Positions 1-64,000 of a DNA stretch of 64,000 nt are shown piece after piece. Source of the stretch: Bacteroidales bacterium (GTDB taxonomy: Bacteria; Bacteroidota; Bacteroidia; Bacteroidales; Marinilabiliaceae). Position 1 is the stretch's first letter. Every line of letters starts with the position of its first letter. The notes beneath the pieces were generated by a model. That model was not told the DNA's origin. It was given only the letters and a program-made list of their open reading frames with translations, and made no database searches. The stretch is taken from contig JAKSLH010000003.1 in assembly GCA_024401335.1 (NCBI GenBank), forward strand, positions 168,121 through 232,120, written 5' to 3'. A program made the position numbers and the translations under genes.

Positions 1-1623
1 AACCGCCTTATACAATACTCTCTTTATTTGCTTGACTAGCATAATGTCAGAAACTGCATTGTACAGAGTAAACGTGTAGTTATTAGTATCCTTATAGTTT
101 ATCTCGAAGGTAAATATCTTATTGTTGAATTTTAGCTCACCTTTTTTTATTTTATCATCGCCCGAAACCTCGTAGTCACAAACTGCAGTCAACCAAATGT
201 TTATATCAACCTTAGAATTGGAAACCAACGCAACTAGATTAGGGTTGGTCTTTACAAAATCAACGGAAGACTTTTGTGATACAAGATTGCCACTGGCTCT
301 AAGTTTCCATTTCCTTTCTTTTATGTACTCTTCAAAATTAGGTATCTTGCGTTCTCTTGCTTGATTTTCGACTTTTGTCAGGAAGGGAGACAATTCGTTT
401 TTGTAGCAATTATTGACAACCATGTCATCCCAAGGAGATGAGAATGGACAAAATATGCAACCTACACGAGGTTTGCCCACTCGATATGCCTCATTGATAG
501 GAAGATTATATTTAAGCAAATACAAGAATATCTCAGTCGTATTCCACCTTAGGATAGGCCTAGCATTGGTGACAAAAGAGTGTTTTACTCCCTTGCCTAT
601 TCGTTCATAAACAGAACGCTTTGCACTTTCTTCTGATCGTACACCCTCAAACGCTAAAACTTTTGCTTGCTTGTTCGTCTCAGGTTCCTTTAGCATTCTG
701 TACAATGGTGCTGTTTTCATTACCGAACAACACCAACGATGTTTATCACTAGGCGAACCTATTTTATCCCAATAATTCAAAACAGTCTCGTGATTTTTAG
801 CGAGGCTAAATTTGAGTGTAGGGAACAAATTGTGATAGTATTTCTGAACATCTTTGTATAGATTGAGTGACGATGGAAGTTCATAACCTGTATCAGAATA
901 TATAACTTGAAACGCATCTGGGGGCAGCGCACGAGTACATAGGTCAAGGACAACCTGACTGTCTTTGCCTCCTGAAAATGATGCTAAGAAATAATCAACT
1001 TTAGTGGTTTGAAGCACTTTCTTGCCTTGCTTCTCGGCTTCTATAAGAGGCATAATGTCGAAGCTGTCGCAGTCTTCTTTTACTATAGCCATCTTCTGCT
1101 TGGCTTTCTTCTCCTGTTTGGCTACAAGAGAATCAAAATCAACAGCATTCGCTGCATGTTTTTTGCTCATCTTGTTGGCCTTGCTATATGTATCGAAAGT
1201 ATCGCGAATGAACTCAATTGCCTCACTTTCGCAAAGGAACATAAACTCCTTTGTTTTCTCCAACATGGCATGAACATCAATAGGGGTTAGCGTCAGTTTC
1301 TCTTTGCCTGGCTGAAACACAATAGTTGCCTTATCGTAAATGTTTGCACCTTTGGCTTCAAATGCAAAATCACCACGATAGTAGTATTCTTTATTGATGG
1401 CCCACATCAGTGGTTCTTGGCATTCAGGGTATTGCCAACCGAGAGTATTAAGTCCTAAAAGATTTAGTTCTTCAGAAAATACAGGACGAGGAGAGATACT
1501 AAGTGTATCTTTCGTAACCAGTGAAGATAATAAAACTCCTCCTGTCTCCTTATCCCATGATATCTTGTGCATTAGTAGTCTATGCGAGTCTTTTTTGTTT
1601 CGGCGCCAGACTTCCAATGGCAT
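1..1623 (-). CDS. PAPS-reductase-family (DndC-like) protein, 3' end outside the window
   Basis: An open frame runs from an ATG at 1623 through 541 codons to the left edge without a stop, and an in-frame TAA lies just upstream of that ATG. The P-loop-like SGGKDS motif of ATP-pyrophosphatase/PAPS-reductase enzymes is at about residues 217-222, followed by the family's RWCC..K element (decoded from about 740-765) and a GCxxCP cysteine pair at residues 389 and 392. The N-terminal 200 residues begin MPLEVWRRNKK and have a charged AKQEKKAKQK stretch before the catalytic domain. Such enzymes activate a substrate with ATP, often for sulfur transfer; relatives outside sulfur assimilation include DndC of DNA phosphorothioation. 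No sulfate-assimilation genes are near, while defence-type genes follow, so a role in nucleic-acid modification or defence is my inference. Unusually, it is preceded by a long structured leader. Confidence 0.8.
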   Translation of the reverse strand, partial: MPLEVWRRNKKDSHRLLMHKISWDKETGGVLLSSLVTKDTLSISPRPVFSEELNLLGLNTLGWQYPECQEPLMWAINKEYYYRGDFAFEAKGANIYDKATIVFQPGKEKLTLTPIDVHAMLEKTKEFMFLCESEAIEFIRDTFDTYSKANKMSKKHAANAVDFDSLVAKQEKKAKQKMAIVKEDCDSFDIMPLIEAEKQGKKVLQTTKVDYFLASFSGGKDSQVVLDLCTRALPPDAFQVIYSDTGYELPSSLNLYKDVQKYYHNLFPTLKFSLAKNHETVLNYWDKIGSPSDKHRWCCSVMKTAPLYRMLKEPETNKQAKVLAFEGVRSEESAKRSVYERIGKGVKHSFVTNARPILRWNTTEIFLYLLKYNLPINEAYRVGKPRVGCIFCPFSSPWDDMVVNNCYKNELSPFLTKVENQARERKIPNFEEYIKERKWKLRASGNLVSQKSSVDFVKTNPNLVALVSNSKVDINIWLTAVCDYEVSGDDKIKKGELKFNNKIFTFEINYKDTNNYTFTLYNAVSDIMLVKQIKRVLYKAV

Positions 1624-1655
1624 ATTCAGTTATATACAGGACGCATAAAAACGAC

Positions 1656-1938
1656 AAACGTGGAAGTCCTACAAAACTCATTGTTATTGGAGGCCTACCA
1701 CAGCCCACGGAACCTAATGAGATAATCGGACAACCACGCTTTGAGAATATGCAATACTTCAAAAAGTGTGCTACAGGAATAATCCTATGGCACACCCCGA
1801 AGTGTGTACATAAACACCTCGTGGCGCCTACTTTCTGCATTGTTTCGGTTCCGTTCTGAAAAGTGGTAGTTTCCAACAAACCAAACAAGCGAATGTAAAC
1901 GCTTATGTTATTTATACGTACGTGCACAAAAAGAGCAC
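1656..1938 (-). ncRNA. Structured RNA / leader upstream of the PAPS-reductase-like gene
   Basis: The stretch between the putative promoter and the ATG at 1623 folds on the minus strand into nested stems that I could pair by eye. They are: 1741-1728 with 1669-1656 (twelve pairs with a symmetric 2x2 internal loop and one G-U pair); inside it 1721-1716 with 1682-1677; hairpin 1821-1814 with 1805-1798 (8 pairs); hairpin 1795-1766 (GTGTGC/GCACAC plus AGGA/TCCT); and 1840-1836 with 1753-1749, which would enclose the last two. The G-U pair favours the minus strand as the RNA. It may be a cis-regulatory leader or an independent RNA acting with the protein. It matches no family I can name. Confidence 0.5.
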
Positions 1939-1944
1939 ATAAGG

Positions 1945-1952
1945 CAAAGATA
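1945..1952 (-). promoter_or_regulatory. Putative -7 box for the structured RNA and PAPS-reductase-like gene
   Basis: The minus strand reads TATCTTTG, an exact match to the Bacteroidota -7 consensus TAnnTTTG. The -33 element is weak (CTTG about 22 bp upstream). Transcription would start near 1938 and give a leader of about 315 nt. Confidence 0.45.
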
Positions 1953-2083
1953 TGCCAAAAAGAGCAGAAAAGGGCAAGGAAATGTGTTAAATGTGAGGAG
2001 GAGGTGGGTAGAAGACTGGAAGAGAAGGTGATGCTGGAGGTGATATGGATGTTCGGAATATGTTTCGCATCATTTTAAGCAGG

Positions 2084-2130
2084 GTAAAAAAAGAATGGTT
2101 GGTCAATCATGCTACTTATGACTGCCAACC
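2084..2130 (-). terminator. Rho-independent terminator of rloAB
   Basis: On the minus strand a hairpin at 2130-2097 (GGTTGG/CCAACC extended by AGTCAT/ATGATT with one bulge) is followed by ATTC and a run of seven T. It lies directly after the rloB stop codon and separates this operon from the next transcript. Confidence 0.8.
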
Positions 2131-2138
2131 AAGCATTA

Positions 2139-2735
2139 TTATTTACTCTTCAGTTCTTCTATTGCTTTATACACATTGGTGTATGACTGATTTTCTTGCA
2201 TGCCTATCTCCTTGGCACGAGTGATGGCATCATTTTGTTTCTCATCACCGGTCATCTGTATGACCCAATCTGGCTTGGAAAGAAAACGTTCATGTTTTTC
2301 ATAGTTACGAATATAGCTAGACAACTCCCTTTCTGCCTCTTTGCTTGTCGTGAAAAATTTAGCAGTCTTTCTGAAATGCAAAAGGAACCAATATTCTATC
2401 GAAGGCAAACTGTCACATATAAGGACATCAGGCTTGTTGCCATATTTACGCTTGAGTTCTTCAAGTTTTTTCTTCTCAGCAGCATCCCAATTCGTGACAT
2501 CAGCATCAAATATGCAGATGGCACGTCCACCTTCGTCGAGCACTTGCCTAATACGCTGTTCGATATAGTATATGTTTTCATTGCCGAAAAAACGTGGACG
2601 TATTTTCAGGCGATATCCAAACAAATTCTTGAGATGCTCGAAATAGTACTGTTCGGTTATTCCCGCTCCAATGATAGTCGGGATTGCCTCAAGGGTGTTT
2701 TTCGTGTTGGTATTACGTACATTCTTCCTTGCCAT
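2139..2735 (-). CDS. rloB: RloB-like TOPRIM-fold protein (AbiLii-type)
   Basis: This is a 198-aa protein with the layout of the RloB family. GAGITE at residues 23-28 supplies the conserved TOPRIM-type glutamate, FDAD at 76-79 the acidic DxD pair, and SLPSIEYWFLLHF at 109-121 the family's hallmark aromatic stretch. RloB is thought to be a nuclease-like effector working with the RloA ATPase; the pair is related to the phage abortive-infection system AbiL. It starts 8 bp after the rloA stop and ends just before a strong terminator, so the two genes form a closed operon. The identification rests on motifs and on the partner gene; the target is unknown. Confidence 0.85.
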   Translation of the reverse strand: MARKNVRNTNTKNTLEAIPTIIGAGITEQYYFEHLKNLFGYRLKIRPRFFGNENIYYIEQRIRQVLDEGGRAICIFDADVTNWDAAEKKKLEELKRKYGNKPDVLICDSLPSIEYWFLLHFRKTAKFFTTSKEAERELSSYIRNYEKHERFLSKPDWVIQMTGDEKQNDAITRAKEIGMQENQSYTNVYKAIEELKSK

Positions 2736-2743
2736 AACTCTTG

Positions 2744-3961
2744 CTATTTGATATTAGGCAATGCTCCGAAACGTCCATTGCGATATGCCTTTTGAATAGA
2801 CGCCAACTTGTTGAGACCACGGAACTCAACCAGAGAGAAAAGAGAAGAATGGCCCGTCTCGTCTTTCTCTGTAAACCAGACACTATCCTTACGGATGAGA
2901 TCATCGGTTGTGTTAAGCAATGGATCGTAATGAGATGTGATGAGCATCTGCGAATGATTGTCAGTCTCACGAAGAAACTTTTCGATTATGAACTCAACCA
3001 ACGACGGGTGTAGCGACGCCTCTATCTCATCAATCATAAGGAATGCCTGCTGCTTAATGGCAGTATAAACCGCGGCCTCTATGCCAAATGTCCTCTTAGT
3101 ACCATCTGATTGATCACTCTCCTGCATCGTGTACTTTTCCTCACCACGCGCATTACGCACAGTATGCTCAAAGAGTGTTTCCCAAGTGTCAATGGACTTT
3201 GTACTGGCATACTCTGACACCTTATTGCTTCGCAATCCTGTTATATTAAAGTCTGCGCGATGGATAAAATCCAAAAGATATGTCTTGGCTGCATCATCCT
3301 TGCGCATCATATTGTTTGCATAGTCAAACATGTGAGTAGCAGGCGATATGACTGGAAGGTATGAATTGCGCATCCATTCGCGAGCCTCATCAATTTGAGG
3401 TATTGAAATATTGACCTGATTGCGAGCTGCAAAAAAAGACATATTTGACAAGCACTTGAGGGAAATTTCCTCTTGTGCTGCTGCGCTTATCTTGACAACC
3501 TTAGTGTTGAATGACAGAACAGACTGGCTATTTTCTAGTTTGCGCTCAAACAACAAAGTAGGTTGAACGCTATTATATATGAACAGTCTTTCTTTAAGAA
3601 CTGTCTTGGAAGTCAACTTGAGCTGGTACCAATATCTGACTTCACCAACAAAAAACTTTAGACTAAAATCTGTTGGTTCGTTAGGAGTGTTAGCATCAAG
3701 GCGGAAAGGAATCGCACCTGTTGGCTCATCTATGTCATCGGCCTTGTTGAACCAAAAGCTGTTGAGGAATTCAAACGCACGTAACAAGTTGGACTTGCCA
3801 GAAGCATTAGCGCCATATACCATTGCGAAACGCAAAAGGCGAGTCTTGCCAATTGTTACGACTTGATAAGCTTCGTTTATAGTGTCCTTGGTGGCTTCAA
3901 AACTGAATGTTATTTCATCACGGAAGGAAAGATAATTCCTTACCTTCAATTCCTGTATCAT
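2744..3961 (-). CDS. rloA: RloA-like AAA/ABC-type ATPase (AbiLi-type)
   Basis: This is a 405-aa ATPase of the OLD/SMC-like AAA class that begins MIQELKVRNYLSFRDE, a start typical of such proteins. The Walker A motif GANASGKS is at residues 50-57, a signature-like SDGTKR at about 290 and Walker B LMIDEIE at about 315, followed by a LHP histidine and a C-terminal switch segment (TSHYDPLL). It is the first gene of a two-gene operon with rloB, 8 bp apart. RloA/RloB pairs occur at restriction loci and resemble the AbiL exclusion system, in which the ATPase probably senses infection and the TOPRIM partner acts. That functional model is inference. Confidence 0.85.
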   Translation of the reverse strand: MIQELKVRNYLSFRDEITFSFEATKDTINEAYQVVTIGKTRLLRFAMVYGANASGKSNLLRAFEFLNSFWFNKADDIDEPTGAIPFRLDANTPNEPTDFSLKFFVGEVRYWYQLKLTSKTVLKERLFIYNSVQPTLLFERKLENSQSVLSFNTKVVKISAAAQEEISLKCLSNMSFFAARNQVNISIPQIDEAREWMRNSYLPVISPATHMFDYANNMMRKDDAAKTYLLDFIHRADFNITGLRSNKVSEYASTKSIDTWETLFEHTVRNARGEEKYTMQESDQSDGTKRTFGIEAAVYTAIKQQAFLMIDEIEASLHPSLVEFIIEKFLRETDNHSQMLITSHYDPLLNTTDDLIRKDSVWFTEKDETGHSSLFSLVEFRGLNKLASIQKAYRNGRFGALPNIK

Positions 3962-3983
3962 GCTATTCTATTTTTAATTGTTG

Positions 3984-3991
3984 CAAATATA
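3984..3991 (-). promoter_or_regulatory. -7 box of the rloAB promoter
   Basis: The minus strand reads TATATTTG, matching TAnnTTTG. Transcription would start near 3977, about 15 nt before the rloA ATG. I see no good -33 TTTG. Confidence 0.5.
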
Positions 3992-4226
3992 GTGATTGTT
4001 ACGCAATGAAAGAATAAAAGGTTTATAATTTCTGCTTCTATTTGCCAAATTGGCAGAATATATAACAATTCTGAAAATAAAAGTATGCAATATTGTGCCA
4101 TTATGACCGATTTTATAGTATGTCTTCACATACGATAAAATATGGCAATCGAAATGGCGTTCAAACATACAAGTGTAATATATTACTGAATCCGTATCCA
4201 ACTACAAAAAATAACGAGAAAATTTC

Positions 4227-4287
4227 ACCACGCAATTTGACCTATAGAGAGATACCTATATCAAAATACCACGCAAATTGACCTATA
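4227..4287. repeat. Two 20-bp direct repeats, 41 bp apart, upstream of rloA
   Basis: Positions 4227-4246 and 4268-4287 carry the same 20-mer, ACCACGCAAWTTGACCTATA, with a single T/A difference. A partial third GACCTATA-like unit (GATACCTATA, 4251-4260) lies between them. They sit in the 384-bp gap between the rloA promoter and the end of the phosphoesterase gene, which otherwise holds no gene. They could be operators, an att-like footprint or remnants of an element. Confidence 0.6.
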
Positions 4288-4345
4288 CGCCCAATCTTAT
4301 ATGAAAAATCAATAACAATATATTATGCTATTCCTTGATTTGCTA

Positions 4346-5113
4346 TCAATGATTTAAATCTATGTATTTACCATGGTCGAAGCTGGTGTGCTCGTTATGT
4401 AATACATACCCCAACTGATTGGACACGCATAAGGTCTTACCAATGACTTTGTCCACGTTGTAATGAGAGTGGCCGAAGATCCAGAAGTCGATATCTGACT
4501 CCTTGATATAATCTTTCAATTCTATCGTAAAAGCACCATTGGCAAGACTTCCCTCAAACTTCGGACATTGCATCAGGAAAGAGGGTACATGATGTGTGAC
4601 GACAATCTTGTTCTCGGCAGTAGTCTCTTGAACAGACTTCTTGATGAACTCCAGACATCGTCTATGTTCACGATTGAAATCGGCGAAGGTGAGTAGTTCG
4701 CCATTGCACAGAATCCTGCGGAAGTCGCTTATAACTTGTTCTGTGTAGTAGGCTTCACGAAGAGGTATCTCTGACCACAGAGTAGAAATAATGAAGTCTG
4801 TGTCCTCAATTCGTACTACTGCATTATAGTAGCTATGCACATTGTGACGTATCTCAAGACAGTAGCCATCCTTGAGTGTTGCAATGTCGAAATATTTGTA
4901 GAACTCATGGTTGCCCATGCAGCAGATGACTTGCTTGTAATTATCAGATGCCCAATCCCAGAAAGGGTGCTTGGTGTAATTCTCATCGCCTAAGTAACCG
5001 ATGTCACCAGCCAAAACCAGCACATCGCCTGTTACCTTGAGAGGATTTCCCTTGAGGTACCTCCAGTTGTCGTCAAACTCAAGATGGAGGTCGGATGCGT
5101 ACTGGATTTTCAT
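4346..5113 (-). CDS. Calcineurin-like metallophosphoesterase
   Basis: This 255-aa protein carries the full set of two-metal phosphoesterase motifs: SDLHLEF at residues 7-13, a GD at about 37 (LAGDIGYLGD), GNHEF at about 67-71, THH at about 171 and GHSH at about 215. It has no signal peptide, so it is cytoplasmic. Family members cleave phosphodiesters or phosphomonoesters in nucleotides, RNA or proteins; the substrate here cannot be read from sequence. Its ATG overlaps the stop of the nucleotidyltransferase gene by 4 bp (ATGA), which implies translational coupling. It may reverse or process the product of that neighbour (inference). Confidence 0.85.
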   Translation of the reverse strand: MKIQYASDLHLEFDDNWRYLKGNPLKVTGDVLVLAGDIGYLGDENYTKHPFWDWASDNYKQVICCMGNHEFYKYFDIATLKDGYCLEIRHNVHSYYNAVVRIEDTDFIISTLWSEIPLREAYYTEQVISDFRRILCNGELLTFADFNREHRRCLEFIKKSVQETTAENKIVVTHHVPSFLMQCPKFEGSLANGAFTIELKDYIKESDIDFWIFGHSHYNVDKVIGKTLCVSNQLGYVLHNEHTSFDHGKYIDLNH

Positions 5114-5892
5114 GAGCGTGGAATAAACAGGTCGTTGAGTTGATCTAACAATGCCTCAATAAAGTCTTCGCTTTGTTCGAGTGATTTTGCTAAAGGAGAA
5201 GCAAGTTCATCCCAGTCATTTCTAACTGCTGTAACGAAATCTTTAATGCATCCAACAATGGATGTAGGTGCTGATATGATTTCATCTGGAGATAACAGGA
5301 CTACATTCTTCAGTACGTCTGATCGGTGCTTCTTGATATCCTTTGTGTTGACATGTTTGCCATTATCCTTGTCTTGCAACAAGTTAAGGTATGCACGTGC
5401 TTTCAAAGCGATAAGTGCAACTGAGTCAGCGTGACGAATGCCATCCGTCAGTCGACTATGCTCAATGGTGAAATGATAATAGTCATCGTCCAAAATGATT
5501 GCACTTAGACTTGAAACGTCTTCTCCCACAGGTAGGGGCTCAATGACTAATCCCTTTGGTACGCCTAACACATTAGGGTGTCGTGATAGCAATTCTATCA
5601 TTTCCGGATAGCCAGGTTTGCCATCCACAAATCGGTAGAGTTCGTATTTGGCTGTTCCTTCTTTTGAATGGCACTTCTCTGGACGATAACCGGCTTCTCG
5701 AATGAACTGCCAGAATCGTTCACCATATTCAGGACTCATCTTTTCGACGATGACAATCATGTCTATGTCATGTGTTGCACGTGGCTTTACCGCTGTACCA
5801 GTCATTGTAATATCACAAGCTGTTCCACCAATGATTACATAGTTATCCGAGTATGCCTCGAATGCTTCCTTGAATTTATCTAATCCTTCCAT
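5110..5892 (-). CDS. Nucleotidyltransferase-fold protein, AbiEii-like
   Basis: This 260-aa protein has a minimal nucleotidyltransferase core. IIGGTACDI at residues 20-28 gives the GG motif and DID at 42-44 the metal-binding aspartates; an acidic MIELLSR strand further on may give the third. This is the arrangement of MNT and AbiEii-type enzymes, which transfer nucleotides to proteins or RNA and are the toxins of type IV AbiE systems. The gene overlaps the upstream winged-helix gene by 13 bp and the downstream phosphoesterase gene by 4 bp. By analogy with AbiE the winged-helix protein would be the antitoxin and repressor. The third gene is not part of classical AbiE. Confidence 0.75.
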   Translation of the reverse strand: MEGLDKFKEAFEAYSDNYVIIGGTACDITMTGTAVKPRATHDIDMIVIVEKMSPEYGERFWQFIREAGYRPEKCHSKEGTAKYELYRFVDGKPGYPEMIELLSRHPNVLGVPKGLVIEPLPVGEDVSSLSAIILDDDYYHFTIEHSRLTDGIRHADSVALIALKARAYLNLLQDKDNGKHVNTKDIKKHRSDVLKNVVLLSPDEIISAPTSIVGCIKDFVTAVRNDWDELASPLAKSLEQSEDFIEALLDQLNDLFIPRS

Positions 5893-6842
5893 TCTATTTC
5901 ATTTATTACTCTTAATACTTCACCCTCCACTCTGGCATCAGTGTCTTCTCGTAAGCTGATTACGAGAGATAATTTATCAACCCATTCTGAGGCTGTTTGA
6001 GGAGAAGACACCACAGGGTATTTCCATACCTCAATCATAACTCTTCCGTCAAACTCGTTCATGTTGAGTAGAGCCTTATTATCAATCAGCCTTTGTAACT
6101 CTTTCTTGTTCATCATAATCATCCTGTTGTTGTCAGGGTTGAGCCAACTATAATGGGCTAGGGCATTGATACTGCAGTTGGTATAATCTACATCCGAGTT
6201 TAACGCATCGCAGTAGAGTCGTTTCTCGACTGGATCGACCAGATATTCCTGAGCTTTGTCCCATAGTTCACGTCCTTTGGCAAGGAAATGAATAACCTTA
6301 CTTTTGGCTCCATTGGAAATCTTCTCGCATAAGTTTAGGTCTTCCAGACATGTGAGTCCTAATGTTATGCTTTCGTACGAATATGGCAGTTTGTCGGTCA
6401 TCTCTCTTGCGGATAACCCTTCAAGACTTTCAACCTGAAGATGATATAATAATGTGTATTGGGCCACGAGTGATAATCGCTTAGCAGGACGAGTCTTTCG
6501 CATTCTCTCGTTGGCTACTAATGTGGGTAAGAATACGAATTTGTCACCCATAACAAAATAAACCCCTTTGTCTATGAGTCTTTGCCGTTCGTAGGAAGGA
6601 CCTGATGAAAGTATAAAAACTACTGGCAATCCGAATATCGTCTGCATTCGTTCCGCTGTGATAGCACATTCGCGAGGTGTTGGGTTATTCTTCTTCGGCT
6701 CTAAGAAAAGCAGAGGCATTCCATGGAATTCACCATCATAAAAAGAGAACGTCAGCGATTCTCCAATATTAATGCCCTTCAACTGCGATTTTGTACGCTG
6801 TTGAAGAGATATGCTTCTTCCTAATATGTTCAGTTCTTTCAT
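5880..6842 (-). CDS. MarR-like winged-helix protein, AbiEi-like partner
   Basis: This is a 320-aa protein. The first 110 residues form an alpha/beta domain ending in a YERQRLIDKGVYFVMGDKFVFLP segment that I associate with a group of MarR-annotated regulators. The middle, about residues 125-215, reads as a winged helix (GLSAREMTDKLPYSYESI, then a KSKVIHFL wing). The C-terminal 100 residues are of unknown type. It is the first gene of a three-gene operon with overlapping ends. The combination of a winged-helix protein with an AbiEii-like nucleotidyltransferase suggests antitoxin and autoregulator, but I cannot prove family membership. The -7 region just upstream (6893-6886, CATATTTG) is one base off the consensus. 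Confidence 0.7.
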   Translation of the reverse strand: MKELNILGRSISLQQRTKSQLKGINIGESLTFSFYDGEFHGMPLLFLEPKKNNPTPRECAITAERMQTIFGLPVVFILSSGPSYERQRLIDKGVYFVMGDKFVFLPTLVANERMRKTRPAKRLSLVAQYTLLYHLQVESLEGLSAREMTDKLPYSYESITLGLTCLEDLNLCEKISNGAKSKVIHFLAKGRELWDKAQEYLVDPVEKRLYCDALNSDVDYTNCSINALAHYSWLNPDNNRMIMMNKKELQRLIDNKALLNMNEFDGRVMIEVWKYPVVSSPQTASEWVDKLSLVISLREDTDARVEGEVLRVINEIEWKD

Positions 6843-7239
6843 CTGAATAAAACTTGCTATATTTTAATTATGTATTAAAACGATGCAAATATGGTATAAA
6901 TAATTCAATAATCAGCGAGTTGTACTATTTTTTTAAAGATAGTGCTGCGACAAATCCAAGGAGCCGACAGCACCATGTTGTCATCTTGCTGTTGCTTTTT
7001 ACACTGCCTTTTGATGTTTCCAACAAAAACAGCAAACTTTTTCCCATAATCGAACTGCTCTTTATCTCATTAAATCTCCACAATGTTATCCCAATATTTC
7101 ATCTCACAAAATGAAGATTCAAGATAGAAGTGCAATTTTCCGCAGCGAGATTTCATGATAAATCCCTGCGGTGGTGTTGCCTAGCGGCAGGAGGTGCAAA
7201 ACCTCCTGAGAGCGATGTGGAGTGAGTAAACAAACAATG

Positions 7240-7313
7240 CAAAAATAACAAAGGGAGGCCGTTGCCTCCCAAAGATTAATTATTTTTGTTTTGTGATGTA
7301 CAAACAATTAACC
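7240..7313 (-). ncRNA. Candidate small RNA with promoter and terminator
   Basis: A textbook Bacteroidota promoter on the minus strand (7350-7320) is followed within about 70 nt by a terminator: stem 7270-7264 with 7259-7253 (GGGAGGC/GCCTCCC) and then a T-rich tail. Between them the RNA can fold into a long AT-rich stem (GGTTAATT with AATTAATC). No start codon with a plausible reading frame lies inside. The ends are estimates. Confidence 0.4.
7253..7270 (-). terminator. Terminator of the candidate small RNA
   Basis: The 7-bp stem GGGAGGC/GCCTCCC with a 4-nt loop is followed on the minus strand by TTTGTTATTTTT. The plus strand is also T-rich on the other side, so it could work both ways. Confidence 0.55.
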
Positions 7314-7319
7314 TCTCAG

Positions 7320-7350
7320 CAAAGATATACCATTTTTGCTTGTTTGCAAA
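7320..7350 (-). promoter_or_regulatory. Promoter of the candidate small RNA
   Basis: On the minus strand TTTG (7350-7347) and TATCTTTG (7327-7320) are separated by 19 bp, a full match to the Bacteroidota consensus. Confidence 0.6.
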
Positions 7351-7485
7351 AGGGTATGAAGAAGAAGGATATCGCGTCACCAGGATGATGCAGCCCGCCG
7401 AATAACTATATCTTTTTTCTTATAATCAACTCTATCCGCCTCTTCCCATCTCCACTGTTCCACAAAAATATCTTTGCTGTCAATA

Positions 7486-7517
7486 TTTGAAAATGTCGAA
7501 CATTCGCACTATCTTTG
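7486..7517 (+). promoter_or_regulatory. Promoter of the 178-aa gene
   Basis: TTTG at 7486-7489 and TATCTTTG at 7510-7517 are 20 bp apart, a full consensus match. The predicted start near 7524 leaves a leader of about 20 nt before the ATG at 7544. Confidence 0.65.
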
Positions 7518-7543
7518 CCCTATGATAAAGCATACCTAAGGCA

Positions 7544-8080
7544 ATGAAACTGACTCTTATCGACAACAATCCGCTTACCATCAAACGCGCCCGTAGCCTC
7601 TACCGACGCCGCTCGTCTCGTCATTGCCTTACGCTTCGCAATGGTAATCTATATACCATGCGCTACAACCCTGGCATTCAGCCTCGCACCGAAAGCCAGG
7701 AGAAGAGCTGGTCTCTCTTCAAGGAGGCTAACGCTCGTGTGGCGGCCGACTTTGCCAATCCCGACAAGAGGGCTCACTGGCAACGTCTTCAGCGACAGCA
7801 GTCTCGCTACAAGACGGCTCGCGGCCTGGCACGTGCCTACTACATGTCCCAGCTCAAGTCTCAGCTCAACAACAAGCCACAAGACATTCCGTCTTCTAGC
7901 CTTTCTGCCGCATCTTCCCTACGCCTACACCCTTCATTGACCAACACTAAGGCTCCTGCTACCCGTCTTGTGCCCGACTCTCATGTCCCTCTCTTACCGT
8001 CCCGCCTCCCATCTATCTCGTGGACTCACCATCGCAATGTCCACTGGTGGCGATTGTCCCTCAAGCACCTTCACTGCTGA
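7544..8080 (+). CDS. Basic protein of unknown function (178 aa)
   Basis: I do not recognise this family. The first 105 residues are rich in Arg, Gln and aromatic residues (IKRARSLYRRRSSRHCL at 13-29, then a helical QRQQSRYKTARGLARAYY stretch) and look like a folded nucleic-acid-binding or phage-like basic domain. The last 70 residues are low-complexity Ser/Pro/Leu/His sequence. There is no signal peptide or membrane segment. A full consensus promoter sits at the right distance upstream, which supports the gene. It is followed by a weak hairpin at 8116-8132. The protein is not clearly linked to its neighbours. Confidence 0.6.
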   Translation: MKLTLIDNNPLTIKRARSLYRRRSSRHCLTLRNGNLYTMRYNPGIQPRTESQEKSWSLFKEANARVAADFANPDKRAHWQRLQRQQSRYKTARGLARAYYMSQLKSQLNNKPQDIPSSSLSAASSLRLHPSLTNTKAPATRLVPDSHVPLLPSRLPSISWTHHRNVHWWRLSLKHLHC

Positions 8081-8165
8081 CTTACAGCACTATCCGCCAA
8101 CAACACCCCTATCCCACCCATAAAAAATGGGTATTTCTACCTATAAGACGTTTTTCCAAATGTGC

Positions 8166-8173
8166 TAAATTTG
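8166..8173 (+). promoter_or_regulatory. -7 box upstream of the GH3-family gene
   Basis: TAAATTTG matches TAnnTTTG and lies 63 bp before the ATG at 8237. No clear -33 element is present. Confidence 0.4.
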
Positions 8174-8236
8174 CAACGACTTTTTGTTTAGAGAGAAAGT
8201 ATTTAGAAATAAAAAACCTCTATATCATTCTGATTC

Positions 8237-9937
8237 ATGAAAGGAAAATCGTTACCAGGTTGGCGAAAGATTAATTTCGCAATGCATTTTGTAGGTTTCT
8301 TGCAGCGCAGAGCACTCTACAAATCAGGTAAGAATGTCAAGAAGACACAGGCAAACTTGCTTCGTGAAATTCTCGCTTACGCTAAGGATACTGTTTACGG
8401 CAAGGAACACAACTTCAGCGCCATCCTCGCAGCTAAGTCAGACGACGAGCTTTTCAAGCTCTACAAGCAGAATGTTAAGGATAACGACTACGAAGATCTC
8501 CGCCCATATATCAACCGCCACACTCATGGCGAAGAGGACATCCTCTTCCCTGGCAAGCCTAAGATGTATGCAACTACTTCGGGCACTACAGCTGAACCTA
8601 AATGGATTCCTATCACATATAAGTACTTCAGTGATGTATATGGTAAGATGAACAAGCTATGGCTTGACAACTTCATTTGCCAGAATCCTGACGCTTTCAA
8701 GGGTGGTGTGGTAACTATCGTTGGTAAGGCTATCGAAGGCAACGCTCCAGACGGCACTGTTTACGGCTCTGTTTCAGGCGTGTCATTCACCAACTGCCCT
8801 CCTTTCGTACAGAAGGTCTACTCTGCACCTCCAGTGACATTCGAGATTAGCGACTATAAGGTTCGTAACTACGTATTGTTCCGCCTCGGCATAGAGTTCA
8901 ACACAACTCTCCTTCTGACTGCCAACCCATCAACATTCGTTGAGATGCAGAACAATATCAACGCTAACTACGATGACTTTGTAAAGGATATAGAAAACGG
9001 TACTATCAAGAAGGATCTTGAAATGCCTGCTCATGTACGTACAGCTCTCGAGGCTCGTCTTAAGCCAAATCCTGAGCGTGCTGCAGAACTCCGTAAGCTC
9101 AAGGAGGAACATGGCTTCGTACTTCCTAAGCACTACTGGCCTGACCTCGCTATCGCTGCTACATGGCACTGCGGTAACACTAAGCGCTACCTCGACAAGC
9201 TCACCGACTCATTCCCTGAGACTTGCGGTCAGCCTGAGTTCGGCTACTTCGCTTCTGAATGTCGTGCCGGCCTCGTGATGAACGGCAAAGACGATACTAC
9301 CCTCTTCGCCCACATGCATTTCTTCGAGTTCATCCATGCTGAAGACCTCGAGAACGAAAACCCTGAGTTCCTTACTCTCGATCAGCTCGAGAAGGGCAAG
9401 CGTTACTGCATGTACGTGACAACATGGAGCGGTCTCTATCGCTACAACATGAACGACCTTGTAGAGGTTACTGGTTTCGACCACGGAATCCCTACAATCC
9501 AGTTCATCCAGAAGGTCAACGGTATCGTTACTCTTACAGGCGAAAAGCTCCACGAACGTCAGTTCATGATGGCTGTCAAGGACGCTGAAGAGCAGACTGG
9601 TCTCAAGATTCGTTTCCATATCGGTTTCGCCGATGCTGAACGTTCTGGCTACGACTTCTACTATGAGTTCGAAGATCGCAGCGTGACTCAGGAACAGTGC
9701 GAGGCTTTCAACAACATCGTCGACGAACGACTCAAGAAGATCAACATCGAATACGAGGCTAAGCGCAACTCTTTCCGCGTAAAGGATCCTCAGGCTTTCC
9801 GACTTATCGAGAACTCTTTCGAGACTTTCAAGGCGCAATGTATCGCCGAAGGTGCTCGCGACGGTCAGTTCAAGCTTATGCTCCTCCTCAACGACGAGAA
9901 GCGTCACGCTAAGTTCAAGAACCTGGTTGTTAAATAA
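8237..9937 (+). CDS. GH3-family acyl-adenylate-forming protein
   Basis: This 566-aa protein belongs to the GH3 (auxin-responsive) superfamily of ANL-type adenylating enzymes, which in plants conjugate amino acids to carboxylic acids and are common but uncharacterised in Bacteroidota. The nucleotide-binding motif TTSGTTAEPK lies at about residues 111-120, and YRYNMNDLVEV, typical of the hinge region, at about 400. The family's usual length is 500-600 aa, so it is complete. There is no signal peptide. Codons are strongly biased to a few preferred forms (AAG, CTC, GCT), as in well-expressed genes. It is single-gene: a terminator follows at 9963-9993. The acyl substrate and acceptor are unknown. 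Confidence 0.85.
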   Translation: MKGKSLPGWRKINFAMHFVGFLQRRALYKSGKNVKKTQANLLREILAYAKDTVYGKEHNFSAILAAKSDDELFKLYKQNVKDNDYEDLRPYINRHTHGEEDILFPGKPKMYATTSGTTAEPKWIPITYKYFSDVYGKMNKLWLDNFICQNPDAFKGGVVTIVGKAIEGNAPDGTVYGSVSGVSFTNCPPFVQKVYSAPPVTFEISDYKVRNYVLFRLGIEFNTTLLLTANPSTFVEMQNNINANYDDFVKDIENGTIKKDLEMPAHVRTALEARLKPNPERAAELRKLKEEHGFVLPKHYWPDLAIAATWHCGNTKRYLDKLTDSFPETCGQPEFGYFASECRAGLVMNGKDDTTLFAHMHFFEFIHAEDLENENPEFLTLDQLEKGKRYCMYVTTWSGLYRYNMNDLVEVTGFDHGIPTIQFIQKVNGIVTLTGEKLHERQFMMAVKDAEEQTGLKIRFHIGFADAERSGYDFYYEFEDRSVTQEQCEAFNNIVDERLKKINIEYEAKRNSFRVKDPQAFRLIENSFETFKAQCIAEGARDGQFKLMLLLNDEKRHAKFKNLVVK

Positions 9938-9962
9938 CCATAATACAACATAATTTAAAACA

Positions 9963-9993
9963 AGAGGCGCCCATTCTTTGGACGCCTCTTTTT
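9963..9993 (+). terminator. Terminator of the GH3-family gene
   Basis: The stem GAGGCG (9964-9969) / CGCCTC (9983-9988) is followed by a T-run. Its tail runs into the -7 box of the next gene. Confidence 0.75.
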
Positions 9994-10000
9994 ATATTTG
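9993..10000 (+). promoter_or_regulatory. -7 box of the HAD hydrolase gene
   Basis: TATATTTG matches the consensus, 23 bp before the ATG at 10024, immediately after the upstream terminator. Confidence 0.5.
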
Positions 10001-10023
10001 CATATCAACTATCCTGAACAGCT

Positions 10024-10677
10024 ATGGCACTGAATTTCAGCAAATACAAAGCTATACTATTTGACTTCGACGGCACACTTTACGAACCGAATCACTTTGG
10101 TCGTCGTCTCGTCTTCGGCAATTTGCTTTACGCTTTCCGCGACAAGAGAGAACGTCTTGTCAGAAAATCAATGCAAGGCTGTGACTACGGCAGCTCTGAA
10201 GAGTTCTACAATGTTTTCTTCAAGAAGTTTGGCGAAGGCAAACGTGAATGGTATTTCAAGAAATACCTGCCTCTCATGGTCGAAGTCCTCGGTCGCCACT
10301 TCCCTGCCCGACCAAACGCTCAGGCTCTCATCGACCGTCTTCAGGAAAAAGGCAAAATTGTTGGCGTACTCTCCGATTACCCTATGATAGCTGAACGCTC
10401 AGAGGCTATCGGACTCCGATTCAACAACAACTACTTCTGGAGCACCGAATTCTTTGGCGCACTCAAGCCTTGCAAACGTCCTTTCATCGCTATAGCCGAA
10501 CAGCTGGGCATCAAGCCTAAGGAGATACTGGTCATTGGCGACCGTCCCGATACCGACGCTAAAGGCGCCGAAGCTGCCGGATGCGACTACATCCTTGTCG
10601 AGACAAAGAAAAACAAGGATCTCGACGGATACAACATCATGCCTTGGAGCGACATAACCAACGGACTCTGCGAATAA
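10024..10677 (+). CDS. HAD-superfamily hydrolase
   Basis: This 217-aa cytoplasmic phosphatase has the HAD motifs in order: DFDGTL at residues 14-19 with the nucleophile Asp14, VLSDY at about 118 as motif II, a lysine in the GALKP segment at about 150, and VIGDRPDTDAKGA at about 172 for motif IV. The helical cap between the first two motifs fits a phosphoglycolate-phosphatase-like subclass, but the substrate cannot be fixed. It has its own promoter and a terminator at 10703-10735, so it is monocistronic. Confidence 0.85.
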   Translation: MALNFSKYKAILFDFDGTLYEPNHFGRRLVFGNLLYAFRDKRERLVRKSMQGCDYGSSEEFYNVFFKKFGEGKREWYFKKYLPLMVEVLGRHFPARPNAQALIDRLQEKGKIVGVLSDYPMIAERSEAIGLRFNNNYFWSTEFFGALKPCKRPFIAIAEQLGIKPKEILVIGDRPDTDAKGAEAAGCDYILVETKKNKDLDGYNIMPWSDITNGLCE

Positions 10678-10702
10678 CAATAACACGCATATATAACAAC
10701 AA

Positions 10703-10735
10703 AAATGCACCACATCACTGCGGTGCATCTTTTAT
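10703..10735. terminator. Bidirectional terminator between convergent HAD and MBL genes
   Basis: The stem ATGCACC (10705-10711) / GGTGCAT (10722-10728) is flanked by A-rich and T-rich tracts on the two sides, so it can serve both convergent genes. Confidence 0.65.
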
Positions 10736-10760
10736 TTATATAGCTATATACATCCTATCC

Positions 10761-11423
10761 TTACTTCTCTTCTCTTACACTTCCAGCAGCCTCAAAACTA
10801 TTGTGCTGCTTCTCCTCTCCTATCGTTGTCGTCTCTCCATGCCCCGGATAAACCAACGTATCCTCTGGCAATGTAAACAACTTCTCATTTATCGAGCGCT
10901 GCAAGGCCTTCTGACGACCACCCGGAAGGTTCGACGCACCTACGGTATGCTTCATGAGCGTATCACCCGAGACGAGGAACTTGTCCTTCTCTGAATAGAA
11001 ACACACACTGCCCTGAGTATGTCCTGGCGTATGGATAACCCTCAACACAGAATCACCAAATGGTATCAATGCATTGTCGTCAAGCGTATATACAGGCTCA
11101 TATTCATCAACACTCTCGTTCACACCAAGCGCTATGGCCTGGTAATTTGTCATCTCAGCCAATCGTCTGTCGGCTTCGTTAGCTTCCGGATGCAGGTTAT
11201 ATCGGTAGCTGAAGAATGCATTCGATATCGTGTGATCCAGATGACAATGTGTACACAATATTCTCTTTATCTTGAGATTATGTGTCTCTATGAAGTTTGT
11301 TATCAACAAACGTTCAGTAAATGTCTGACATCCACAGTCAATCAATACGCACGACTGGGTTTCATCATATATGAGATACATATTCTCCTTATATGTACTC
11401 ATTGTAAAACACTTTACCTCCAT
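10761..11423 (-). CDS. MBL-fold metallohydrolase (glyoxalase II-like)
   Basis: This 220-aa protein has the metal-binding motif THCHLDH at residues 58-64, later HTPGHTQGSVC and SGDTL, and the PGHGE histidine near the C-terminus, all as in glyoxalase II-type hydrolases. It lacks a signal peptide. A second internal ATG (MSTYKENMYLIYD, residue 8) is an equally good start. It ends 18 bp downstream of the acyltransferase gene's stop and may be co-transcribed with it. A paralogue of the same type lies at 40613-41263. The substrate is not known. Confidence 0.8.
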   Translation of the reverse strand: MEVKCFTMSTYKENMYLIYDETQSCVLIDCGCQTFTERLLITNFIETHNLKIKRILCTHCHLDHTISNAFFSYRYNLHPEANEADRRLAEMTNYQAIALGVNESVDEYEPVYTLDDNALIPFGDSVLRVIHTPGHTQGSVCFYSEKDKFLVSGDTLMKHTVGASNLPGGRQKALQRSINEKLFTLPEDTLVYPGHGETTTIGEEKQHNSFEAAGSVREEK

Positions 11424-11441
11424 TGGCTTATATTCTTTGTT

Positions 11442-12293
11442 CTACTTCTCTGTCTGGTTATACTGCCATGGATTGTTGGTAATACCAGCAAGCTTCACCA
11501 TAGCCTCATGCGTCCTGCGACGCATGTCATCTATCTGTTCCGCCTTATCGGTGATGTTAGGATCCGGCAATATAGGCTCACCTACATTGAGAGTCACACA
11601 CGCCTCCTTACCAAACCATTTCATGATTCCCTTTCTCTCCCTGTACGAATATGCCATAGGGATGATAGGTATGTTCAGTCGCTTTGCAAATACAAACGCG
11701 CCCTTCTTGAACGGACGAATCGGTGTATAAAACTCCCAACGACTCTCCTCCGCAAAGAAATGAAGCCAATAGCCCTCCTTGTGGTAATGGTCTAGAGCAC
11801 TATAGAACTTACGCATGTCTGCCACACTCTCTGGAACTGGTATGCCTCCCATGGTATGCATACGTCGCGCATCCTTGCCTGCAAGCTGATCTCGCCAAAT
11901 AGGGAAACGCAACTGACGCCAGCCTATCGCTGTAAAGATACCGCTCATATCCCATCTGAATGTATGGTTACACACGGTCATCGCACCATTCTTAAACAGA
12001 TCCTTATTCTTCTTGATGTTCTCCTTGCCTCTCAAGCGGAAGCCATAACGGAAATACTGCAAGAAGTTGATCAATGTTCTAGACTGTAGATAATATAGGA
12101 AGTTCCACAGCTTGTAGTGGAACGAATTGTCGATATAAGGATAGTCATGGCCTACATTGGCCTCATATATCTGATCAACAGGTAGAAGATGCGCATGTGG
12201 ATCATCTGCTCCGTATGATATGTGTTCTAGTGGGATATATCTGTCTGGTTCAACAGTCAGCTGATCATACAAAGGGGGTAATGAATTTGCCAT
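11442..12293 (-). CDS. PlsC-like 1-acyl-glycerol-3-phosphate acyltransferase family protein
   Basis: This 283-aa protein carries the acyltransferase HX4D motif in CNHTFRWD at about residues 108-115, and FAEESRW at about 190 in place of the usual FPEGTRS. It probably esterifies a lysophospholipid or related acceptor at the inner membrane. The altered second motif leaves some doubt about the exact substrate. It is divergent from the LRR gene and the two promoters overlap. The MBL hydrolase gene follows 18 bp downstream. Confidence 0.8.
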   Translation of the reverse strand: MANSLPPLYDQLTVEPDRYIPLEHISYGADDPHAHLLPVDQIYEANVGHDYPYIDNSFHYKLWNFLYYLQSRTLINFLQYFRYGFRLRGKENIKKNKDLFKNGAMTVCNHTFRWDMSGIFTAIGWRQLRFPIWRDQLAGKDARRMHTMGGIPVPESVADMRKFYSALDHYHKEGYWLHFFAEESRWEFYTPIRPFKKGAFVFAKRLNIPIIPMAYSYRERKGIMKWFGKEACVTLNVGEPILPDPNITDKAEQIDDMRRRTHEAMVKLAGITNNPWQYNQTEK

Positions 12294-12314
12294 GTTGATT
12301 GCTTATTATGTTCT

Positions 12315-12347
12315 TTTGCAAATATAAAGAAAATTTTAATATCTTTG
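12315..12347 (+). promoter_or_regulatory. Promoter of the LRR gene, overlapping a divergent promoter
   Basis: TTTG (12315-12318) and TATCTTTG (12340-12347) are 21 bp apart on the plus strand. On the minus strand TATATTTG (12326-12319) is the -7 box of the acyltransferase gene. The two signals interleave, so the two genes may compete for polymerase. The plus promoter also shows that translation of the LRR protein starts downstream, at 12389. Confidence 0.6.
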
Positions 12348-12388
12348 TCAAGATAAGTTGCTATAAAGCAATAAAAATCACGCACTTT

Positions 12389-13825
12389 ATGGAAGTGGAC
12401 GAATCAACAAACGACATAGAAGGAATTGCTGATGAATATGGAGTATATTATTCTTCAGACGGCACAACATTGCTCAGAGTCCCTATCCAATATCAGGGAT
12501 CTCTCTCTGTCCCTGAAGGCATATCTTCTATAGCAGAAGGTGCTCTTTACGGATGTAAGGGCATCACCGAAGTCACCTTGCCTTCCTCGCTACTCAACAT
12601 TGGCGACTCGGCTTTCTGGGGCTGCAAGTCTCTCTCTTCTCTTCAATTGCCGTCTTCGCTACGCTTTATTGGCGAATCGGCCTTCGCCGTATGCCGTTCG
12701 TTGACAGAGATATCTCTCCCCGAATCCGTCGAAGATATAGGCCCCACGCCTTTTCGCGGCTGCAACAGTCTCCATACCGTCAACCTGCCGTCTTCTCTTC
12801 TCTTTTTCGATGCCTCTATGTTCTTCGACTGCCCTCTCTTGCGACATGTCAACATCGACGCTGGCAACAGGCCTTTCATGTCTCGCGACGGTATTGTGTT
12901 CTCTTCCGATGGGTCTTCTCTCGTGTTCTGCCCTCCTCAGGCGGCCATTGGCTCTTTCGAGATACCTGAAGGTGTTTCATATATCAGCGACAGGGCTTTC
13001 TTCGACGCAAAACTCCTCAACACAATAACTCTTCCTCCGTTTATCGACATGATTGGCGACGATGTCTTTGAAGGATGCGACAATCTCGCCTCTTTCAACG
13101 TGACGGAAAGTAATAAGTTCATTTGCAATCATGGCATTCTTTATTCAACCGACGGGCGACTGATCCGATGCCCTGCATCATACGAATTATCCAATGTCAT
13201 AATACAAGAAGGCACTACCTCCATCGCTCCTGGAGCCTTCGAGGGATGCAACAACATCACCCATATAACTATCCCTTCTACCGTCGAGAACCTACCCGAC
13301 AGATGCTTCTACCGATGCAGGTCACTGGAGCATATCGACTTACCGTTAACTCTCTGCAACATAGGCAAATCGGCATTCTCACTTTGCTCAGCACTTAAAG
13401 AGATAAATCTTCCCGATGACATAGAATCTATCGGCGCTTGCTGCTTCTTGGGATGCTCCTCTCTCCTGTCATTGACTATACCTTCATCGGTTTGCCTCAT
13501 TGCCGAATCTACATTCGACGAGTGCACCGCTCTGACCGATATCGACCTGCCCGACAACGTGACGACAATAGGTGAATTTGTCTTTGCCGACTGCCCTTCT
13601 CTCTCTGCCATAGAGTTGCCTTCCGAACTGCAGCACATAGCTGGTGGCGCCTTCACCATGTCTGGCCTCACCGCCATACATATCCCCGACAACACTCGTC
13701 AGATCGGCTCCTACGCCTTTGCGCAATGCCCTAACCTCGAGATGGTATCCATACCCTCTCACCTCAAACTCTCCGACGACGTCTTCGACCAATCCGATAA
13801 GATCTCTATCACTCAAAGGTCATAA
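12389..13825 (+). CDS. BspA-like leucine-rich repeat protein
   Basis: This protein of 478 aa is made almost wholly of about 18 LRR_5/BspA-type repeats of 22-24 residues with the pattern I-x-LPxSLxxIGxxAFxxCxxL. A longer reading from 12299 would start upstream of the promoter, so I chose the ATG at 12389 (MEVDESTND). BspA-like proteins of oral and gut Bacteroidales bind host or microbial surfaces, but here there is no signal peptide, lipobox or sorting domain in the chosen reading, so it may be intracellular or use an unseen route. It is monocistronic, between a divergent acyltransferase gene and the membrane regulator. Confidence 0.85.
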   Translation: MEVDESTNDIEGIADEYGVYYSSDGTTLLRVPIQYQGSLSVPEGISSIAEGALYGCKGITEVTLPSSLLNIGDSAFWGCKSLSSLQLPSSLRFIGESAFAVCRSLTEISLPESVEDIGPTPFRGCNSLHTVNLPSSLLFFDASMFFDCPLLRHVNIDAGNRPFMSRDGIVFSSDGSSLVFCPPQAAIGSFEIPEGVSYISDRAFFDAKLLNTITLPPFIDMIGDDVFEGCDNLASFNVTESNKFICNHGILYSTDGRLIRCPASYELSNVIIQEGTTSIAPGAFEGCNNITHITIPSTVENLPDRCFYRCRSLEHIDLPLTLCNIGKSAFSLCSALKEINLPDDIESIGACCFLGCSSLLSLTIPSSVCLIAESTFDECTALTDIDLPDNVTTIGEFVFADCPSLSAIELPSELQHIAGGAFTMSGLTAIHIPDNTRQIGSYAFAQCPNLEMVSIPSHLKLSDDVFDQSDKISITQRS

Positions 13826-13874
13826 GCATATAACGTTTAGCGAGTACAAACGATTGAAACACATCGATATTTAT

Positions 13875-13882
13875 TATCTTTG
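13875..13882 (+). promoter_or_regulatory. -7 box of the membrane regulator gene
   Basis: TATCTTTG overlaps the first in-frame ATG (13880), which therefore cannot be the start; the next ATG at 13907 fits a leader of about 20 nt. A TTG at 13854-13856 is a weak -33. Confidence 0.55.
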
Positions 13883-13906
13883 CATCATACCAAACAACCA
13901 ACAAAC

Positions 13907-14605
13907 ATGAAGAGCTTGTCTTATCTCACAGGCATAATACTAATGCTTTCTGCTTTATGTTCTGGCATACACAGCTATAGAAGCACAGCGGCAAACATCA
14001 ACGACGACATAAACAATGCCTTGGAATTGACACTTGCTGAAATGCCTAGCGACGTGTTAAGTGCAGACACTATCAGATGCTATCGCAATTATCTGGCTTT
14101 GTCAGAACTTAAAGATATCGCATGCATTGCTATGCGCACCGTATGTAGAGATGGTAAGCAGGAAACTATAATGGTTGCCGAAGCGAACTGTGACTTTATG
14201 ACGATATTTACACTATCCGACCAGAGGGCATCTAGCTTTTTACTGTTTATAGGACTCTTGTGGATAATCGGAAGTTGGATCTACATGAGAAGATTCCGAC
14301 CTGAACTTTTGATGCAAGGAATAAGATATGGCAACATCATCTATGCCAACGGCGAGTTCTCGACCAAGTATGGTCAGTCTATTTATCTAACACCTATGCA
14401 GCATTCGCTTCTCGAAATGTTCATGCGCTCTGACAATCACACTTTGACCAAACAAGAGATTTGTGACCACCTATGGCCTAACAAACCCGATGCTAGCGAC
14501 ACTCTCTACACTTTGATAAAACGCATCAAACCTATCATAGAAAGCAATAGCAACCTTAAAATAGAATCAGACAGAGGACGTAGTTACAAGTTGGAGATCA
14601 AATAG
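13907..14605 (+). CDS. Membrane-anchored winged-helix (OmpR/PhoB-type) regulator
   Basis: This 232-aa protein has a hydrophobic segment at about residues 4-20, a loop of about 90 residues, a second membrane helix at 110-127 (FLLFIGLLWIIGSWIYM) and a C-terminal winged helix of the Trans_reg_C type from about 140 (YLTPMQHSLLEMFM, LTKQEICDHLWP, then SDTLYTLIKRIKP as recognition helix). It would sense a signal in the periplasmic loop and bind DNA from the membrane, like ToxR/CadC but with the domain order reversed. It lacks a receiver domain. It lies just before a beta-barrel gene, with repeats between them that suit this class of DNA-binding domain. Confidence 0.8.
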   Translation: MKSLSYLTGIILMLSALCSGIHSYRSTAANINDDINNALELTLAEMPSDVLSADTIRCYRNYLALSELKDIACIAMRTVCRDGKQETIMVAEANCDFMTIFTLSDQRASSFLLFIGLLWIIGSWIYMRRFRPELLMQGIRYGNIIYANGEFSTKYGQSIYLTPMQHSLLEMFMRSDNHTLTKQEICDHLWPNKPDASDTLYTLIKRIKPIIESNSNLKIESDRGRSYKLEIK

Positions 14606-14624
14606 TTAGGCTTATATAAGCAAA

Positions 14625-14666
14625 ATGTCAGGGAAATGTCAGATAATATAATTGACGTTTCCCTGA
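14625..14666. promoter_or_regulatory. Candidate operator: inverted and direct repeats between regulator and beta-barrel gene
   Basis: Arms 14628-14641 and 14653-14666 (TCAGGGAAATGTCA / TGACGTTTCCCTGA) form an inverted repeat with one mismatch and an 11-bp spacer. Inside, TGTCA recurs at 14626 and 14637, exactly 11 bp apart, the spacing PhoB/OmpR-type winged helices use. It has no T-run on the plus strand, so it is a poor terminator, though an attenuator remains possible. Confidence 0.5.
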
Positions 14667-14700
14667 TTCGTTAATAGCTTCGCATCAAAAACAAAAATTG

Positions 14701-16752
14701 ATGCAAATGAAACGTCTGGTAATTATTCCATTTATTGCACTCTCATCCTACTCCTCATTCGCCCAAAGCGAAGAACCGACTATAACTCTCGATGAAGTTA
14801 TCGTAGAAAGCGCCAAAGTTGTTAATAAGGTCGATGGACTTATTATCTACCCTACCGCCGCTCAAAAAGAGGCATCCCCCAACGGATACAGTGTCCTCAA
14901 GAAAATGACATTGCCCAATCTTCGTATCGATGAAATATCTCATACAATAACGGTTATCGACAACAGAGGTGACGTTCAATTAAGAATAAACGGCATCATC
15001 GCAGGAAAACAGGAGATGCTGGCGCTTGATCCTACGACAATAAGCAAGATTGACTACATCGACAATCCGAGTGTCAGATATGGCGATAATATTGAGTATG
15101 TTATAAACATTATCACTCGAAGGTCTGATATGGGATATACATTGGGGGGCGACATCACTCCCTATCTCACATCATCACAAGGCAATGGAACGGCTTATGC
15201 AAAACGCAATATCGGCAAGAATGAGATCGCTGTCTCATACGACTATAGCGGACATAAACTCAAGAGGGAGAAGACCTTAGGATCGACTGAATACAGGCTT
15301 GATGATGGCAGTGTATATACCATAGAACGCAACGACATCGAATGCATTTGGAAGGACTATCAGCATGGTCTGAAGCTAACCTATAATTTTGCAGACTCAT
15401 CTGCCTACGTATTCCAGGCATCTATCAGTGAAACATTTAGCAAAACACCAGAATCATATTCGATAAGAGATATCTATGATGGCCAAGACAGTATCGTAGG
15501 CATTAACAAATATAACGACAGAGGTCATTCACCCGTAGCCGACTTGTACTTTTTTCGCCAGATAACGCCTCAACAATCAATCACCGCCAACGCAGTAGGT
15601 ACATTCATATCTTCAAAGAACTACAATTATTTCGACGAGATAACTTCATATCAATACGACGTCCAAGGGGAAACGACATCGTTACTATCAGAAATAATCT
15701 ACGACAATCGACTTAAACCGTTTACGTTGTCAACTGGCATTAATTACCGATACAAAAGTACGAAGAACGACTATGTTGGTGATGCTCAGGCCACAACAGA
15801 AATGAACCAATGCAATGTCTATGCCTTCGGACAGATAAATGGCGCACTGAAGAGTTTACGCTATTCTATGGGAATCGGTGTGAGCTATGTCAATTATAAG
15901 CAAAATAGTCACCAGTATGACTTATGGACTTTTCGTCCGAAACTATCCGTCATATATAACATCACCGAGAGCCTTCAAGCTAAGTACTCCTTCCAGATTA
16001 AGGACCGAGCTTCTCGCATAGCTATGATAAGCGATGCTATCATAAAAACTAATAGCATGGAACACACCAAGGGTAATCCCGATCTCAAACCTACCAAAGA
16101 CATAGAAAACACATTGCAGATGTCATACAACAAATCTCGTTGGCAATCATCTGTTGAGCTATATTATAAGAAATGCAGCAAACCTAACATGGCTCTATAT
16201 GAACGAACAAACGACAATATGTTTGTCTGTACGCAAACTAACCAGAAGGAGATCGATCTGCTACATTTATCTGCTCATGCTAGCTATTGGCTATTGCCAG
16301 AAAAACTGCAAGCCGCCGCTTATGGAGGAATGCAACGATGTTTCAATTACGGAAACAACTACACACACTGCTACACATCATGGTTTTATATGGCCTCTAT
16401 TACAGCTTACCTTGGAAAGTTCACTCTGACTGCCTACACAGACAATGGCAGTCGATGGCTTGAGGGGGAAACAAGAGGATATAGCGGCGCACAAACAACA
16501 TTACAAGCCTCTTATAGCTACAAAGACTGGAACTTTACGCTCAATTGGTCTAACCCTCTCAACAATAACTACAAGGCTTTTGAAGGAGAAATACTCAATT
16601 GTAACATTCACAAACTCACTCGTGAATATAGCGGAGAACTGGGCAATCAAATCGCACTCAATGTATCATGGCGTCTTACTCGAGGCAAAGCATACAACAC
16701 TGCAAACAAGAGAATCAACCTCAAGGATACTGAAACCGGCATTATCCGCTAA
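14701..16752 (+). CDS. Outer-membrane beta-barrel protein (TonB-receptor-like)
   Basis: This protein of 683 aa has a signal peptide (residues 1-22, ending SSFAQS), then a plug-like segment (TLDEVIVESAK, a TonB-box-like start, and a domain resembling the receptor plug to about residue 140), then a barrel of alternating beta strands to the C-terminus. It fits the Bacteroidota outer membrane beta-barrel family, which is shorter than SusC and has no carboxypeptidase-like N-domain. The ATG at 14701 is chosen over a TTG three bases upstream. The gene ends with a hairpin at 16761-16794. The ligand is unknown. The preceding regulator probably controls it (inference). Confidence 0.8.
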   Translation: MQMKRLVIIPFIALSSYSSFAQSEEPTITLDEVIVESAKVVNKVDGLIIYPTAAQKEASPNGYSVLKKMTLPNLRIDEISHTITVIDNRGDVQLRINGIIAGKQEMLALDPTTISKIDYIDNPSVRYGDNIEYVINIITRRSDMGYTLGGDITPYLTSSQGNGTAYAKRNIGKNEIAVSYDYSGHKLKREKTLGSTEYRLDDGSVYTIERNDIECIWKDYQHGLKLTYNFADSSAYVFQASISETFSKTPESYSIRDIYDGQDSIVGINKYNDRGHSPVADLYFFRQITPQQSITANAVGTFISSKNYNYFDEITSYQYDVQGETTSLLSEIIYDNRLKPFTLSTGINYRYKSTKNDYVGDAQATTEMNQCNVYAFGQINGALKSLRYSMGIGVSYVNYKQNSHQYDLWTFRPKLSVIYNITESLQAKYSFQIKDRASRIAMISDAIIKTNSMEHTKGNPDLKPTKDIENTLQMSYNKSRWQSSVELYYKKCSKPNMALYERTNDNMFVCTQTNQKEIDLLHLSAHASYWLLPEKLQAAAYGGMQRCFNYGNNYTHCYTSWFYMASITAYLGKFTLTAYTDNGSRWLEGETRGYSGAQTTLQASYSYKDWNFTLNWSNPLNNNYKAFEGEILNCNIHKLTREYSGELGNQIALNVSWRLTRGKAYNTANKRINLKDTETGIIR

Positions 16753-16760
16753 AACAAACC

Positions 16761-16800
16761 AAGCCCTCCAATACGACTTTGTATCAGAGGGCTTGTTATT
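16761..16800. terminator. Terminator between convergent beta-barrel and activase genes
   Basis: The stem AAGCCCTC (16761-16768) / GAGGGCTT (16787-16794) has a further ATAC/GTAT pairing inside. It sits between convergent genes and probably serves both. Confidence 0.65.
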
Positions 16801-16820
16801 AAATAGCCTACAACCCTTTC

Positions 16821-19800
16821 CTAAGCCAACGCTCCCCTCTCTTTCTCTTCCTGCTCCATCTGATCAACAAGGAAGTGAAGACGGTTCTCAAGATTGACTT
16901 TTGCTACGCTCGAATCTATATCGAGGAATAGCATTCCTGTCTGCGGACAGGCTTTGCGCAATCTGTTCTCTATGCCTCGTGCAACAATATGGTTGGCTAT
17001 ACATCCGAATGGCTGAAGACAGACAACTTTATTGATATTCATGCGGCTGAGCTCCATGACTTCTCCTGCTATGAGCCATCCTTCACCAAACTGGTTGACT
17101 AGGTTGATGACTGTCGAGGCGTCCTTGGCCTGCTCAAAGATATTGCTCTCTGGACGATAGTATTTGAACTTCTTGTTGACTCTCTCCCACTTCCTGTCGC
17201 GGTTCGACACATATAGCCTCAACAGGTCTTGTGAGCGACGGCTGATGAACGAGGTGCGTTCTATGCCGTTTTTATGGTTCACCTTGTCGTTGACGAAGAA
17301 CTGGAGCAAGAAACTGAATATCGACGGAACAACAACCTCTATGCCTCGTTCCTGGAGCCACTCTCCGATATGTAGCTGGCCAAACGAATTATACTTGATA
17401 TAGATCTCGCCTATCAGGCCCACAACGCGTGGTTCTACCCCATTGGTTGGCATGTTATTGTACTCCTCTACTGCCTCTTCGAGCAACTTGATGAGCTTGT
17501 CCTCTTTCTTGGCTTCTACATACTCTATGGCTTTATCGAGATACTTGTCCATCAGGAACTTCGATGTCCCCTTCACTTTCTCTCTCACTACCATGGCTCT
17601 ATGCATGGCTGCTATCGACTCTGTAAAATGCAATATCTTGAATGCTAGCGAGAAGGCTAGTTTGGCATCCGCCGTAAACGCTGGCTGCTCATTGCCGTAT
17701 GCCGTACCTGTGTTGAGCGAAACGACCGACATGTCCGAGAATCCTGCAGTGACAAGGGCATTCTTGATGAGCGCAAGATAATTGGTCGCTCTACACTGCC
17801 CTCCTGTCTGCGTGATGCCTACCACATACTTGTCTCGCTCTTCCTTATGCTTGAAGAGGAACTTCATGATGTCACCAAGAACAAGGGTCGCTGGATAACA
17901 TACTTCGTTATGGCCGTATTTCAAGCCATACTGTATCGACTCTTCGTCTGGCTTTGGCATGTTCATCATGTTGAAGCCTAATCTCTTGAAGAACGCAGGG
18001 AACAATGGCGACAGTGAATCCGAAAACCATGGTATCAAGATGGTCTTCTCTCTCTTCTCTTTCTCTGTAAATGAATTATGAAGTGCCTTATATCCTTCCG
18101 CCTCTTTTGCCTTGCCTAATGCATTGCTCTGCTTGAGACTCTCTATGAGCGAACGCAAGCGTAGGCGCACTGAGCCTGGCGAACTTATCTCGTCAACTCT
18201 GATGACTGTGTGGTTCTTGCCTGCTGCATTGAGTATGTTCGAGGCTTCATCCATAAGGAATGAGTCGGGACCGCAACCGAATGAGTTGATCTGTATGAGC
18301 TGCACGTTCTGTGGCAGTCTTGCAACACCATGAGCTGCATGCACTACCCTGTTTGGATATGTCCACTGCGAGATGTAGTTCATCTCAAGACATCTGTCCT
18401 CGTCCTCTCTGAATACATCATCTGATATGATGTCGGCCCCTAAATCGGTCACTATCTGCGCTACTCGCTGGTTGATGAGCGGATCGACGTGATATGGACG
18501 ACCTGTCATCACGAAGAGCATTGTTCCGTTCTCTACGGCTTTGTTGAGTATCGCTTTCTCTGTGCTTATAAGCTGGTCTCTGACGGCAAACTTGGCCTCT
18601 ATTGCTTTCTTTACGGCTCTCTTTATCGCGCTTCGCTTAACTCCTAGCGAATGAAGATATCTGTAACAGCTGTCATAGAGCGACTCTTCGTCTTTGAACG
18701 AGACTACTGGTGTGTCGAATTTTACGCCATATCGTTGCTCTGGATTGACTGCCGAACGGATAACATCGGGATAACCACTGACCACTGGGCAGTTGAAGCA
18801 ATTCGCGTCTCGCTCGTGCTCCTTCTGCTCCATGATGACTAGCGGATAGAATATCCTGTTGACTTTCTTCTCGATAAGGTTCATTATATGGCCGTTTGTT
18901 AGCTTGGCTGGGAAACAGATATTGTCCGACATGATCGAGAATATACCGCCTCTGTATAGCTGCGTATTCGACTCGTCAGACAACACTGGTATGAAGCCGG
19001 CCTCTTTGAACAGGGCGTTCCAGAATGGATAGTTCTCAAACATATTGAGCACTCTAGGGATGCCGATGACTAGCTTGTCGTTGTTTGGCACTTCTGTCGT
19101 CGCACACGAGAACACTGTCTTATATTTGGCTTCTATCTGGTTCTCTCCTTGCTTGTCGCTCTTGGCTTTTGAATGGAATATGCGTTCGCACTTGTTGCCG
19201 GCAAAACTCATATTGCCGTTAGGGAACTTGAATCGCACTACCTGGCAGTTGTTCGTACACCCTTTGCATTGCACCATATCTGTGACGATATTGGCCAATG
19301 TCTCGAGTGTCTTCTCGCCGTTGAAGGTCGACTCTTTCTGGTCTATCTTATGCTGGTCTATCGCATACAATGCCGAGCCATAGGCGCCCATGAGCTCAGG
19401 AGCGTCGGTTGTATATACCTGCTTGCCCGAGAGTATCTCCAGCGCACGCAATACGGCTTTGTTCTTGAACGTACCGCCCTGCACTACTATGGTGTCTCCT
19501 AGCTTGTTGAGATTCTGCAGTTTCAACACTTTATAGAGGCAGTTCTTCACTACAGATATCGCTAGACCTGCCGCTATGTCTCCCGGATCGGTGTCCTGAC
19601 GCAACGCTTCTTTCACTTTCGAGTTCATGAATACTGTGCATCGCGTTCCTAGGTCACACGGATGATTGGCTACACACGCCTTCTCTGCAAATTCCGAGAG
19701 CTCTATGTTCATCATCCCCGCAAATCCTTGCAGGAACGAGCCACAGCCCGAAGAACATGACTCATTGAGCTCTATGTTGGCTACCGCTCCGTTGCGTATG

Positions 19801-21104
19801 AAGATCGACTTGATGTCCTGACCTCCGATGTCTAGGATAAACGACACGTCCTCTGCTACATAATGCGCGGCCTTGAAGTGGGCCATTGTCTCTACTATGC
19901 CATGGTCTATGTTGAGCGCAGCTTTTATGAGGTCTTCTCCGTAACCTGTCACACAGCTGCCAAGGAACTTGGCCGTGGCATTCTTGCTCTTAAGCACCTC
20001 AAAGAATGCCTTCAATGCCTGCTCTACCTTTAGCAGCGGATTGCCGTCGTTGTTGGCATAGCTCTTGAACACTATGGCGCCGTCTCTGTCGGTGATGAGG
20101 AATTTTGTCGTTGTAGAGCCTGAGTCGATGCCCATAAACACTTCGTTCTCTTGCCCTTCTCTGATCTCGGCATACTTGAGCGGACGCACATTGAGGTTCT
20201 TCTTCCACTCTGCATACTCTTCGTCACTGTGAAACAGGGGTGCAAGAAACTGCTCACCACCGCTCTGGGTGTCTTTTTTGAGCATCTCAAAGATCTGGTC
20301 TATGCTGTATCTTATCGACTCGTCGGCCGACAATGCAGCTCCTCGCGCTGTCGTGATCTCTGCATGTGGCAACACTATCAGGTCGTCCTGATTAAGCTTC
20401 ATGACTCTCACGAAGGCTTCTCGCAACGATGGAAGGAATGTGAGCGGACCGCCTGTGCAGAGCACCGGTGTGACGATGTCTGCTCCACGTGCCAACGTTG
20501 TCATTGTCTGCATCGCTACGGCGTTGAATATCGACGCCGAGATGTCACTCAACGGCAGTCGGCGACTCAACAAGTTCTGTATGTCTGTCTTGGCAAACAC
20601 ACCACATCGTGATGCTATAGGATAAAGCTGCTCGTATGATGCCGCTGCATCACTCATCTCTTTCGGATGTATATTGAGCAATGTGGCCATCTGGTCTATG
20701 AAGGCTCCTGTACCACCGGCACAACTGCCGTTCATTCGGATATCCGGGCTTTTCTCTTTGCTGAAAAAAACCATCTTGGCATCTTCTCCGCCAAGGTCTA
20801 TGAGAGTGAAATCGGTTTTGTTGAGCTCCTTCATCGCTGCACTGCAGGCAAGAACTTCTTGAACAAATGGAAGACCGCTTCGCTCTGAAAGGCCTATGCC
20901 TGCTGAACCAGTGAGACATACACTGTATTCAGCATCCTTGCCTAGCTTGTCGGCCATCTCATTGAACTGGCGCTCAAGGCATGCTCTGATATCCGCAAAA
21001 TGTCTCTGATACGAACTGAATGCTACATCTTTTGTCTCTACATCAAGTACAACGAACTTTATCGTTGTCGATCCAGCATCAATACCGATTCTAAAACGTT
21101 TCAT
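16821..21104 (-). CDS. Giant acyl-CoA dehydratase activase / HgdB-like fusion protein
   Basis: This protein of about 1427 aa joins two ASKHA-type activase domains (BcrAD/BadFG), the first opening GIDAGSTTIKF at residues 6-16 and the second GIDSGSTTTKF at about 322. Each carries the cysteine motif of the activator [4Fe-4S] cluster (SCAGGTGAF at about 128, SCSSGCGSF at about 448). A middle domain with CxGCxxxC follows at about 610-625, then a long C-terminal part resembling the dehydratase subunit HgdB (from about 680, with GGQCRATNY near 1100). Activators drive ATP-dependent electron transfer to 2-hydroxyacyl-CoA dehydratases. Such all-in-one proteins are widespread in anaerobes but their reaction is unproven. 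The start at 21104 (or 21107) fits a -7 box at 21140-21133 (TATTTTTG). Confidence 0.8.
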   Translation of the reverse strand: MKRFRIGIDAGSTTIKFVVLDVETKDVAFSSYQRHFADIRACLERQFNEMADKLGKDAEYSVCLTGSAGIGLSERSGLPFVQEVLACSAAMKELNKTDFTLIDLGGEDAKMVFFSKEKSPDIRMNGSCAGGTGAFIDQMATLLNIHPKEMSDAAASYEQLYPIASRCGVFAKTDIQNLLSRRLPLSDISASIFNAVAMQTMTTLARGADIVTPVLCTGGPLTFLPSLREAFVRVMKLNQDDLIVLPHAEITTARGAALSADESIRYSIDQIFEMLKKDTQSGGEQFLAPLFHSDEEYAEWKKNLNVRPLKYAEIREGQENEVFMGIDSGSTTTKFLITDRDGAIVFKSYANNDGNPLLKVEQALKAFFEVLKSKNATAKFLGSCVTGYGEDLIKAALNIDHGIVETMAHFKAAHYVAEDVSFILDIGGQDIKSIFIRNGAVANIELNESCSSGCGSFLQGFAGMMNIELSEFAEKACVANHPCDLGTRCTVFMNSKVKEALRQDTDPGDIAAGLAISVVKNCLYKVLKLQNLNKLGDTIVVQGGTFKNKAVLRALEILSGKQVYTTDAPELMGAYGSALYAIDQHKIDQKESTFNGEKTLETLANIVTDMVQCKGCTNNCQVVRFKFPNGNMSFAGNKCERIFHSKAKSDKQGENQIEAKYKTVFSCATTEVPNNDKLVIGIPRVLNMFENYPFWNALFKEAGFIPVLSDESNTQLYRGGIFSIMSDNICFPAKLTNGHIMNLIEKKVNRIFYPLVIMEQKEHERDANCFNCPVVSGYPDVIRSAVNPEQRYGVKFDTPVVSFKDEESLYDSCYRYLHSLGVKRSAIKRAVKKAIEAKFAVRDQLISTEKAILNKAVENGTMLFVMTGRPYHVDPLINQRVAQIVTDLGADIISDDVFREDEDRCLEMNYISQWTYPNRVVHAAHGVARLPQNVQLIQINSFGCGPDSFLMDEASNILNAAGKNHTVIRVDEISSPGSVRLRLRSLIESLKQSNALGKAKEAEGYKALHNSFTEKEKREKTILIPWFSDSLSPLFPAFFKRLGFNMMNMPKPDEESIQYGLKYGHNEVCYPATLVLGDIMKFLFKHKEERDKYVVGITQTGGQCRATNYLALIKNALVTAGFSDMSVVSLNTGTAYGNEQPAFTADAKLAFSLAFKILHFTESIAAMHRAMVVREKVKGTSKFLMDKYLDKAIEYVEAKKEDKLIKLLEEAVEEYNNMPTNGVEPRVVGLIGEIYIKYNSFGQLHIGEWLQERGIEVVVPSIFSFLLQFFVNDKVNHKNGIERTSFISRRSQDLLRLYVSNRDRKWERVNKKFKYYRPESNIFEQAKDASTVINLVNQFGEGWLIAGEVMELSRMNINKVVCLQPFGCIANHIVARGIENRLRKACPQTGMLFLDIDSSVAKVNLENRLHFLVDQMEQEEKERGALA

Positions 21105-21132
21105 CATATTGTCTTTGTGTCTATAATACCCA

Positions 21133-21140
21133 CAAAAATA
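21133..21140 (-). promoter_or_regulatory. -7 box of the activase gene
   Basis: The minus strand reads TATTTTTG; the predicted start near 21126 lies about 20 nt before the ATG, which excludes the longer reading from 21143. Confidence 0.5.
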
Positions 21141-21225
21141 CAAAAGAAAACGCCTCGTTGAACGACTTATCGCATCTTTTTACCTAAATATGACTCGTAT
21201 TGCTTCTTTTATTCGGCATTATCTA

Positions 21226-24200
21226 TTACTGTCCACTGCTCTTCGGACGATAACATACTGAATAGAATTGACATGTAAAACGATTGTCACACTTGCTCTT
21301 GTCTCGACATACGAATGGTTTGTCGCCAAATATCTCTTCGAGAACTTCTTTAAGTTTCGCTTTAAACTCGTTGTGCAACTGCTCGTTATACACTAACTCG
21401 TGGCACTCTTTATCATAACCGCTTTTTCCGTTCGTCTTTGGATGATTGATATGATACTTGGCTTCATACTCCAATTTCATACTGCCAAGCAATGCCTTCA
21501 GATATATCACGCCTATCTTAAACTGCACATCCGACTTTCCTTCTTTAATAGCTTTGTCATAGAGCATCATGCAATACATCATGGTCTGAAGTACTGCCTT
21601 ATATTTGTCATGGTTTTCGTCGTTATAGTCAAATAGCTTGTCAACGAGTCTCTGCCCTTCTGCCAACGGGATATCTAGCACTCCTGTCGAACCGGTCTTG
21701 TAGTCAATCACATAGTGTGTTCCATCGGTTATGTGCTGACGGTCGATAATACCACCAACATTGACGTTCAAATCACCGTCGAGCGACATCTCTGTGCGAC
21801 ACTCTTCCTCTGCCGCTACAAAGATAAACGGCGCCTCTTCTTTCTTGATGAGCATCTCCACTAGCTTGCAAACTACTTTATCGAAGATTATGTTGCGCCC
21901 CTCAAAATCGCCCTTTAGCTTGAGCTCCTCAGCAAACTTGACTCTCACGACATCTTCTATCACATGCCCGCTGAGAAGACGTTTCCTCACACCATCATCA
22001 AACGTGCCTCCGGGCTTTATATGCTGGTTATATAGCTCCTCCATCACATTGTGGAAGATACTGCCTATTGTTCGCGAATCGGCCTCTTCTGCCACTTCAT
22101 CTAGATCGTCTATCTTGAGCACATTCGAGATATAGAATTTTATAGGGCAAAACAGGTAGTTGGCCAACGCTGAAGGCGACATATAACCGCCTTTCTTGCT
22201 CGGATCTAGCTTTCTGCAGAAACGTGTCTTAAGCTCCTTAACCACTTGCGATGTCTTGGTTATCTCACGTGTATCTTCTGGAAGTATATTCAGCTCATGT
22301 ACAGCGACTTTCTCGGTGTACTTGTAGTTAAACTGATACTTTATCTGCTGCACAAAACGACTCACGCCTTGCCTGTTGGCATCATTACTCTCCGCATAGA
22401 GCAGATGCACGTTCTTGGCTCTGTTGATGAGTCTGAAGAAGTAGTATGAGAATATGCTGTCCTGAAACTCGTGTGTCGGCATGTCAAATGCCTTGCGTAT
22501 CACGTATGGAATAAACGTCATAGAGGCGTTCTTTTTAGGAAATACACCTTCGTTCAGGTCTAGCACTACCAGATTGTCAAAATCTACGGCACGTGTCTCC
22601 AAAATACCCATAATCTGCATCCCGGAAAGCGAGTCACTATGGAAATCAACAGTCTGTTGCTTCACTAGGCTGTCTAGCATCGACATGACTAGTCCTGAAT
22701 TATTATCTGGTATGCGTATCCTATCATTGTTGATATACTCCTCCAGCAACTCCGCAAATCGTGTGGCGACTTTCACTACCTTATATGCACATTCCGCTGA
22801 TAGGCCGTCTTGGGACTCTATTGCGGCCTTATGGATGGCTATGAATATATCCTGCACATATTTCGACACTTCCTCTGGTGCGACATGCCTGAATATCTCT
22901 TTGAGCAGCTCATTCGACTCAAACTCACTCTTCTCAACTCTGATCTTGTTCTCTCGCACTATGCTGGCCAACAGATTTGCCGCATCATCACCTGCCGCAT
23001 TATGAATCCATTGGTGCTGAAGCAATGGCACGACGGCTTTGTAGTAGAAGCTGTTGCCTTCGTTCGACATGGCTTCTCTCTGAAACCTTACCAAAAGGTC
23101 TAGCAACCCATATACCTGGGAGAATTTCAACGGATAGCCCATCGTGATGTTGATGTCATATCCCATATCTGTTCCACCGTCGCTCTTCTGTGGCAGTGCA
23201 CTCAACACTGGCAACAGCATATTCTCATCGGTCAAGACTATGGCTGTTCTCGACGTCAGTTGCTTGTCTGCCGACCATAGGCTCTTCACAAACTTGCCTA
23301 TGTGGGCCACCTGCCCCTGCGGATATGCATATTTCACGATGTTTATATCTCGCTCGCCTTCACGATCGGGCGATGCTATGGGCGACTTATACCTGTCTTT
23401 GAACTCTCTTATGAAACGACCTGGTCCATGCTCCAGATGAACGTCTCTGCCGCCGACACGTATGGGCGCAACAATCTCTTCCGGATAATCCCAGAAGAAC
23501 TCTGCCCTTCCCTCTTTGAGATTCAGCGAGTCAAATATCAGCTGCTCTGCCTTGGTGAGCGCATTGAATCCTATAAAGGCATAATGCATGTCGTCTGGCG
23601 CCTGTTCCTTGCGCTGATACATCTCGGCGACCTTCCTATACAGATGGCCGGAATAGGCCAGACCCTTTTCTGATAGTCGCTCATTGAAACGCTCATATAG
23701 CTCATTGAGCTTTTCATACGTCTCGATGAATCGCTCATAGTAATATGTCTTCTGATCCTCACCACCAGCCAGGTCATGCTCGGTCACTTCAGTGAACTTC
23801 ACACCCCAAAAGGCTTCTATAACTGCCCTCTGACGCTCAGAAAGATGCGACAGGTCATCGGTCTTGCCCTCGTATGCTGCAACATTGCTGAACAACCCTT
23901 GGGTATCAACCATATATTTGTCTGCATCATCAAAATCACCAAGAAACATTGGCGCCCAGCTATAGAACCGGTCAAAGTCACTTGCATCAATGCCGTCCTC
24001 GCCTATCTTCTCGCCACTCATGATCTCCTTGTAGGCCAGATAGAGCTCAAAGGCCAACGTTATGTTGTCCGCCTTCTTTATCCTACATCCATTGCCGTCG
24101 CCTTCCTTCAGCTCTTTTGACTTCTCTACAATGAAATCATCGAGCGTCACAATATGGGCGCCAAACAACACTCTTTCGCCTACTAGGCTCTGAAGTGCAT

Positions 24201-24315
24201 TACGGAAAAACACGCCCGCACGATGGCTTGGGAAGACGAAGCAGAGATCCGACCAATCGTTGTTCTCACCTTTCTTCTCAATATAATACTTTGCTACTGA
24301 CTTAAGAAAATCCAT
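21226..24315 (-). CDS. AddB-like PD-(D/E)XK nuclease
   Basis: This 1029-aa protein has the layout of the AddB subunit of RecBCD-like recombination enzymes: a helicase-like N-terminal half without a good Walker A (VFPSHRAGVFFRNAL near residue 28), and a C-terminal nuclease with GGIIDR and VIDYKTG at about 845-875. Cysteines that would hold a [4Fe-4S] cluster occur at about 722 (YLFCPIKFY) and in the last 25 residues (C-x5-C-x5-C). It probably processes double-strand breaks with an AddA (UvrD-like) partner. AddA is not adjacent on either side here, which is uncommon. No signal peptide is present. Confidence 0.75.
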   Translation of the reverse strand: MDFLKSVAKYYIEKKGENNDWSDLCFVFPSHRAGVFFRNALQSLVGERVLFGAHIVTLDDFIVEKSKELKEGDGNGCRIKKADNITLAFELYLAYKEIMSGEKIGEDGIDASDFDRFYSWAPMFLGDFDDADKYMVDTQGLFSNVAAYEGKTDDLSHLSERQRAVIEAFWGVKFTEVTEHDLAGGEDQKTYYYERFIETYEKLNELYERFNERLSEKGLAYSGHLYRKVAEMYQRKEQAPDDMHYAFIGFNALTKAEQLIFDSLNLKEGRAEFFWDYPEEIVAPIRVGGRDVHLEHGPGRFIREFKDRYKSPIASPDREGERDINIVKYAYPQGQVAHIGKFVKSLWSADKQLTSRTAIVLTDENMLLPVLSALPQKSDGGTDMGYDINITMGYPLKFSQVYGLLDLLVRFQREAMSNEGNSFYYKAVVPLLQHQWIHNAAGDDAANLLASIVRENKIRVEKSEFESNELLKEIFRHVAPEEVSKYVQDIFIAIHKAAIESQDGLSAECAYKVVKVATRFAELLEEYINNDRIRIPDNNSGLVMSMLDSLVKQQTVDFHSDSLSGMQIMGILETRAVDFDNLVVLDLNEGVFPKKNASMTFIPYVIRKAFDMPTHEFQDSIFSYYFFRLINRAKNVHLLYAESNDANRQGVSRFVQQIKYQFNYKYTEKVAVHELNILPEDTREITKTSQVVKELKTRFCRKLDPSKKGGYMSPSALANYLFCPIKFYISNVLKIDDLDEVAEEADSRTIGSIFHNVMEELYNQHIKPGGTFDDGVRKRLLSGHVIEDVVRVKFAEELKLKGDFEGRNIIFDKVVCKLVEMLIKKEEAPFIFVAAEEECRTEMSLDGDLNVNVGGIIDRQHITDGTHYVIDYKTGSTGVLDIPLAEGQRLVDKLFDYNDENHDKYKAVLQTMMYCMMLYDKAIKEGKSDVQFKIGVIYLKALLGSMKLEYEAKYHINHPKTNGKSGYDKECHELVYNEQLHNEFKAKLKEVLEEIFGDKPFVCRDKSKCDNRFTCQFYSVCYRPKSSGQ

Positions 24316-24385
24316 ATTCGATGACTAGTGACAATTCACAAAACTAACCAGGCAAAACACTCTTTCATGTCCACATGGCCTGTAA

Positions 24386-24532
24386 AGCAAAGTTAATGAT
24401 TATTTTGAATATCATCATTCGACATTGTCTCTGGTAAATGCTGGAATACAGAAACTCAACCTCGATTCATTTACCAAGACATTGATCGACAGCCTCTTCG
24501 AGATACGCAACAACATGGCAGAAGCTATATAA
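24386..24532 (+). pseudogene. Remnant of a coding region (3' end of an unknown gene)
   Basis: A frame is open from just after a TAA at 24383 to a TAA at 24530, with no ATG at its beginning. The translation contains KLNLDSFTKTLIDSLFEIRNNM, which looks like a real amphipathic helical protein tail. Only a TTG at 24425 could start it, giving 35 aa. A strong terminator follows 20 bp later. I read it as the decayed 3' end of a gene whose front has been deleted; a short functional peptide is the alternative. Confidence 0.35.
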
Positions 24533-24552
24533 AGAGTCAACATAAACCCTCT

Positions 24553-24592
24553 GAAAAAGAGCTACCTATCAAGGTTAGCTCTTTTTTTACCC
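24553..24592. terminator. Strong terminator after the gene remnant
   Basis: AAAAAGAGCTA pairs with TAGCTCTTTTT around a short loop, followed by more T on the plus strand and preceded by A-tracts that would serve the minus strand too. Confidence 0.75.
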
Positions 24593-24677
24593 ATCAGCCA
24601 ACCACCGTCCGCCAACTCCCCCTCCAACACACCTGTCAACATCACCTCATAAAAAAAATAAAATAATAATATCTTTT

Positions 24678-24710
24678 TTTGATATTCATCATCAAATTTA
24701 TTTACATTTG
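24678..24710 (+). promoter_or_regulatory. Promoter of a candidate small RNA
   Basis: TTTG (24678-24681) and TACATTTG (24703-24710) are 21 bp apart, a full Bacteroidota consensus, in a region without a protein gene. Confidence 0.6.
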
Positions 24711-24716
24711 CATGTT

Positions 24717-24800
24717 TTCATAATTATAGCAACGGCTATGATAGAATTGTTTTTTGATCAACAAAAAACTGCCGGGCCGCGATGGTATCGGCAGTTTTTA
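24717..24800 (+). ncRNA. Candidate small RNA of about 85 nt
   Basis: The promoter just upstream and the terminator at 24764-24799 bracket a short transcript with no usable reading frame (an ATG at 24712 would give only MFS). It can form ATAGC/GCTAT, then TTTTTT with AAAAAA around GATCAAC, then the terminator stem. The ends are estimates. Confidence 0.4.
24764..24799 (+). terminator. Terminator of the candidate small RNA
   Basis: AAAAACTGCCG (24764-24774) pairs perfectly with CGGCAGTTTTT (24789-24799). The same hairpin, diverged, occurs inverted at 24898-24923. Confidence 0.75.
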
Positions 24801-24923
24801 TTTTCTCCCCACCATCTCACACTCCCCCAGCCTCATTCCGTACAGACGCAAAATCTTGCGTTTCCCCAAACACCCCAGCCAGCATATCAATCAAAAAATG
24901 CCGGAACCATCTCGGCCCGGCAT
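24769..24923. repeat. Inverted pair of related GC-rich hairpins
   Basis: The reverse complement of 24769-24794 matches 24898-24923 at 21 of 26 positions by my alignment, and each copy is itself a hairpin (TGCCG...CGGCA type). They flank a palindromic repeat. They may be copies of a dispersed terminator-like element, or the ends of a small non-coding element. Confidence 0.5.
24840..24865. repeat. 26-bp palindromic intergenic repeat, copy 1
   Basis: It contains the palindrome ACGCAAAATCTTGCGT. A second copy, identical at 24 of 26 positions, is at 27131-27156. Both copies are intergenic, as expected of a dispersed extragenic repeat. Confidence 0.65.
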
Positions 24924-25028
24924 CTTATTAAAATAGAATAGGATTGGAATCTAACACAATTCCACATGTAAAAACAACCAAAAATAAGAAAACGCAGAAC
25001 AAAACACAACTTTTTAGCCATAAAAATG

Positions 25029-25066
25029 ACAAGGGCCACAACTTATCGTTGCAGCCCTTGCTTTTT
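25029..25066. terminator. Terminator downstream of the esterase gene
   Basis: CAAGGGC pairs with GCCCTTG; T-rich tracts follow on both strands. Confidence 0.6.
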
Positions 25067-25084
25067 ATCATAAATGCCTACCCG

Positions 25085-26266
25085 CTATTCTTTCCACAAT
25101 TCACGGAGGAAACGGAAATAGAGTAGATGACGCCATGTTGACCAGTCATGACCTGCATAGCCTCCTACATAATAGTCATATTTGATATTATGCGCCTTGA
25201 GCGCCTCCAAGAACCCACTTACACGCACATTGAAGAAACCCGATGCTTCCTTTGCCCCTTGACCGACAAAGAGATAGTGACACTTGCTGTTTACTTCCGG
25301 ATCGTTGAGGAACTTGCCTATCGTCTTCTCACACTCTGTATCTCCTGCCGACAAAACACCGAAATTTGCAAACAGGTCAAGCGAATTGAGACCAACAAAC
25401 ATCGTATGACGGCCACCCATTGAAAGTCCCGAAATAGCTCGTCCCTCTGGCTTTGCTATCGTCTTATATGTCTTATCTACAAATGGAATGATACACTCAC
25501 GCATCTCACGGTTGAAGATATCAAACGACAGTTCTGCATGTTTAGGATGGTTGCGATGTACTACCTGATTGTTTACTATGGCTATTATCATCGGCTTGGC
25601 CTGCCCCTCTGCCAACAAGTTGTCCATTATGAAATTCACACGTCCATCATACATCCAGTTTGATGGCAGCTCGCCAGAACCGCCCATAAGATAAAGCACT
25701 GGATAGGCCTCTTCTGGATTATATTTTGGTGGCAGATAGACATACATATCACGCATACCCTCGGTGACTGTACTATAATAGAACTGACGTGTCACTGTGC
25801 CATGCTCTACATCTGGCTTGGCATCATACCACTGCGGACCATCACCGTGCACTATGAGCTCACTATATGGTGGCATCGCCGTAAAAGCTGCATATTCGTT
25901 GTTCGGATCGGCTACCGACACACCATCAACAATGATATGATACTGATACATATCTACTGGAAGCGGACCGATCTTAAGGGTCCATATCCCATTATCGCCT
26001 TTGGTGAATGGCACTGGTTCGTTGATGTCCAACACTGTGAGCATCGCACCCGATAGCATTACCGACTCTGCCTTGGGAGCACGAATGCGGAAAATAACTG
26101 TGTGATCGTCTAAGACTTCTGGTGAATTGAGATTGGCACTAAATGGTATCAGACCTTCAGTGTCTTTCTGCGGACAATGTGTTAGGTTTACATTCGACTG
26201 CTGGGCATACCCTAACTGCGACATGGCGGCTATACCAATGGCGGCCATTAATAGCTTTCTTTTCAT
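25085..26266 (-). CDS. Secreted esterase with N-terminal CBM48-like domain
   Basis: This 393-aa protein has a signal peptide (MKRKLLMAAIGIAAMSQLGYAQ), an Ig-like domain related to CBM48/isoamylase-N at about residues 40-145 (FRIRAPKAESVMLSG, GIWTLKIGPLP), and an esterase-D-like alpha/beta hydrolase with the nucleophile in GLSMGG at about 280 and the catalytic histidine in GHDWSTW near the end. This is the architecture of CE1-type feruloyl or acetyl xylan esterases of Bacteroidales, which remove acyl groups from plant polysaccharides. It is not in a polysaccharide utilisation locus here: no SusC/D pair is near. The substrate is inferred from the family. Confidence 0.85.
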   Translation of the reverse strand: MKRKLLMAAIGIAAMSQLGYAQQSNVNLTHCPQKDTEGLIPFSANLNSPEVLDDHTVIFRIRAPKAESVMLSGAMLTVLDINEPVPFTKGDNGIWTLKIGPLPVDMYQYHIIVDGVSVADPNNEYAAFTAMPPYSELIVHGDGPQWYDAKPDVEHGTVTRQFYYSTVTEGMRDMYVYLPPKYNPEEAYPVLYLMGGSGELPSNWMYDGRVNFIMDNLLAEGQAKPMIIAIVNNQVVHRNHPKHAELSFDIFNREMRECIIPFVDKTYKTIAKPEGRAISGLSMGGRHTMFVGLNSLDLFANFGVLSAGDTECEKTIGKFLNDPEVNSKCHYLFVGQGAKEASGFFNVRVSGFLEALKAHNIKYDYYVGGYAGHDWSTWRHLLYFRFLRELWKE

Positions 26267-26533
26267 ACACTTTATATTATTGGTTATCTATTTTTCCATT
26301 GCAATATATGAAATTATTATATCTAGCCGATTATCTCTTTCCCTTTTTTATCACATGCATTTACGCCACACTCTGCACAAAATCCACTTCTCACTATCAA
26401 TCAACAACTTATAACCACAATTATATTCCTATCTATCTTCTGGCACCACTTAACAAAAACTTTGGCACAGCTTTTGTAATACTCCTATCAGCAACAACAA
26501 ACCGAATCAAAAAACAAAAAAAACTAACTGGAT

Positions 26534-27046
26534 ATGAGTACATTAAAGAACCTATTCGCAGCTGTAGTCCTCATGGTATGCAGCGTTGCAGCAAACGCAC
26601 AGATTGCACAGTTTCAAGCTTTGTACATCTACAACTTTGCAAAAAACATCGGATGGCCTTCTGAAGATGCACAGAAGGAACTCGTGATCACTGTAATCGG
26701 TGATAATGACCTCGCAGCTGAACTGAATAAGCTCGCCGCGACAAAGGCCATAGGATCACGTAAGGTTACTATAAAGGAATCAGCAACCGCACAAGGTCTA
26801 CAGAAGAGCGACATCGTCTATCTTGGCGAATCGAAAAGCTCAATGATCAGCAACCTCGTAAGCGCTCAGGAGGGTAATAAAAACCTCATCGTATGCGGCA
26901 AGAAGGGCTTGTGTGGTCAGGGTGCAGGCATCTCATTCATGAACGAGGGCGGAAAACTCAAATTTGAGATATCTAACAAAAATATATCTAAGCGCGGACT
27001 CGTTGTCTCTCAGAAACTTGTCCAACTTGGTGTCGAGGTTGACTAG
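26534..27046 (+). CDS. YfiR-like (DUF4154) periplasmic protein
   Basis: This 170-aa protein has a signal peptide ending in ANAQ (about residue 22) and a YfiR-type domain: FQALYIYNFAKNIGWP, VTVIGD, then ISFMNEGGKLKFEIS and SQKLVQLGV at the end. Pseudomonas YfiR restrains the cyclase YfiN from the periplasm; in Bacteroidota the partner is usually a sensor kinase or receptor next door, which is missing here. Two cysteines in the CGKKGLCGQ segment could form a disulfide. It is monocistronic with a terminator at 27087-27123. Confidence 0.85.
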   Translation: MSTLKNLFAAVVLMVCSVAANAQIAQFQALYIYNFAKNIGWPSEDAQKELVITVIGDNDLAAELNKLAATKAIGSRKVTIKESATAQGLQKSDIVYLGESKSSMISNLVSAQEGNKNLIVCGKKGLCGQGAGISFMNEGGKLKFEISNKNISKRGLVVSQKLVQLGVEVD

Positions 27047-27086
27047 CTCCTTTGTTACATTATAGCTTAGTTTTTACTGGAAGTAA

Positions 27087-27123
27087 AGAGGCTTGCGCAG
27101 CGATTGCACAAGCCTCTATTTTT
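27087..27123 (+). terminator. Terminator of the YfiR-like gene
   Basis: AGAGGCTTG (27087-27095) pairs with CAAGCCTCT (27109-27117), followed by ATTTTTT. Confidence 0.8.
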
Positions 27124-27130
27124 TATCTAT

Positions 27131-27156
27131 GTATAGACGCAAAATCTTGCGTCTCC
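27131..27156. repeat. 26-bp palindromic intergenic repeat, copy 2
   Basis: It carries GACGCAAAATCTTGCGTC and matches copy 1 at 24840-24865 in 24 of 26 bases. It lies between the YfiR-like gene and a convergent methyltransferase gene. Confidence 0.65.
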
Positions 27157-27177
27157 ACTGCCATAGCCTTTTTGAAC

Positions 27178-28398
27178 CTACATCACCTTTCTGCAATGCA
27201 CAAGCACTTTCTTGTCGCCTGTCAGCGTTGTGGCAAAAACATAATCCTCACCACCCTCTTTCAACTTCAGCTTCTTGCGTATATCATCAACTTTCTGAGG
27301 GAAGTTCCTCACTGTAATATTGGCCTTCTGCAATCCTTGCATCGTTGACGGCAATGCGTTCTTTCCCATCGAACCGACTGACATGACCTCAAACAACCGA
27401 CCTGGGAACGACTCTACTAACTCATCTGATGTATAAAGATGACTGCTTGCATGTAGCTTCTTTACCCCATAACGGCCTCCAACGACCTTAAACGCACCTG
27501 CCTTCATTACCGACGCATTGGGTTCATACAGATAACGACCCACTGAACTTGCCATCACACACTCCGCTTCACGCTCTTCACTTCGACTGAAGGCAAACGA
27601 CTGATCGCCGTTCAATGTATATATCTTGGGGTCAGCAGATACATCATGCCGCATTACTAGCAGCAGCTCTTTACACTCGTTATCTACCGAAACAACATGC
27701 ACCTCATCTACTTGTTTCAGACTTGCCAACGCTTCACTGACATCAAGCATGGGCGACAGTTTTGCGACAACAATATCGGCCTTGCTTAGGAGCATCTGCT
27801 CAAGCTCTATGAGGTTTGGCGTACAATCTTCTATGTGCACTGTCTTGCCTCCATGCTCATCACGACGGGCGGGGTCCAGAAAGATGCATGTGAGATGTCC
27901 ATCCATTGATTCGACAAACTCTACCCCATCACCACAAACACATCTGATGTCTTTCATCCCTAGCGCTGCCATGTTATGCTCCACTATTGTTGCCAGCTCT
28001 TCATTTCGCTCTATATACGTCTTCTCATCAAAACATGGCGCTACAAATGAGAAATCAACACCAAAACCGCCTGTCAAATCGGCCATCGACGTGGGCGACG
28101 ATACACCTAGCTCATCTACCAACCTTTTTATAACTGATGCCTTATATTGCGCTGTAGGCTCCGACGAACACTGCTCAACTGAGAGACGCACTGGATATAC
28201 AATGCCCTGCACCCCACTCCACGAGGGCACTTTCCTTCCTATGGCCTGGCGACCTGCTATCTGGTTGAGTACATACTGTGGACGTATATCGGCCGACGAC
28301 TTGAGACTCAAAGCCAACTGGCGCACATCGGCCATGGCATTGCGTTCTATGATATCAGCTTCGGCTGCTGTTGGTAGTATATCGGCTTTTGAGATCAT
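27178..28398 (-). CDS. Class I SAM-dependent methyltransferase with THUMP-like domain
   Basis: This 406-aa cytoplasmic protein has a Rossmann methyltransferase core: DLTGGFGVDFSF at about residue 105 as SAM motif I, and IFLDPARRD at about 171, a catalytic-loop element like those of RNA guanine methyltransferases. The C-terminal part contains a THUMP-like RNA-binding domain. It probably methylates rRNA or tRNA; the exact nucleotide is unknown. Its length is usual for the family. It is transcribed alone. Confidence 0.8.
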   Translation of the reverse strand: MISKADILPTAAEADIIERNAMADVRQLALSLKSSADIRPQYVLNQIAGRQAIGRKVPSWSGVQGIVYPVRLSVEQCSSEPTAQYKASVIKRLVDELGVSSPTSMADLTGGFGVDFSFVAPCFDEKTYIERNEELATIVEHNMAALGMKDIRCVCGDGVEFVESMDGHLTCIFLDPARRDEHGGKTVHIEDCTPNLIELEQMLLSKADIVVAKLSPMLDVSEALASLKQVDEVHVVSVDNECKELLLVMRHDVSADPKIYTLNGDQSFAFSRSEEREAECVMASSVGRYLYEPNASVMKAGAFKVVGGRYGVKKLHASSHLYTSDELVESFPGRLFEVMSVGSMGKNALPSTMQGLQKANITVRNFPQKVDDIRKKLKLKEGGEDYVFATTLTGDKKVLVHCRKVM

Positions 28399-28497
28399 AT
28401 TCCTATGCCGTCAAGTCTGTTTCGGCTCTTGACGCATGCAAAATTATTCAAAATAACATGGTGTTGTATAGACAGAATTCTCTTTTTTGACCGGAAA

Positions 28498-30660
28498 TCA
28501 ATCTATAGGATGCTTAAATATAAAGCGGGCGCCGTTGACATACGACGTGTCAAGACTCACTTCACCGTTAAGATGCTGCGCGATGAGTCTGCAAATGGAC
28601 AGGCCGAGACCTGTTGCCTGAAGCGACGAGTCAAGTTTTTCAAAACGACCAAATATCTGCTCTGCCTTGTCTGCCGGGATTCCTTCGCCTGTATCCTGCA
28701 CCTCAAAGCGTATGTTTCTCTCGGCCTCATCTAAGATACATCTCAGACATATCTCGCCCTCCTTCGTATGCTTGATGGCATTGGTAAGGAAATTGGTCAA
28801 CACCTGCTGCACTCGCAAGCCGTCTGTCGATATCACATAGTCATTGGGAACATTGGTCTCGAATGTCATTTCAACGTTATATGACTTGCGATGAATGACT
28901 GACTTCAAAGCCATTCGGCACAGATCGTTGACGACAACCTCATGCTTGTTCATCTTATACCTGCCGCTCTCTAGCTCACTCACATTGAGTATGTCGTTGA
29001 CTAGCGTCGTAAGCATATCGGTATTGTTGACTATAAAGTCGGCAAACTGTCGTCGCTGGTCATCATCCATGCCCTCACTGATATCCTGGTCTATGATAAG
29101 CTGAGAGAATCCACATATGGCGTTAAGCGGTGTTCGTATGTCATGGCTCATGTTCTGCAGGAACAGTGTCTTCATCTGTTCCGACCTCTCTGCCCTCTCT
29201 CGAAGTTCATCGGCCTTACGTCGTGCCTTCTCTAGTTCATGGTTGCTGTATCTCAACTTTTCTATCGCTCGTAATCTGTGAACAACAAATAGCAATGTGG
29301 TTATGATAAACAATATAAGCGACAATATCAAGATAATAGACATCTTGACATTATGCTCATGATCCATCTTCTCATCCTCCATGGCGGCCTTCTGTCGTTC
29401 CAGTTCTGTGACATGCTGCTTGATGGAGAGCGACTTGTTGGCTAACTCAAGATCATAGTTGACTAGCAAGGTATTCTGCGACTCCACCTCTGCATTGGTC
29501 CTTCCTAACTCAAGCATGGTGTTCTCTAGCTCAAGATTCTCCTTGTTACGTTCGAGATTTATATTCTCCAGTGCAAGCCTATCACGCATTATCTGCAAGT
29601 CCTTAGCCTGCATCTCTAGTTCTGACTTGTTGATTGCCGCATTGAGAGCTACAATATCAGCTCCATTGGTTGAACCATATTTAGCCATTGTACTCTTGTT
29701 CAGACTATCACAATACAAAAACGCCTTGCCATAGTCTCCACTGAACTCATAGAATGTCATCAGAAGGTCATACCTTGCCATGGGGTTCCTCCATAACTTG
29801 GTTCTCTCTATTGCATCATTGACTCGTCCATCAACATACATGTTTAACATATTCCAGAAACCTTTTTCATGATGCGACCATCTTGCGGCTGCGACTCTCA
29901 TCTGATAAGCTCTCATCTCTTTGTAGCATTGCTTATACTGATCAAAGCGATGCATATAGAAATAGAGCATACACTTGTACTGATAGGCATCAAAACACGA
30001 AATGAGATTTCTGTCTTTGTAGACCAGGCACGAATCAAGATATAATAACGCCTCTTCATGACGTCCTAAGAAATATAGGGCTTGACCACACTTCTGATAT
30101 GCCTCTGCTGGCAACTGTTCCGGAAATTCCTTTATGACACTCAACGAACGGAGATATTCATTATATGCAGTCAGGTAATTTCCTCGCAGATTGTTCAAAT
30201 CACCCAGAAGTCGATGACATGAATATATGCCGAAACGATATCCGTCATTATACGAATCTTCACGTAGTTTCGATATGCAATCGACTGCTCCCAGCACATT
30301 CTCCCTAGATATCAGATACGTAGCCAACTCAGTACTCGCATAATAGTAATATTGCAATGAGCCGACTCGTCTTGCCGCTTTCTTGAGAGAATCACATGCA
30401 TTTCGCACAAACGTCTCATCAGAATATTTCGCACGACGTAACATAAGCATCCAACCTGCACATTCTGCCTTGGGCTCACCTTTCGCCTTGGCACATCTAA
30501 TAAGCGAATCTGCATATTCGGCTACTAGCGTATCGCTACCCAACTTATCAGCCGCATCGTATATCTTGAACATCTCATCTGATATACCAAATCTGTTGTT
30601 CTGAGCCAACGAGCATAAAGAAATGCCAAGCACCAAGAGCATCATAACATAACGTTTCAT
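28498..30660 (-). CDS. TPR-containing sensor histidine kinase (second of a tandem pair)
   Basis: This 720-aa protein has a signal sequence (MKRYVMMLLVLGISLCSLAQ), periplasmic TPR-like helices to about residue 330, a coiled coil (repeated ELEN/LEL segments, 355-425), one membrane helix at about 440-460, a HisKA domain with the phosphorylated histidine in NMSHDIRTPLN at about 507, and a HATPase domain (NFLTNAIKHTKEG, DTGEGIP, GLGLSICRL). There is no receiver domain and no response regulator nearby. Its ATG overlaps the stop of the upstream paralogue by 4 bp, so the two are translated together and may form heterodimers (inference). Confidence 0.85.
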   Translation of the reverse strand: MKRYVMMLLVLGISLCSLAQNNRFGISDEMFKIYDAADKLGSDTLVAEYADSLIRCAKAKGEPKAECAGWMLMLRRAKYSDETFVRNACDSLKKAARRVGSLQYYYYASTELATYLISRENVLGAVDCISKLREDSYNDGYRFGIYSCHRLLGDLNNLRGNYLTAYNEYLRSLSVIKEFPEQLPAEAYQKCGQALYFLGRHEEALLYLDSCLVYKDRNLISCFDAYQYKCMLYFYMHRFDQYKQCYKEMRAYQMRVAAARWSHHEKGFWNMLNMYVDGRVNDAIERTKLWRNPMARYDLLMTFYEFSGDYGKAFLYCDSLNKSTMAKYGSTNGADIVALNAAINKSELEMQAKDLQIMRDRLALENINLERNKENLELENTMLELGRTNAEVESQNTLLVNYDLELANKSLSIKQHVTELERQKAAMEDEKMDHEHNVKMSIILILSLILFIITTLLFVVHRLRAIEKLRYSNHELEKARRKADELRERAERSEQMKTLFLQNMSHDIRTPLNAICGFSQLIIDQDISEGMDDDQRRQFADFIVNNTDMLTTLVNDILNVSELESGRYKMNKHEVVVNDLCRMALKSVIHRKSYNVEMTFETNVPNDYVISTDGLRVQQVLTNFLTNAIKHTKEGEICLRCILDEAERNIRFEVQDTGEGIPADKAEQIFGRFEKLDSSLQATGLGLSICRLIAQHLNGEVSLDTSYVNGARFIFKHPID

Positions 30661-32885
30661 ACTCCTGCCTCCTTTCTCTCTTCTTCGTTTGGCACTACAG
30701 CAACCAACGGGTGAACAAAAACAAATCGAGCACCTTCTTTATACTCCTTATCTAAACTCACACTTCCACCTAGCTTCTCTGCTATCAGACGACAGATAGA
30801 CAAGCCTAATCCTGTTCCTGGCTTGAACTCATCTAGCTTGATGAAACTGTCAAATATCTCCTCTGCTTTCTCCGGAGGCACTCCTTCGCCGGTATCACTC
30901 ACAGAAAATACTATGCTGTCCGGATGCTCATCTGTCACAATACAATAGAGACATATCTCTCCTCTCTTGGTATGCTTGATGGCATTGCTAAGGAAGTTGT
31001 CGAGCACCTGATGTACTCTGTTGAAATCTGTAGTTATCTTGAAGTCACTCGCTACATTGGTAGCAAAATTGAGCTCTACACCATCTGTCTTTTTATCTAT
31101 AACACCGGCTAAAGCTGTCTTACATATATCAACTGCCGACACTTCTGAGAGCGACATCTTATATTTGCCACTCTTGATGTCACTGATATACAATATGTCA
31201 TTCACTATGGAAATCAGAGCATCTGTATTGTTGGATATAACATCACCTATGTTGCCTTTCTCTTCCGACGAGAGACTACTCCTTATATCACTATCTGCAA
31301 GGATCTGCGAAAAGCCACAGATGGCATTGAGCGGTGTGCGTATCTCATGACTCATGCTCTGTATGAAGTTGGTCTTCTGAGCCTCACTCTCCTCAGCGAC
31401 TCTCTGCATCTCCTGCGCCTGTTTCTGTGCCTCAAGAAGACTTGCATTCAGCTTTGCCAGACGACGGAAGTCTCGCTCACGCAACAGATAATAGACGATT
31501 AAGATGACGACAAAAAAGCCAAATATTGTGGCAACTAATATCCATACGGTTTCTGTGCGTCGTATCTTGCGCTGATCATGCATTATCTGCTCGTTCTGCC
31601 TCTCTAGCTCTATCTTCTGCTGATTTATCTGAAGGTCCTGGTTGCTAAGCTCCAAATCACGGTTCTCTACAAGGGTCTTCTGCAAATCAAGTACGGCCTT
31701 CTGATGCTCTATATCAAGACGGGCATTCTCTAGTTTCAACTGGTTCTGTTGCTGCTCTAGCTCATAATTGCTCAACTCATAGTGATTTCGCTCCAACTCT
31801 AGGTCCTTAGCTTTCTTATAAAGAAGGTCACTCTCTATGGTTGAGCTTAACTTTTTAATATCCCTGCTGAATATCTTGTCCAACAGATCAAGCAGATTCT
31901 TTCTTGCTTCATATATATTTCTGAACGCTTTCTCCTCTTCACCGATATGATGATATATATTGGCCAGCATGGAATATCTCTGTATGCCCGTCGTATAGGT
32001 GTTGGCATATACTATAGCATCTTCTGCCATGTTATTTGCCAACATATTCATTGTCACAACCCTTCGTTCTATATCTTGTATATCATGACTTATCTTGCTT
32101 GTCTCTTCATACTCTTGGTAACTCTTACGGAATTCTTCAATCCGTCCTAGCATAAACTCAGAAATGCATTTTATTGACGCTAAATTTATAGCATGCAATG
32201 GCGACATTCGTGTTTCACCTGAAATCTGATTAATACTTTCAAGCGCATCTTCATATCTACCAAGTTCTATCTGGCATCGGCTTATTTTACATATGGTAGC
32301 AACTGGCAACGGCACGACATGACTATCCATGGCAAACGACTGAGCAGTCTCATATTCCTGCAACGCCATCGTATAATTTCGACGGTTCGCATATATGTCG
32401 CCCAACATCAAATGACTGGAATACCTGCCCAATGCTGAATTGTCGACCCTGGCGTCGTTATTCAGTTTTATCAAGCTGTGAAAAGCTCCCATGTCATCTC
32501 CTACCGACAACATCTTCTTCACTTCAAGCAGACTTGCATAATAACGATAATTGGGCTCATTTAGCCTACTGGCAACTTCCTTCATGCGCGAAACCTCAAC
32601 CATCACTGTGTCTAAACCAAACTTCTCTTGCATCAGATACCTGATCTTGAGGGCATGCGACAAACATACTGCTTTATTGTCCCCTCTCTTATATGCCTCA
32701 CGCATCAAACTGTCGGCTATAACAAGCGCTAAGGGTTCTTCATAGTTGTCTTCTCCAATTACATATAGCTTATATAGCTCATCATCAATTCTATAGTCAT
32801 TATTCTGAGCATATACGTCATCAACCATCATAGCTACTATAGCTATAAATAGGCTACAACATATATGTCTGAAGTGAATGATCAT
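30657..32885 (-). CDS. TPR-containing sensor histidine kinase (first of a tandem pair)
   Basis: This 742-aa paralogue of the following kinase has the same plan: signal sequence (MIIHFRHICCSLFIAIVAMM), TPR-like region, coiled coil, a membrane helix at about 450-475 (ILVATIFGFFVVILIVYYLL), HisKA with SMSHEIRTPLN at about 512, and HATPase (NFLSNAIKHTKRG, DTGEGVP, GTGLGLSICRL). A longer reading from 32942 is ruled out because it begins upstream of the -7 box (32924-32917, TATTTTTG). The stimulus is unknown. It shares an operon with its paralogue. Confidence 0.85.
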   Translation of the reverse strand: MIIHFRHICCSLFIAIVAMMVDDVYAQNNDYRIDDELYKLYVIGEDNYEEPLALVIADSLMREAYKRGDNKAVCLSHALKIRYLMQEKFGLDTVMVEVSRMKEVASRLNEPNYRYYASLLEVKKMLSVGDDMGAFHSLIKLNNDARVDNSALGRYSSHLMLGDIYANRRNYTMALQEYETAQSFAMDSHVVPLPVATICKISRCQIELGRYEDALESINQISGETRMSPLHAINLASIKCISEFMLGRIEEFRKSYQEYEETSKISHDIQDIERRVVTMNMLANNMAEDAIVYANTYTTGIQRYSMLANIYHHIGEEEKAFRNIYEARKNLLDLLDKIFSRDIKKLSSTIESDLLYKKAKDLELERNHYELSNYELEQQQNQLKLENARLDIEHQKAVLDLQKTLVENRDLELSNQDLQINQQKIELERQNEQIMHDQRKIRRTETVWILVATIFGFFVVILIVYYLLRERDFRRLAKLNASLLEAQKQAQEMQRVAEESEAQKTNFIQSMSHEIRTPLNAICGFSQILADSDIRSSLSSEEKGNIGDVISNNTDALISIVNDILYISDIKSGKYKMSLSEVSAVDICKTALAGVIDKKTDGVELNFATNVASDFKITTDFNRVHQVLDNFLSNAIKHTKRGEICLYCIVTDEHPDSIVFSVSDTGEGVPPEKAEEIFDSFIKLDEFKPGTGLGLSICRLIAEKLGGSVSLDKEYKEGARFVFVHPLVAVVPNEEERKEAGV

Positions 32886-32916
32886 ATACCTTGACGACAA
32901 ATTACATTTGATGTGA

Positions 32917-32924
32917 CAAAAATA
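32917..32924 (-). promoter_or_regulatory. -7 box of the tandem kinase operon
   Basis: TATTTTTG on the minus strand; transcription would start near 32910, 25 nt before the ATG at 32885. Confidence 0.5.
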
Positions 32925-33078
32925 ATAAATAGAAATGATCAACTGAGGATTTATTTTTTATACGCCAAAATTCCGTTTTTGTTCCAATCATAAATATCTA
33001 CCACAATAAGCAACTCATAAACTATAAACACCATGTCCTTAGCCTTTCTACATACAACCTTATTTCAAATAAAAAAGC

Positions 33079-33086
33079 TATATTTG
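33079..33086 (+). promoter_or_regulatory. -7 box of the mazG operon
   Basis: TATATTTG lies 15 bp before the ATG at 33101, giving a very short leader. Confidence 0.5.
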
Positions 33087-33100
33087 CAGACAAATAGCAG

Positions 33101-33895
33101 ATGATGGACAATACGCTCAACCAATACCAACGGTTTATCGAAGTACTTCAGAGACTTCGCAAAGAATGCCCCTGGGATAGGGAACAGACATGGCAAAGCT
33201 TACGCACCAACACCATCGAAGAAGTCTATGAACTGGTAGACGCTATCCAGAAATGCGACAACAAGGAGGTTCAGAAAGAACTGGGCGACGTCTTTCTACA
33301 TGTTAACTTCTATGCTCTTATAGCTCAAGAACAAGGCTTGTTCAATATGGCTGATGTCATCGACTCTCTTTGCCAGAAGCTCATATACCGTCACCCTCAT
33401 GTCTTCGGTAACGCCGAAGCTCAGACTTCTGATGACGTGAGCCACAACTGGGAACAGCTTAAACTAAAAGAGAAAGACGGAAACAAGAGCGTCCTCAGTG
33501 GCGTACCATCTGCTCTCCCAGCTCTCATTAAGGCTTACCGTGTACAAGGTAAGGCCAAAGGTGTCGGATTCGATTGGGATAACGTTGACGGCGCTTGGGA
33601 TAAACTGCAGGAAGAAATTGCTGAGTTCAAACAAGAGGTCGACAAGAACGACAAGGATAATATGGAAGCTGAATTTGGCGACATGCTCTTCTCACTCATC
33701 AACATTGCCCGACACTATCATATCAACCCAGAAAACGCCCTGGAACGTACCAACCAGAAGTTCATCAGACGTTTCAACTACCTTGAAGAACATACCATAA
33801 AGCAAGGACGTGACCTTAAGGACATGACGCTCGAGGAGATGGATAAGTACTGGAATGAAGCTAAGATGTTGGAAAAACAAAACAAACAATCATAG
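33101..33895 (+). CDS. mazG: Nucleoside triphosphate pyrophosphohydrolase MazG
   Basis: This 264-aa enzyme has two MazG-type helical domains, as in the E. coli protein. The first, with ECPWDREQTWQSL and TIEEVYELVDAI, carries the EExxE metal site at about residues 43-47; the second repeats it (QEEIAEFKQE and ELFGDMLFS-like EFGDMLFS). It hydrolyses NTPs to NMP and PPi, cleaning the nucleotide pool. A second ATG three bases in is an alternative start. It is the first of four plus-strand genes spaced by 2-9 bp. Confidence 0.9.
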   Translation: MMDNTLNQYQRFIEVLQRLRKECPWDREQTWQSLRTNTIEEVYELVDAIQKCDNKEVQKELGDVFLHVNFYALIAQEQGLFNMADVIDSLCQKLIYRHPHVFGNAEAQTSDDVSHNWEQLKLKEKDGNKSVLSGVPSALPALIKAYRVQGKAKGVGFDWDNVDGAWDKLQEEIAEFKQEVDKNDKDNMEAEFGDMLFSLINIARHYHINPENALERTNQKFIRRFNYLEEHTIKQGRDLKDMTLEEMDKYWNEAKMLEKQNKQS

Positions 33896-33897
33896 GC

Positions 33898-34689
33898 ATG
33901 TATTTCATCGGAACTAGCATAATAAAAAACGGAGAGATAACATCACTTTCCGAACAGGAAGAGACTGGAATTGACAACGAACTTTATGAACTTATTCGTG
34001 TCCAGAATAAGAAGCCTGTTTTTCTCAAGGAACATCTCACTCGTTTCAAGAATACTCTCAACGGACATAACATTTCCCTGGAATATATCGACAAGCTGCC
34101 GGGGTTGATTGAATGGCTGACTTTATGCAATCCTCAAAGCGATTGCGATCTGCGACTTGTCGTTAGCCCTAAAGGGCTATTTCAGGCTGGTTTCGTAACT
34201 TCCCACTACCCTACGAAACAAATGTATGAAACAGGCGTAAAAGTAGATATACTCAAAGCTATTAGGAACAACCCTAAGGCTAAGATATACCACGCCGACA
34301 TGCGTGCTGACGCACAGCGACAGCAGGAGAAAAACGGCACGTACGAATCACTTCTCGTTAATCCTGAAGGGTTAATCACAGAAGGCAGTCGCTCTAACGT
34401 ATACTTCATACGAGAAGGAGAAATATATAACACTCCTGACAATATGGTTCTGGGTGGCATCATGAGAATGAAGGTCATTGACATCTGCAGAAGTCTTGGG
34501 ATAAAAATAAATAATACACCTGTTAACCTGAAAGATATATCCCAGTACGATGCAGCTTTCCTTTCTAGCACACCAATGCGTATCATTCCTATATGCGATA
34601 TAGAAGGAACAATGTTCAATCAAGATGACACGACCCTACGTAGAATCATGTCAGAGTTAGATAACGAAATTTCAAAACAAATAAGATAG
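33898..34689 (+). CDS. PLP-dependent aminotransferase class IV protein
   Basis: This 263-aa protein belongs to fold-type IV aminotransferases/lyases (branched-chain aminotransferase, D-amino acid aminotransferase, aminodeoxychorismate lyase). The PLP lysine is probably in KAKIYHADMR at about residue 128, followed by ESLLVNPEGLITEGSRSNVYF, the family's cofactor-phosphate region, and SSTPMRIIPI. The ATG is 2 bp after the mazG stop. The subclass cannot be assigned; the short form and lack of BCAT features fit aminodeoxychorismate lyase or a DAAT-like enzyme. Confidence 0.8.
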   Translation: MYFIGTSIIKNGEITSLSEQEETGIDNELYELIRVQNKKPVFLKEHLTRFKNTLNGHNISLEYIDKLPGLIEWLTLCNPQSDCDLRLVVSPKGLFQAGFVTSHYPTKQMYETGVKVDILKAIRNNPKAKIYHADMRADAQRQQEKNGTYESLLVNPEGLITEGSRSNVYFIREGEIYNTPDNMVLGGIMRMKVIDICRSLGIKINNTPVNLKDISQYDAAFLSSTPMRIIPICDIEGTMFNQDDTTLRRIMSELDNEISKQIR

Positions 34690-34716
34690 AAACGGAATAT
34701 GGCTTATACCAACCAC

Positions 34717-35436
34717 ATGAAGAATATCACAAAATACTTGTTGTTTACAGCAATAGTATCACTTGTCATAACTGTTTCGTCATGCCAGAAGAAACAGTCT
34801 GAGCTTCCTACAGAAATACCGACATCTGGTGTTCTTGAATATGACATCATATACTCAGGAAGTATCAAGAATAATGGCTTGATGGGTTCTATGCTACCAA
34901 GTAAGTTGTATAGCACATATAGCCCCGACGGACTAAAGCTTAATCTTCAGGCTGGACTGGGACTCGTCAAGCTCGATGTGGTAGCTACCGAAGACGACAG
35001 CTATCTTGTTATCAATATCAGCGGTGACAAAATGATCGTTCCATTCGAAGATCTCTTCACTACTTACGATTATGAAAAACGCGACTCTGATGTCGTATTC
35101 ACACATCGCGAGGAAAAAGAGATTATGGCTGGCTACGAATCTGAATGTATAATAGCAGAATCCAACTCGCCATTTGGCAAGGCTAGGCTTGAAACATACT
35201 ATGTTCCTTTCGAACCACTAAGCAAAAAACTTAAGGACAGCCCTGTGCCTGACGTACCAGGATTCATCACTGCAGTCAAAATCACTAGCGAAGACGCTAA
35301 CATCGTTATAATGCTATCAGACTTCGAAGCGAAAGAGGTCACAAAAAACGACTTTAAACGTCCTAACAACTGCAAACACGCCACTCGTGTAGAAGTCGAC
35401 TCTCTCATTAGAATCAACTTCGAGAAAACAGAATAA
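34717..35436 (+). CDS. Putative lipoprotein of unknown function
   Basis: This 239-aa protein starts MKNITKYLLFTAIVSLVITVSSC, a type II signal peptide with lipobox VSSC, and would sit in the outer membrane. I prefer this ATG to one 18 bp upstream. The mature part is beta-rich (LEYDIIYSGSIKNNG, LYSTYSPDGLKLN, KLDVVATEDDSYLVI) and may resemble DUF4412-type periplasmic proteins, but I do not recognise it firmly. It lies between the aminotransferase and transporter genes, in the same run. Confidence 0.65.
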   Translation: MKNITKYLLFTAIVSLVITVSSCQKKQSELPTEIPTSGVLEYDIIYSGSIKNNGLMGSMLPSKLYSTYSPDGLKLNLQAGLGLVKLDVVATEDDSYLVINISGDKMIVPFEDLFTTYDYEKRDSDVVFTHREEKEIMAGYESECIIAESNSPFGKARLETYYVPFEPLSKKLKDSPVPDVPGFITAVKITSEDANIVIMLSDFEAKEVTKNDFKRPNNCKHATRVEVDSLIRINFEKTE

Positions 35437-35444
35437 ACATACCA

Positions 35445-36356
35445 ATGGGCACAACAGTGGCCACTCAGATGGCCGTTCTTTTCTCTATCGTGATTGTCGG
35501 TTATGTCCTCAATAAAAAGGGACTGATCAATCAAGAATTCAACAGGCAACTGTCCTCGTTTGTAATCAACGTCTCTTGCCCATGTCTTATCATCTCATCG
35601 GTGATGACTGACACTCTACCCGACTCATCACTGATCTTGCCGCTTATCGGACTGAGCTTCGCTACTTATGCTTTTCTGATAATCAACTCTTTTATCCTGC
35701 CACGCTATATGCCAATAAAAAGGGAGGACGAAGGTTTCTTCAGTTTCATGATCACATTTGGCAATGTGGGCTTTATCGGATACCCTGTCGTGGCTTCTAT
35801 ATTTGGCAACGACGCTGTGTTTTATGCTTCAATACTTAATTTTCCTAATACTCTCCTGGTATTTGCTATAGGGACTCTTTTCATTACTGGCAACTACAAA
35901 CAGCTACGTTTTGACCCTAAGGTCCTCTATTGCCCTGGTCTTATCGCCTCCTACGTGTCTATAATTATAGTATGCTTCAACCTTCATACACCTGCGCCCG
36001 TATCTAAAACGTTCACTCTTCTAGGCGACATGACTGTCCCTTCCGCACTGCTGATTATCGGCTCTGCAATGGCTAAAATACCGGCTAAGAAAATGCTGGG
36101 ATCTAAAGGTGTCTATATGATGGCTTTTCTACGACTTCTACTCATCCCACTAATCGTATTGTATCTTTGCAAGCTAATCGGTATAAACCCTCTCATTTCT
36201 AGCATAAATGCTATTATAATAGCTATGCCTGTGGCTTCATTCGGTACGCTTTTCTGCATACGCTACGGACGTGGCGAAGAGGTTATGGCTCAAGGTACTT
36301 TCATCACGACTCTGCTTTCGGTTCTAACTATACCGATTGTCGCTTCCTTTATCTGA
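35445..36356 (+). CDS. AEC-family transporter (auxin efflux carrier-like)
   Basis: This 303-aa inner-membrane protein has about ten hydrophobic helices and the AEC family features: an N-terminal YVLNKKGLINQEFNRQLS segment, FMITFGNVGFIGYP in the crossover region at about residue 105, and a C-terminal half beginning KTFTLLGDMTVPSALLIIGSAM. Family members export small carboxylates such as malate or are of unknown substrate. It is the last gene of the mazG run, and a strong terminator follows. Confidence 0.85.
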   Translation: MGTTVATQMAVLFSIVIVGYVLNKKGLINQEFNRQLSSFVINVSCPCLIISSVMTDTLPDSSLILPLIGLSFATYAFLIINSFILPRYMPIKREDEGFFSFMITFGNVGFIGYPVVASIFGNDAVFYASILNFPNTLLVFAIGTLFITGNYKQLRFDPKVLYCPGLIASYVSIIIVCFNLHTPAPVSKTFTLLGDMTVPSALLIIGSAMAKIPAKKMLGSKGVYMMAFLRLLLIPLIVLYLCKLIGINPLISSINAIIIAMPVASFGTLFCIRYGRGEEVMAQGTFITTLLSVLTIPIVASFI

Positions 36357-36403
36357 CTCTGATTAACAACAAGATAATCAACTACCCTTCTTGGGTATGC
36401 AAA

Positions 36404-36438
36404 AAAAAGGTTGGCTAACCATCGGTTAACCAACCTTT
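36404..36438. terminator. Bidirectional terminator between AEC and PEPCK-like genes
   Basis: AAAGGTTGG and CCAACCTTT, extended by TAAC/GTTA, form a long stem flanked by A and T tracts between convergent genes. Confidence 0.8.
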
Positions 36439-36457
36439 GTCATTATGATCTAGTTTA

Positions 36458-39400
36458 CTATTCTCCCTTGAATAAAGGATCTGCACCAATAGTACCTACA
36501 AGACTCTTGACATACTCGTCTGTCTTATAATATGCTATGCGCTCCTTCAACTTGGCAATCTTGTAATCTATTCTAAGATCATTCAAGTAATACTGGTTTT
36601 CTGGACGCTTCTTGAAGTCCTCAATATACGCAAGCTGCGACTCTGCCAATTCAATATCTTTCTGCTGCTTGAGCTTCAAACGTTCAATGTACCAGTCGCT
36701 GTTTATGACATAATCACGGTCAAACATCTTTCTGATCTCTGGATCATCAATAGTCTTGCCCTCATATTCTCCGTATGCCATTATATAAAGCAACGCCTTG
36801 AATGGTGGAATTGCGGCATCTACACAGCCCTCTTCGAAGTATCTCAGGGCAACCTTCTTCTGCGCCTCTACAATGTTGTTAATACCATCAACAAAGTCTT
36901 CCATACTCTGAAGCTCTGGTCTCAACATCTCTTCGTCAAACACTGCCAATGGCTCATCGAACAATCTGTTCATGCATCGGAATGCAAAATTCTCAGTTAT
37001 ACGATATCCCAAACGGCTAGCGAGTACTCTCTGACCATTGTAATCAAAGTCCTCAAGCTTCTCAAGACACTTATGCTTAATCAACAATTTAGCATCACGG
37101 TCCTCAGGAACCATTCTTGCCCATATCTCAGGGATAAGGATTGAGATGTCATGATCAAAACGCTTCTGTCCAATATGACCAGCTGCCGAAGTAAAGCCTT
37201 GATAGCCTGTCAAGATGAAGCAAAGCAACGCATTGTTCATGTCCGATGTTGGCGACAACATGTTGAATGGACCCTTGGTCAACGCACCTTCACTACCTGC
37301 ACCAGTTGTTGATGGCGACTTACCTGTAAGCGAACATGTGAAGTCCATGAAGAGCTCTGGCAACTCCTGATAATGAATAGGATTATATACGCTCAATGGT
37401 CTGATACCAGCCTTTCGGTCTGCAGGATTATTGCGACGACCTGGCATTACGGAATTGACAACATCAATAACCGGCTCTGATGGCTGTATCTTACGATGCA
37501 GACGTACACCTACCTCTGCAAGATATGTATCGATGTTCTCCTCGCTGTTCTTGTTGAACTGAAGATAACGTGGATTCTTCGAACGTGCTCCCTTGACAAT
37601 ACGAGTGTGCGATGGGATGACAAAGAACTCATCATCACTCTCCATGAAGTTCTTCACGAGATCCTTCACTGGCTGAGTGTACATGTCAAAATGAATAGCA
37701 TCATCCATCAACTCCTGTGCATCTGCCTTGGTCATTGGCTCATAATTGGTTATGAATGTACCAGGCTTACACATATCCGCTTCTGCCTCCTTATCATAAC
37801 CACGATTTATAGCCTCATCTGGTCGCTGAAAAAGTCTTCTTTCACAGTTGCCCACTACCTTAACACTAGGATTTGAGAACTTAGGATTGCGATGTCTAAC
37901 ACTATCTGAAGGTATTGTTATACTTGCTGTAATATCATCCTCTACCTGTATCTTCTGGCTTGGAACAAAATCTGAACGCAACTTGTTAAGACGCCAGTTG
38001 TTGTCCTGGTTGAAACCAATTCTTACATAAGTACCGATTACACGACGGTTCTTATACAACAATGATGTACCTGGACGACCGTTGATGAATTCTACACTGA
38101 AATATGATCTCCAGTTGGCCTTCTCTTCATCGGTATGAGCATGACGCTTCACATAAAGAGCCAATGAACGTATGTGCTCTGGAATACCACGCAAGAACTC
38201 ATTATACTCATCATTATACAAATCAGATGGAGTAAGCAACTTGACACATGATCCAAGCGTTCTCTTTGCACTCAAGAATGGTCTTGATGGTGCAGCCTCA
38301 GGATCAACGACCTTCCAACGATGAGTGTAATCATAGTTGATTATCTCATCTGTCTTCTTGAAGTCTTCCTCTATGCTTACAACGTTAAATGGACCATATA
38401 TTATGGCATTCTGCATCGACTTCGAGATCTCCGACTTACCACCACCCGACACTGTACATGGCTTGTGGCACAAAATACCCTCTGGACGTGTGTTGATAAT
38501 ACGCCAAGATGGCTGCTGTGGGTGACGCGCCAAACGCATCTTGTTTCCTGATGGGTGAACATATACCTTATCTGGAGACAATGGTATCGACTTCTCCTGA
38601 CCATTGTGCATCCATGATATCTTTGTCTGGTCTATAAGGATATTTGCCTGCTCAGATATATATATCACATTAGGATATTTCTTGTCAACTGCATAGCCGT
38701 CTGGCATGATCTCCACCCTATCCCTGAGAAGACTCATTGCCTCCTCAAATGTGAAGATGCCGTCAAGCTTTTTCATGTAGTTCTCTGCCGAGATATTATC
38801 ACTCCACAAACCCTGTGGGAAGGCTATTGCACCACCTGCATGCTCCTCTTCTGCCAAACCATACAAGTTAGCAGAATAGTTGATCTGAGTCTTTATCTCT
38901 TTCTTCGCATAACCGAAATAGTTGTCCGCAATAATTGTAACTACAACACCTCTTTCGTCACGACATGTGATCTTGAATGAGCCGCCATCGTTATATATCT
39001 CCGACTCCTCACGCCAACACATGCCCTCTCTACGCTGACGCTCTGTAGCATCATCATAGTGTGGCAAACCGAGATCCTTCTTCTTCAACTGAGTACACTG
39101 AGGAGCAAATATTATACATCCTGTGTGACCTGTCCAGTGATCTATATCCAAAGCTGAGTCATTCTCTGCAAGGTTATGGTCGCCAGCATTGCCGAAAATA
39201 GTCTCTACGAAGTCAAGCGAACTAACAAGGCTACCTGGAGCAAACAAATGACACTCCATCGACTTCTCTGGCATGTATCCCTTGACCTCTGGAACTACAA
39301 GTGGACGGACAAGAAGACTTACCATCACATGAGCCTTATCATCCTGATTTGCCGTGAAAGGCAATATCTGCAACTCCTCCGACGGATGCAACGCCGCATC

Positions 39401-39928
39401 AAGCAATCTTGCGAAGGTTACCTTTGGAACAGCCTTTTTATCATGAGGAATAGGAAGACCGCCTTCTACAATATGAAATGTTCCCTTGGTGGTTCTTCTG
39501 TCATTTGCTGGATTGTTCAAGATGCCCTGCGCAACCCTATATGTGCTGACATATTTACCAAAGAATGTATTGCCATTAGGTGGCAAGCTAATCTCTCGCG
39601 CTAAACCTTTCTGATTAAGAACAAGTGTGTCATTAGGCAACCTGCACTCATTTGGCGCCTTAACGTCCTTCAGATAATCATCAATAAAATTCTGAATACG
39701 CATATCAACTGGCGACAATCTGTCACCAAGCAACCTGCTCTTTTCCCTGAAGCTATTGATGAAATCACTCGTCAAAGCCAAAAACCTAGAATTGGCCAGC
39801 TTCGTCTCGGCATTTTCATCATCATGAAACAATGGCTGTCCTAATGATGCCAGCTGCAAATTGACATACTGGATCATATCCTTTCTGTCTTTGCGCTCTG
39901 CCTTCTTTTTTAACGCATCAGTCTTCAT
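36458..39928 (-). CDS. Candidate PPi-type phosphoenolpyruvate carboxykinase (1156 aa)
   Basis: This very large cytoplasmic protein has no P-loop motif of the GTP or ATP PEPCK kind that I can see. Its length and its conserved C-terminal third (CSLTGKSPSTTGAGSEGA at about 862-879, then RFDHDISILIPEIWARM and a closing NSDWYIERLKLKQ) agree with what I recall of the pyrophosphate-dependent PEPCK of Propionibacterium and Entamoeba, an enzyme of 1100-1200 aa. A CTVSGGGKSEISKS segment at about 489-503 may belong to the active site. That enzyme interconverts oxaloacetate plus PPi with PEP, CO2 and phosphate. The call is by memory of family pattern, so moderate. It is monocistronic. Confidence 0.6.
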   Translation of the reverse strand: MKTDALKKKAERKDRKDMIQYVNLQLASLGQPLFHDDENAETKLANSRFLALTSDFINSFREKSRLLGDRLSPVDMRIQNFIDDYLKDVKAPNECRLPNDTLVLNQKGLAREISLPPNGNTFFGKYVSTYRVAQGILNNPANDRRTTKGTFHIVEGGLPIPHDKKAVPKVTFARLLDAALHPSEELQILPFTANQDDKAHVMVSLLVRPLVVPEVKGYMPEKSMECHLFAPGSLVSSLDFVETIFGNAGDHNLAENDSALDIDHWTGHTGCIIFAPQCTQLKKKDLGLPHYDDATERQRREGMCWREESEIYNDGGSFKITCRDERGVVVTIIADNYFGYAKKEIKTQINYSANLYGLAEEEHAGGAIAFPQGLWSDNISAENYMKKLDGIFTFEEAMSLLRDRVEIMPDGYAVDKKYPNVIYISEQANILIDQTKISWMHNGQEKSIPLSPDKVYVHPSGNKMRLARHPQQPSWRIINTRPEGILCHKPCTVSGGGKSEISKSMQNAIIYGPFNVVSIEEDFKKTDEIINYDYTHRWKVVDPEAAPSRPFLSAKRTLGSCVKLLTPSDLYNDEYNEFLRGIPEHIRSLALYVKRHAHTDEEKANWRSYFSVEFINGRPGTSLLYKNRRVIGTYVRIGFNQDNNWRLNKLRSDFVPSQKIQVEDDITASITIPSDSVRHRNPKFSNPSVKVVGNCERRLFQRPDEAINRGYDKEAEADMCKPGTFITNYEPMTKADAQELMDDAIHFDMYTQPVKDLVKNFMESDDEFFVIPSHTRIVKGARSKNPRYLQFNKNSEENIDTYLAEVGVRLHRKIQPSEPVIDVVNSVMPGRRNNPADRKAGIRPLSVYNPIHYQELPELFMDFTCSLTGKSPSTTGAGSEGALTKGPFNMLSPTSDMNNALLCFILTGYQGFTSAAGHIGQKRFDHDISILIPEIWARMVPEDRDAKLLIKHKCLEKLEDFDYNGQRVLASRLGYRITENFAFRCMNRLFDEPLAVFDEEMLRPELQSMEDFVDGINNIVEAQKKVALRYFEEGCVDAAIPPFKALLYIMAYGEYEGKTIDDPEIRKMFDRDYVINSDWYIERLKLKQQKDIELAESQLAYIEDFKKRPENQYYLNDLRIDYKIAKLKERIAYYKTDEYVKSLVGTIGADPLFKGE

Positions 39929-39963
39929 ATTATGATTAGTTTAGTTATTACAAATTAATGTAA

Positions 39964-39971
39964 CAAAGATA
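39964..39971 (-). promoter_or_regulatory. -7 box of the PEPCK-like gene
   Basis: TATCTTTG on the minus strand with ATTG 20 bp upstream as a near -33; the leader would be about 30 nt. Confidence 0.55.
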
Positions 39972-40232
39972 ACAAAACAATTCACTTATTACAATGAGAA
40001 CATAGTAAAGTTAATAATTGAAACTATTAAAAAAACTAAAAACACGATAGCAACAACTCGCAAAACTCATCATTATCAAGACTATCGCCCAAAAACATCC
40101 AACACAGCCCAAAATTACAAATAGCAACTCTGCCAAGCGGACTATCTTTCAATCCATTTTTATGCTACATCTCCGGACAATGCCCCGTATTTTAGATTGT
40201 CGCATTCCTATGCCCCATGCCATTGAGTGACA
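39972..40232. other. AT-rich gap with no gene seen
   Basis: Together with the adjoining promoter and terminator, this makes up the 359-bp space between the PEPCK-like gene and the small peptide gene. I see no reading frame, RNA fold or repeat in it. Confidence 0.5.
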
Positions 40233-40265
40233 AAAAAAAGCCCCTTCAAGAAAAACTTGAAGGGG
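40233..40265 (-). terminator. Terminator of the small peptide gene
   Basis: CCCCTTCAAG (40241-40250) pairs perfectly with CTTGAAGGGG (40256-40265), and the minus strand continues with eight T. Confidence 0.85.
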
Positions 40266-40287
40266 AATATTTGTTTTACAAATAAAA

Positions 40288-40488
40288 TCAGAACTTAGGG
40301 CGATCACCAGACAAAAGCGACCTGTCTGCAATCTCAGACGTCCTCAATGACTTATTACCATCATGAGCCGACACTGTTCCATTAAACCTATTCTCATTAG
40401 GGTCAGGCTCAGGAGACAAACCAGACAACACTACAAGTCGGTCTACTTCAAATGATTCGATACTTGGCTTTATATATATTTTTCTCAT
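40288..40488 (-). CDS. Small protein with KPSIE-type N-terminus (66 aa)
   Basis: The frame starts with ATG at 40488 (MRKIYIKPSIESFEVD); a TTG 18 bp upstream is less likely. Short Bacteroidales proteins beginning K-(K/R)-x-Y-x-(K/A)-P-(S/E)-(I/V)-E are frequent, often next to secretion or modification genes, and their role is not known to me. The rest is polar (LSGLSPEPDPNENRFNG). Transcription is well defined: a -7 box at 40558-40551 and a perfect terminator at 40233-40265, so this is a separate short mRNA of about 310 nt. No maturation enzyme lies beside it. Confidence 0.65.
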   Translation of the reverse strand: MRKIYIKPSIESFEVDRLVVLSGLSPEPDPNENRFNGTVSAHDGNKSLRTSEIADRSLLSGDRPKF

Positions 40489-40550
40489 ATCTGTCACTCT
40501 ATTCAACTAATGACAACTTATATTACGTAGTTTTCGTTTTATTGTTACAG

Positions 40551-40583
40551 CAAAAATAGAAAATTCTTATATACTTTTGCAAC
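40551..40583. promoter_or_regulatory. Overlapping divergent promoters
   Basis: The minus strand has TATTTTTG (40558-40551) with GTTG about 20 bp upstream, for the small peptide gene. The plus strand has TACTTTTG (40572-40579) for the MBL gene. The two start regions face away from each other over 30 bp. Confidence 0.5.
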
Positions 40584-40612
40584 AATGTGGTCGACAAATC
40601 ATTTATACAGCC

Positions 40613-41263
40613 ATGATAAACATAAATACAATCACAACAAACATGCTCCAAGAGCAGACATATATACTACACGACGAGACGAAAGAATGTGTGATAATAG
40701 ACCCAGGATTTGCCTCTGAAAGGGAAATATCATCTATCTACGATTTCATAGAAAACATGAAACTGAAACCCGTAGCTATCTGGTTTACACACCTGCACTT
40801 CGACCACATTATGGGCGCTCAATATATCATCGAGAAATACGCTACCCCAACATTCGCATGCGAAAAGGATCTCCCACTACTAAAGGCTAATCGCGCTTTA
40901 ACAATGTCATGGGGAATTGACTTTCCTCAATATGACCTGAAGATTGACAACTTTATCAACGACGGCGATTCTCTACATTTCGGCAATAGCTCTATGATCG
41001 CAATCCACGCTCCAGGACATTCACAAGGTAGCATGGTCTACTATTCTGAAGACGGAGCTTTCTGCATCAGCGGTGACGTCATATTCCGTTGTAGCGTAGG
41101 ACGTACCGACTTCCTCGGCGGCGACAGTAATACTCTGTTGAACTCAATACGCCAAAAGATACTGACGTTGCCACCAGATACCACTATCTTCCCTGGACAT
41201 GGACCAGCAACTACTGTTGACGACGAAATTAACTATAATCCGTTCCTACGCCCTCAGTGCTAA
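40613..41263 (+). CDS. MBL-fold metallohydrolase (glyoxalase II-like)
   Basis: This 216-aa protein carries FTHLHFDHIMG at about residues 60-70, HAPGHSQGS at about 131, SGDVIF at about 150 and FPGHGPATT at about 197: the five metal-binding sites of glyoxalase II-type hydrolases. The ATG at 40613 is chosen because the one at 40577 overlaps the -7 box. It is a paralogue of the protein at 10761-11423. The thioester or other substrate is unknown. It is monocistronic and converges with the GDSL esterase gene, with only 17 bp between them. Confidence 0.8.
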   Translation: MININTITTNMLQEQTYILHDETKECVIIDPGFASEREISSIYDFIENMKLKPVAIWFTHLHFDHIMGAQYIIEKYATPTFACEKDLPLLKANRALTMSWGIDFPQYDLKIDNFINDGDSLHFGNSSMIAIHAPGHSQGSMVYYSEDGAFCISGDVIFRCSVGRTDFLGGDSNTLLNSIRQKILTLPPDTTIFPGHGPATTVDDEINYNPFLRPQC

Positions 41264-41280
41264 TACAGATACAAGAAGAC

Positions 41281-41922
41281 CTATTCGCCTTTTATGTGCT
41301 TGGCTACTTCTTGCGCAATGACCGCTGCCCCACCCTTTATCGGATGTATGCCATCTTCATGGTAGAGATCTGCCCTACCCGTCAAAGGTGTATTTAGATC
41401 TATCAGGTCAAGACCATTCTTTGTCGCCAGGTCTCGAACAATTGGTATCACATAATTGACAACAACAGAGTCTGTAATCTCCCATCTGTCTGTAATGACA
41501 GCTGCTGGCAAACATAACTTTATCTCTGGCTTAGGTGATATGCTAGAAAATGTGTCTATCATCATCTGATATGACTCAGCATATTTCTCGGCATTCCATT
41601 GGAACAACTTGGAGTCATTGGTTCCAAGTTTCAATATGATAATGTCTGGATGATAACGCAATGCATTCGAGAATTCCTTTGCCGACCAATATGGGAAATC
41701 ACCGTCTCTCATCATTGTCGTGGCGCTGCGTCCGAAGTTCATGACTTCATATCCATCTCCAAGAATAGAATCTAGCAATGCTGGATATGCGTTGTCACTC
41801 TGCCAATCTATTCGCATACCTTCGGTAATACTATCACCAACACACGCAACTTTTATGTCTCGCTTTGTTTCTGCACATCCAATAAAGGATATTGCCAACA
41901 ACAATCCCACTACTTTATTCAT
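41281..41922 (-). CDS. SGNH/GDSL-type esterase, lipoprotein
   Basis: This 213-aa protein has a short lipoprotein signal (MNKVVGLLLAISFIGC) and SGNH hydrolase blocks: VACVGDSITEG with the nucleophilic serine at about residue 32, the block III asparagine in KLGTNDSK at about 100, and the catalytic DGIHP at about 193. It probably deacylates carbohydrate or lipid esters on the cell surface or in the periplasm. It follows the sugar kinase gene by 8 bp and is the last gene of a minus-strand run. Confidence 0.8.
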   Translation of the reverse strand: MNKVVGLLLAISFIGCAETKRDIKVACVGDSITEGMRIDWQSDNAYPALLDSILGDGYEVMNFGRSATTMMRDGDFPYWSAKEFSNALRYHPDIIILKLGTNDSKLFQWNAEKYAESYQMMIDTFSSISPKPEIKLCLPAAVITDRWEITDSVVVNYVIPIVRDLATKNGLDLIDLNTPLTGRADLYHEDGIHPIKGGAAVIAQEVAKHIKGE

Positions 41923-41930
41923 GATTTCTT

Positions 41931-42971
41931 TTATCTCGAGATACGACCAGATGCATTGCCTTTCATCAAAGCCATAACTTCATCAGCAGTAACGAGGTTA
42001 TAATCTCCTACAATGGTATTCTTTAATGTACCAGCTGCAACTGAGAAGTTCAAAGCATCTTCATCGTTATCAAAGTTCTTCAATCCATATATCAATCCTG
42101 CACACATGGCATCACCACAACCGACACAATCAACTACATGGCTGATCTCGTATGTTCTACCAGCATAGAACTGACCCTCTTTTGTATAAAGGAGCTGTGT
42201 GAGTATATGCGTATTGGCATTAAGTACGTTTCGAAGGGCTACAAACATCTTCTTACACTTAGGAGCTTGTGCCATTACTGCTTTACAGAATTCTTCATGT
42301 GCCTTCAAATCGAAGCTTTCTGTCGCTGATTTGACGTCATAACCGATAGGTGTCACTCCAAAGGCTTTCTGATACTCACCTTCTGTGCCAAACATTACAT
42401 CACAATGCTTAACAAAAGCTGGCATCACCTCTTCTGCCTTTTTTCCGTACTTCCACAGGTTCTTACGGAAATTCAAATCACTCGAAATAGTGATACCTCT
42501 CTTCTCCGCTGCCATTATGCCTTCCATTACGACTGCAGCTGCATCTTCAGAAAGAGATGGACCAATACCTGACCAATGGAACCAATCTGCACCTTCAAAA
42601 GCCTTGTCCCAATCGATCATACCTGGCTTTAAAGTACAGAATGAAGAATTCGCTCTGTCATATACCACCTTCGCAACTCGGTCAGAAGAGGTATTCTCAA
42701 AATAGTATAGACCTAGTCTATCACCACCATATACGATATTGCTTGTACCGACACCATGAGAACGCAAATCCATAACACATGCCTGTGCAATATCGTTCTG
42801 AGGCAAACGTGTAACAAATTCACTATCCATACCGAAATGAGCTAAAGAAACAGCAACATTCGTTTCACTTCCACCAAATGTAGCACACAAAGAATTTGCC
42901 TGCGACAACTTCAAATAACCAGGAGGGGTCAATCTCATCAAGATCTCACCGAAAGTGACAATTTTACTCAT
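41931..42971 (-). CDS. PfkB-family sugar kinase, 2-keto-3-deoxygluconate kinase-like
   Basis: This 346-aa ribokinase-fold enzyme begins VTFGEILMRLTPPG, as KDG kinases do, has GGSETNVAVSLAHFG at about residues 33-47 and the C-terminal catalytic signature DCVGCGDAMCAGL at about 283-295, with the usual GAGD changed to GCGD while the catalytic aspartate is kept. It would phosphorylate KDG from uronate breakdown to KDPG. No aldolase or uronate genes are in the window. It is followed 8 bp later by the esterase gene. Confidence 0.8.
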   Translation of the reverse strand: MSKIVTFGEILMRLTPPGYLKLSQANSLCATFGGSETNVAVSLAHFGMDSEFVTRLPQNDIAQACVMDLRSHGVGTSNIVYGGDRLGLYYFENTSSDRVAKVVYDRANSSFCTLKPGMIDWDKAFEGADWFHWSGIGPSLSEDAAAVVMEGIMAAEKRGITISSDLNFRKNLWKYGKKAEEVMPAFVKHCDVMFGTEGEYQKAFGVTPIGYDVKSATESFDLKAHEEFCKAVMAQAPKCKKMFVALRNVLNANTHILTQLLYTKEGQFYAGRTYEISHVVDCVGCGDAMCAGLIYGLKNFDNDEDALNFSVAAGTLKNTIVGDYNLVTADEVMALMKGNASGRISR

Positions 42972-42986
42972 CTAAATAGTTTTTCT

Positions 42987-43724
42987 TTAATGACGTTGAT
43001 GTGAAGCTTCAAATAGAATAATACCGGCTGCAACCGATACATTCAAACTCTCCACATTGCCATACATATTAATTTTTGCATTTTGGTCGCACAACTTAAG
43101 CAACTGTGCCGATATTCCCTTGTCCTCAGAACCCATAATAATTGCTGTAGGGCCCTTGAAATCTACATTATGGAAATCATCTGCACCATGCTCTGTTGCA
43201 CCGATAATCTTATATCCTTTGTCTTTAAGCGTTTTAACTGCGAAAAACAACTTTTTCGAAACACATACTGGCATATAATGTAATGCACCTGCCGAGGTTT
43301 TCACACTTTCACCATTAATTGGAGCTGCACCCTTTTCTGGTACAACAACTGCATGCACTCCGGCACAATTCGCGGAACGAACAATAGCGCCAAAGTTTCT
43401 TACATCTGTTATTCCGTCAAGAACAAGAACTAATGGCGTTTCATTCTTCTCTTTCGCAATATCATCAATCTTATTCAAGTCAATATACTCAACCTTGCTT
43501 ACAAAAGCAATAACACCCTGATGGTTATTGGTTGTAATACGATCCAAAACCTCAGGTTGAGCAAATTGAATTCTAATCTTCTTACTGTGACAAAGTTCCT
43601 GAAACTCTTTGAACAATTCGCCATTAGAGCCTTTCTTTACAACAACTTTATCAATCTCACGGCCAGCATTTATTGCCTCCATTACAGCACGAATGCCATA
43701 TATATAGTTCTCTTCCATAATCAT
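42987..43724 (-). CDS. rlmB: 23S rRNA 2'-O-methyltransferase, RlmB/TrmH family
   Basis: This SPOUT enzyme of 245 aa has an N-terminal RNA-binding substrate domain (YIYGIRAVMEAINAGREIDKV, then HQGVIAFV) and the three SPOUT motifs: DVRNFGAIVRSA, IIMGSEDKGIS and SLNVSVAAGIILFE. It probably methylates G2251 of 23S rRNA as in E. coli; other TrmH-type targets are possible. The ATG directly follows the ABC-F stop codon, and a second ATG two codons in (MEENYIYG) may be the true start. Confidence 0.85.
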   Translation of the reverse strand: MIMEENYIYGIRAVMEAINAGREIDKVVVKKGSNGELFKEFQELCHSKKIRIQFAQPEVLDRITTNNHQGVIAFVSKVEYIDLNKIDDIAKEKNETPLVLVLDGITDVRNFGAIVRSANCAGVHAVVVPEKGAAPINGESVKTSAGALHYMPVCVSKKLFFAVKTLKDKGYKIIGATEHGADDFHNVDFKGPTAIIMGSEDKGISAQLLKLCDQNAKINMYGNVESLNVSVAAGIILFEASHQRH

Positions 43725-45680
43725 TTAGTTATTTAATAACGCTTCTAAATCCTGTTGAGCATTCTCCCATTTCTCCATCTCAGAACCTAACTCCCAATTT
43801 GCTTCCTGATGCCTTTTCGACAACTCCATAGCCTTATCATTAGAACAACTCATCATCTGATTCTCAATATCAGATATCTCCAACTCTAGCTTCTCAATCT
43901 TTGCCTCACTCTCCTTTATCAGTTTTTCTAGCCTGTTTCTTTTCTTACTTATCTCTTTTTGTTCTTCGTAGCTGAGTTTAGGTTTCTGTTCAACTGTTTG
44001 CGATGGTTTTTCATTCGACTTCTTCACTTCAGCAACCTTCTCCGCATTTTTGCTCTCTATATCACGCAAACTTTCCAACTTTCTATCCTGCAAGAACTCA
44101 TATATTCCTCCAAGATGTTCCTTCATCTTTTTATTACGGAACTCATATACTCTAGTCACCAAACCGTCCAGGAACTCTCGGTCATGACTGACAATAATGG
44201 CTGTTCCTTCAAACTCTTTGATAGCTTGCTTAAGGATCTCTTTGGAACGAATGTCGAGGTGGTTTGTTGGCTCGTCAAGTACAAGAAGATTAACAGGTTC
44301 TAGCAATAGGCGTACCATCGCTAACCTCGTTTTCTCACCACCTGATAACACTGAAACTTTTTTGTCTATATCCTCCCCCGAAAACATGAAGGCACCAAGA
44401 ATATCTCTTATCTTGGTTCGAATATCACCAACAGCGACTTTGTCTATAGTATCAAAGACTGTATCGTCCAGACTCAACAAATCAGCTTGGTTCTGTGCAA
44501 AATATCCTATCTTAACACCATGTCCTAAAACAATCTCGCCCTTATGATCTAGCTCATTCATGATCATACGAGCCATAGTCGTCTTTCCTTCACCGTTCCT
44601 TCCTACAAAGGCTATCTTCTCACCACGAGGCACTTCAAAATCTACATTTTCAAGAACCACATGGTCACCAAAGGCTTTAGTAACTGACTTTCCCTTGACT
44701 GTCAACACACCGGAATGAGGTGCTGGAGGAAATTTGATATGAAGAGCTGATGTATCAAACTCATCAACCTCTATACGGTCAATTTTTTCTAGCTGCTTAA
44801 TGCGGCTTTGAACCTGTACGCTTTTTGTTGCTTTATATCTGAATCGTTCAATGAATTTCTCCGTATCCTCTATCATCTTCTGCTGGTTCTTGAACGCATT
44901 CATCTGCTGCTCAAAACGCTCTTGACGAAGAACAAGATACTTCGAATAATTGGCCTTATAATCGTATATCTTACCTAAAACGATCTCTATAGTGCGGTTT
45001 GTTACATGATCCAAAAAAGCTCTATCATGCGAAATAACTACAACAGCTCCATTGTAATCCTTAAGAAAATCTTCCAGCCATTGTATTGATTCTATATCAA
45101 GATGGTTTGTTGGCTCATCTAGCAGAAAGATATCTGGTCTAGACAAAAGAATCTTTGCCAACTCTATACGCATTCGCCATCCACCAGAGAATTCACCGGT
45201 GTTTCTTGTGAAATCTTTCCTCTCAAATCCGAGTCCCTTAAGTGTTGTCTCTATCTCCGCCTTATAATTATCACCACCAATCATACTGAGACGCTCTGTT
45301 TTGTCAGTCAACTCAGTAAGAAAGTTCATGTAATCTTCACTGTCATAATCCGTTCTTTGCGAGAGCTCCTCATTCATGGCATCAATATCAGCCTGCATCG
45401 ACTTCAATTCTTCAAACGCCATTTCTGCCTCTTCAAAGACAGTTCTCGAATTATCATGATTCATATGCTGTGGCAGATAACCTATTCTGTATCCTTTAGG
45501 CCTACCAACAGAACCAGAAGACGGTTGCTGTACTCCAGCAATTATCTTCAACATGGTTGACTTACCGGCACCATTCTTACCAGCAAGTCCTAATCTATCC
45601 TTTGGATTAATATTGTACGAAATATTCTCAAAGAGTCTAAAACCTCCAAACTCAACCGTCAGTCCATTAATAGCAATCAT
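43725..45680 (-). CDS. ABC-F family ATPase (Uup/YdiF-like)
   Basis: This 651-aa protein has two ABC domains in one chain and no membrane part: Walker A GKNGAGKST and GRNGEGKTT, signatures SGGWR and SGGEKTR, and LLDEPTNHLDI / VLDEPTNHLDI, with the interdomain linker (QQKMIEDTEKFIERFRYKATKS) and a charged coiled-coil C-terminal tail. ABC-F proteins act on the ribosome E site to rescue or tune translation; resistance members exist, but nothing here points to resistance. It lies in a run with rlmB, another ribosome-related gene. Confidence 0.88.
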   Translation of the reverse strand: MIAINGLTVEFGGFRLFENISYNINPKDRLGLAGKNGAGKSTMLKIIAGVQQPSSGSVGRPKGYRIGYLPQHMNHDNSRTVFEEAEMAFEELKSMQADIDAMNEELSQRTDYDSEDYMNFLTELTDKTERLSMIGGDNYKAEIETTLKGLGFERKDFTRNTGEFSGGWRMRIELAKILLSRPDIFLLDEPTNHLDIESIQWLEDFLKDYNGAVVVISHDRAFLDHVTNRTIEIVLGKIYDYKANYSKYLVLRQERFEQQMNAFKNQQKMIEDTEKFIERFRYKATKSVQVQSRIKQLEKIDRIEVDEFDTSALHIKFPPAPHSGVLTVKGKSVTKAFGDHVVLENVDFEVPRGEKIAFVGRNGEGKTTMARMIMNELDHKGEIVLGHGVKIGYFAQNQADLLSLDDTVFDTIDKVAVGDIRTKIRDILGAFMFSGEDIDKKVSVLSGGEKTRLAMVRLLLEPVNLLVLDEPTNHLDIRSKEILKQAIKEFEGTAIIVSHDREFLDGLVTRVYEFRNKKMKEHLGGIYEFLQDRKLESLRDIESKNAEKVAEVKKSNEKPSQTVEQKPKLSYEEQKEISKKRNRLEKLIKESEAKIEKLELEISDIENQMMSCSNDKAMELSKRHQEANWELGSEMEKWENAQQDLEALLNN

Positions 45681-45704
45681 TTTCTCTCACTTTTTACACC
45701 TGAA

Positions 45705-47888
45705 TCATTCAATATCATTCAAAATAATCTTGTTATCTGTTGTAAATCTCAATTTTCTCAAACCTACATTAACTTGTCCGCCCCAATTTGTCAATTTATA
45801 GAACTTGAAATTAGATTGAGCAAGTCCTACATTTACATCATTGATTTTTCTTATAAAATCATCGCCATACATCTTATAGGCAGAGATAAACTTCATGGCT
45901 ATATCATATCCCCATAACGAATATTCACTATATCCAGACATGCTTTTTGTCTTTTGGAAATAAGGGGTAAATGCTACCGGCTCTGAGAAATACTCTCTTC
46001 TATATTTAGAAATAATACTTTTTACAAAATCGTTGCTATAATCTATCGCAAACGTAGTGTACAATTGAGTATTCAACTTATGGAACACTTCAACTTCAAT
46101 AGTTTGAAATGTCAACCACTCACCCAAACCATAAAGCGAAACCTTTGCCTCCTTTTTCTGATCCAATGCACTCGCTACTGCAACTATAACGCTATTTAGT
46201 TGCGCTTCCGAAGTTGTCGGCATCAAAAAGACATTCTCCTTCTCTGTGCTGAGAATATTCAAAAGATCCTCACTCTTAGATGGATCATAATTGATAGAAT
46301 TGTACTCTATATTCTTTTCTTTGAACTGCGACCTAACTCTTTCATATCGCATTAAATCCTGCTTGCCTCTGGCACTACATGTCAACAACACAACATTTTT
46401 ACCTTCGCAATCAGCAATCATCTGATCAACAACAACATTAGTTGTCACAGTATCTATCATACTGGCTTGGAAGAGATATGGATTATCATTGATAGAACTA
46501 TCCATCTGAGCGAAAGGAAGAACCATAGGTATCTTATTGAGTCCTGCCATATACGCCATTTCATGCATCTCTTCTGTTTTAGCTGGACCGATAATCAAAT
46601 CATAGTTATGAGATGTCATCTGAGTCAACGTCGCTAAGGCCATCTTATTGCTGGTGTCAAATACATGCAACTTTACATTAACACCATTTTGAGCCAAAGA
46701 ATCAGCAGCCATCTTCACACCCTGGAAGAATTCAAGATAACGGTATGATTTATATGTTCGATTTGTACCATCAACAGCTGCCTGTCTTAACTTGTACATC
46801 TCATTCTGTGCATCAAATGGCAAAGCCAACGCTACATTGATGACTGGACTACCACTCTTCTCATAGTCATAAGACTCTGACTGATTGTCTGCTATAGTTG
46901 AAGTGCCAACGAATAACGGATTAATCGTCGCTGGGAGCTCGTTCATGGCATCAACATATTGAGGAATACGAATAGTTTGTCCTTTTTGTAAAGCGTAAAC
47001 ATTCACATCTGGATTAGCCTCAGCCAACTGCTCCTGGGTTATACCATTCTGTTTAGTAATACTGTAAAGAGTTTCCTTCTTCTGAACAACATGTTCAGTG
47101 TACAAACACTTCTTAGCCTCAGCTTTACGAATTGCAACTACCTGGCCAACCTGCAATGACGACCAGTTGATATCTGGATTAGCCGCTATAATAACATCTT
47201 GAGAAACATTATACTTTACACCTAAAGAGAAAAGAGTCTCGCCTTGAGCTACACGGTGATAAGCAAAAAATTCATCCTCGGAAGGCAAGTTAGTATCCGG
47301 GATTCTAAGCATCGAGCCAACAGGCATCGCATTAATATCCAATACAGGATTTAAAGAAATAATATCATTAGCCTTAACGCCATATTTAATACCAATTCTA
47401 TACAATGTCTCACCTGGCTGAATCACATGTATCCTATAGCCATTAACTACGTTGCTTGAAGAATCCTTCACCTTGACTACCTGACCTTCAGAAACACCAT
47501 TTTGAGTAGATGGGTTTAAAGAATAAAAGTCTGCCAAAGACATATTGTATTTTTTCGACAAAGAATAAGCTGTTTCACCTTTCTCTACAACATGACTAAC
47601 AACAGAATAATCTGTCTTCACTGTTGACAAAGTTGGCGTCACAACTTCCTTCATAGGAATTTTCACAGTCATACCGACAACCAATCCCTGTGCTTTAATC
47701 TCAGGATTAGCTGCTATTATCTCTTCCTGTGAAACACCATTGTTGACACTTAACCTGTATAGGCCTTCTCCTTTTTCAACTGTGTGTAACTTATAAGCTC
47801 TTCCGTTTTCAGTTATAATCTGTTGAGCGTAAGCTACATCAACTAACAAGAAAGCCAACAGAAACAATATGCATCTACAAACATTCAT
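45705..47888 (-). CDS. Protein with five LysM domains and a type 1 periplasmic-binding fold
   Basis: This 727-aa protein starts at MNVCRCILFLLAFLLVDVAYAQ, a signal peptide; an ATG 33 bp upstream overlaps the preceding gene and is less likely. Five LysM repeats of about 45 residues follow (each with a GET/GEG-LY-x-(I/L)-x-x-x-x-(G/N)V core) to about residue 305. From about 345 comes a domain like branched-chain amino acid binding proteins (INVALALPFDAQNEM, GVKMAADSL, LIIGPAKTEEM, PMVLPFAQ). LysM would hold it on peptidoglycan while the second domain senses or binds a small molecule or muropeptide (inference). Confidence 0.85.
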   Translation of the reverse strand: MNVCRCILFLLAFLLVDVAYAQQIITENGRAYKLHTVEKGEGLYRLSVNNGVSQEEIIAANPEIKAQGLVVGMTVKIPMKEVVTPTLSTVKTDYSVVSHVVEKGETAYSLSKKYNMSLADFYSLNPSTQNGVSEGQVVKVKDSSSNVVNGYRIHVIQPGETLYRIGIKYGVKANDIISLNPVLDINAMPVGSMLRIPDTNLPSEDEFFAYHRVAQGETLFSLGVKYNVSQDVIIAANPDINWSSLQVGQVVAIRKAEAKKCLYTEHVVQKKETLYSITKQNGITQEQLAEANPDVNVYALQKGQTIRIPQYVDAMNELPATINPLFVGTSTIADNQSESYDYEKSGSPVINVALALPFDAQNEMYKLRQAAVDGTNRTYKSYRYLEFFQGVKMAADSLAQNGVNVKLHVFDTSNKMALATLTQMTSHNYDLIIGPAKTEEMHEMAYMAGLNKIPMVLPFAQMDSSINDNPYLFQASMIDTVTTNVVVDQMIADCEGKNVVLLTCSARGKQDLMRYERVRSQFKEKNIEYNSINYDPSKSEDLLNILSTEKENVFLMPTTSEAQLNSVIVAVASALDQKKEAKVSLYGLGEWLTFQTIEVEVFHKLNTQLYTTFAIDYSNDFVKSIISKYRREYFSEPVAFTPYFQKTKSMSGYSEYSLWGYDIAMKFISAYKMYGDDFIRKINDVNVGLAQSNFKFYKLTNWGGQVNVGLRKLRFTTDNKIILNDIE

Positions 47889-47904
47889 CCTATATAAATC
47901 AGTA

Positions 47905-48666
47905 TTAGTGCCTGTCAACATAATAAGGCATTGCCTGTTGAGTTGGCATTATCAACATATCATTTATGCACACATGATCAGGGCGAGAGACGATAAATTC
48001 AATGGCAGAAGCAATATCTTCTGCAGAGAGAGGTTTTACACCTTCATATACCTTCTGAGCCCTCTCCACATCTCCCCTATATCTTACTGTAGAGAACTCT
48101 GTATTTACCATTCCAGGAGATACTGACGAAACCTTGATGCCATACTTAAGAAGGTCAATTCGCATACCCTGCGTTATAGCATCAACAGCGTGTTTAGTAG
48201 CACAATAAACATTTCCGCCATAATACACGTGCTTACCAGCAACACTTGAAATGTTTATAATGTGTCCAAAACCATTCTGCTTCATAGTATTAGAAACAAG
48301 CTGAGACATATAGAGAAGGCCCTTGACATTGGTGTCTATCATCTGATCCCATTCAGAATCATCACACATTTCAAAACTATCATCTCCAAGGGCCAAGCCT
48401 GCATTATTAACCAAAACCATCAAATGTTTTTTCCATGATTCAGGAAGCATGTCGTACGAGTCAAAAACATCATGCTTATCGCGAATATCAAAATTCAATA
48501 TATATGATTCTACACCTGATGTCTTCTCGATTTCTCTACATAATTCCTGCAACAAAGGCAATCTACGGCCAGTTATGGCAATGTTATACCCTCTTCTTGC
48601 CAACATCAACGCAGTAGCCCTGCCTATTCCAGATGTTGCTCCTGTAACAATTGCGGTTTTTATCAT
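47905..48666 (-). CDS. Short-chain dehydrogenase/reductase (YdfG-like)
   Basis: This 253-aa SDR has the NAD(P) motif TGATSGIGRATA at about residues 8-19, NNAGLA at about 88, the catalytic serine in NISSVAG at about 140 and YCATK at about 155, then SPGMVNTEF. It resembles the serine/3-hydroxy acid dehydrogenase YdfG. Arg after the glycine motif suggests NADPH (inference). It ends 16 bp upstream of the LysM-protein start. A near-consensus -7 (TATCTTTA) lies just upstream of the ATG. Confidence 0.85.
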   Translation of the reverse strand: MIKTAIVTGATSGIGRATALMLARRGYNIAITGRRLPLLQELCREIEKTSGVESYILNFDIRDKHDVFDSYDMLPESWKKHLMVLVNNAGLALGDDSFEMCDDSEWDQMIDTNVKGLLYMSQLVSNTMKQNGFGHIINISSVAGKHVYYGGNVYCATKHAVDAITQGMRIDLLKYGIKVSSVSPGMVNTEFSTVRYRGDVERAQKVYEGVKPLSAEDIASAIEFIVSRPDHVCINDMLIMPTQQAMPYYVDRH

Positions 48667-48716
48667 AATTCTATTTGCTAACTTATAATTGTCGTAAAGA
48701 TATGAAAATAAAAGGA

Positions 48717-49769
48717 CTATACCAACGTCCCAGAATTAATATTTGGAAGTATCCAATCTACAAGTTCCTTTTCCAAATTTGGTGTAAATACATCCTTACC
48801 TAAACAAGATCGTATTTCTTCAGATGACCAGAACTTCAACTCATCAACTTCACCAACGTTCTTTGTCACAAAAGGCCCCATAGACGAGGTTACAAACGAG
48901 AATACATATTCATGTTCTACCGGACATTGCCACACATACCTGGTCATCAACCTTGCATTAAAGTTACTTAGTCCTATCTCTTCCCACACTTCTCGTTTCA
49001 ACGCTGCTTCAAGAGATTCACCGGCATCAATATGACCACCAACAGCAGTATCCCATTTACCTGGCTGAATCTTTTTGGTTTTCGGACGCAACTGCAACAA
49101 TAGTTTTCCATCATTGATAACATGCAAATGAACAACAGGATGTAACCATAGGCTCCCATTATGAACCAACGGTCTTGGACAATGCCCCTTGACATTCCCT
49201 TCTTCATCAACTAATGGTACCCATTCTGCATTTTTATACTTAATGAAGTCAACACGCAAACAAATAAATTCTGTAGCTATAAAAACCAACAGCAAGGTTA
49301 TAAGAAGCCATTTACTCGCCCACGATGAATACTCACTATTAATCTCAGATTCACTCAGAAAAAACAAAACAGCACCAATAAACAGTAATATCGACAAACG
49401 TAATTGAGACAATCTAGCTTTATACAAAACATAAGGATTATCGAGATTACTTGTCGATGGCATAAAGCTAGCTATCTTACTATAATCAAACACTTTGAAA
49501 TAGATGAGCATGAAAAGCACACCCAAAGCCAACAGCGTAAAAGACCATTTAAATGCCAGGCATTCTGCAACAGAAAATAGCAAGACGACAAGTAGGTCAA
49601 ACAAAGATGACGTGTCTAACTGACGTTTTTTTATGTATGTAGATACAAGATTAAAAACAGGTATGATTGCAGACAAAAGAAGGGCGACCAATGTCCCCCA
49701 TAACCATTCCGCAACAAAAAAAACGACAATAGTCAAAAAGAAAGAAAAGAACCTCAATCTAGAATTCAT
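48717..49769 (-). CDS. Membrane-anchored NUDIX hydrolase
   Basis: This 350-aa protein has about five or six hydrophobic helices in the first 170 residues and a NUDIX domain after about residue 190. The NUDIX box GHIDAGE-x7-REVWEEIGL lies at about 245-267 and is intact. NUDIX enzymes cleave nucleoside diphosphates linked to another group; in isopentenyl-diphosphate-isomerase-like members the reaction differs. The fusion to several membrane helices is not a common form and places the active site at the membrane. It overlaps the upstream TPR gene by 4 bp. Confidence 0.8.
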   Translation of the reverse strand: MNSRLRFFSFFLTIVVFFVAEWLWGTLVALLLSAIIPVFNLVSTYIKKRQLDTSSLFDLLVVLLFSVAECLAFKWSFTLLALGVLFMLIYFKVFDYSKIASFMPSTSNLDNPYVLYKARLSQLRLSILLFIGAVLFFLSESEINSEYSSWASKWLLITLLLVFIATEFICLRVDFIKYKNAEWVPLVDEEGNVKGHCPRPLVHNGSLWLHPVVHLHVINDGKLLLQLRPKTKKIQPGKWDTAVGGHIDAGESLEAALKREVWEEIGLSNFNARLMTRYVWQCPVEHEYVFSFVTSSMGPFVTKNVGEVDELKFWSSEEIRSCLGKDVFTPNLEKELVDWILPNINSGTLV

Positions 49770-50635
49770 TTCAATAACTTTTGAAGGGCTTTAGCCTTGG
49801 CTGGTTGATCAAGACGATTATTTATATTAATCAGAATCTTTATTACCTGAACATCATCAGGATCAAGCGCATGTACTTTATTCAGATAATCACGACTCTT
49901 GATATAATCCTTAGATATAACCTTCAAGTCCCTGCGCAAATAGGCGTATGTTGTTTGGTTTTTATTTTTGTTATACTCGTCCATGGCGTTTTTATAATCA
50001 CGCTCCGACTTGTTATACTGAACAACACCTAAATACTTCAAAGCAACAACCTGATTCTCGTTGTCTGCCAAAGCTGACTTACATTTATCCACCAAAATCT
50101 TCTCTTCAAGATTATTCTTGACATTTGAGAAATAAGTAGGGAAACAAGCTGATCTGACTTCCTTTGAAACCAGTTTGTCATATAGATCAACTACTTTCGA
50201 GCTGTTGATATAACTATAATATAAAGCGAACTTTTCATTAGTATAGTCTTCACCGCATATTCTCTTTAAAGTAGGAATCTCATCTTCAAAGCAATATACT
50301 GAGCGACTGAACCTCTCCATTGAATCAAGGAGAGCAGACAATTCATTTTTTACAACAACATCATTCTCTGCACCTTTATAAGCCTTGAGATACTTAAGAA
50401 CGACAGGGAACTGATCGGTCTTAAGAGCTGACAAACACGCATTATGCAGAAGTATAGAATCATAACATAAAGAATCTACAGTATTATAAAGAGCTAAAGC
50501 TTCGTTGTATTTCTCTTGAGAAAAAAGTGCATTAGCCTCTTTCTTGACTGAGTCAAACTTTAAGCTTTTTGTCGAAACACATGACACCAGAAAAATGGCA
50601 CATGCAAATACACTAAATAAAGATGAAAACTTCAT
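49766..50635 (-). CDS. TPR-like lipoprotein linked to the export genes
   Basis: This 289-aa protein starts at MKFSSLFSVFACAIFLVSC, a lipoprotein signal; the longer reading from 50755 overlaps the kinase gene and consists of a Met-rich stretch antisense to its Tyr-rich tail, so I reject it. The mature part is helical with TPR-like units (ALYNTVDSLCYDSILLHNACLSAL, YLKAYKGAEN). It lies 1 bp after the wzc stop and overlaps the NUDIX gene. It may organise the exporter in the periplasm (inference). I do not know the family. Confidence 0.75.
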   Translation of the reverse strand: MKFSSLFSVFACAIFLVSCVSTKSLKFDSVKKEANALFSQEKYNEALALYNTVDSLCYDSILLHNACLSALKTDQFPVVLKYLKAYKGAENDVVVKNELSALLDSMERFSRSVYCFEDEIPTLKRICGEDYTNEKFALYYSYINSSKVVDLYDKLVSKEVRSACFPTYFSNVKNNLEEKILVDKCKSALADNENQVVALKYLGVVQYNKSERDYKNAMDEYNKNKNQTTYAYLRRDLKVISKDYIKSRDYLNKVHALDPDDVQVIKILININNRLDQPAKAKALQKLLK

Positions 50636-50636
50636 A

Positions 50637-53093
50637 CTATTCTTCTGTATAATAGCCATGCGATTGCTCTGACACATAACCATACCCATAACCATACTTC
50701 TTACCATAATGACCATATTTGCCATACTTTCCATAATGACCATAGCCATAGCCATAACGAGACTTCTTGTTATTTACGTCATTAATAATAAGACCTACAT
50801 TTGTAATACCCTCTTCTGCCAAAGAATTAATTGTATACTTAAACGCATCCTTCAGAGTATAATCCTGACGTGCAATAAACACAAGTGTATCAATCCATCG
50901 CGCAATAGAATATGCATCTGATACAAGTCCCATAGGTGGAGTATCAATAATAATCATGTCGTAACGCTTCTTGAGCTCCTCAATCAACGCCACACATCTT
51001 TCACTGGCTATCAACTCCGCTGGATTAGGAGGAATGGCACCTGATGGAAGTAAGTCAAAATTATCGGCTATATTAATTGTCATCTCTTCGAGAGTACAAT
51101 CACCAATTATATAATTAGACAAACCTACATGGTCATCAGTTTTAAATAACTTAGACAATCCTGGCTTTCTCAAGTCAAAACCTAAAAGCACCGTTTTCTT
51201 ACCACTAATTGCGAATACAGACGCTATATTAGCTGCACAGAATGTCTTTCCTTCACCAGGCATCGAAGATGTAACCGCAACAATAGGAACTTCTTTACCA
51301 CCTACCATAAATGCCAACCTACTACGCATTCTTCTGAACGATTCAGATAGGATAGACTTCGGATATTCCATAACAACAAGAGGAGTATCTTTGTGGTTAC
51401 TTGTTATCTCACCGATAACAGGCAACTGAGTGATCTTCTTGATATCCTCTTCTGTTCGTAGTTTATCATCTAACAACTGTCGCAAAACAATAAAACCCAA
51501 TGGCAAAATAATAGCTAAAGCCAAAGCCATTGTCTGGTTTTTCTTAGAGTTTGGAGATACCTGCCCTACCAATGAAGCAGCATCCAATATTCTATGATCT
51601 GGAGTATTAGACGCCTTCTGTATCTGGGACTCAGATCGTTTTCTAAGAAGGTATGTATAAACGTCGTTATTAAGGGTGTATTTTCTCTCCACTCCTAAAA
51701 GCTTACGCTCTGTTTCAGGAAGAGTTGACAATTCACCTTCTACATCCTTGATCTTATTGTTTAACTCTGCTATTTCATTAACAACTCTTTGTTTATGACT
51801 TTCTATACTCTGAAGGAGAGTATTACGAGCAATCTGAAGCTTTGCAATTACAGATTTTGCCATAGGATTAGACGACTGCCCAAAAGTATCTTGATATGCC
51901 TGTTTCTCAGCATTATAAGACATTATCTGATTAAGTTGCTCGGCAATAGCTGCACTTTCATTGGTCCTATAGATAGCCGGTGCAATAACACCATTAAGGA
52001 CACTATCATTTGCAAAATAAGAAGCAAGATAATCATAGTAAGCACCTAATAACTGCTGCTGCTTAATCTCTTGCTCATATCCTTGAATCTCCTTAAACTT
52101 CGCTTCTCCCTTAGAAGGCAACGTCTGCTGAAGACCATGAGCGACCTTAAAAGCACTGAGTTTGGTACCAATATCGTTTAACGTATCTGCAATCGACCCG
52201 AGCTGGTCTTCTATAAACCTGATAGTATTCTCGGCAATAAGATTCTTTTGAGCAAGATTCTCACCAATGAATGTACCTACTAGAGCGTTCAGGAAATCGT
52301 TGTTTTTAGAGATATTAGGTCCAGAAACATACAAGTCTACAACTGATGAATTTGACTTTTCATCTCTATTGACACTCAAAGAGTTTCTAAAACGACCAAT
52401 GACATCATCAGGGTCATTAAACATGAAGAATTCACCGTCACCAAACCCCTTTTGTCTGACAACAGAGAAAGCACCCCATGGAGTAACAATAGGATCACCA
52501 TAACGACATTTCACGTCCATATCGATAGCCTCATATTTGCTATCATACTGACGGGTCTTGTAGTTATACAACGTTACCTTTTCAGCATTAATCTTTATCG
52601 AATAAGTATTTTCGTCTATATCATTAATATAGATAGGAACATTCAATGGCTGAACATGAGTCGAATCCATAATGACCTTAAACGCCTCAAAACCATATTG
52701 TTCAGTTGTCACTAAACGGCCCTGATGATAATACGAGATAAAGATTCCCATACGCTCAACAACCTTGCTTACCAAGGTATATGACTGAAGGACGGCTATC
52801 TGATTATCTATATTACGCATACCAGGATCAACCATAAATCCTTCAATCATAGATTGTCCCTTAGGAGAATATGTATTCTGGCTTTGATCATCAAGAATAA
52901 CGGATACTGTAGAACTATAAACAGGTATCTTGTACCTATGGTATATACGTACAGCAATAAGAGCAATAGCTATGGAAATCACAAAAAGCCACCACAAAGC
53001 GATGACATCAGACCATAACTTCTTGAAGTCAATATTAATAAAAGACTCCTCTTCTTCAATTTCTTGATTATATTGTGGATACTGCTTTTCCAT
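50637..53093 (-). CDS. wzc: Polysaccharide co-polymerase and tyrosine autokinase, Wzc-like
   Basis: This 818-aa inner-membrane protein has a Wzz-type N-domain between two membrane helices (about residues 30-50 and 510-530), a large periplasmic coiled-coil part, and a cytoplasmic BY-kinase: Walker A SSMPGEGKT at about 608, Walker A' VLLGFDLRKPGLSK, Walker B IIIDTPP. The last 40 residues are an extreme tyrosine cluster (GYGYGHYGKYGKYGHYGKKY) that is the autophosphorylation site. It regulates chain length and export of a capsule or exopolysaccharide with the Wza protein encoded 3 bp upstream. No glycosyltransferase genes are near. Confidence 0.9.
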   Translation of the reverse strand: MEKQYPQYNQEIEEEESFINIDFKKLWSDVIALWWLFVISIAIALIAVRIYHRYKIPVYSSTVSVILDDQSQNTYSPKGQSMIEGFMVDPGMRNIDNQIAVLQSYTLVSKVVERMGIFISYYHQGRLVTTEQYGFEAFKVIMDSTHVQPLNVPIYINDIDENTYSIKINAEKVTLYNYKTRQYDSKYEAIDMDVKCRYGDPIVTPWGAFSVVRQKGFGDGEFFMFNDPDDVIGRFRNSLSVNRDEKSNSSVVDLYVSGPNISKNNDFLNALVGTFIGENLAQKNLIAENTIRFIEDQLGSIADTLNDIGTKLSAFKVAHGLQQTLPSKGEAKFKEIQGYEQEIKQQQLLGAYYDYLASYFANDSVLNGVIAPAIYRTNESAAIAEQLNQIMSYNAEKQAYQDTFGQSSNPMAKSVIAKLQIARNTLLQSIESHKQRVVNEIAELNNKIKDVEGELSTLPETERKLLGVERKYTLNNDVYTYLLRKRSESQIQKASNTPDHRILDAASLVGQVSPNSKKNQTMALALAIILPLGFIVLRQLLDDKLRTEEDIKKITQLPVIGEITSNHKDTPLVVMEYPKSILSESFRRMRSRLAFMVGGKEVPIVAVTSSMPGEGKTFCAANIASVFAISGKKTVLLGFDLRKPGLSKLFKTDDHVGLSNYIIGDCTLEEMTINIADNFDLLPSGAIPPNPAELIASERCVALIEELKKRYDMIIIDTPPMGLVSDAYSIARWIDTLVFIARQDYTLKDAFKYTINSLAEEGITNVGLIINDVNNKKSRYGYGYGHYGKYGKYGHYGKKYGYGYGYVSEQSHGYYTEE

Positions 53094-53096
53094 CTA

Positions 53097-53897
53097 TCAA
53101 CTTCCGATGCTTTTAATTAACAAATAGAGTGTTATAAGAGAAGTCACCAAGCTAGTAGACAAAACTTCACCGAAACCAAGCGACTTAACCTTCAGTGGAC
53201 GTACATATAGAACATCATTAGGATAGATATAATAAAAATCAGAGTTTATTATATTATCATCTGTAACATCCAATACATACATATGCGCCCTACCCTCTGG
53301 ATCTTTCCTCAACAACTGAACCTTTGTTCGCTTTGCATATGAGGTAAAGCCACCAGCATTACCAATAGCATCATAAATTGTGATCTGATCACGAGTCATC
53401 GATATCTGGCCCTGCTTATTAACCTCACCCAAAATAGTATAGGTGTTTGAAGCCAAATGAACAGTAACATCAAATTCATTTAAATACTTAGAGATAGCTT
53501 CCTTTATCCTTACCCTTGCCAGCTCCAAATTACATCCTTGTAGATTGATTTTTCCGACAACAGGGAAATCAATGTTCATGTTATCATCAATAAGATAATA
53601 ATAGAACTCCTTGCTTGACATAGTTGATGACATTCCACCACTCTGCATAGGATTAAAGAAAGAAGAGAGCTTTGGTTCTGGAGATGTTACCGTAATATAC
53701 AGATAATCATTAACCTGTAGTCTATATCTACTAGTAATCGTATCTAATTTGTCAAAAATAGTCTCACCATTATCTTTATTCTGCATCAACATGATATGCT
53801 TCTGGGGTATACATGAAGCAAAGATTGACACAATAAAAACAAACATCAAACACCTTACCAGACGCTTGTGACAATTATAAAAAAAACAGAAGCTCAT
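53097..53897 (-). CDS. wza: Polysaccharide export lipoprotein, Wza-like
   Basis: This 266-aa outer-membrane lipoprotein has a lipobox in FIVSIFASC (cysteine at about residue 29), a polysaccharide export domain (YRLQVNDYLYITVTSPEP), SLBB-type segments (VTVHLASNTYTILGEVNKQGQ, YDAIGNAGGF) and one C-terminal hydrophobic helix that would span the outer membrane. It forms the exit channel that docks to Wzc. A good -7 box (53932-53925, TATATTTG) precedes it by 28 bp, so it begins the operon wza-wzc-TPR-NUDIX, which may extend further. Confidence 0.88.
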   Translation of the reverse strand: MSFCFFYNCHKRLVRCLMFVFIVSIFASCIPQKHIMLMQNKDNGETIFDKLDTITSRYRLQVNDYLYITVTSPEPKLSSFFNPMQSGGMSSTMSSKEFYYYLIDDNMNIDFPVVGKINLQGCNLELARVRIKEAISKYLNEFDVTVHLASNTYTILGEVNKQGQISMTRDQITIYDAIGNAGGFTSYAKRTKVQLLRKDPEGRAHMYVLDVTDDNIINSDFYYIYPNDVLYVRPLKVKSLGFGEVLSTSLVTSLITLYLLIKSIGS

Positions 53898-53924
53898 TAT
53901 ATAACCGGTTATTTATAATAAACG

Positions 53925-53932
53925 CAAATATA
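53925..53932 (-). promoter_or_regulatory. -7 box of the wza operon
   Basis: TATATTTG on the minus strand; the start would lie near 53918, about 20 nt before the ATG. Confidence 0.55.
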
Positions 53933-54009
53933 ATTATAATATGCAATAAGTTCTATAGCAAATCATGTATTTTTACTAGTACACAAACGCTGACATGTTC
54001 CCAAAACAA

Positions 54010-54034
54010 AAAAGGGACGCAATATCTGCGTCCC
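54010..54034 (-). terminator. Terminator of the pyrG-yidC operon
   Basis: GGGACGCA and TGCGTCCC form an 8-bp stem, followed on the minus strand by TTTTTTG. Confidence 0.8.
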
Positions 54035-54054
54035 TGAATCATAAAAAATAGTTT

Positions 54055-55893
54055 TTATTTCTTATTCAACTTTTGCTGTTCTTTCATAAGCTCATCCATT
54101 TTCTGAGCCCACTTAGACTTTTTCATTGGCTTTTTCTTGTTTGCCTCAAGCTGAGCAAGAATAGCCTTATCATCAATCAAAAACGCCTTTATGAAAGTCG
54201 TTGACAATACTGTTATCAATGTCGACACGAAATAATAGTATGTCAAGCCTGCTGGATAATCATTCAAGATAAACAAGAACATTATTGGCATAACATAAGT
54301 CATGAAACTCATTCCAGGCATAGCCGATGAATTCTGTGAAGACATATTCATCTTAGTTGATATAATAGTCACAACTGTCATAAGGAGACAGAAAAGACTA
54401 ACATGATTACCATAGAATGGTATAGAGAAAGGCAAATCCAAAATAGAGTCATAAGTAGCCAAGTCATCAGCCCAAAGGAATGACTGACCTCTCAACTCAA
54501 TAGCAGCAGGGAAGAATCGGAATGCCGCGAGAAGAATAGGCATCTGAATAAGAAGAGGAAGACATCCACCCATTGGACTAACACCAGCCTTTTGATAGAG
54601 CTTCATCGTTTCCTGCTGACGTTTCATAGGATCTGTCTCAGGAATCTTTGCATTGATTTCATCAACTTGTGGCTTAAGAACACGCATCTTAGCCTGACTC
54701 TTATACGAAGAGTACATCAAAGGCATAAGAACAGTCTTGATAATTATTGTCAATAGAAGAATTATCAAACCATAATTATCAAAGATCATCTCAAGATACT
54801 TGAAGACAGGAATGATAAAATACTCATTAACCCATCCAAATATACCCCATCCAAGAGGTAAAAGCTCTGTCAGATCAAGACCTTCATAACTCTCGAGAGT
54901 ATAATAATAGTTTGGAACAAACAAGAATTGGAATGATGCCTTTGAATCTTGATAGAAATTGAACTTAACACCCAAAGAAGCTTCTACGTGCTTAATAATC
55001 GAATCATTTTCTGCATGAGCCTCTGAGTTAAGACGAGCACCGGCAAAATTATTTTTAGCAACAAGGACAGAACTAAAATACTGATCCTTAAAGGCTACCC
55101 AGTCAAGAGACAGATTGACCTCTTCATTCTGATTGCCAGTAGCACCCAACTCCTCTACATCACCATCATTATACCTGTAGTAAACACCACTCCACATGCC
55201 TTCTGACTTATGACCCTTTTCCTGAGCCAACATGTTGATGTTCCAGTCAAGTTCAATAGCAGCACCATTTACCGACACAGCGTCACCTAATCCACGACTC
55301 TCAATATCAAAGTCCAAGTCATAGCTATCATTTTTCAATGAATAGCAATAAGTCAAGCTACCATCACCAGCAGGGATGGTGAAATTCAGATGTTGAGTAC
55401 TATCTGCGTCCAAAGTAACAGATGACGCAGAAAAATACAGATCGTTTGTATAGAAGTTGCGATTATTATGAATGAAATGGAAACCAAATACATTTTCGTC
55501 ACCATCGAAAAGCTTTACATCTCTACCCTGCTGATCCTTATAGTCCTTTATCTCAACAGAATAAACTCTAGCACCTTTTGATGAGAATACCAACTTGATC
55601 TTCTGGTTCTCAAGAGTAATCATCTCAGATTCGCCAGAAGCAGCAGAAGAGAACAAACCATACTTAGCATTCCTTGCTGCCAATGCTGCAGAATCATCTG
55701 CTACTACAGTATTTTCTTCCTGTTTTTGCTGAGCCAATCTAATGCTATCATTCTTCAAAGCCTCCACACGAGCCAATGAGTCATGATAAGTCTGCCATTT
55801 AATTCTCTGTTCTTCATTAGGTTTATTGATCCAATAAAATGCCATCAAAACGGCAAATATAAGGATCATTCCAACATATGACTTTCTATCCAC
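54055..55893 (-). CDS. yidC: Membrane protein insertase YidC
   Basis: This 612-aa protein has the Gram-negative YidC plan: an N-terminal membrane helix (VGMILIFAVLMAFYWI), a large periplasmic beta-sandwich domain to about residue 355, then the five-helix insertase core (FDNYGLIILLLTIIIKTVLMPL, PMGGCLPLLIQMPILLAAF with the usual charged groove nearby) and a lysine-rich tail that binds ribosomes. It inserts proteins into the inner membrane alone or with SecYEG. It follows pyrG by 24 bp, an order seen in other Bacteroidales. Confidence 0.93.
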   Translation of the reverse strand: MDRKSYVGMILIFAVLMAFYWINKPNEEQRIKWQTYHDSLARVEALKNDSIRLAQQKQEENTVVADDSAALAARNAKYGLFSSAASGESEMITLENQKIKLVFSSKGARVYSVEIKDYKDQQGRDVKLFDGDENVFGFHFIHNNRNFYTNDLYFSASSVTLDADSTQHLNFTIPAGDGSLTYCYSLKNDSYDLDFDIESRGLGDAVSVNGAAIELDWNINMLAQEKGHKSEGMWSGVYYRYNDGDVEELGATGNQNEEVNLSLDWVAFKDQYFSSVLVAKNNFAGARLNSEAHAENDSIIKHVEASLGVKFNFYQDSKASFQFLFVPNYYYTLESYEGLDLTELLPLGWGIFGWVNEYFIIPVFKYLEMIFDNYGLIILLLTIIIKTVLMPLMYSSYKSQAKMRVLKPQVDEINAKIPETDPMKRQQETMKLYQKAGVSPMGGCLPLLIQMPILLAAFRFFPAAIELRGQSFLWADDLATYDSILDLPFSIPFYGNHVSLFCLLMTVVTIISTKMNMSSQNSSAMPGMSFMTYVMPIMFLFILNDYPAGLTYYYFVSTLITVLSTTFIKAFLIDDKAILAQLEANKKKPMKKSKWAQKMDELMKEQQKLNKK

Positions 55894-55917
55894 AACAATA
55901 AATATATTTACGAAATA

Positions 55918-57573
<1,656 letters not shown>

Positions 57574-57661
57574 TCACAAATTTACCAAAAACAAAGCACA
57601 AATGTATAAAATTAATAGGAAACATAGCTCAATTACAATCTTAACATTCCTAAAAAGACAC

Positions 57662-58573
57662 TCAAAACATCATTTTAAATCCATCAAATACAGCGGTTGT
57701 ATTAGGGAAAACGTTCTGAGCTTCAGTTTCAAGAATATCCGTTTCCTTATAGCGACTAGAAAAATGTCCTATCAACAACTTACCGACATCAGCAAGACGA
57801 GCAATAGTAGCAGCTTGAACGGCAGTAGAATGATTTGTTTTCTTTGCCAGCAATGAATTATCTTCAGCAAAAGTAGCCTCATGATAAAGTAGAGACACCT
57901 TATGTATATGAGGAACAACTTCAGGCATAAAAGCCGTATCACTCAAATAAGCGTAACTCATAGGAGCTGGCGCCTCAGAAACAAGTTCTTCTCTGGGTAC
58001 TTCAGTACCATCAACGTCATAATATGGACGACCACCTTTTATAGAAACTATATCAGCGATAGTCAATCCGTACTTATAGATAGCCTGTTTTTTTATGTTA
58101 GGTTCCTTGATCTGTTCTCTAAAGACAAAACCACAAGTAGGCAAACGATGCCTCAAAGGTATTGAATTAACAACAACTCCCTTGATGTTTAATATCACCT
58201 CAGGCTTGTCATAACGCAGATGTCGGAAAACAAGTTCAAAAGAAAGATTATCAATAAAATATTCAATCTGAGGAGTCAATATCTCTTCAAGCTTTGAATC
58301 ACAAAAAATAGTCAACGGTGTTGTCCTATTAAGAAGTGACATAGTTGAAAGCAGACCAATAAGACCGAACATATGATCACCATGATTATGAGAGATAAAA
58401 ACATAATCGATACGCATAAAGTTTATATGCATTTTACGTATCTGAAATTGTGTGCCCTCACCACAATCAATAAGAAAAGTCCGCCCTGATACAGTAAGTA
58501 TCTGAGCGGACGGATTTCTTTGAGAAGTTGGCAATGCCGAATTACAGCCGAGGACAGTAAGCTCCATTGACAT
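57662..58573 (-). CDS. rnz: Ribonuclease Z
   Basis: This 303-aa MBL-fold enzyme begins ELTVLGCNSALPTSQRNPSAQ and has DCGEGTQFQIRK at about residues 36-47, the metal site SHNHGDH at about 60-66, and later SDTAF, HEATF and IGHFSSRY, all as in bacterial tRNase Z. It trims tRNA 3' ends. The start could be two codons further in (MELTVLG). It follows the STAS gene by 29 bp and is probably co-transcribed. Confidence 0.92.
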   Translation of the reverse strand: MSMELTVLGCNSALPTSQRNPSAQILTVSGRTFLIDCGEGTQFQIRKMHINFMRIDYVFISHNHGDHMFGLIGLLSTMSLLNRTTPLTIFCDSKLEEILTPQIEYFIDNLSFELVFRHLRYDKPEVILNIKGVVVNSIPLRHRLPTCGFVFREQIKEPNIKKQAIYKYGLTIADIVSIKGGRPYYDVDGTEVPREELVSEAPAPMSYAYLSDTAFMPEVVPHIHKVSLLYHEATFAEDNSLLAKKTNHSTAVQAATIARLADVGKLLIGHFSSRYKETDILETEAQNVFPNTTAVFDGFKMMF

Positions 58574-58602
58574 ATCAAAAAGAGTTTATTGTTCAGCAAA
58601 TA

Positions 58603-58938
58603 TTATTTCAACATTTCAGCTTCACCTTCGGCTAGAGTAGCAACAGTAATTACAGGTGGATCAAATCTCTGAATAGAGAGCATATTGCCAACACTTGTAC
58701 TGGTACTAACCAAAACCAACTTTCCATCTTTGCAGAGTCGATGAGCTATAAGAATAGCACTCAAACCAGACATATCGCAATAGTTGCAACAGCTGAGATC
58801 AAGAAGCATATTCTTAATAGAATCGCCTGCTAAAAGCACAAGTTCAGAACGCAATTCAGCAGTAGCATGAGCATCAAGACGCTCTGTATGCATTGTCACA
58901 ACTGAATATGTATCTTTCTTTTCAACAGTAAAGTTCAT
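58603..58938 (-). CDS. STAS-domain anti-sigma-factor antagonist-like protein
   Basis: This 111-aa single STAS domain (MNFTVEKKDTYSVVTMHTERLDAH, NMLLDLSCCNYCDMSGLSAIL) has DMSGL in place of DSSGL, so the serine phosphorylated in SpoIIAA-like proteins is kept. The longer reading from 58980 starts within the rpsA terminator and is rejected. A -7-like CATCTTTG at 58949-58942 would give a nearly leaderless mRNA. No partner kinase or anti-sigma factor is near. Confidence 0.8.
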   Translation of the reverse strand: MNFTVEKKDTYSVVTMHTERLDAHATAELRSELVLLAGDSIKNMLLDLSCCNYCDMSGLSAILIAHRLCKDGKLVLVSTSTSVGNMLSIQRFDPPVITVATLAEGEAEMLK

Positions 58939-58964
58939 CGCACAAAGATGTTTATTTTTTTGAA

Positions 58965-58995
58965 AAAGGACATGAAGCAAATTGCTTCACGTCCT
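58965..58995 (-). terminator. Terminator of rpsA
   Basis: GGACGTGAAGCAA and TTGCTTCATGTCC on the minus strand pair over 13 positions with one wobble, followed by TTTTTC. Confidence 0.8.
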
Positions 58996-59012
58996 ATTTA
59001 TTTAAGCGGAGA

Positions 59013-60788
59013 TTAATCCTTCTTCTCTGCAGCTTCGAGCTGATCCTTCAAAGCAGCGAGACCAGTGATATCACCAAGAGTTGTAACCTCTACATTCTTC
59101 TCTACCTTCTTAGCAGCTGGCTTCTTTGCAGCTGGCTTTGCAGCCTTCTTCTCTTCAGCCTTAGCCTCTTCGAATGTACGTGAATGAGAGAGGATGATAC
59201 GCTTTGCACCCTTGTTGAACTCAAGAACCTTGAACTGGAGCTTCTCGTCAACCTTAGCAACAGAACCGTCTTCCTTAGTCAAATGACGTGGAGTAGCGAA
59301 GCCCTCAACACCATAAGGAAGAGCGATAGTAGCCCCCTTATCGAACACCTCGATGATAGTACCCTCATGAACAGAATCTACAGTGAAGATTGTCTCGAAT
59401 ACATCCCATGGATTCTCCTCAAGCTGCTTGTGACCAAGGCTGAGGCGACGGTTTTCCTTGTCGATTTCAAGAACAACAACATCAATCTTCTCACCTACCT
59501 GAGTAAACTCAGCTGGGTGCTTGATCTTCTTAGTCCAAGAGAGGTCGCTGATATGGATAAGACCATCGATACCCTCTTCGATCTCAGCGAATACGCCGAA
59601 GCTTGTGAAGTTACGAACAGTAGCAGTGTGCTTAGAACCTACAGCATACTTTTCTTCGATGTTAGCCCATGGATCTGGGTGGAGCTGCTTGATACCAAGA
59701 GACATCTTACGCTCTTCACGATCGAGAGTAAGGATCTGAGCCTCGATTTCATCACCGACCTTCAAGAAGTCCTGAGCAGAACGGAGGTGCTGTGACCAAG
59801 ACATCTCAGAAACATGGATAAGACCTTCAACACCAGGAGCGATCTCAACGAATGCACCATAGTCTGCCATAACGACAACCTTACCCTTAACCTTGTCACC
59901 AACCTTGAGGTTAGCGTCAAGAGCCTCCCAAGGATGAGCAGTAAGCTGCTTCAAACCGAGAGCGATACGCTTCTTCTCGTCATCGAAGTCGAGAATAACA
60001 ACATTGATCTTCTGATCAAGCTGAACGATTTCCTCTGGATGAGAAACGCGGCCCCATGAGAGGTCTGTAATGTGGATAAGACCATCTACGCCACCAAGGT
60101 CGATGAACACACCGTAAGAAGTGATGTTCTTAACAGTACCCTCGAGTACCTGACCCTTCTCAAGCTTAGAGATAATTTCTTTCTTCTGCTGCTCCAACTC
60201 AGCCTCGATGAGAGCCTTGTGAGAAACAACTACATTGCGGAACTCAGAGTTGATCTTAACAACCTTGAACTCCATAGTCTTGCCAACGAAGATATCATAG
60301 TCACGGATAGGCTTAACGTCGATCTGTGAACCTGGCAAGAATGCCTCGATACCGAATACGTCAACAATCATACCGCCCTTAGTGCGGCACTTGATGTAAC
60401 CCTTAACGATTTCGTCGTTTTCAAGAGCTGCATTTACGCTGTCCCAAGAACGCATTGCACGTGCCTTCTTGTGTGAAAGGATCAACTGACCCTTCTTGTC
60501 TTCCTGGTTCTCTACATAAACCTCTACCTCGTCACCTACCTTAAGGTCTGGGTTGTAGCGGAATTCGCCACGGCTTACGATACCATCAGACTTAGCGCCT
60601 ACGTTTACAACAACTTCGCGCTTGTTGAGTGAAATAACAACACCCTTTGTGACATCCTTCTCTACAATTGCAGAAAGTGAATTGTCATACTTCTTTGTGA
60701 GCTCTTCCTGGCTCAATTCAGCGGCAACACCGCCATTTTCGAGTGCGTCCCAGTCGAAACCTTCTACACCCTGAATTTCGTTACTCAT
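59013..60788 (-). CDS. rpsA: 30S ribosomal protein S1
   Basis: This 591-aa protein contains six S1 RNA-binding repeats; repeats three to six are the best conserved (GTVKNITSYGVFIDLGGVDGLIH, GKVVVMADYGAFVEIAPGVEGLIH and so on). It is longer than the E. coli protein (557 aa) because of an N-terminal extension and an Ala/Lys-rich tail (AKPAAKKPAAKK). It binds mRNA on the small subunit; in a phylum with few Shine-Dalgarno sites S1 is probably especially important. The promoter -7 box TATCTTTG is at 60887-60880, giving a leader of about 85 nt. Confidence 0.95.
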   Translation of the reverse strand: MSNEIQGVEGFDWDALENGGVAAELSQEELTKKYDNSLSAIVEKDVTKGVVISLNKREVVVNVGAKSDGIVSRGEFRYNPDLKVGDEVEVYVENQEDKKGQLILSHKKARAMRSWDSVNAALENDEIVKGYIKCRTKGGMIVDVFGIEAFLPGSQIDVKPIRDYDIFVGKTMEFKVVKINSEFRNVVVSHKALIEAELEQQKKEIISKLEKGQVLEGTVKNITSYGVFIDLGGVDGLIHITDLSWGRVSHPEEIVQLDQKINVVILDFDDEKKRIALGLKQLTAHPWEALDANLKVGDKVKGKVVVMADYGAFVEIAPGVEGLIHVSEMSWSQHLRSAQDFLKVGDEIEAQILTLDREERKMSLGIKQLHPDPWANIEEKYAVGSKHTATVRNFTSFGVFAEIEEGIDGLIHISDLSWTKKIKHPAEFTQVGEKIDVVVLEIDKENRRLSLGHKQLEENPWDVFETIFTVDSVHEGTIIEVFDKGATIALPYGVEGFATPRHLTKEDGSVAKVDEKLQFKVLEFNKGAKRIILSHSRTFEEAKAEEKKAAKPAAKKPAAKKVEKNVEVTTLGDITGLAALKDQLEAAEKKD

Positions 60789-60879
60789 TTAAGTTTAACT
60801 AATTAATTATTAGACATTATGCTGTTTTCATCCGATAAATACCGACCCACGTCTATACTATACGGACAAATTAACGCTG

Positions 60880-60887
60880 CAAAGATA
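60880..60887 (-). promoter_or_regulatory. -7 box of rpsA
   Basis: TATCTTTG on the minus strand. The leader of about 85 nt up to the ATG could hold an autoregulatory site, but I could not pair a clear fold in it. Confidence 0.55.
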
Positions 60888-60958
60888 ACACATCGTCTTC
60901 TAATATCACCAACTTTTTTGATAGAATCTATCTAAATTATTAAATAATAACATTTTCT

Positions 60959-62587
60959 TCAATCACCGCATTTGTCTGAGAACGCTTCAACCACAACCGG
61001 AACATCACTTTCACCAAACAAAACGTCAATAGCCTGTTCTTCCAAATCATGCAAGTTATCAACTCTCAAATAACGAGCATTAATACTCTCTACCCATCCT
61101 TTCGCACTTTGCTGATGAGAAGCTGCGACAAAGTCCCACTTATGGTTTGAATGTTCAAGACCTGGAAGTCCACCGAAAATAAGACCACCGCTATTATTCA
61201 AAACTAAAACACGAAGATTGGACGGCAAATCAACATTCCACAAAGCGTTCATATCATAAAAAAAGCTCAAGTCACCTATCACACACAATGTAAGCCTTCC
61301 ACTTGCCATTGCATATCCTACTGCTGACGACAGACTTCCCTCAATGCCATTAACTCCCCTATTGCATACGACTTCAACATCATTTGGCAAAGTGAAATGC
61401 TGTGCATGACGAACACTACTGCTATTGGCCAGAGCTAAAGCAGAACCAAAAGGCATGCATTTCAAGACATTTCCGACCACAGACACGTCATTCCACTGCG
61501 AATAGACATACTCAGGAAGATCATACTGAATATTCTTCCATGCATCAGTAAATTTTATATCATTTGAATCATATTTTGCACAAACGACATTCAACACATC
61601 AACGGCATTTATCGTCACCATTCTAGTAACACACTGGAACAAATCGACAACAGAATCAGAACAAGTGACATGCCAACATACCTTAGGAGACACACCTCTA
61701 AGATATTTCTTTAGGCGTTTCGAAACGACATGACCACCTATATAAACAACCATATCAGGCTTCATGTCATCACGCACAAGGCCATCGGCGAGCATATCGT
61801 CAAAACGTGTAATGAAATGGGAACATGACACGTTTGAAAGATGTTCAGTCAAAACGATACAACCTTTTGCAGATGCTTTAATGAGAATATCATTTAGAGT
61901 ATTCCTATTCCCAGCATACAAATCCGAAGTCAACTGCCCTACAACAATCATCATTCTCTTTGAAGACGACACTTCTTCTACCGCTCTAGAACTAAGCTGA
62001 CTACCACTCTCCCACTCTATTTTACGGATTAATGGCAACTCAACATTTGTGAAGTCAAACAATGGTTCAGAAAGATTGACATTGATATGCACTGGTCTTC
62101 CTCCATTAAAAGTCAACGAAGCCAATGCCTCATTGATCTCTCTGACAGCATACCATTCTTGCGTATAATTCAAAGGTTCATCTATTGAATATGATTTTGC
62201 ATGAGGAGCAAAAGCGCCAAGTTGCACGAGAGTCTGCCCGTCCATCTGACCAATCCATTCCTTAGGACGGTCTGCAGATATAACCAATAAAGGAACATTA
62301 CGATAATAGGCCTCGGCAACAGCAGGTGCTATATTTAGAAGCGCAGACCCTGATGTGCAACAAACTGCAACAGGAGATTTCACTGCATCAGACAAACCTA
62401 ATGCAACAAAGCCTGCACTACGCTCATCAGTAACCGGATGACATATAAATCCTTCAGCATTTCCTAATGTATGAACAATAGGAGCATTGCGAGAACCGGG
62501 ACAGACAACGACATGTTCGATGCCCCATTCCTGCATCAATTTCACAAGAATGGCAATATTTTGTTTAGTGGAACGACTATTAAACAT
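60959..62587 (-). CDS. menD: SEPHCHC synthase MenD
   Basis: This 542-aa thiamine-diphosphate enzyme begins NIAILVKLMQEWGIEHVVVCPGSRNAPIVH and has DERSAGFVALG (with the catalytic glutamate near residue 55), CTSGSALLN, and GIEGSLSSAVGYA followed by CVIGDLSFFYDMNAL, the ThDP motif. It joins 2-oxoglutarate to isochorismate in menaquinone synthesis. It is divergent from the isochorismate synthase gene, so the first two pathway steps share a regulatory region. The rest of the men genes are outside the window. Confidence 0.92.
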   Translation of the reverse strand: MFNSRSTKQNIAILVKLMQEWGIEHVVVCPGSRNAPIVHTLGNAEGFICHPVTDERSAGFVALGLSDAVKSPVAVCCTSGSALLNIAPAVAEAYYRNVPLLVISADRPKEWIGQMDGQTLVQLGAFAPHAKSYSIDEPLNYTQEWYAVREINEALASLTFNGGRPVHINVNLSEPLFDFTNVELPLIRKIEWESGSQLSSRAVEEVSSSKRMMIVVGQLTSDLYAGNRNTLNDILIKASAKGCIVLTEHLSNVSCSHFITRFDDMLADGLVRDDMKPDMVVYIGGHVVSKRLKKYLRGVSPKVCWHVTCSDSVVDLFQCVTRMVTINAVDVLNVVCAKYDSNDIKFTDAWKNIQYDLPEYVYSQWNDVSVVGNVLKCMPFGSALALANSSSVRHAQHFTLPNDVEVVCNRGVNGIEGSLSSAVGYAMASGRLTLCVIGDLSFFYDMNALWNVDLPSNLRVLVLNNSGGLIFGGLPGLEHSNHKWDFVAASHQQSAKGWVESINARYLRVDNLHDLEEQAIDVLFGESDVPVVVEAFSDKCGD

Positions 62588-62671
62588 AACAAAACGATGC
62601 TAATCAACCAATTTATGCAACGAAAAATAACCACTCAAACGACCATTGTTATATACAGGTTATCTTTCGGG

Positions 62672-62710
62672 CAAAAATAGTTATTTTTAAGCTAGAAATA
62701 ACTAACTTTG
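62672..62710. promoter_or_regulatory. Divergent promoters of menD and menF
   Basis: The minus strand has TATTTTTG at 62679-62672 (menD side) and the plus strand TAACTTTG at 62703-62710 (menF side). Neither has a strong -33. Confidence 0.5.
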
Positions 62711-62728
62711 CAATGATAACATAATAAT

Positions 62729-63823
62729 ATGCTCAACGAGGAAGAAAAAAAGCTTGCGAATCTTATAGACAAGCATGTACAACGTCATGTAGGATTTGCA
62801 ATATACCGACTGCCATACACAAGGAATCCCAAACTTGTGGTACAGTCGAACGGACCGTTGTATACAAGCAATGATCTTTCGGAGCTAGATGGGATGGAAG
62901 GATTTGTGTTATCACCATATACCCTTAAATACAACTCTCCCATTGTTCTTGTAAAGCCACAATTCAAAGCTGAAGGCATAGAAGAGATAATCAAGACACT
63001 ATCTGATCTGCCGGCATTGGACAAAGACCTTCCTACACCTGGGTTATATGTTCATAACATGACCAGAGCGGAATACCAAGAAGCGTTCAATTGCTGCAAA
63101 AAGAATATAGAATCGGGACGTGCCGACAAAGTAGTTTTAGCAAGAAGTCAGAGTTTCAAAACATCAATATCAGTCGGACATCTTTTTGCAGAGTCATGTC
63201 AGAAGTACCCTCGCATGATGATCTATTTGTTTTTCAGTCCGATGACAGGAGTATGGCTTGGATGTTCTCCAGAAATCCTTGTAGATGGACACAAGGGTGA
63301 ATGGTCAACAATGGCATTGGCTGGAACACAGTTGTATAAGGAGAATGCGGAGTGGGACGAAAAGAACAGGCTTGAGCAGCAAGTAGTTGAATCGTATATC
63401 AAAAACATACTTGATAGCATGGGAGCTCAGATCATGGTAGGTGAACCACATACTGTAAGAGCTGGACATTTGATTCATCTGCGAACTGACTTCAAAATCA
63501 AATTGCCACACGAGGTTGGAGTTGGAACAATAGCGAAGCATCTACACCCTACTCCAGCAATATGCGGAAGACCATGCGAAGTCGCTAGCGAAATTATAGA
63601 TACTGATGAACCAACAGCAAGACTTTACTATTCGGGTATCGTTGGATATGTAAGCGCAGAAAAAGAAAGTCATTTGTATGTGAATCTTCGATGTCTTACA
63701 ACTCAAAGTGGTAGAGTCACAATATACGCAGGTGGGGGCATCATGAAGTCATCAGATGCGGATGAGGAGTGGCATGAAACGGAGATAAAGATGGATACGA
63801 TGATCAACATTCTTGATCAATAA
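62729..63823 (+). CDS. menF: Isochorismate synthase (MenF/EntC-type)
   Basis: This 364-aa chorismate-binding enzyme contains KVVLARSQSF with the catalytic lysine at about residue 133, GCSPEILVDGHKGEWSTMALAGT at about 175-197, HLRTDF near 250, and the C-terminal GGGIMKSSDADEEWHETE. It makes isochorismate from chorismate, feeding MenD, whose gene is divergent from it. The short N-terminus is usual in Bacteroidota. The gene ends before a terminator at 63850-63883. Confidence 0.9.
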   Translation: MLNEEEKKLANLIDKHVQRHVGFAIYRLPYTRNPKLVVQSNGPLYTSNDLSELDGMEGFVLSPYTLKYNSPIVLVKPQFKAEGIEEIIKTLSDLPALDKDLPTPGLYVHNMTRAEYQEAFNCCKKNIESGRADKVVLARSQSFKTSISVGHLFAESCQKYPRMMIYLFFSPMTGVWLGCSPEILVDGHKGEWSTMALAGTQLYKENAEWDEKNRLEQQVVESYIKNILDSMGAQIMVGEPHTVRAGHLIHLRTDFKIKLPHEVGVGTIAKHLHPTPAICGRPCEVASEIIDTDEPTARLYYSGIVGYVSAEKESHLYVNLRCLTTQSGRVTIYAGGGIMKSSDADEEWHETEIKMDTMINILDQ

Positions 63824-63849
63824 CTATATCAAATATATAAAAACAAAGG

Positions 63850-63883
63850 AGACGACTTGAGTAAATTCATGTCGTCTTTTTTT
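63850..63883 (+). terminator. Terminator of menF
   Basis: AGACGAC (63850-63856) pairs with GTCGTCT (63871-63877), followed by a T-run. Confidence 0.8.
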
Positions 63884-63936
63884 GTTGTCCTAACAGAGCC
63901 CTACACGTCTCAATTTACAGACACTAGAATAATATA

Positions 63937-63978
63937 CAAAAAAAGAGGAAGGACCTCAGAAACCTCTGAAGTCCTTCC
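63937..63978 (-). terminator. Terminator of the rRNA operon
   Basis: GGAAGGAC and GTCCTTCC with inner TCAGA/TCTGA form a strong stem; on the minus strand it is followed by CTTTTTTT. It lies just after the putative 5S end. Confidence 0.75.
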
Positions 63979-63987
63979 CTGTTTTAA

Positions 63988-64000
63988 GTGGCGGCTACCT
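63988..64000 (-). rRNA. rrf: 3' end of 5S rRNA (gene continues outside the window)
   Basis: The minus strand at the very edge reads AGGTAGCCGCCAC, as I recall for the 3' end of Bacteroidota 5S rRNA, and a strong terminator follows. Only 13 bases are visible, so the call depends on this match and on the terminator. Confidence 0.6.

Follow-up and report, generated by a model that had tools for sequence, protein, structure and literature searches.

Riboswitches and attenuators, for example the pseudoknotted preQ1, the fluoride and the T-box leaders, are as a kind the described RNAs closest to the one reported here. The leaders of operons regulated by UpxY, LoaP and RfaH, together with the EAR and put RNAs, provide comparators of the antitermination type, and RNAs of type III toxin-antitoxin systems (ToxI-like) are defined by tandem direct repeats. 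Promoters of Bacteroidetes have the -7 consensus TAnnTTTG.

In the main text of a 2026 survey of BREX systems (PMC12839542), the terms 'ncRNA' and 'non-coding RNA' have 0 occurrences. Fremin and Bhatt (2021; PMC8040213) numbered 3161 structured-RNA candidates of the human microbiome, which are intergenic and in some cases come from Bacteroidetes; 15 of these candidates lie upstream of HTH_XRE genes, and those considered here are 38-132 bp long. Their candidates may include fragments of the RNA family reported here. In the open-licence literature searched (titles and beginnings of abstracts), neither this RNA nor a leader RNA of BREX was found to be described.

Here we analyze a window of Bacteroidales DNA, that is, the whole stretch of 64,000 nucleotides under study, in which an RNA precedes the first gene of a type-4 BREX operon. 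This RNA is a member of a family of structured RNAs that is absent from Rfam 15 and has been seen so far in the order of the window. It is virtually certain that the family is real, and its possible function is weighed below.

Genomic context and structure of the leader

The gene downstream of the RNA, originally predicted to be of a defence type, can now be specified as brxP of a type-4 BREX system. In the contig sequence adjoining the window (L003), the operon is complete on one strand in the order brxP, a gene for a 141-aa protein, brxC/pglY, pglZ and brxL, with PADLOC E-values of 5.6e-276 for the whole BrxP protein (3e-177 for its in-window part), 0 for brxC/pglY, 3.9e-201 for pglZ and 9.1e-198 for brxL. 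The 141-aa protein between brxP and brxC (L003:8629-9054, minus strand) is without a PADLOC match.

The original prediction placed the RNA in a 315-nt space between a -7 box and an ATG at 1623. The box does exist upstream of the RNA, whereas the other boundary has to be moved. BrxP homologues align only from residue 17 or 18 of the ATG-1623 reading, their own first ATG corresponds to ATG 1572, and positions 1624-1605 form a hairpin (H2) that is conserved in the RNA family. It seems that ATG 1572, rather than ATG 1623, is probably the start of brxP; given where the homologues begin to align and where their ATG falls, the leader would extend to 1573, about 50 nt longer than was assumed.

That this leader is highly structured was borne out. 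The fold of the 315-nt version has an energy of -105.9 kcal/mol against -78.1 ± 4.8 for shuffled sequences (z -5.80, with 0 of 100 shuffles as low), and a 388-nt version gives z -5.54. The predicted stems were located on the minus strand: 1741-1728 (AAGCGTGGTTGTCC) pairs with 1669-1656 (GGACTTCCACGTTT), with a TT/TT internal loop and one G-U pair, and this helix contains an inner stem formed by CTCATT at 1721-1716 and AATGAG at 1682-1677. The complement strand is also of low energy (z -5.0), as palindromic sequence gives; in relatives, the family model scores the RNA strand at 261.7 bits vs 14.7 for the complement in L065, and at 215.5 vs 29.4 in L062. The stems are not all mutually compatible, contrary to what had been proposed, because ACGT 1661-1658 has two possible partners and can pair with either GCGT 1902-1899 or GCGT 1739-1736. 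The features of the locus are given below, where a rank is that of the cognate pairing of the window copy (0 being the best).

1..1572, minus strand: brxP, first gene of the type-4 BREX operon, running past the window edge (contig C23, L003)
1952-1945, minus strand: -7 promoter box TATCTTTG, by the sequence pattern TAnnTTTG
1573..1938, minus strand: whole leader, predicted to be transcribed, with a putative 5' end near 1938 placed from the -7 box and the probable brxP ATG 1572 as its 3' limit
1647..1904, minus strand: structured RNA core (covariance model match at 1648-1904)
1899..1918, minus strand: P0 5' strand (CGTATAAATAACATAAGCGT), whose duplex with the P0 3' strand has -17.0 kcal/mol in the window
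1642..1661, minus strand: P0 3' strand (ACGTTTGTCGTTTTTATGCG), including the U-rich stretch and pairing with 1899..1918
1895..1902, minus strand: P1 5' strand GCGTTTAC (rank 3 of 99)
1824..1831, minus strand: P1 3' strand GTAGGCGC, pairing with 1895..1902
1879..1888, minus strand: P2 5' strand (rank 0 of 99)
1840..1850, minus strand: P2 3' strand, with bases 1850-1847 common to P2 and PK2
1858..1874, minus strand: P3 hairpin GGAAA/TTTTC with loop CTACCAC
1863..1869, minus strand: PK1 5' strand CTACCAC, identical to the P3 loop (rank 0, n=96)
1695..1701, minus strand: PK1 3' strand GTGGTAG, followed by a conserved GCCT (1694-1691)
1847..1854, minus strand: PK2 5' strand ACGGAACC (rank 1 of 99)
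1707..1714, minus strand: PK2 3' strand GGTTCCGT, pairing with 1847..1854
1728..1739, minus strand: P6 5' strand GCGTGGTTGTCC (rank 2 of 99)
1658..1669, minus strand: P6 3' strand GGACTTCCACGT, the terminator-like 3' arm, pairing with 1728..1739
1716..1721, minus strand: P7 5' strand CTCATT, in the originally predicted pairing, which is displaced from the family alignment columns
1677..1682, minus strand: P7 3' strand AATGAG, pairing with 1716..1721
1647..1658, minus strand: U-rich stretch TTTGTCGTTTTT, 3' of P6
1605..1624, minus strand: hairpin H2 (GCC/GGC stem), with loop GGAAGTC (1615-1609) complementary to GACTTCC (1668-1662) of the P6 3' strand
1766..1795, minus strand: strong hairpin in the variable middle region

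The window copy can form the pairings P1, P2, PK1, PK2, P6 and P0, as well as that of the H2 loop with the P6 arm (-11.3 kcal/mol, rank 6 of 95). P5 and P7 are unpaired here at the family columns (ranks 96 and 98): P5 is not formed and P7 is displaced. P6 is a long-range helix in the window, with 58 nt enclosed, and is unlike a textbook terminator hairpin. A terminator scan limited to loops of 3-8, which puts P6 outside its reach, listed a minus-strand stem at 1906-1885 and one plus-strand stem but not P6; a sigma-70 scan found nothing in 1500-2100.

Two other kinds of RNA-containing system were considered. With regard to a retron, no reverse transcriptase was found among the six window proteins scanned (Pfam, PADLOC and NCBIfam) or the five operon proteins (PADLOC), in agreement with the original prediction, which saw none. 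A type III toxin-antitoxin RNA does not fit, tandem direct repeats being absent from the RNA core. The only direct repeat in 1500-2150 has two copies (1927-1949 and 1956-1978; 23 nt, 83% alike, spacing 29 nt) and lies outside the core, around the promoter region.

Directly upstream of the BREX operon, a second defence module was observed (window 2139-3961, minus strand), consisting of an RloB-like protein (PF13707) and an AAA_21 ATPase that matches AbiLii/AbiLi models. This ATPase (2744-3961) also has weak matches to PtuA, a retron-linked effector (E 2.1e-7 and 4.3e-4). At E<=0.001, neither Pfam nor PADLOC nor NCBIfam gave a match for two overlapping ORFs in window 5110-6842 (5110-5892 and 5880-6842, minus strand); by eye the first looks nucleotidyltransferase-like, and the two presumably resemble an AbiE-type pair.

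Identification and distribution of the RNA family

An alignment of five BrxP proteins served as the query for relatives in genome contigs, and the best 80 of 271 were kept. All but one of these 80 brxP loci were classed, L049 being without upstream sequence. Covariance model R1 was built from 13 copies of the RNA, the window copy among them, and R2 from 26 copies with the window copy left out, on an alignment made with R1, which had included it. R2 matched the window at 1648-1904 of the minus strand with 48.7 bits and an E-value of 2.6e-7 (E-values are rough because of a short calibration), and at E<=10 neither strand of the 64-kb window held any further match.

The family was reached through brxP homologues because it is too divergent for blastn. 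A nucleotide search with the leader returned only itself from 71 genomes of the same taxonomic family and no match from plasmids or phages. When viral contigs were searched with a single BrxP protein, no relative was obtained, although brxP contigs exist there according to a later RNA search; one long degenerate DNA pattern also gave no viral match. For the three homologues examined first, folding of the upstream region gave z-scores of -1.8, -1.6 and +1.7, and there was no sign of conservation until the larger set. No known riboswitch motif had come to light in the original prediction, and Rfam 15 likewise has 0 matches in the window (0 up to E 5 in 1500-2100) and none of its families overlapped the RNA when 12 loci were scanned at gathering scores and 20 loci at E<=0.5.

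R1 matches occur in at least 70 of 393 genomes of the window's order, taken as Bacteroidales on the basis of the named relatives in the BrxP scan (a lower bound under strict filters), and a class-wide draw of 295 genomes yielded four with the RNA, all from this same order. Sixteen genomes picked for having matches contain 1-12 copies each and 98 in total. Duplicates (L140, L160, L170, L180 and L186) were dropped from the counts, and L092 was removed in place of L180 for the 99-copy alignment and in the duplex and covariation tests. The window's genome has two copies, namely the window copy and C12:239863-240117, the latter before a small HTH-like gene. From IMG/VR, 12 contigs were picked by a 17-mer, and five of them contain the RNA, two before brxP. 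These five viral-classed contigs are L213, L218, L217, L212 and L209.

According to R1, the RNA lies directly upstream of brxP in 16 of the 79 loci in addition to the window; these 16 include the near-identical pairs L025/L042 and L028/L031 and a degenerate copy in L041 (40.3 bits). Thus, the stems that were first drawn on a single sequence recur upstream of homologues, and they covary as described below. An XRE-like gene, identified by sequence pattern rather than profile, is found immediately upstream of brxP in 27 of the 79 loci; both RNA and XRE-like gene occur together in 0 and neither in 36. L037 was counted as XRE, its partial RNA match being 4.8 kb from brxP. The 63 loci at which the RNA was not found include L071 and L081, which have less than 270 nt of upstream DNA. 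In L066/L055 and L043/L044, brxP is preceded at a distance of about 60-350 nt by other structured leaders, which have long nested stems and no R1 match (folding z -4.9 for L066 and -6.4 for L043); they are possibly other leader classes at the same position.

Sequence covariation and pseudoknotted architecture

In the RNA, P1-P2-P3 make up a 5' domain and P6-P7 a 3' domain, and the two are tied together by PK1, PK2 and P5. In the 99-copy alignment, the 54-pair structure with pseudoknots is paired in 87.7% of cells (77.2 ± 0.3% when shuffled), both sides have changed in 46 of the 54 pairs (35.7 ± 2.0 when shuffled), and the covariation score is 0.402, against 0.219 for shuffled and 0.07-0.11 for slid partners.

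Comparison of cognate with permuted strands by duplex energy gave z-scores, all of which ignore common descent, of -34.3 for PK2 (n=99), -19.2 for PK1 (n=96), -15.3 for P2, -14.1 for P7, -12.2 for P5 (n=98), -11.8 for P6 and -10.4 for P1; the alignment was fitted to P1, P2, P3, P6 and P7, so the figures for these lean towards the structure, while PK1, PK2, P5, P0 and H2 are outside the aligning model, yet their discovery, by eye or from a single fold (that of L065 for P0), drew on part of the same sequences that the tests used. Three copies were left out for PK1 and one for P5 since the segment was too short. The two strands of PK2, with 97 and 92 distinct sequences among 99, pair at -10.3 kcal/mol as cognates and at -3.8 kcal/mol when permuted. 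PK2 (helix 5 of the structure) pairs in only 58.4% of alignment cells, which is put down to poorly aligned columns, given that its direct-strand z is the strongest; P5 and P7 pair in 92-99% of cells over the 99 copies.

Two further pairings involve the 3' end of the RNA. P0 joins a segment through AGGCGT with ACGC and the U-rich stretch (z -10.6, n=99). Because it takes up the GCGT of P1 together with the ACGC/T of P6, it excludes most of P1 and part of P6. H2 is located about 30 nt downstream of the U-rich stretch. Its stem covaries (z -13.2) in a selected set of 92 of the 99 copies, those with a usable site; the other seven have no site of at least -6 kcal/mol or a site too near the RNA end. 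Moreover, its loop matches the P6 3' arm (z -11.4, n=95, 0 of 10,000 permutations). L147, L154, L165 and L166, which have no recognised P6 arm, were left out of this test and added in H2 tests with a wider pattern.

A coding explanation for the conservation was rejected because of the compensatory pair changes and because ORFs spanning the RNA are no general feature. L024, L036 and L052 have in common a similar ORF (72-86 codons) at this place, and no ORF of at least 45 codons ends within 400 nt of brxP in L025, L042, L053, L062 or L065.

Genes downstream of the RNA

The sequence TAnnTTTG is present within 150 nt upstream of the RNA in 81 of the 98 other copies, compared to 139 of 2066 control windows of 150 nt, and in 94 of 98 a P6-type end has 6 or more T among the next 12 nt (a raw count over copies alone). 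Among copies not preceding brxP, 69 of 85 have an ORF of at least 100 codons whose start is 5-220 nt downstream (median 63 nt, IQR 48-75), vs 20 of 82 on the opposite side. In a separate listing of first genes, L175 and L095 have no ORF.

Pfam matches of the 83 first genes scanned belong to 47 families, 25 of which are listed. Among the matches listed are BspA-type leucine-rich repeats (5), DNA N6/N4 methylases (2, type III by PADLOC), SNF2-related proteins (2, HKD+Snf2 by PADLOC), NusG (2), DUF2971 (2), an outer-membrane beta-barrel family (2), AbiGi (1) and a protein kinase (1). Six small HTH-like genes were also recognised by eye after the RNA (L109, L118, L173, L174, L177 and L199). These downstream genes have no obvious common pathway and no metabolic theme. 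In genome G453, two copies (L183 and L184) are directly before NusG-type genes of UpxY appearance, which suggests a link to capsule loci. L192 and L189 place the RNA before ORF pairs whose second gene, as we presume, resembles a His-Xaa-Ser type peptide maturation gene.

A putative switch and its alternatives

We regard the RNA as a cis-acting regulatory leader on the grounds of where it lies, the promoter box before it, a 3' end that resembles a terminator, helices that exclude one another, and its exchange for XRE-like genes at brxP; on this sequence evidence such a role appears quite likely. By sequence, the predicted 5' leader has a conserved structured domain with competing helices, as riboswitches do, and the originally suggested leader sensor fits and is supported. 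We consider it reasonably probable that the RNA is a cis-acting bistable attenuator, i.e., an orphan riboswitch-like leader with two states placed before accessory operons, here type-4 BREX.

Such a leader might work as follows. The P6 3' arm has just one ACGC/T, for which the GCGT copies of P1 and P6 would compete. If P6 wins, the terminator would form and the operon would be off; if the pseudoknotted core favours P0, the U-rich stretch would be hidden and the polymerase would read through. Once P0 has formed, H2 may take the freed rest of the P6 arm, by which it would either hold that state or act on translation, and the balance would be tipped by some ligand or protein signal. The transcript, the signal and the direction of the switch are what we infer here, and the particular P0/P6/H2 switch as drawn is put forward tentatively, with a chance that we place somewhat under even. 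As H2 is downstream of the U-rich stretch, it cannot act before the termination decision, which counts against this switch.

Four other explanations were weighed. The RNA may come from a separate small RNA gene whose own terminator lies at P6. It would then act in trans, with H2-like loops as one potential target, and the gene downstream would be expressed through read-through or processing. A -7 box of its own in 81 of 98 copies, the U-rich stretch after P6 and several copies per genome would suit this explanation. However, the narrow distance to the downstream gene (69 of 85, IQR 48-75 nt) does not, and H2 fits the P6 arm of its own copy better than the arms of other copies within one genome (z -6.7, n=64, 12 genomes), which points to cis. 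We regard an RNA acting in trans as unlikely.

It is also improbable that the RNA serves processive antitermination in the manner of put, EAR or the targets of LoaP, where the polymerase is modified for long accessory operons by a folded RNA, either by itself or together with a NusG-type protein. The leader position before long operons such as BREX and the two copies preceding NusG-type genes (L183 and L184) are consistent with it, but the requirement of a dedicated NusG paralogue is ruled out by the single NusG match in six of 10 RNA-bearing genomes (the other four have 2-5, and 10 genomes without an RNA match have 0-2). In addition, some first genes downstream of the RNA are small, and the competition between P0, P6 and H2 suggests a local switch.

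The original prediction also considered an RNA partner of the protein or a substrate of its ATP-pyrophosphatase domain. A component of BREX itself, be it a guide, a scaffold or a substrate of the PAPS reductase, would be in keeping with the place of the RNA just before brxP in the window and 16 of 79 loci, and with two IMG/VR contigs that have the RNA and brxP together. Both proposals are disfavoured by its presence before many unrelated genes and by the 63 of 79 brxP loci at which it was not found, from which it follows that BREX does not need it; such a component is very improbable. Finally, a dispersed mobile repeat (MITE-like or a transposon-end RNA) without function for the downstream gene is hardly credible: although the RNA is multi-copy, sporadic and of low energy on both strands, with five same-genome pairs at 0.74-0.83 identity, copies within a genome are on average hardly closer than those of different genomes (0.479 over 182 pairs vs 0.467 over 4669 pairs), pairs change in a compensatory manner, and position and orientation relative to genes are fixed.

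The reading as a bistable cis-acting leader may extend to the whole family. With about even chances, in our estimate, this pseudoknotted leader class would be an interchangeable on/off module for Bacteroidales accessory loci (BREX, type III restriction-modification, SNF2 defence, capsule-type regulators and surface proteins), based on a three-way competition for one strand that includes a hairpin after the U-rich stretch and answering to one shared cue. If one RNA module serves phage defence, restriction, NusG-type regulators and surface proteins, a common cue would be expected, which could be tested with reporters. In our view, how Bacteroidales silence and switch on costly accessory loci is largely open. 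The present RNA suggests that some hosts control BREX through an RNA where others have an XRE-like gene, and adds a large pseudoknotted RNA with covariation support per helix to the orphan riboswitch-like RNAs.

Comparison with known systems

Compared with described type-4 BREX systems (BrxP, BrxC/PglY, PglZ and BrxL), the operon downstream of the RNA has all four genes, whereas the RNA would be an optional leader rather than a part of BREX. The leaders regulated by UpxY, LoaP and RfaH and the EAR and put RNAs resemble it as leader RNAs before accessory operons, and two of its copies precede NusG-type genes; unlike them, it has NusG in only 2 of 83 first genes, and a single NusG match is found in six of 10 RNA-bearing genomes. 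Riboswitches and attenuators differ from it in that this RNA family is without an Rfam 15 match and its downstream genes are without a metabolic theme. To our knowledge, the described riboswitch or attenuator classes have no hairpin that follows the U-rich stretch and shows complementarity to the terminator-like arm. What the RNA has in common with these classes is a conserved folded domain in the 5' leader, competing helices, a U-rich stretch after a helix and a hairpin near the start codon.
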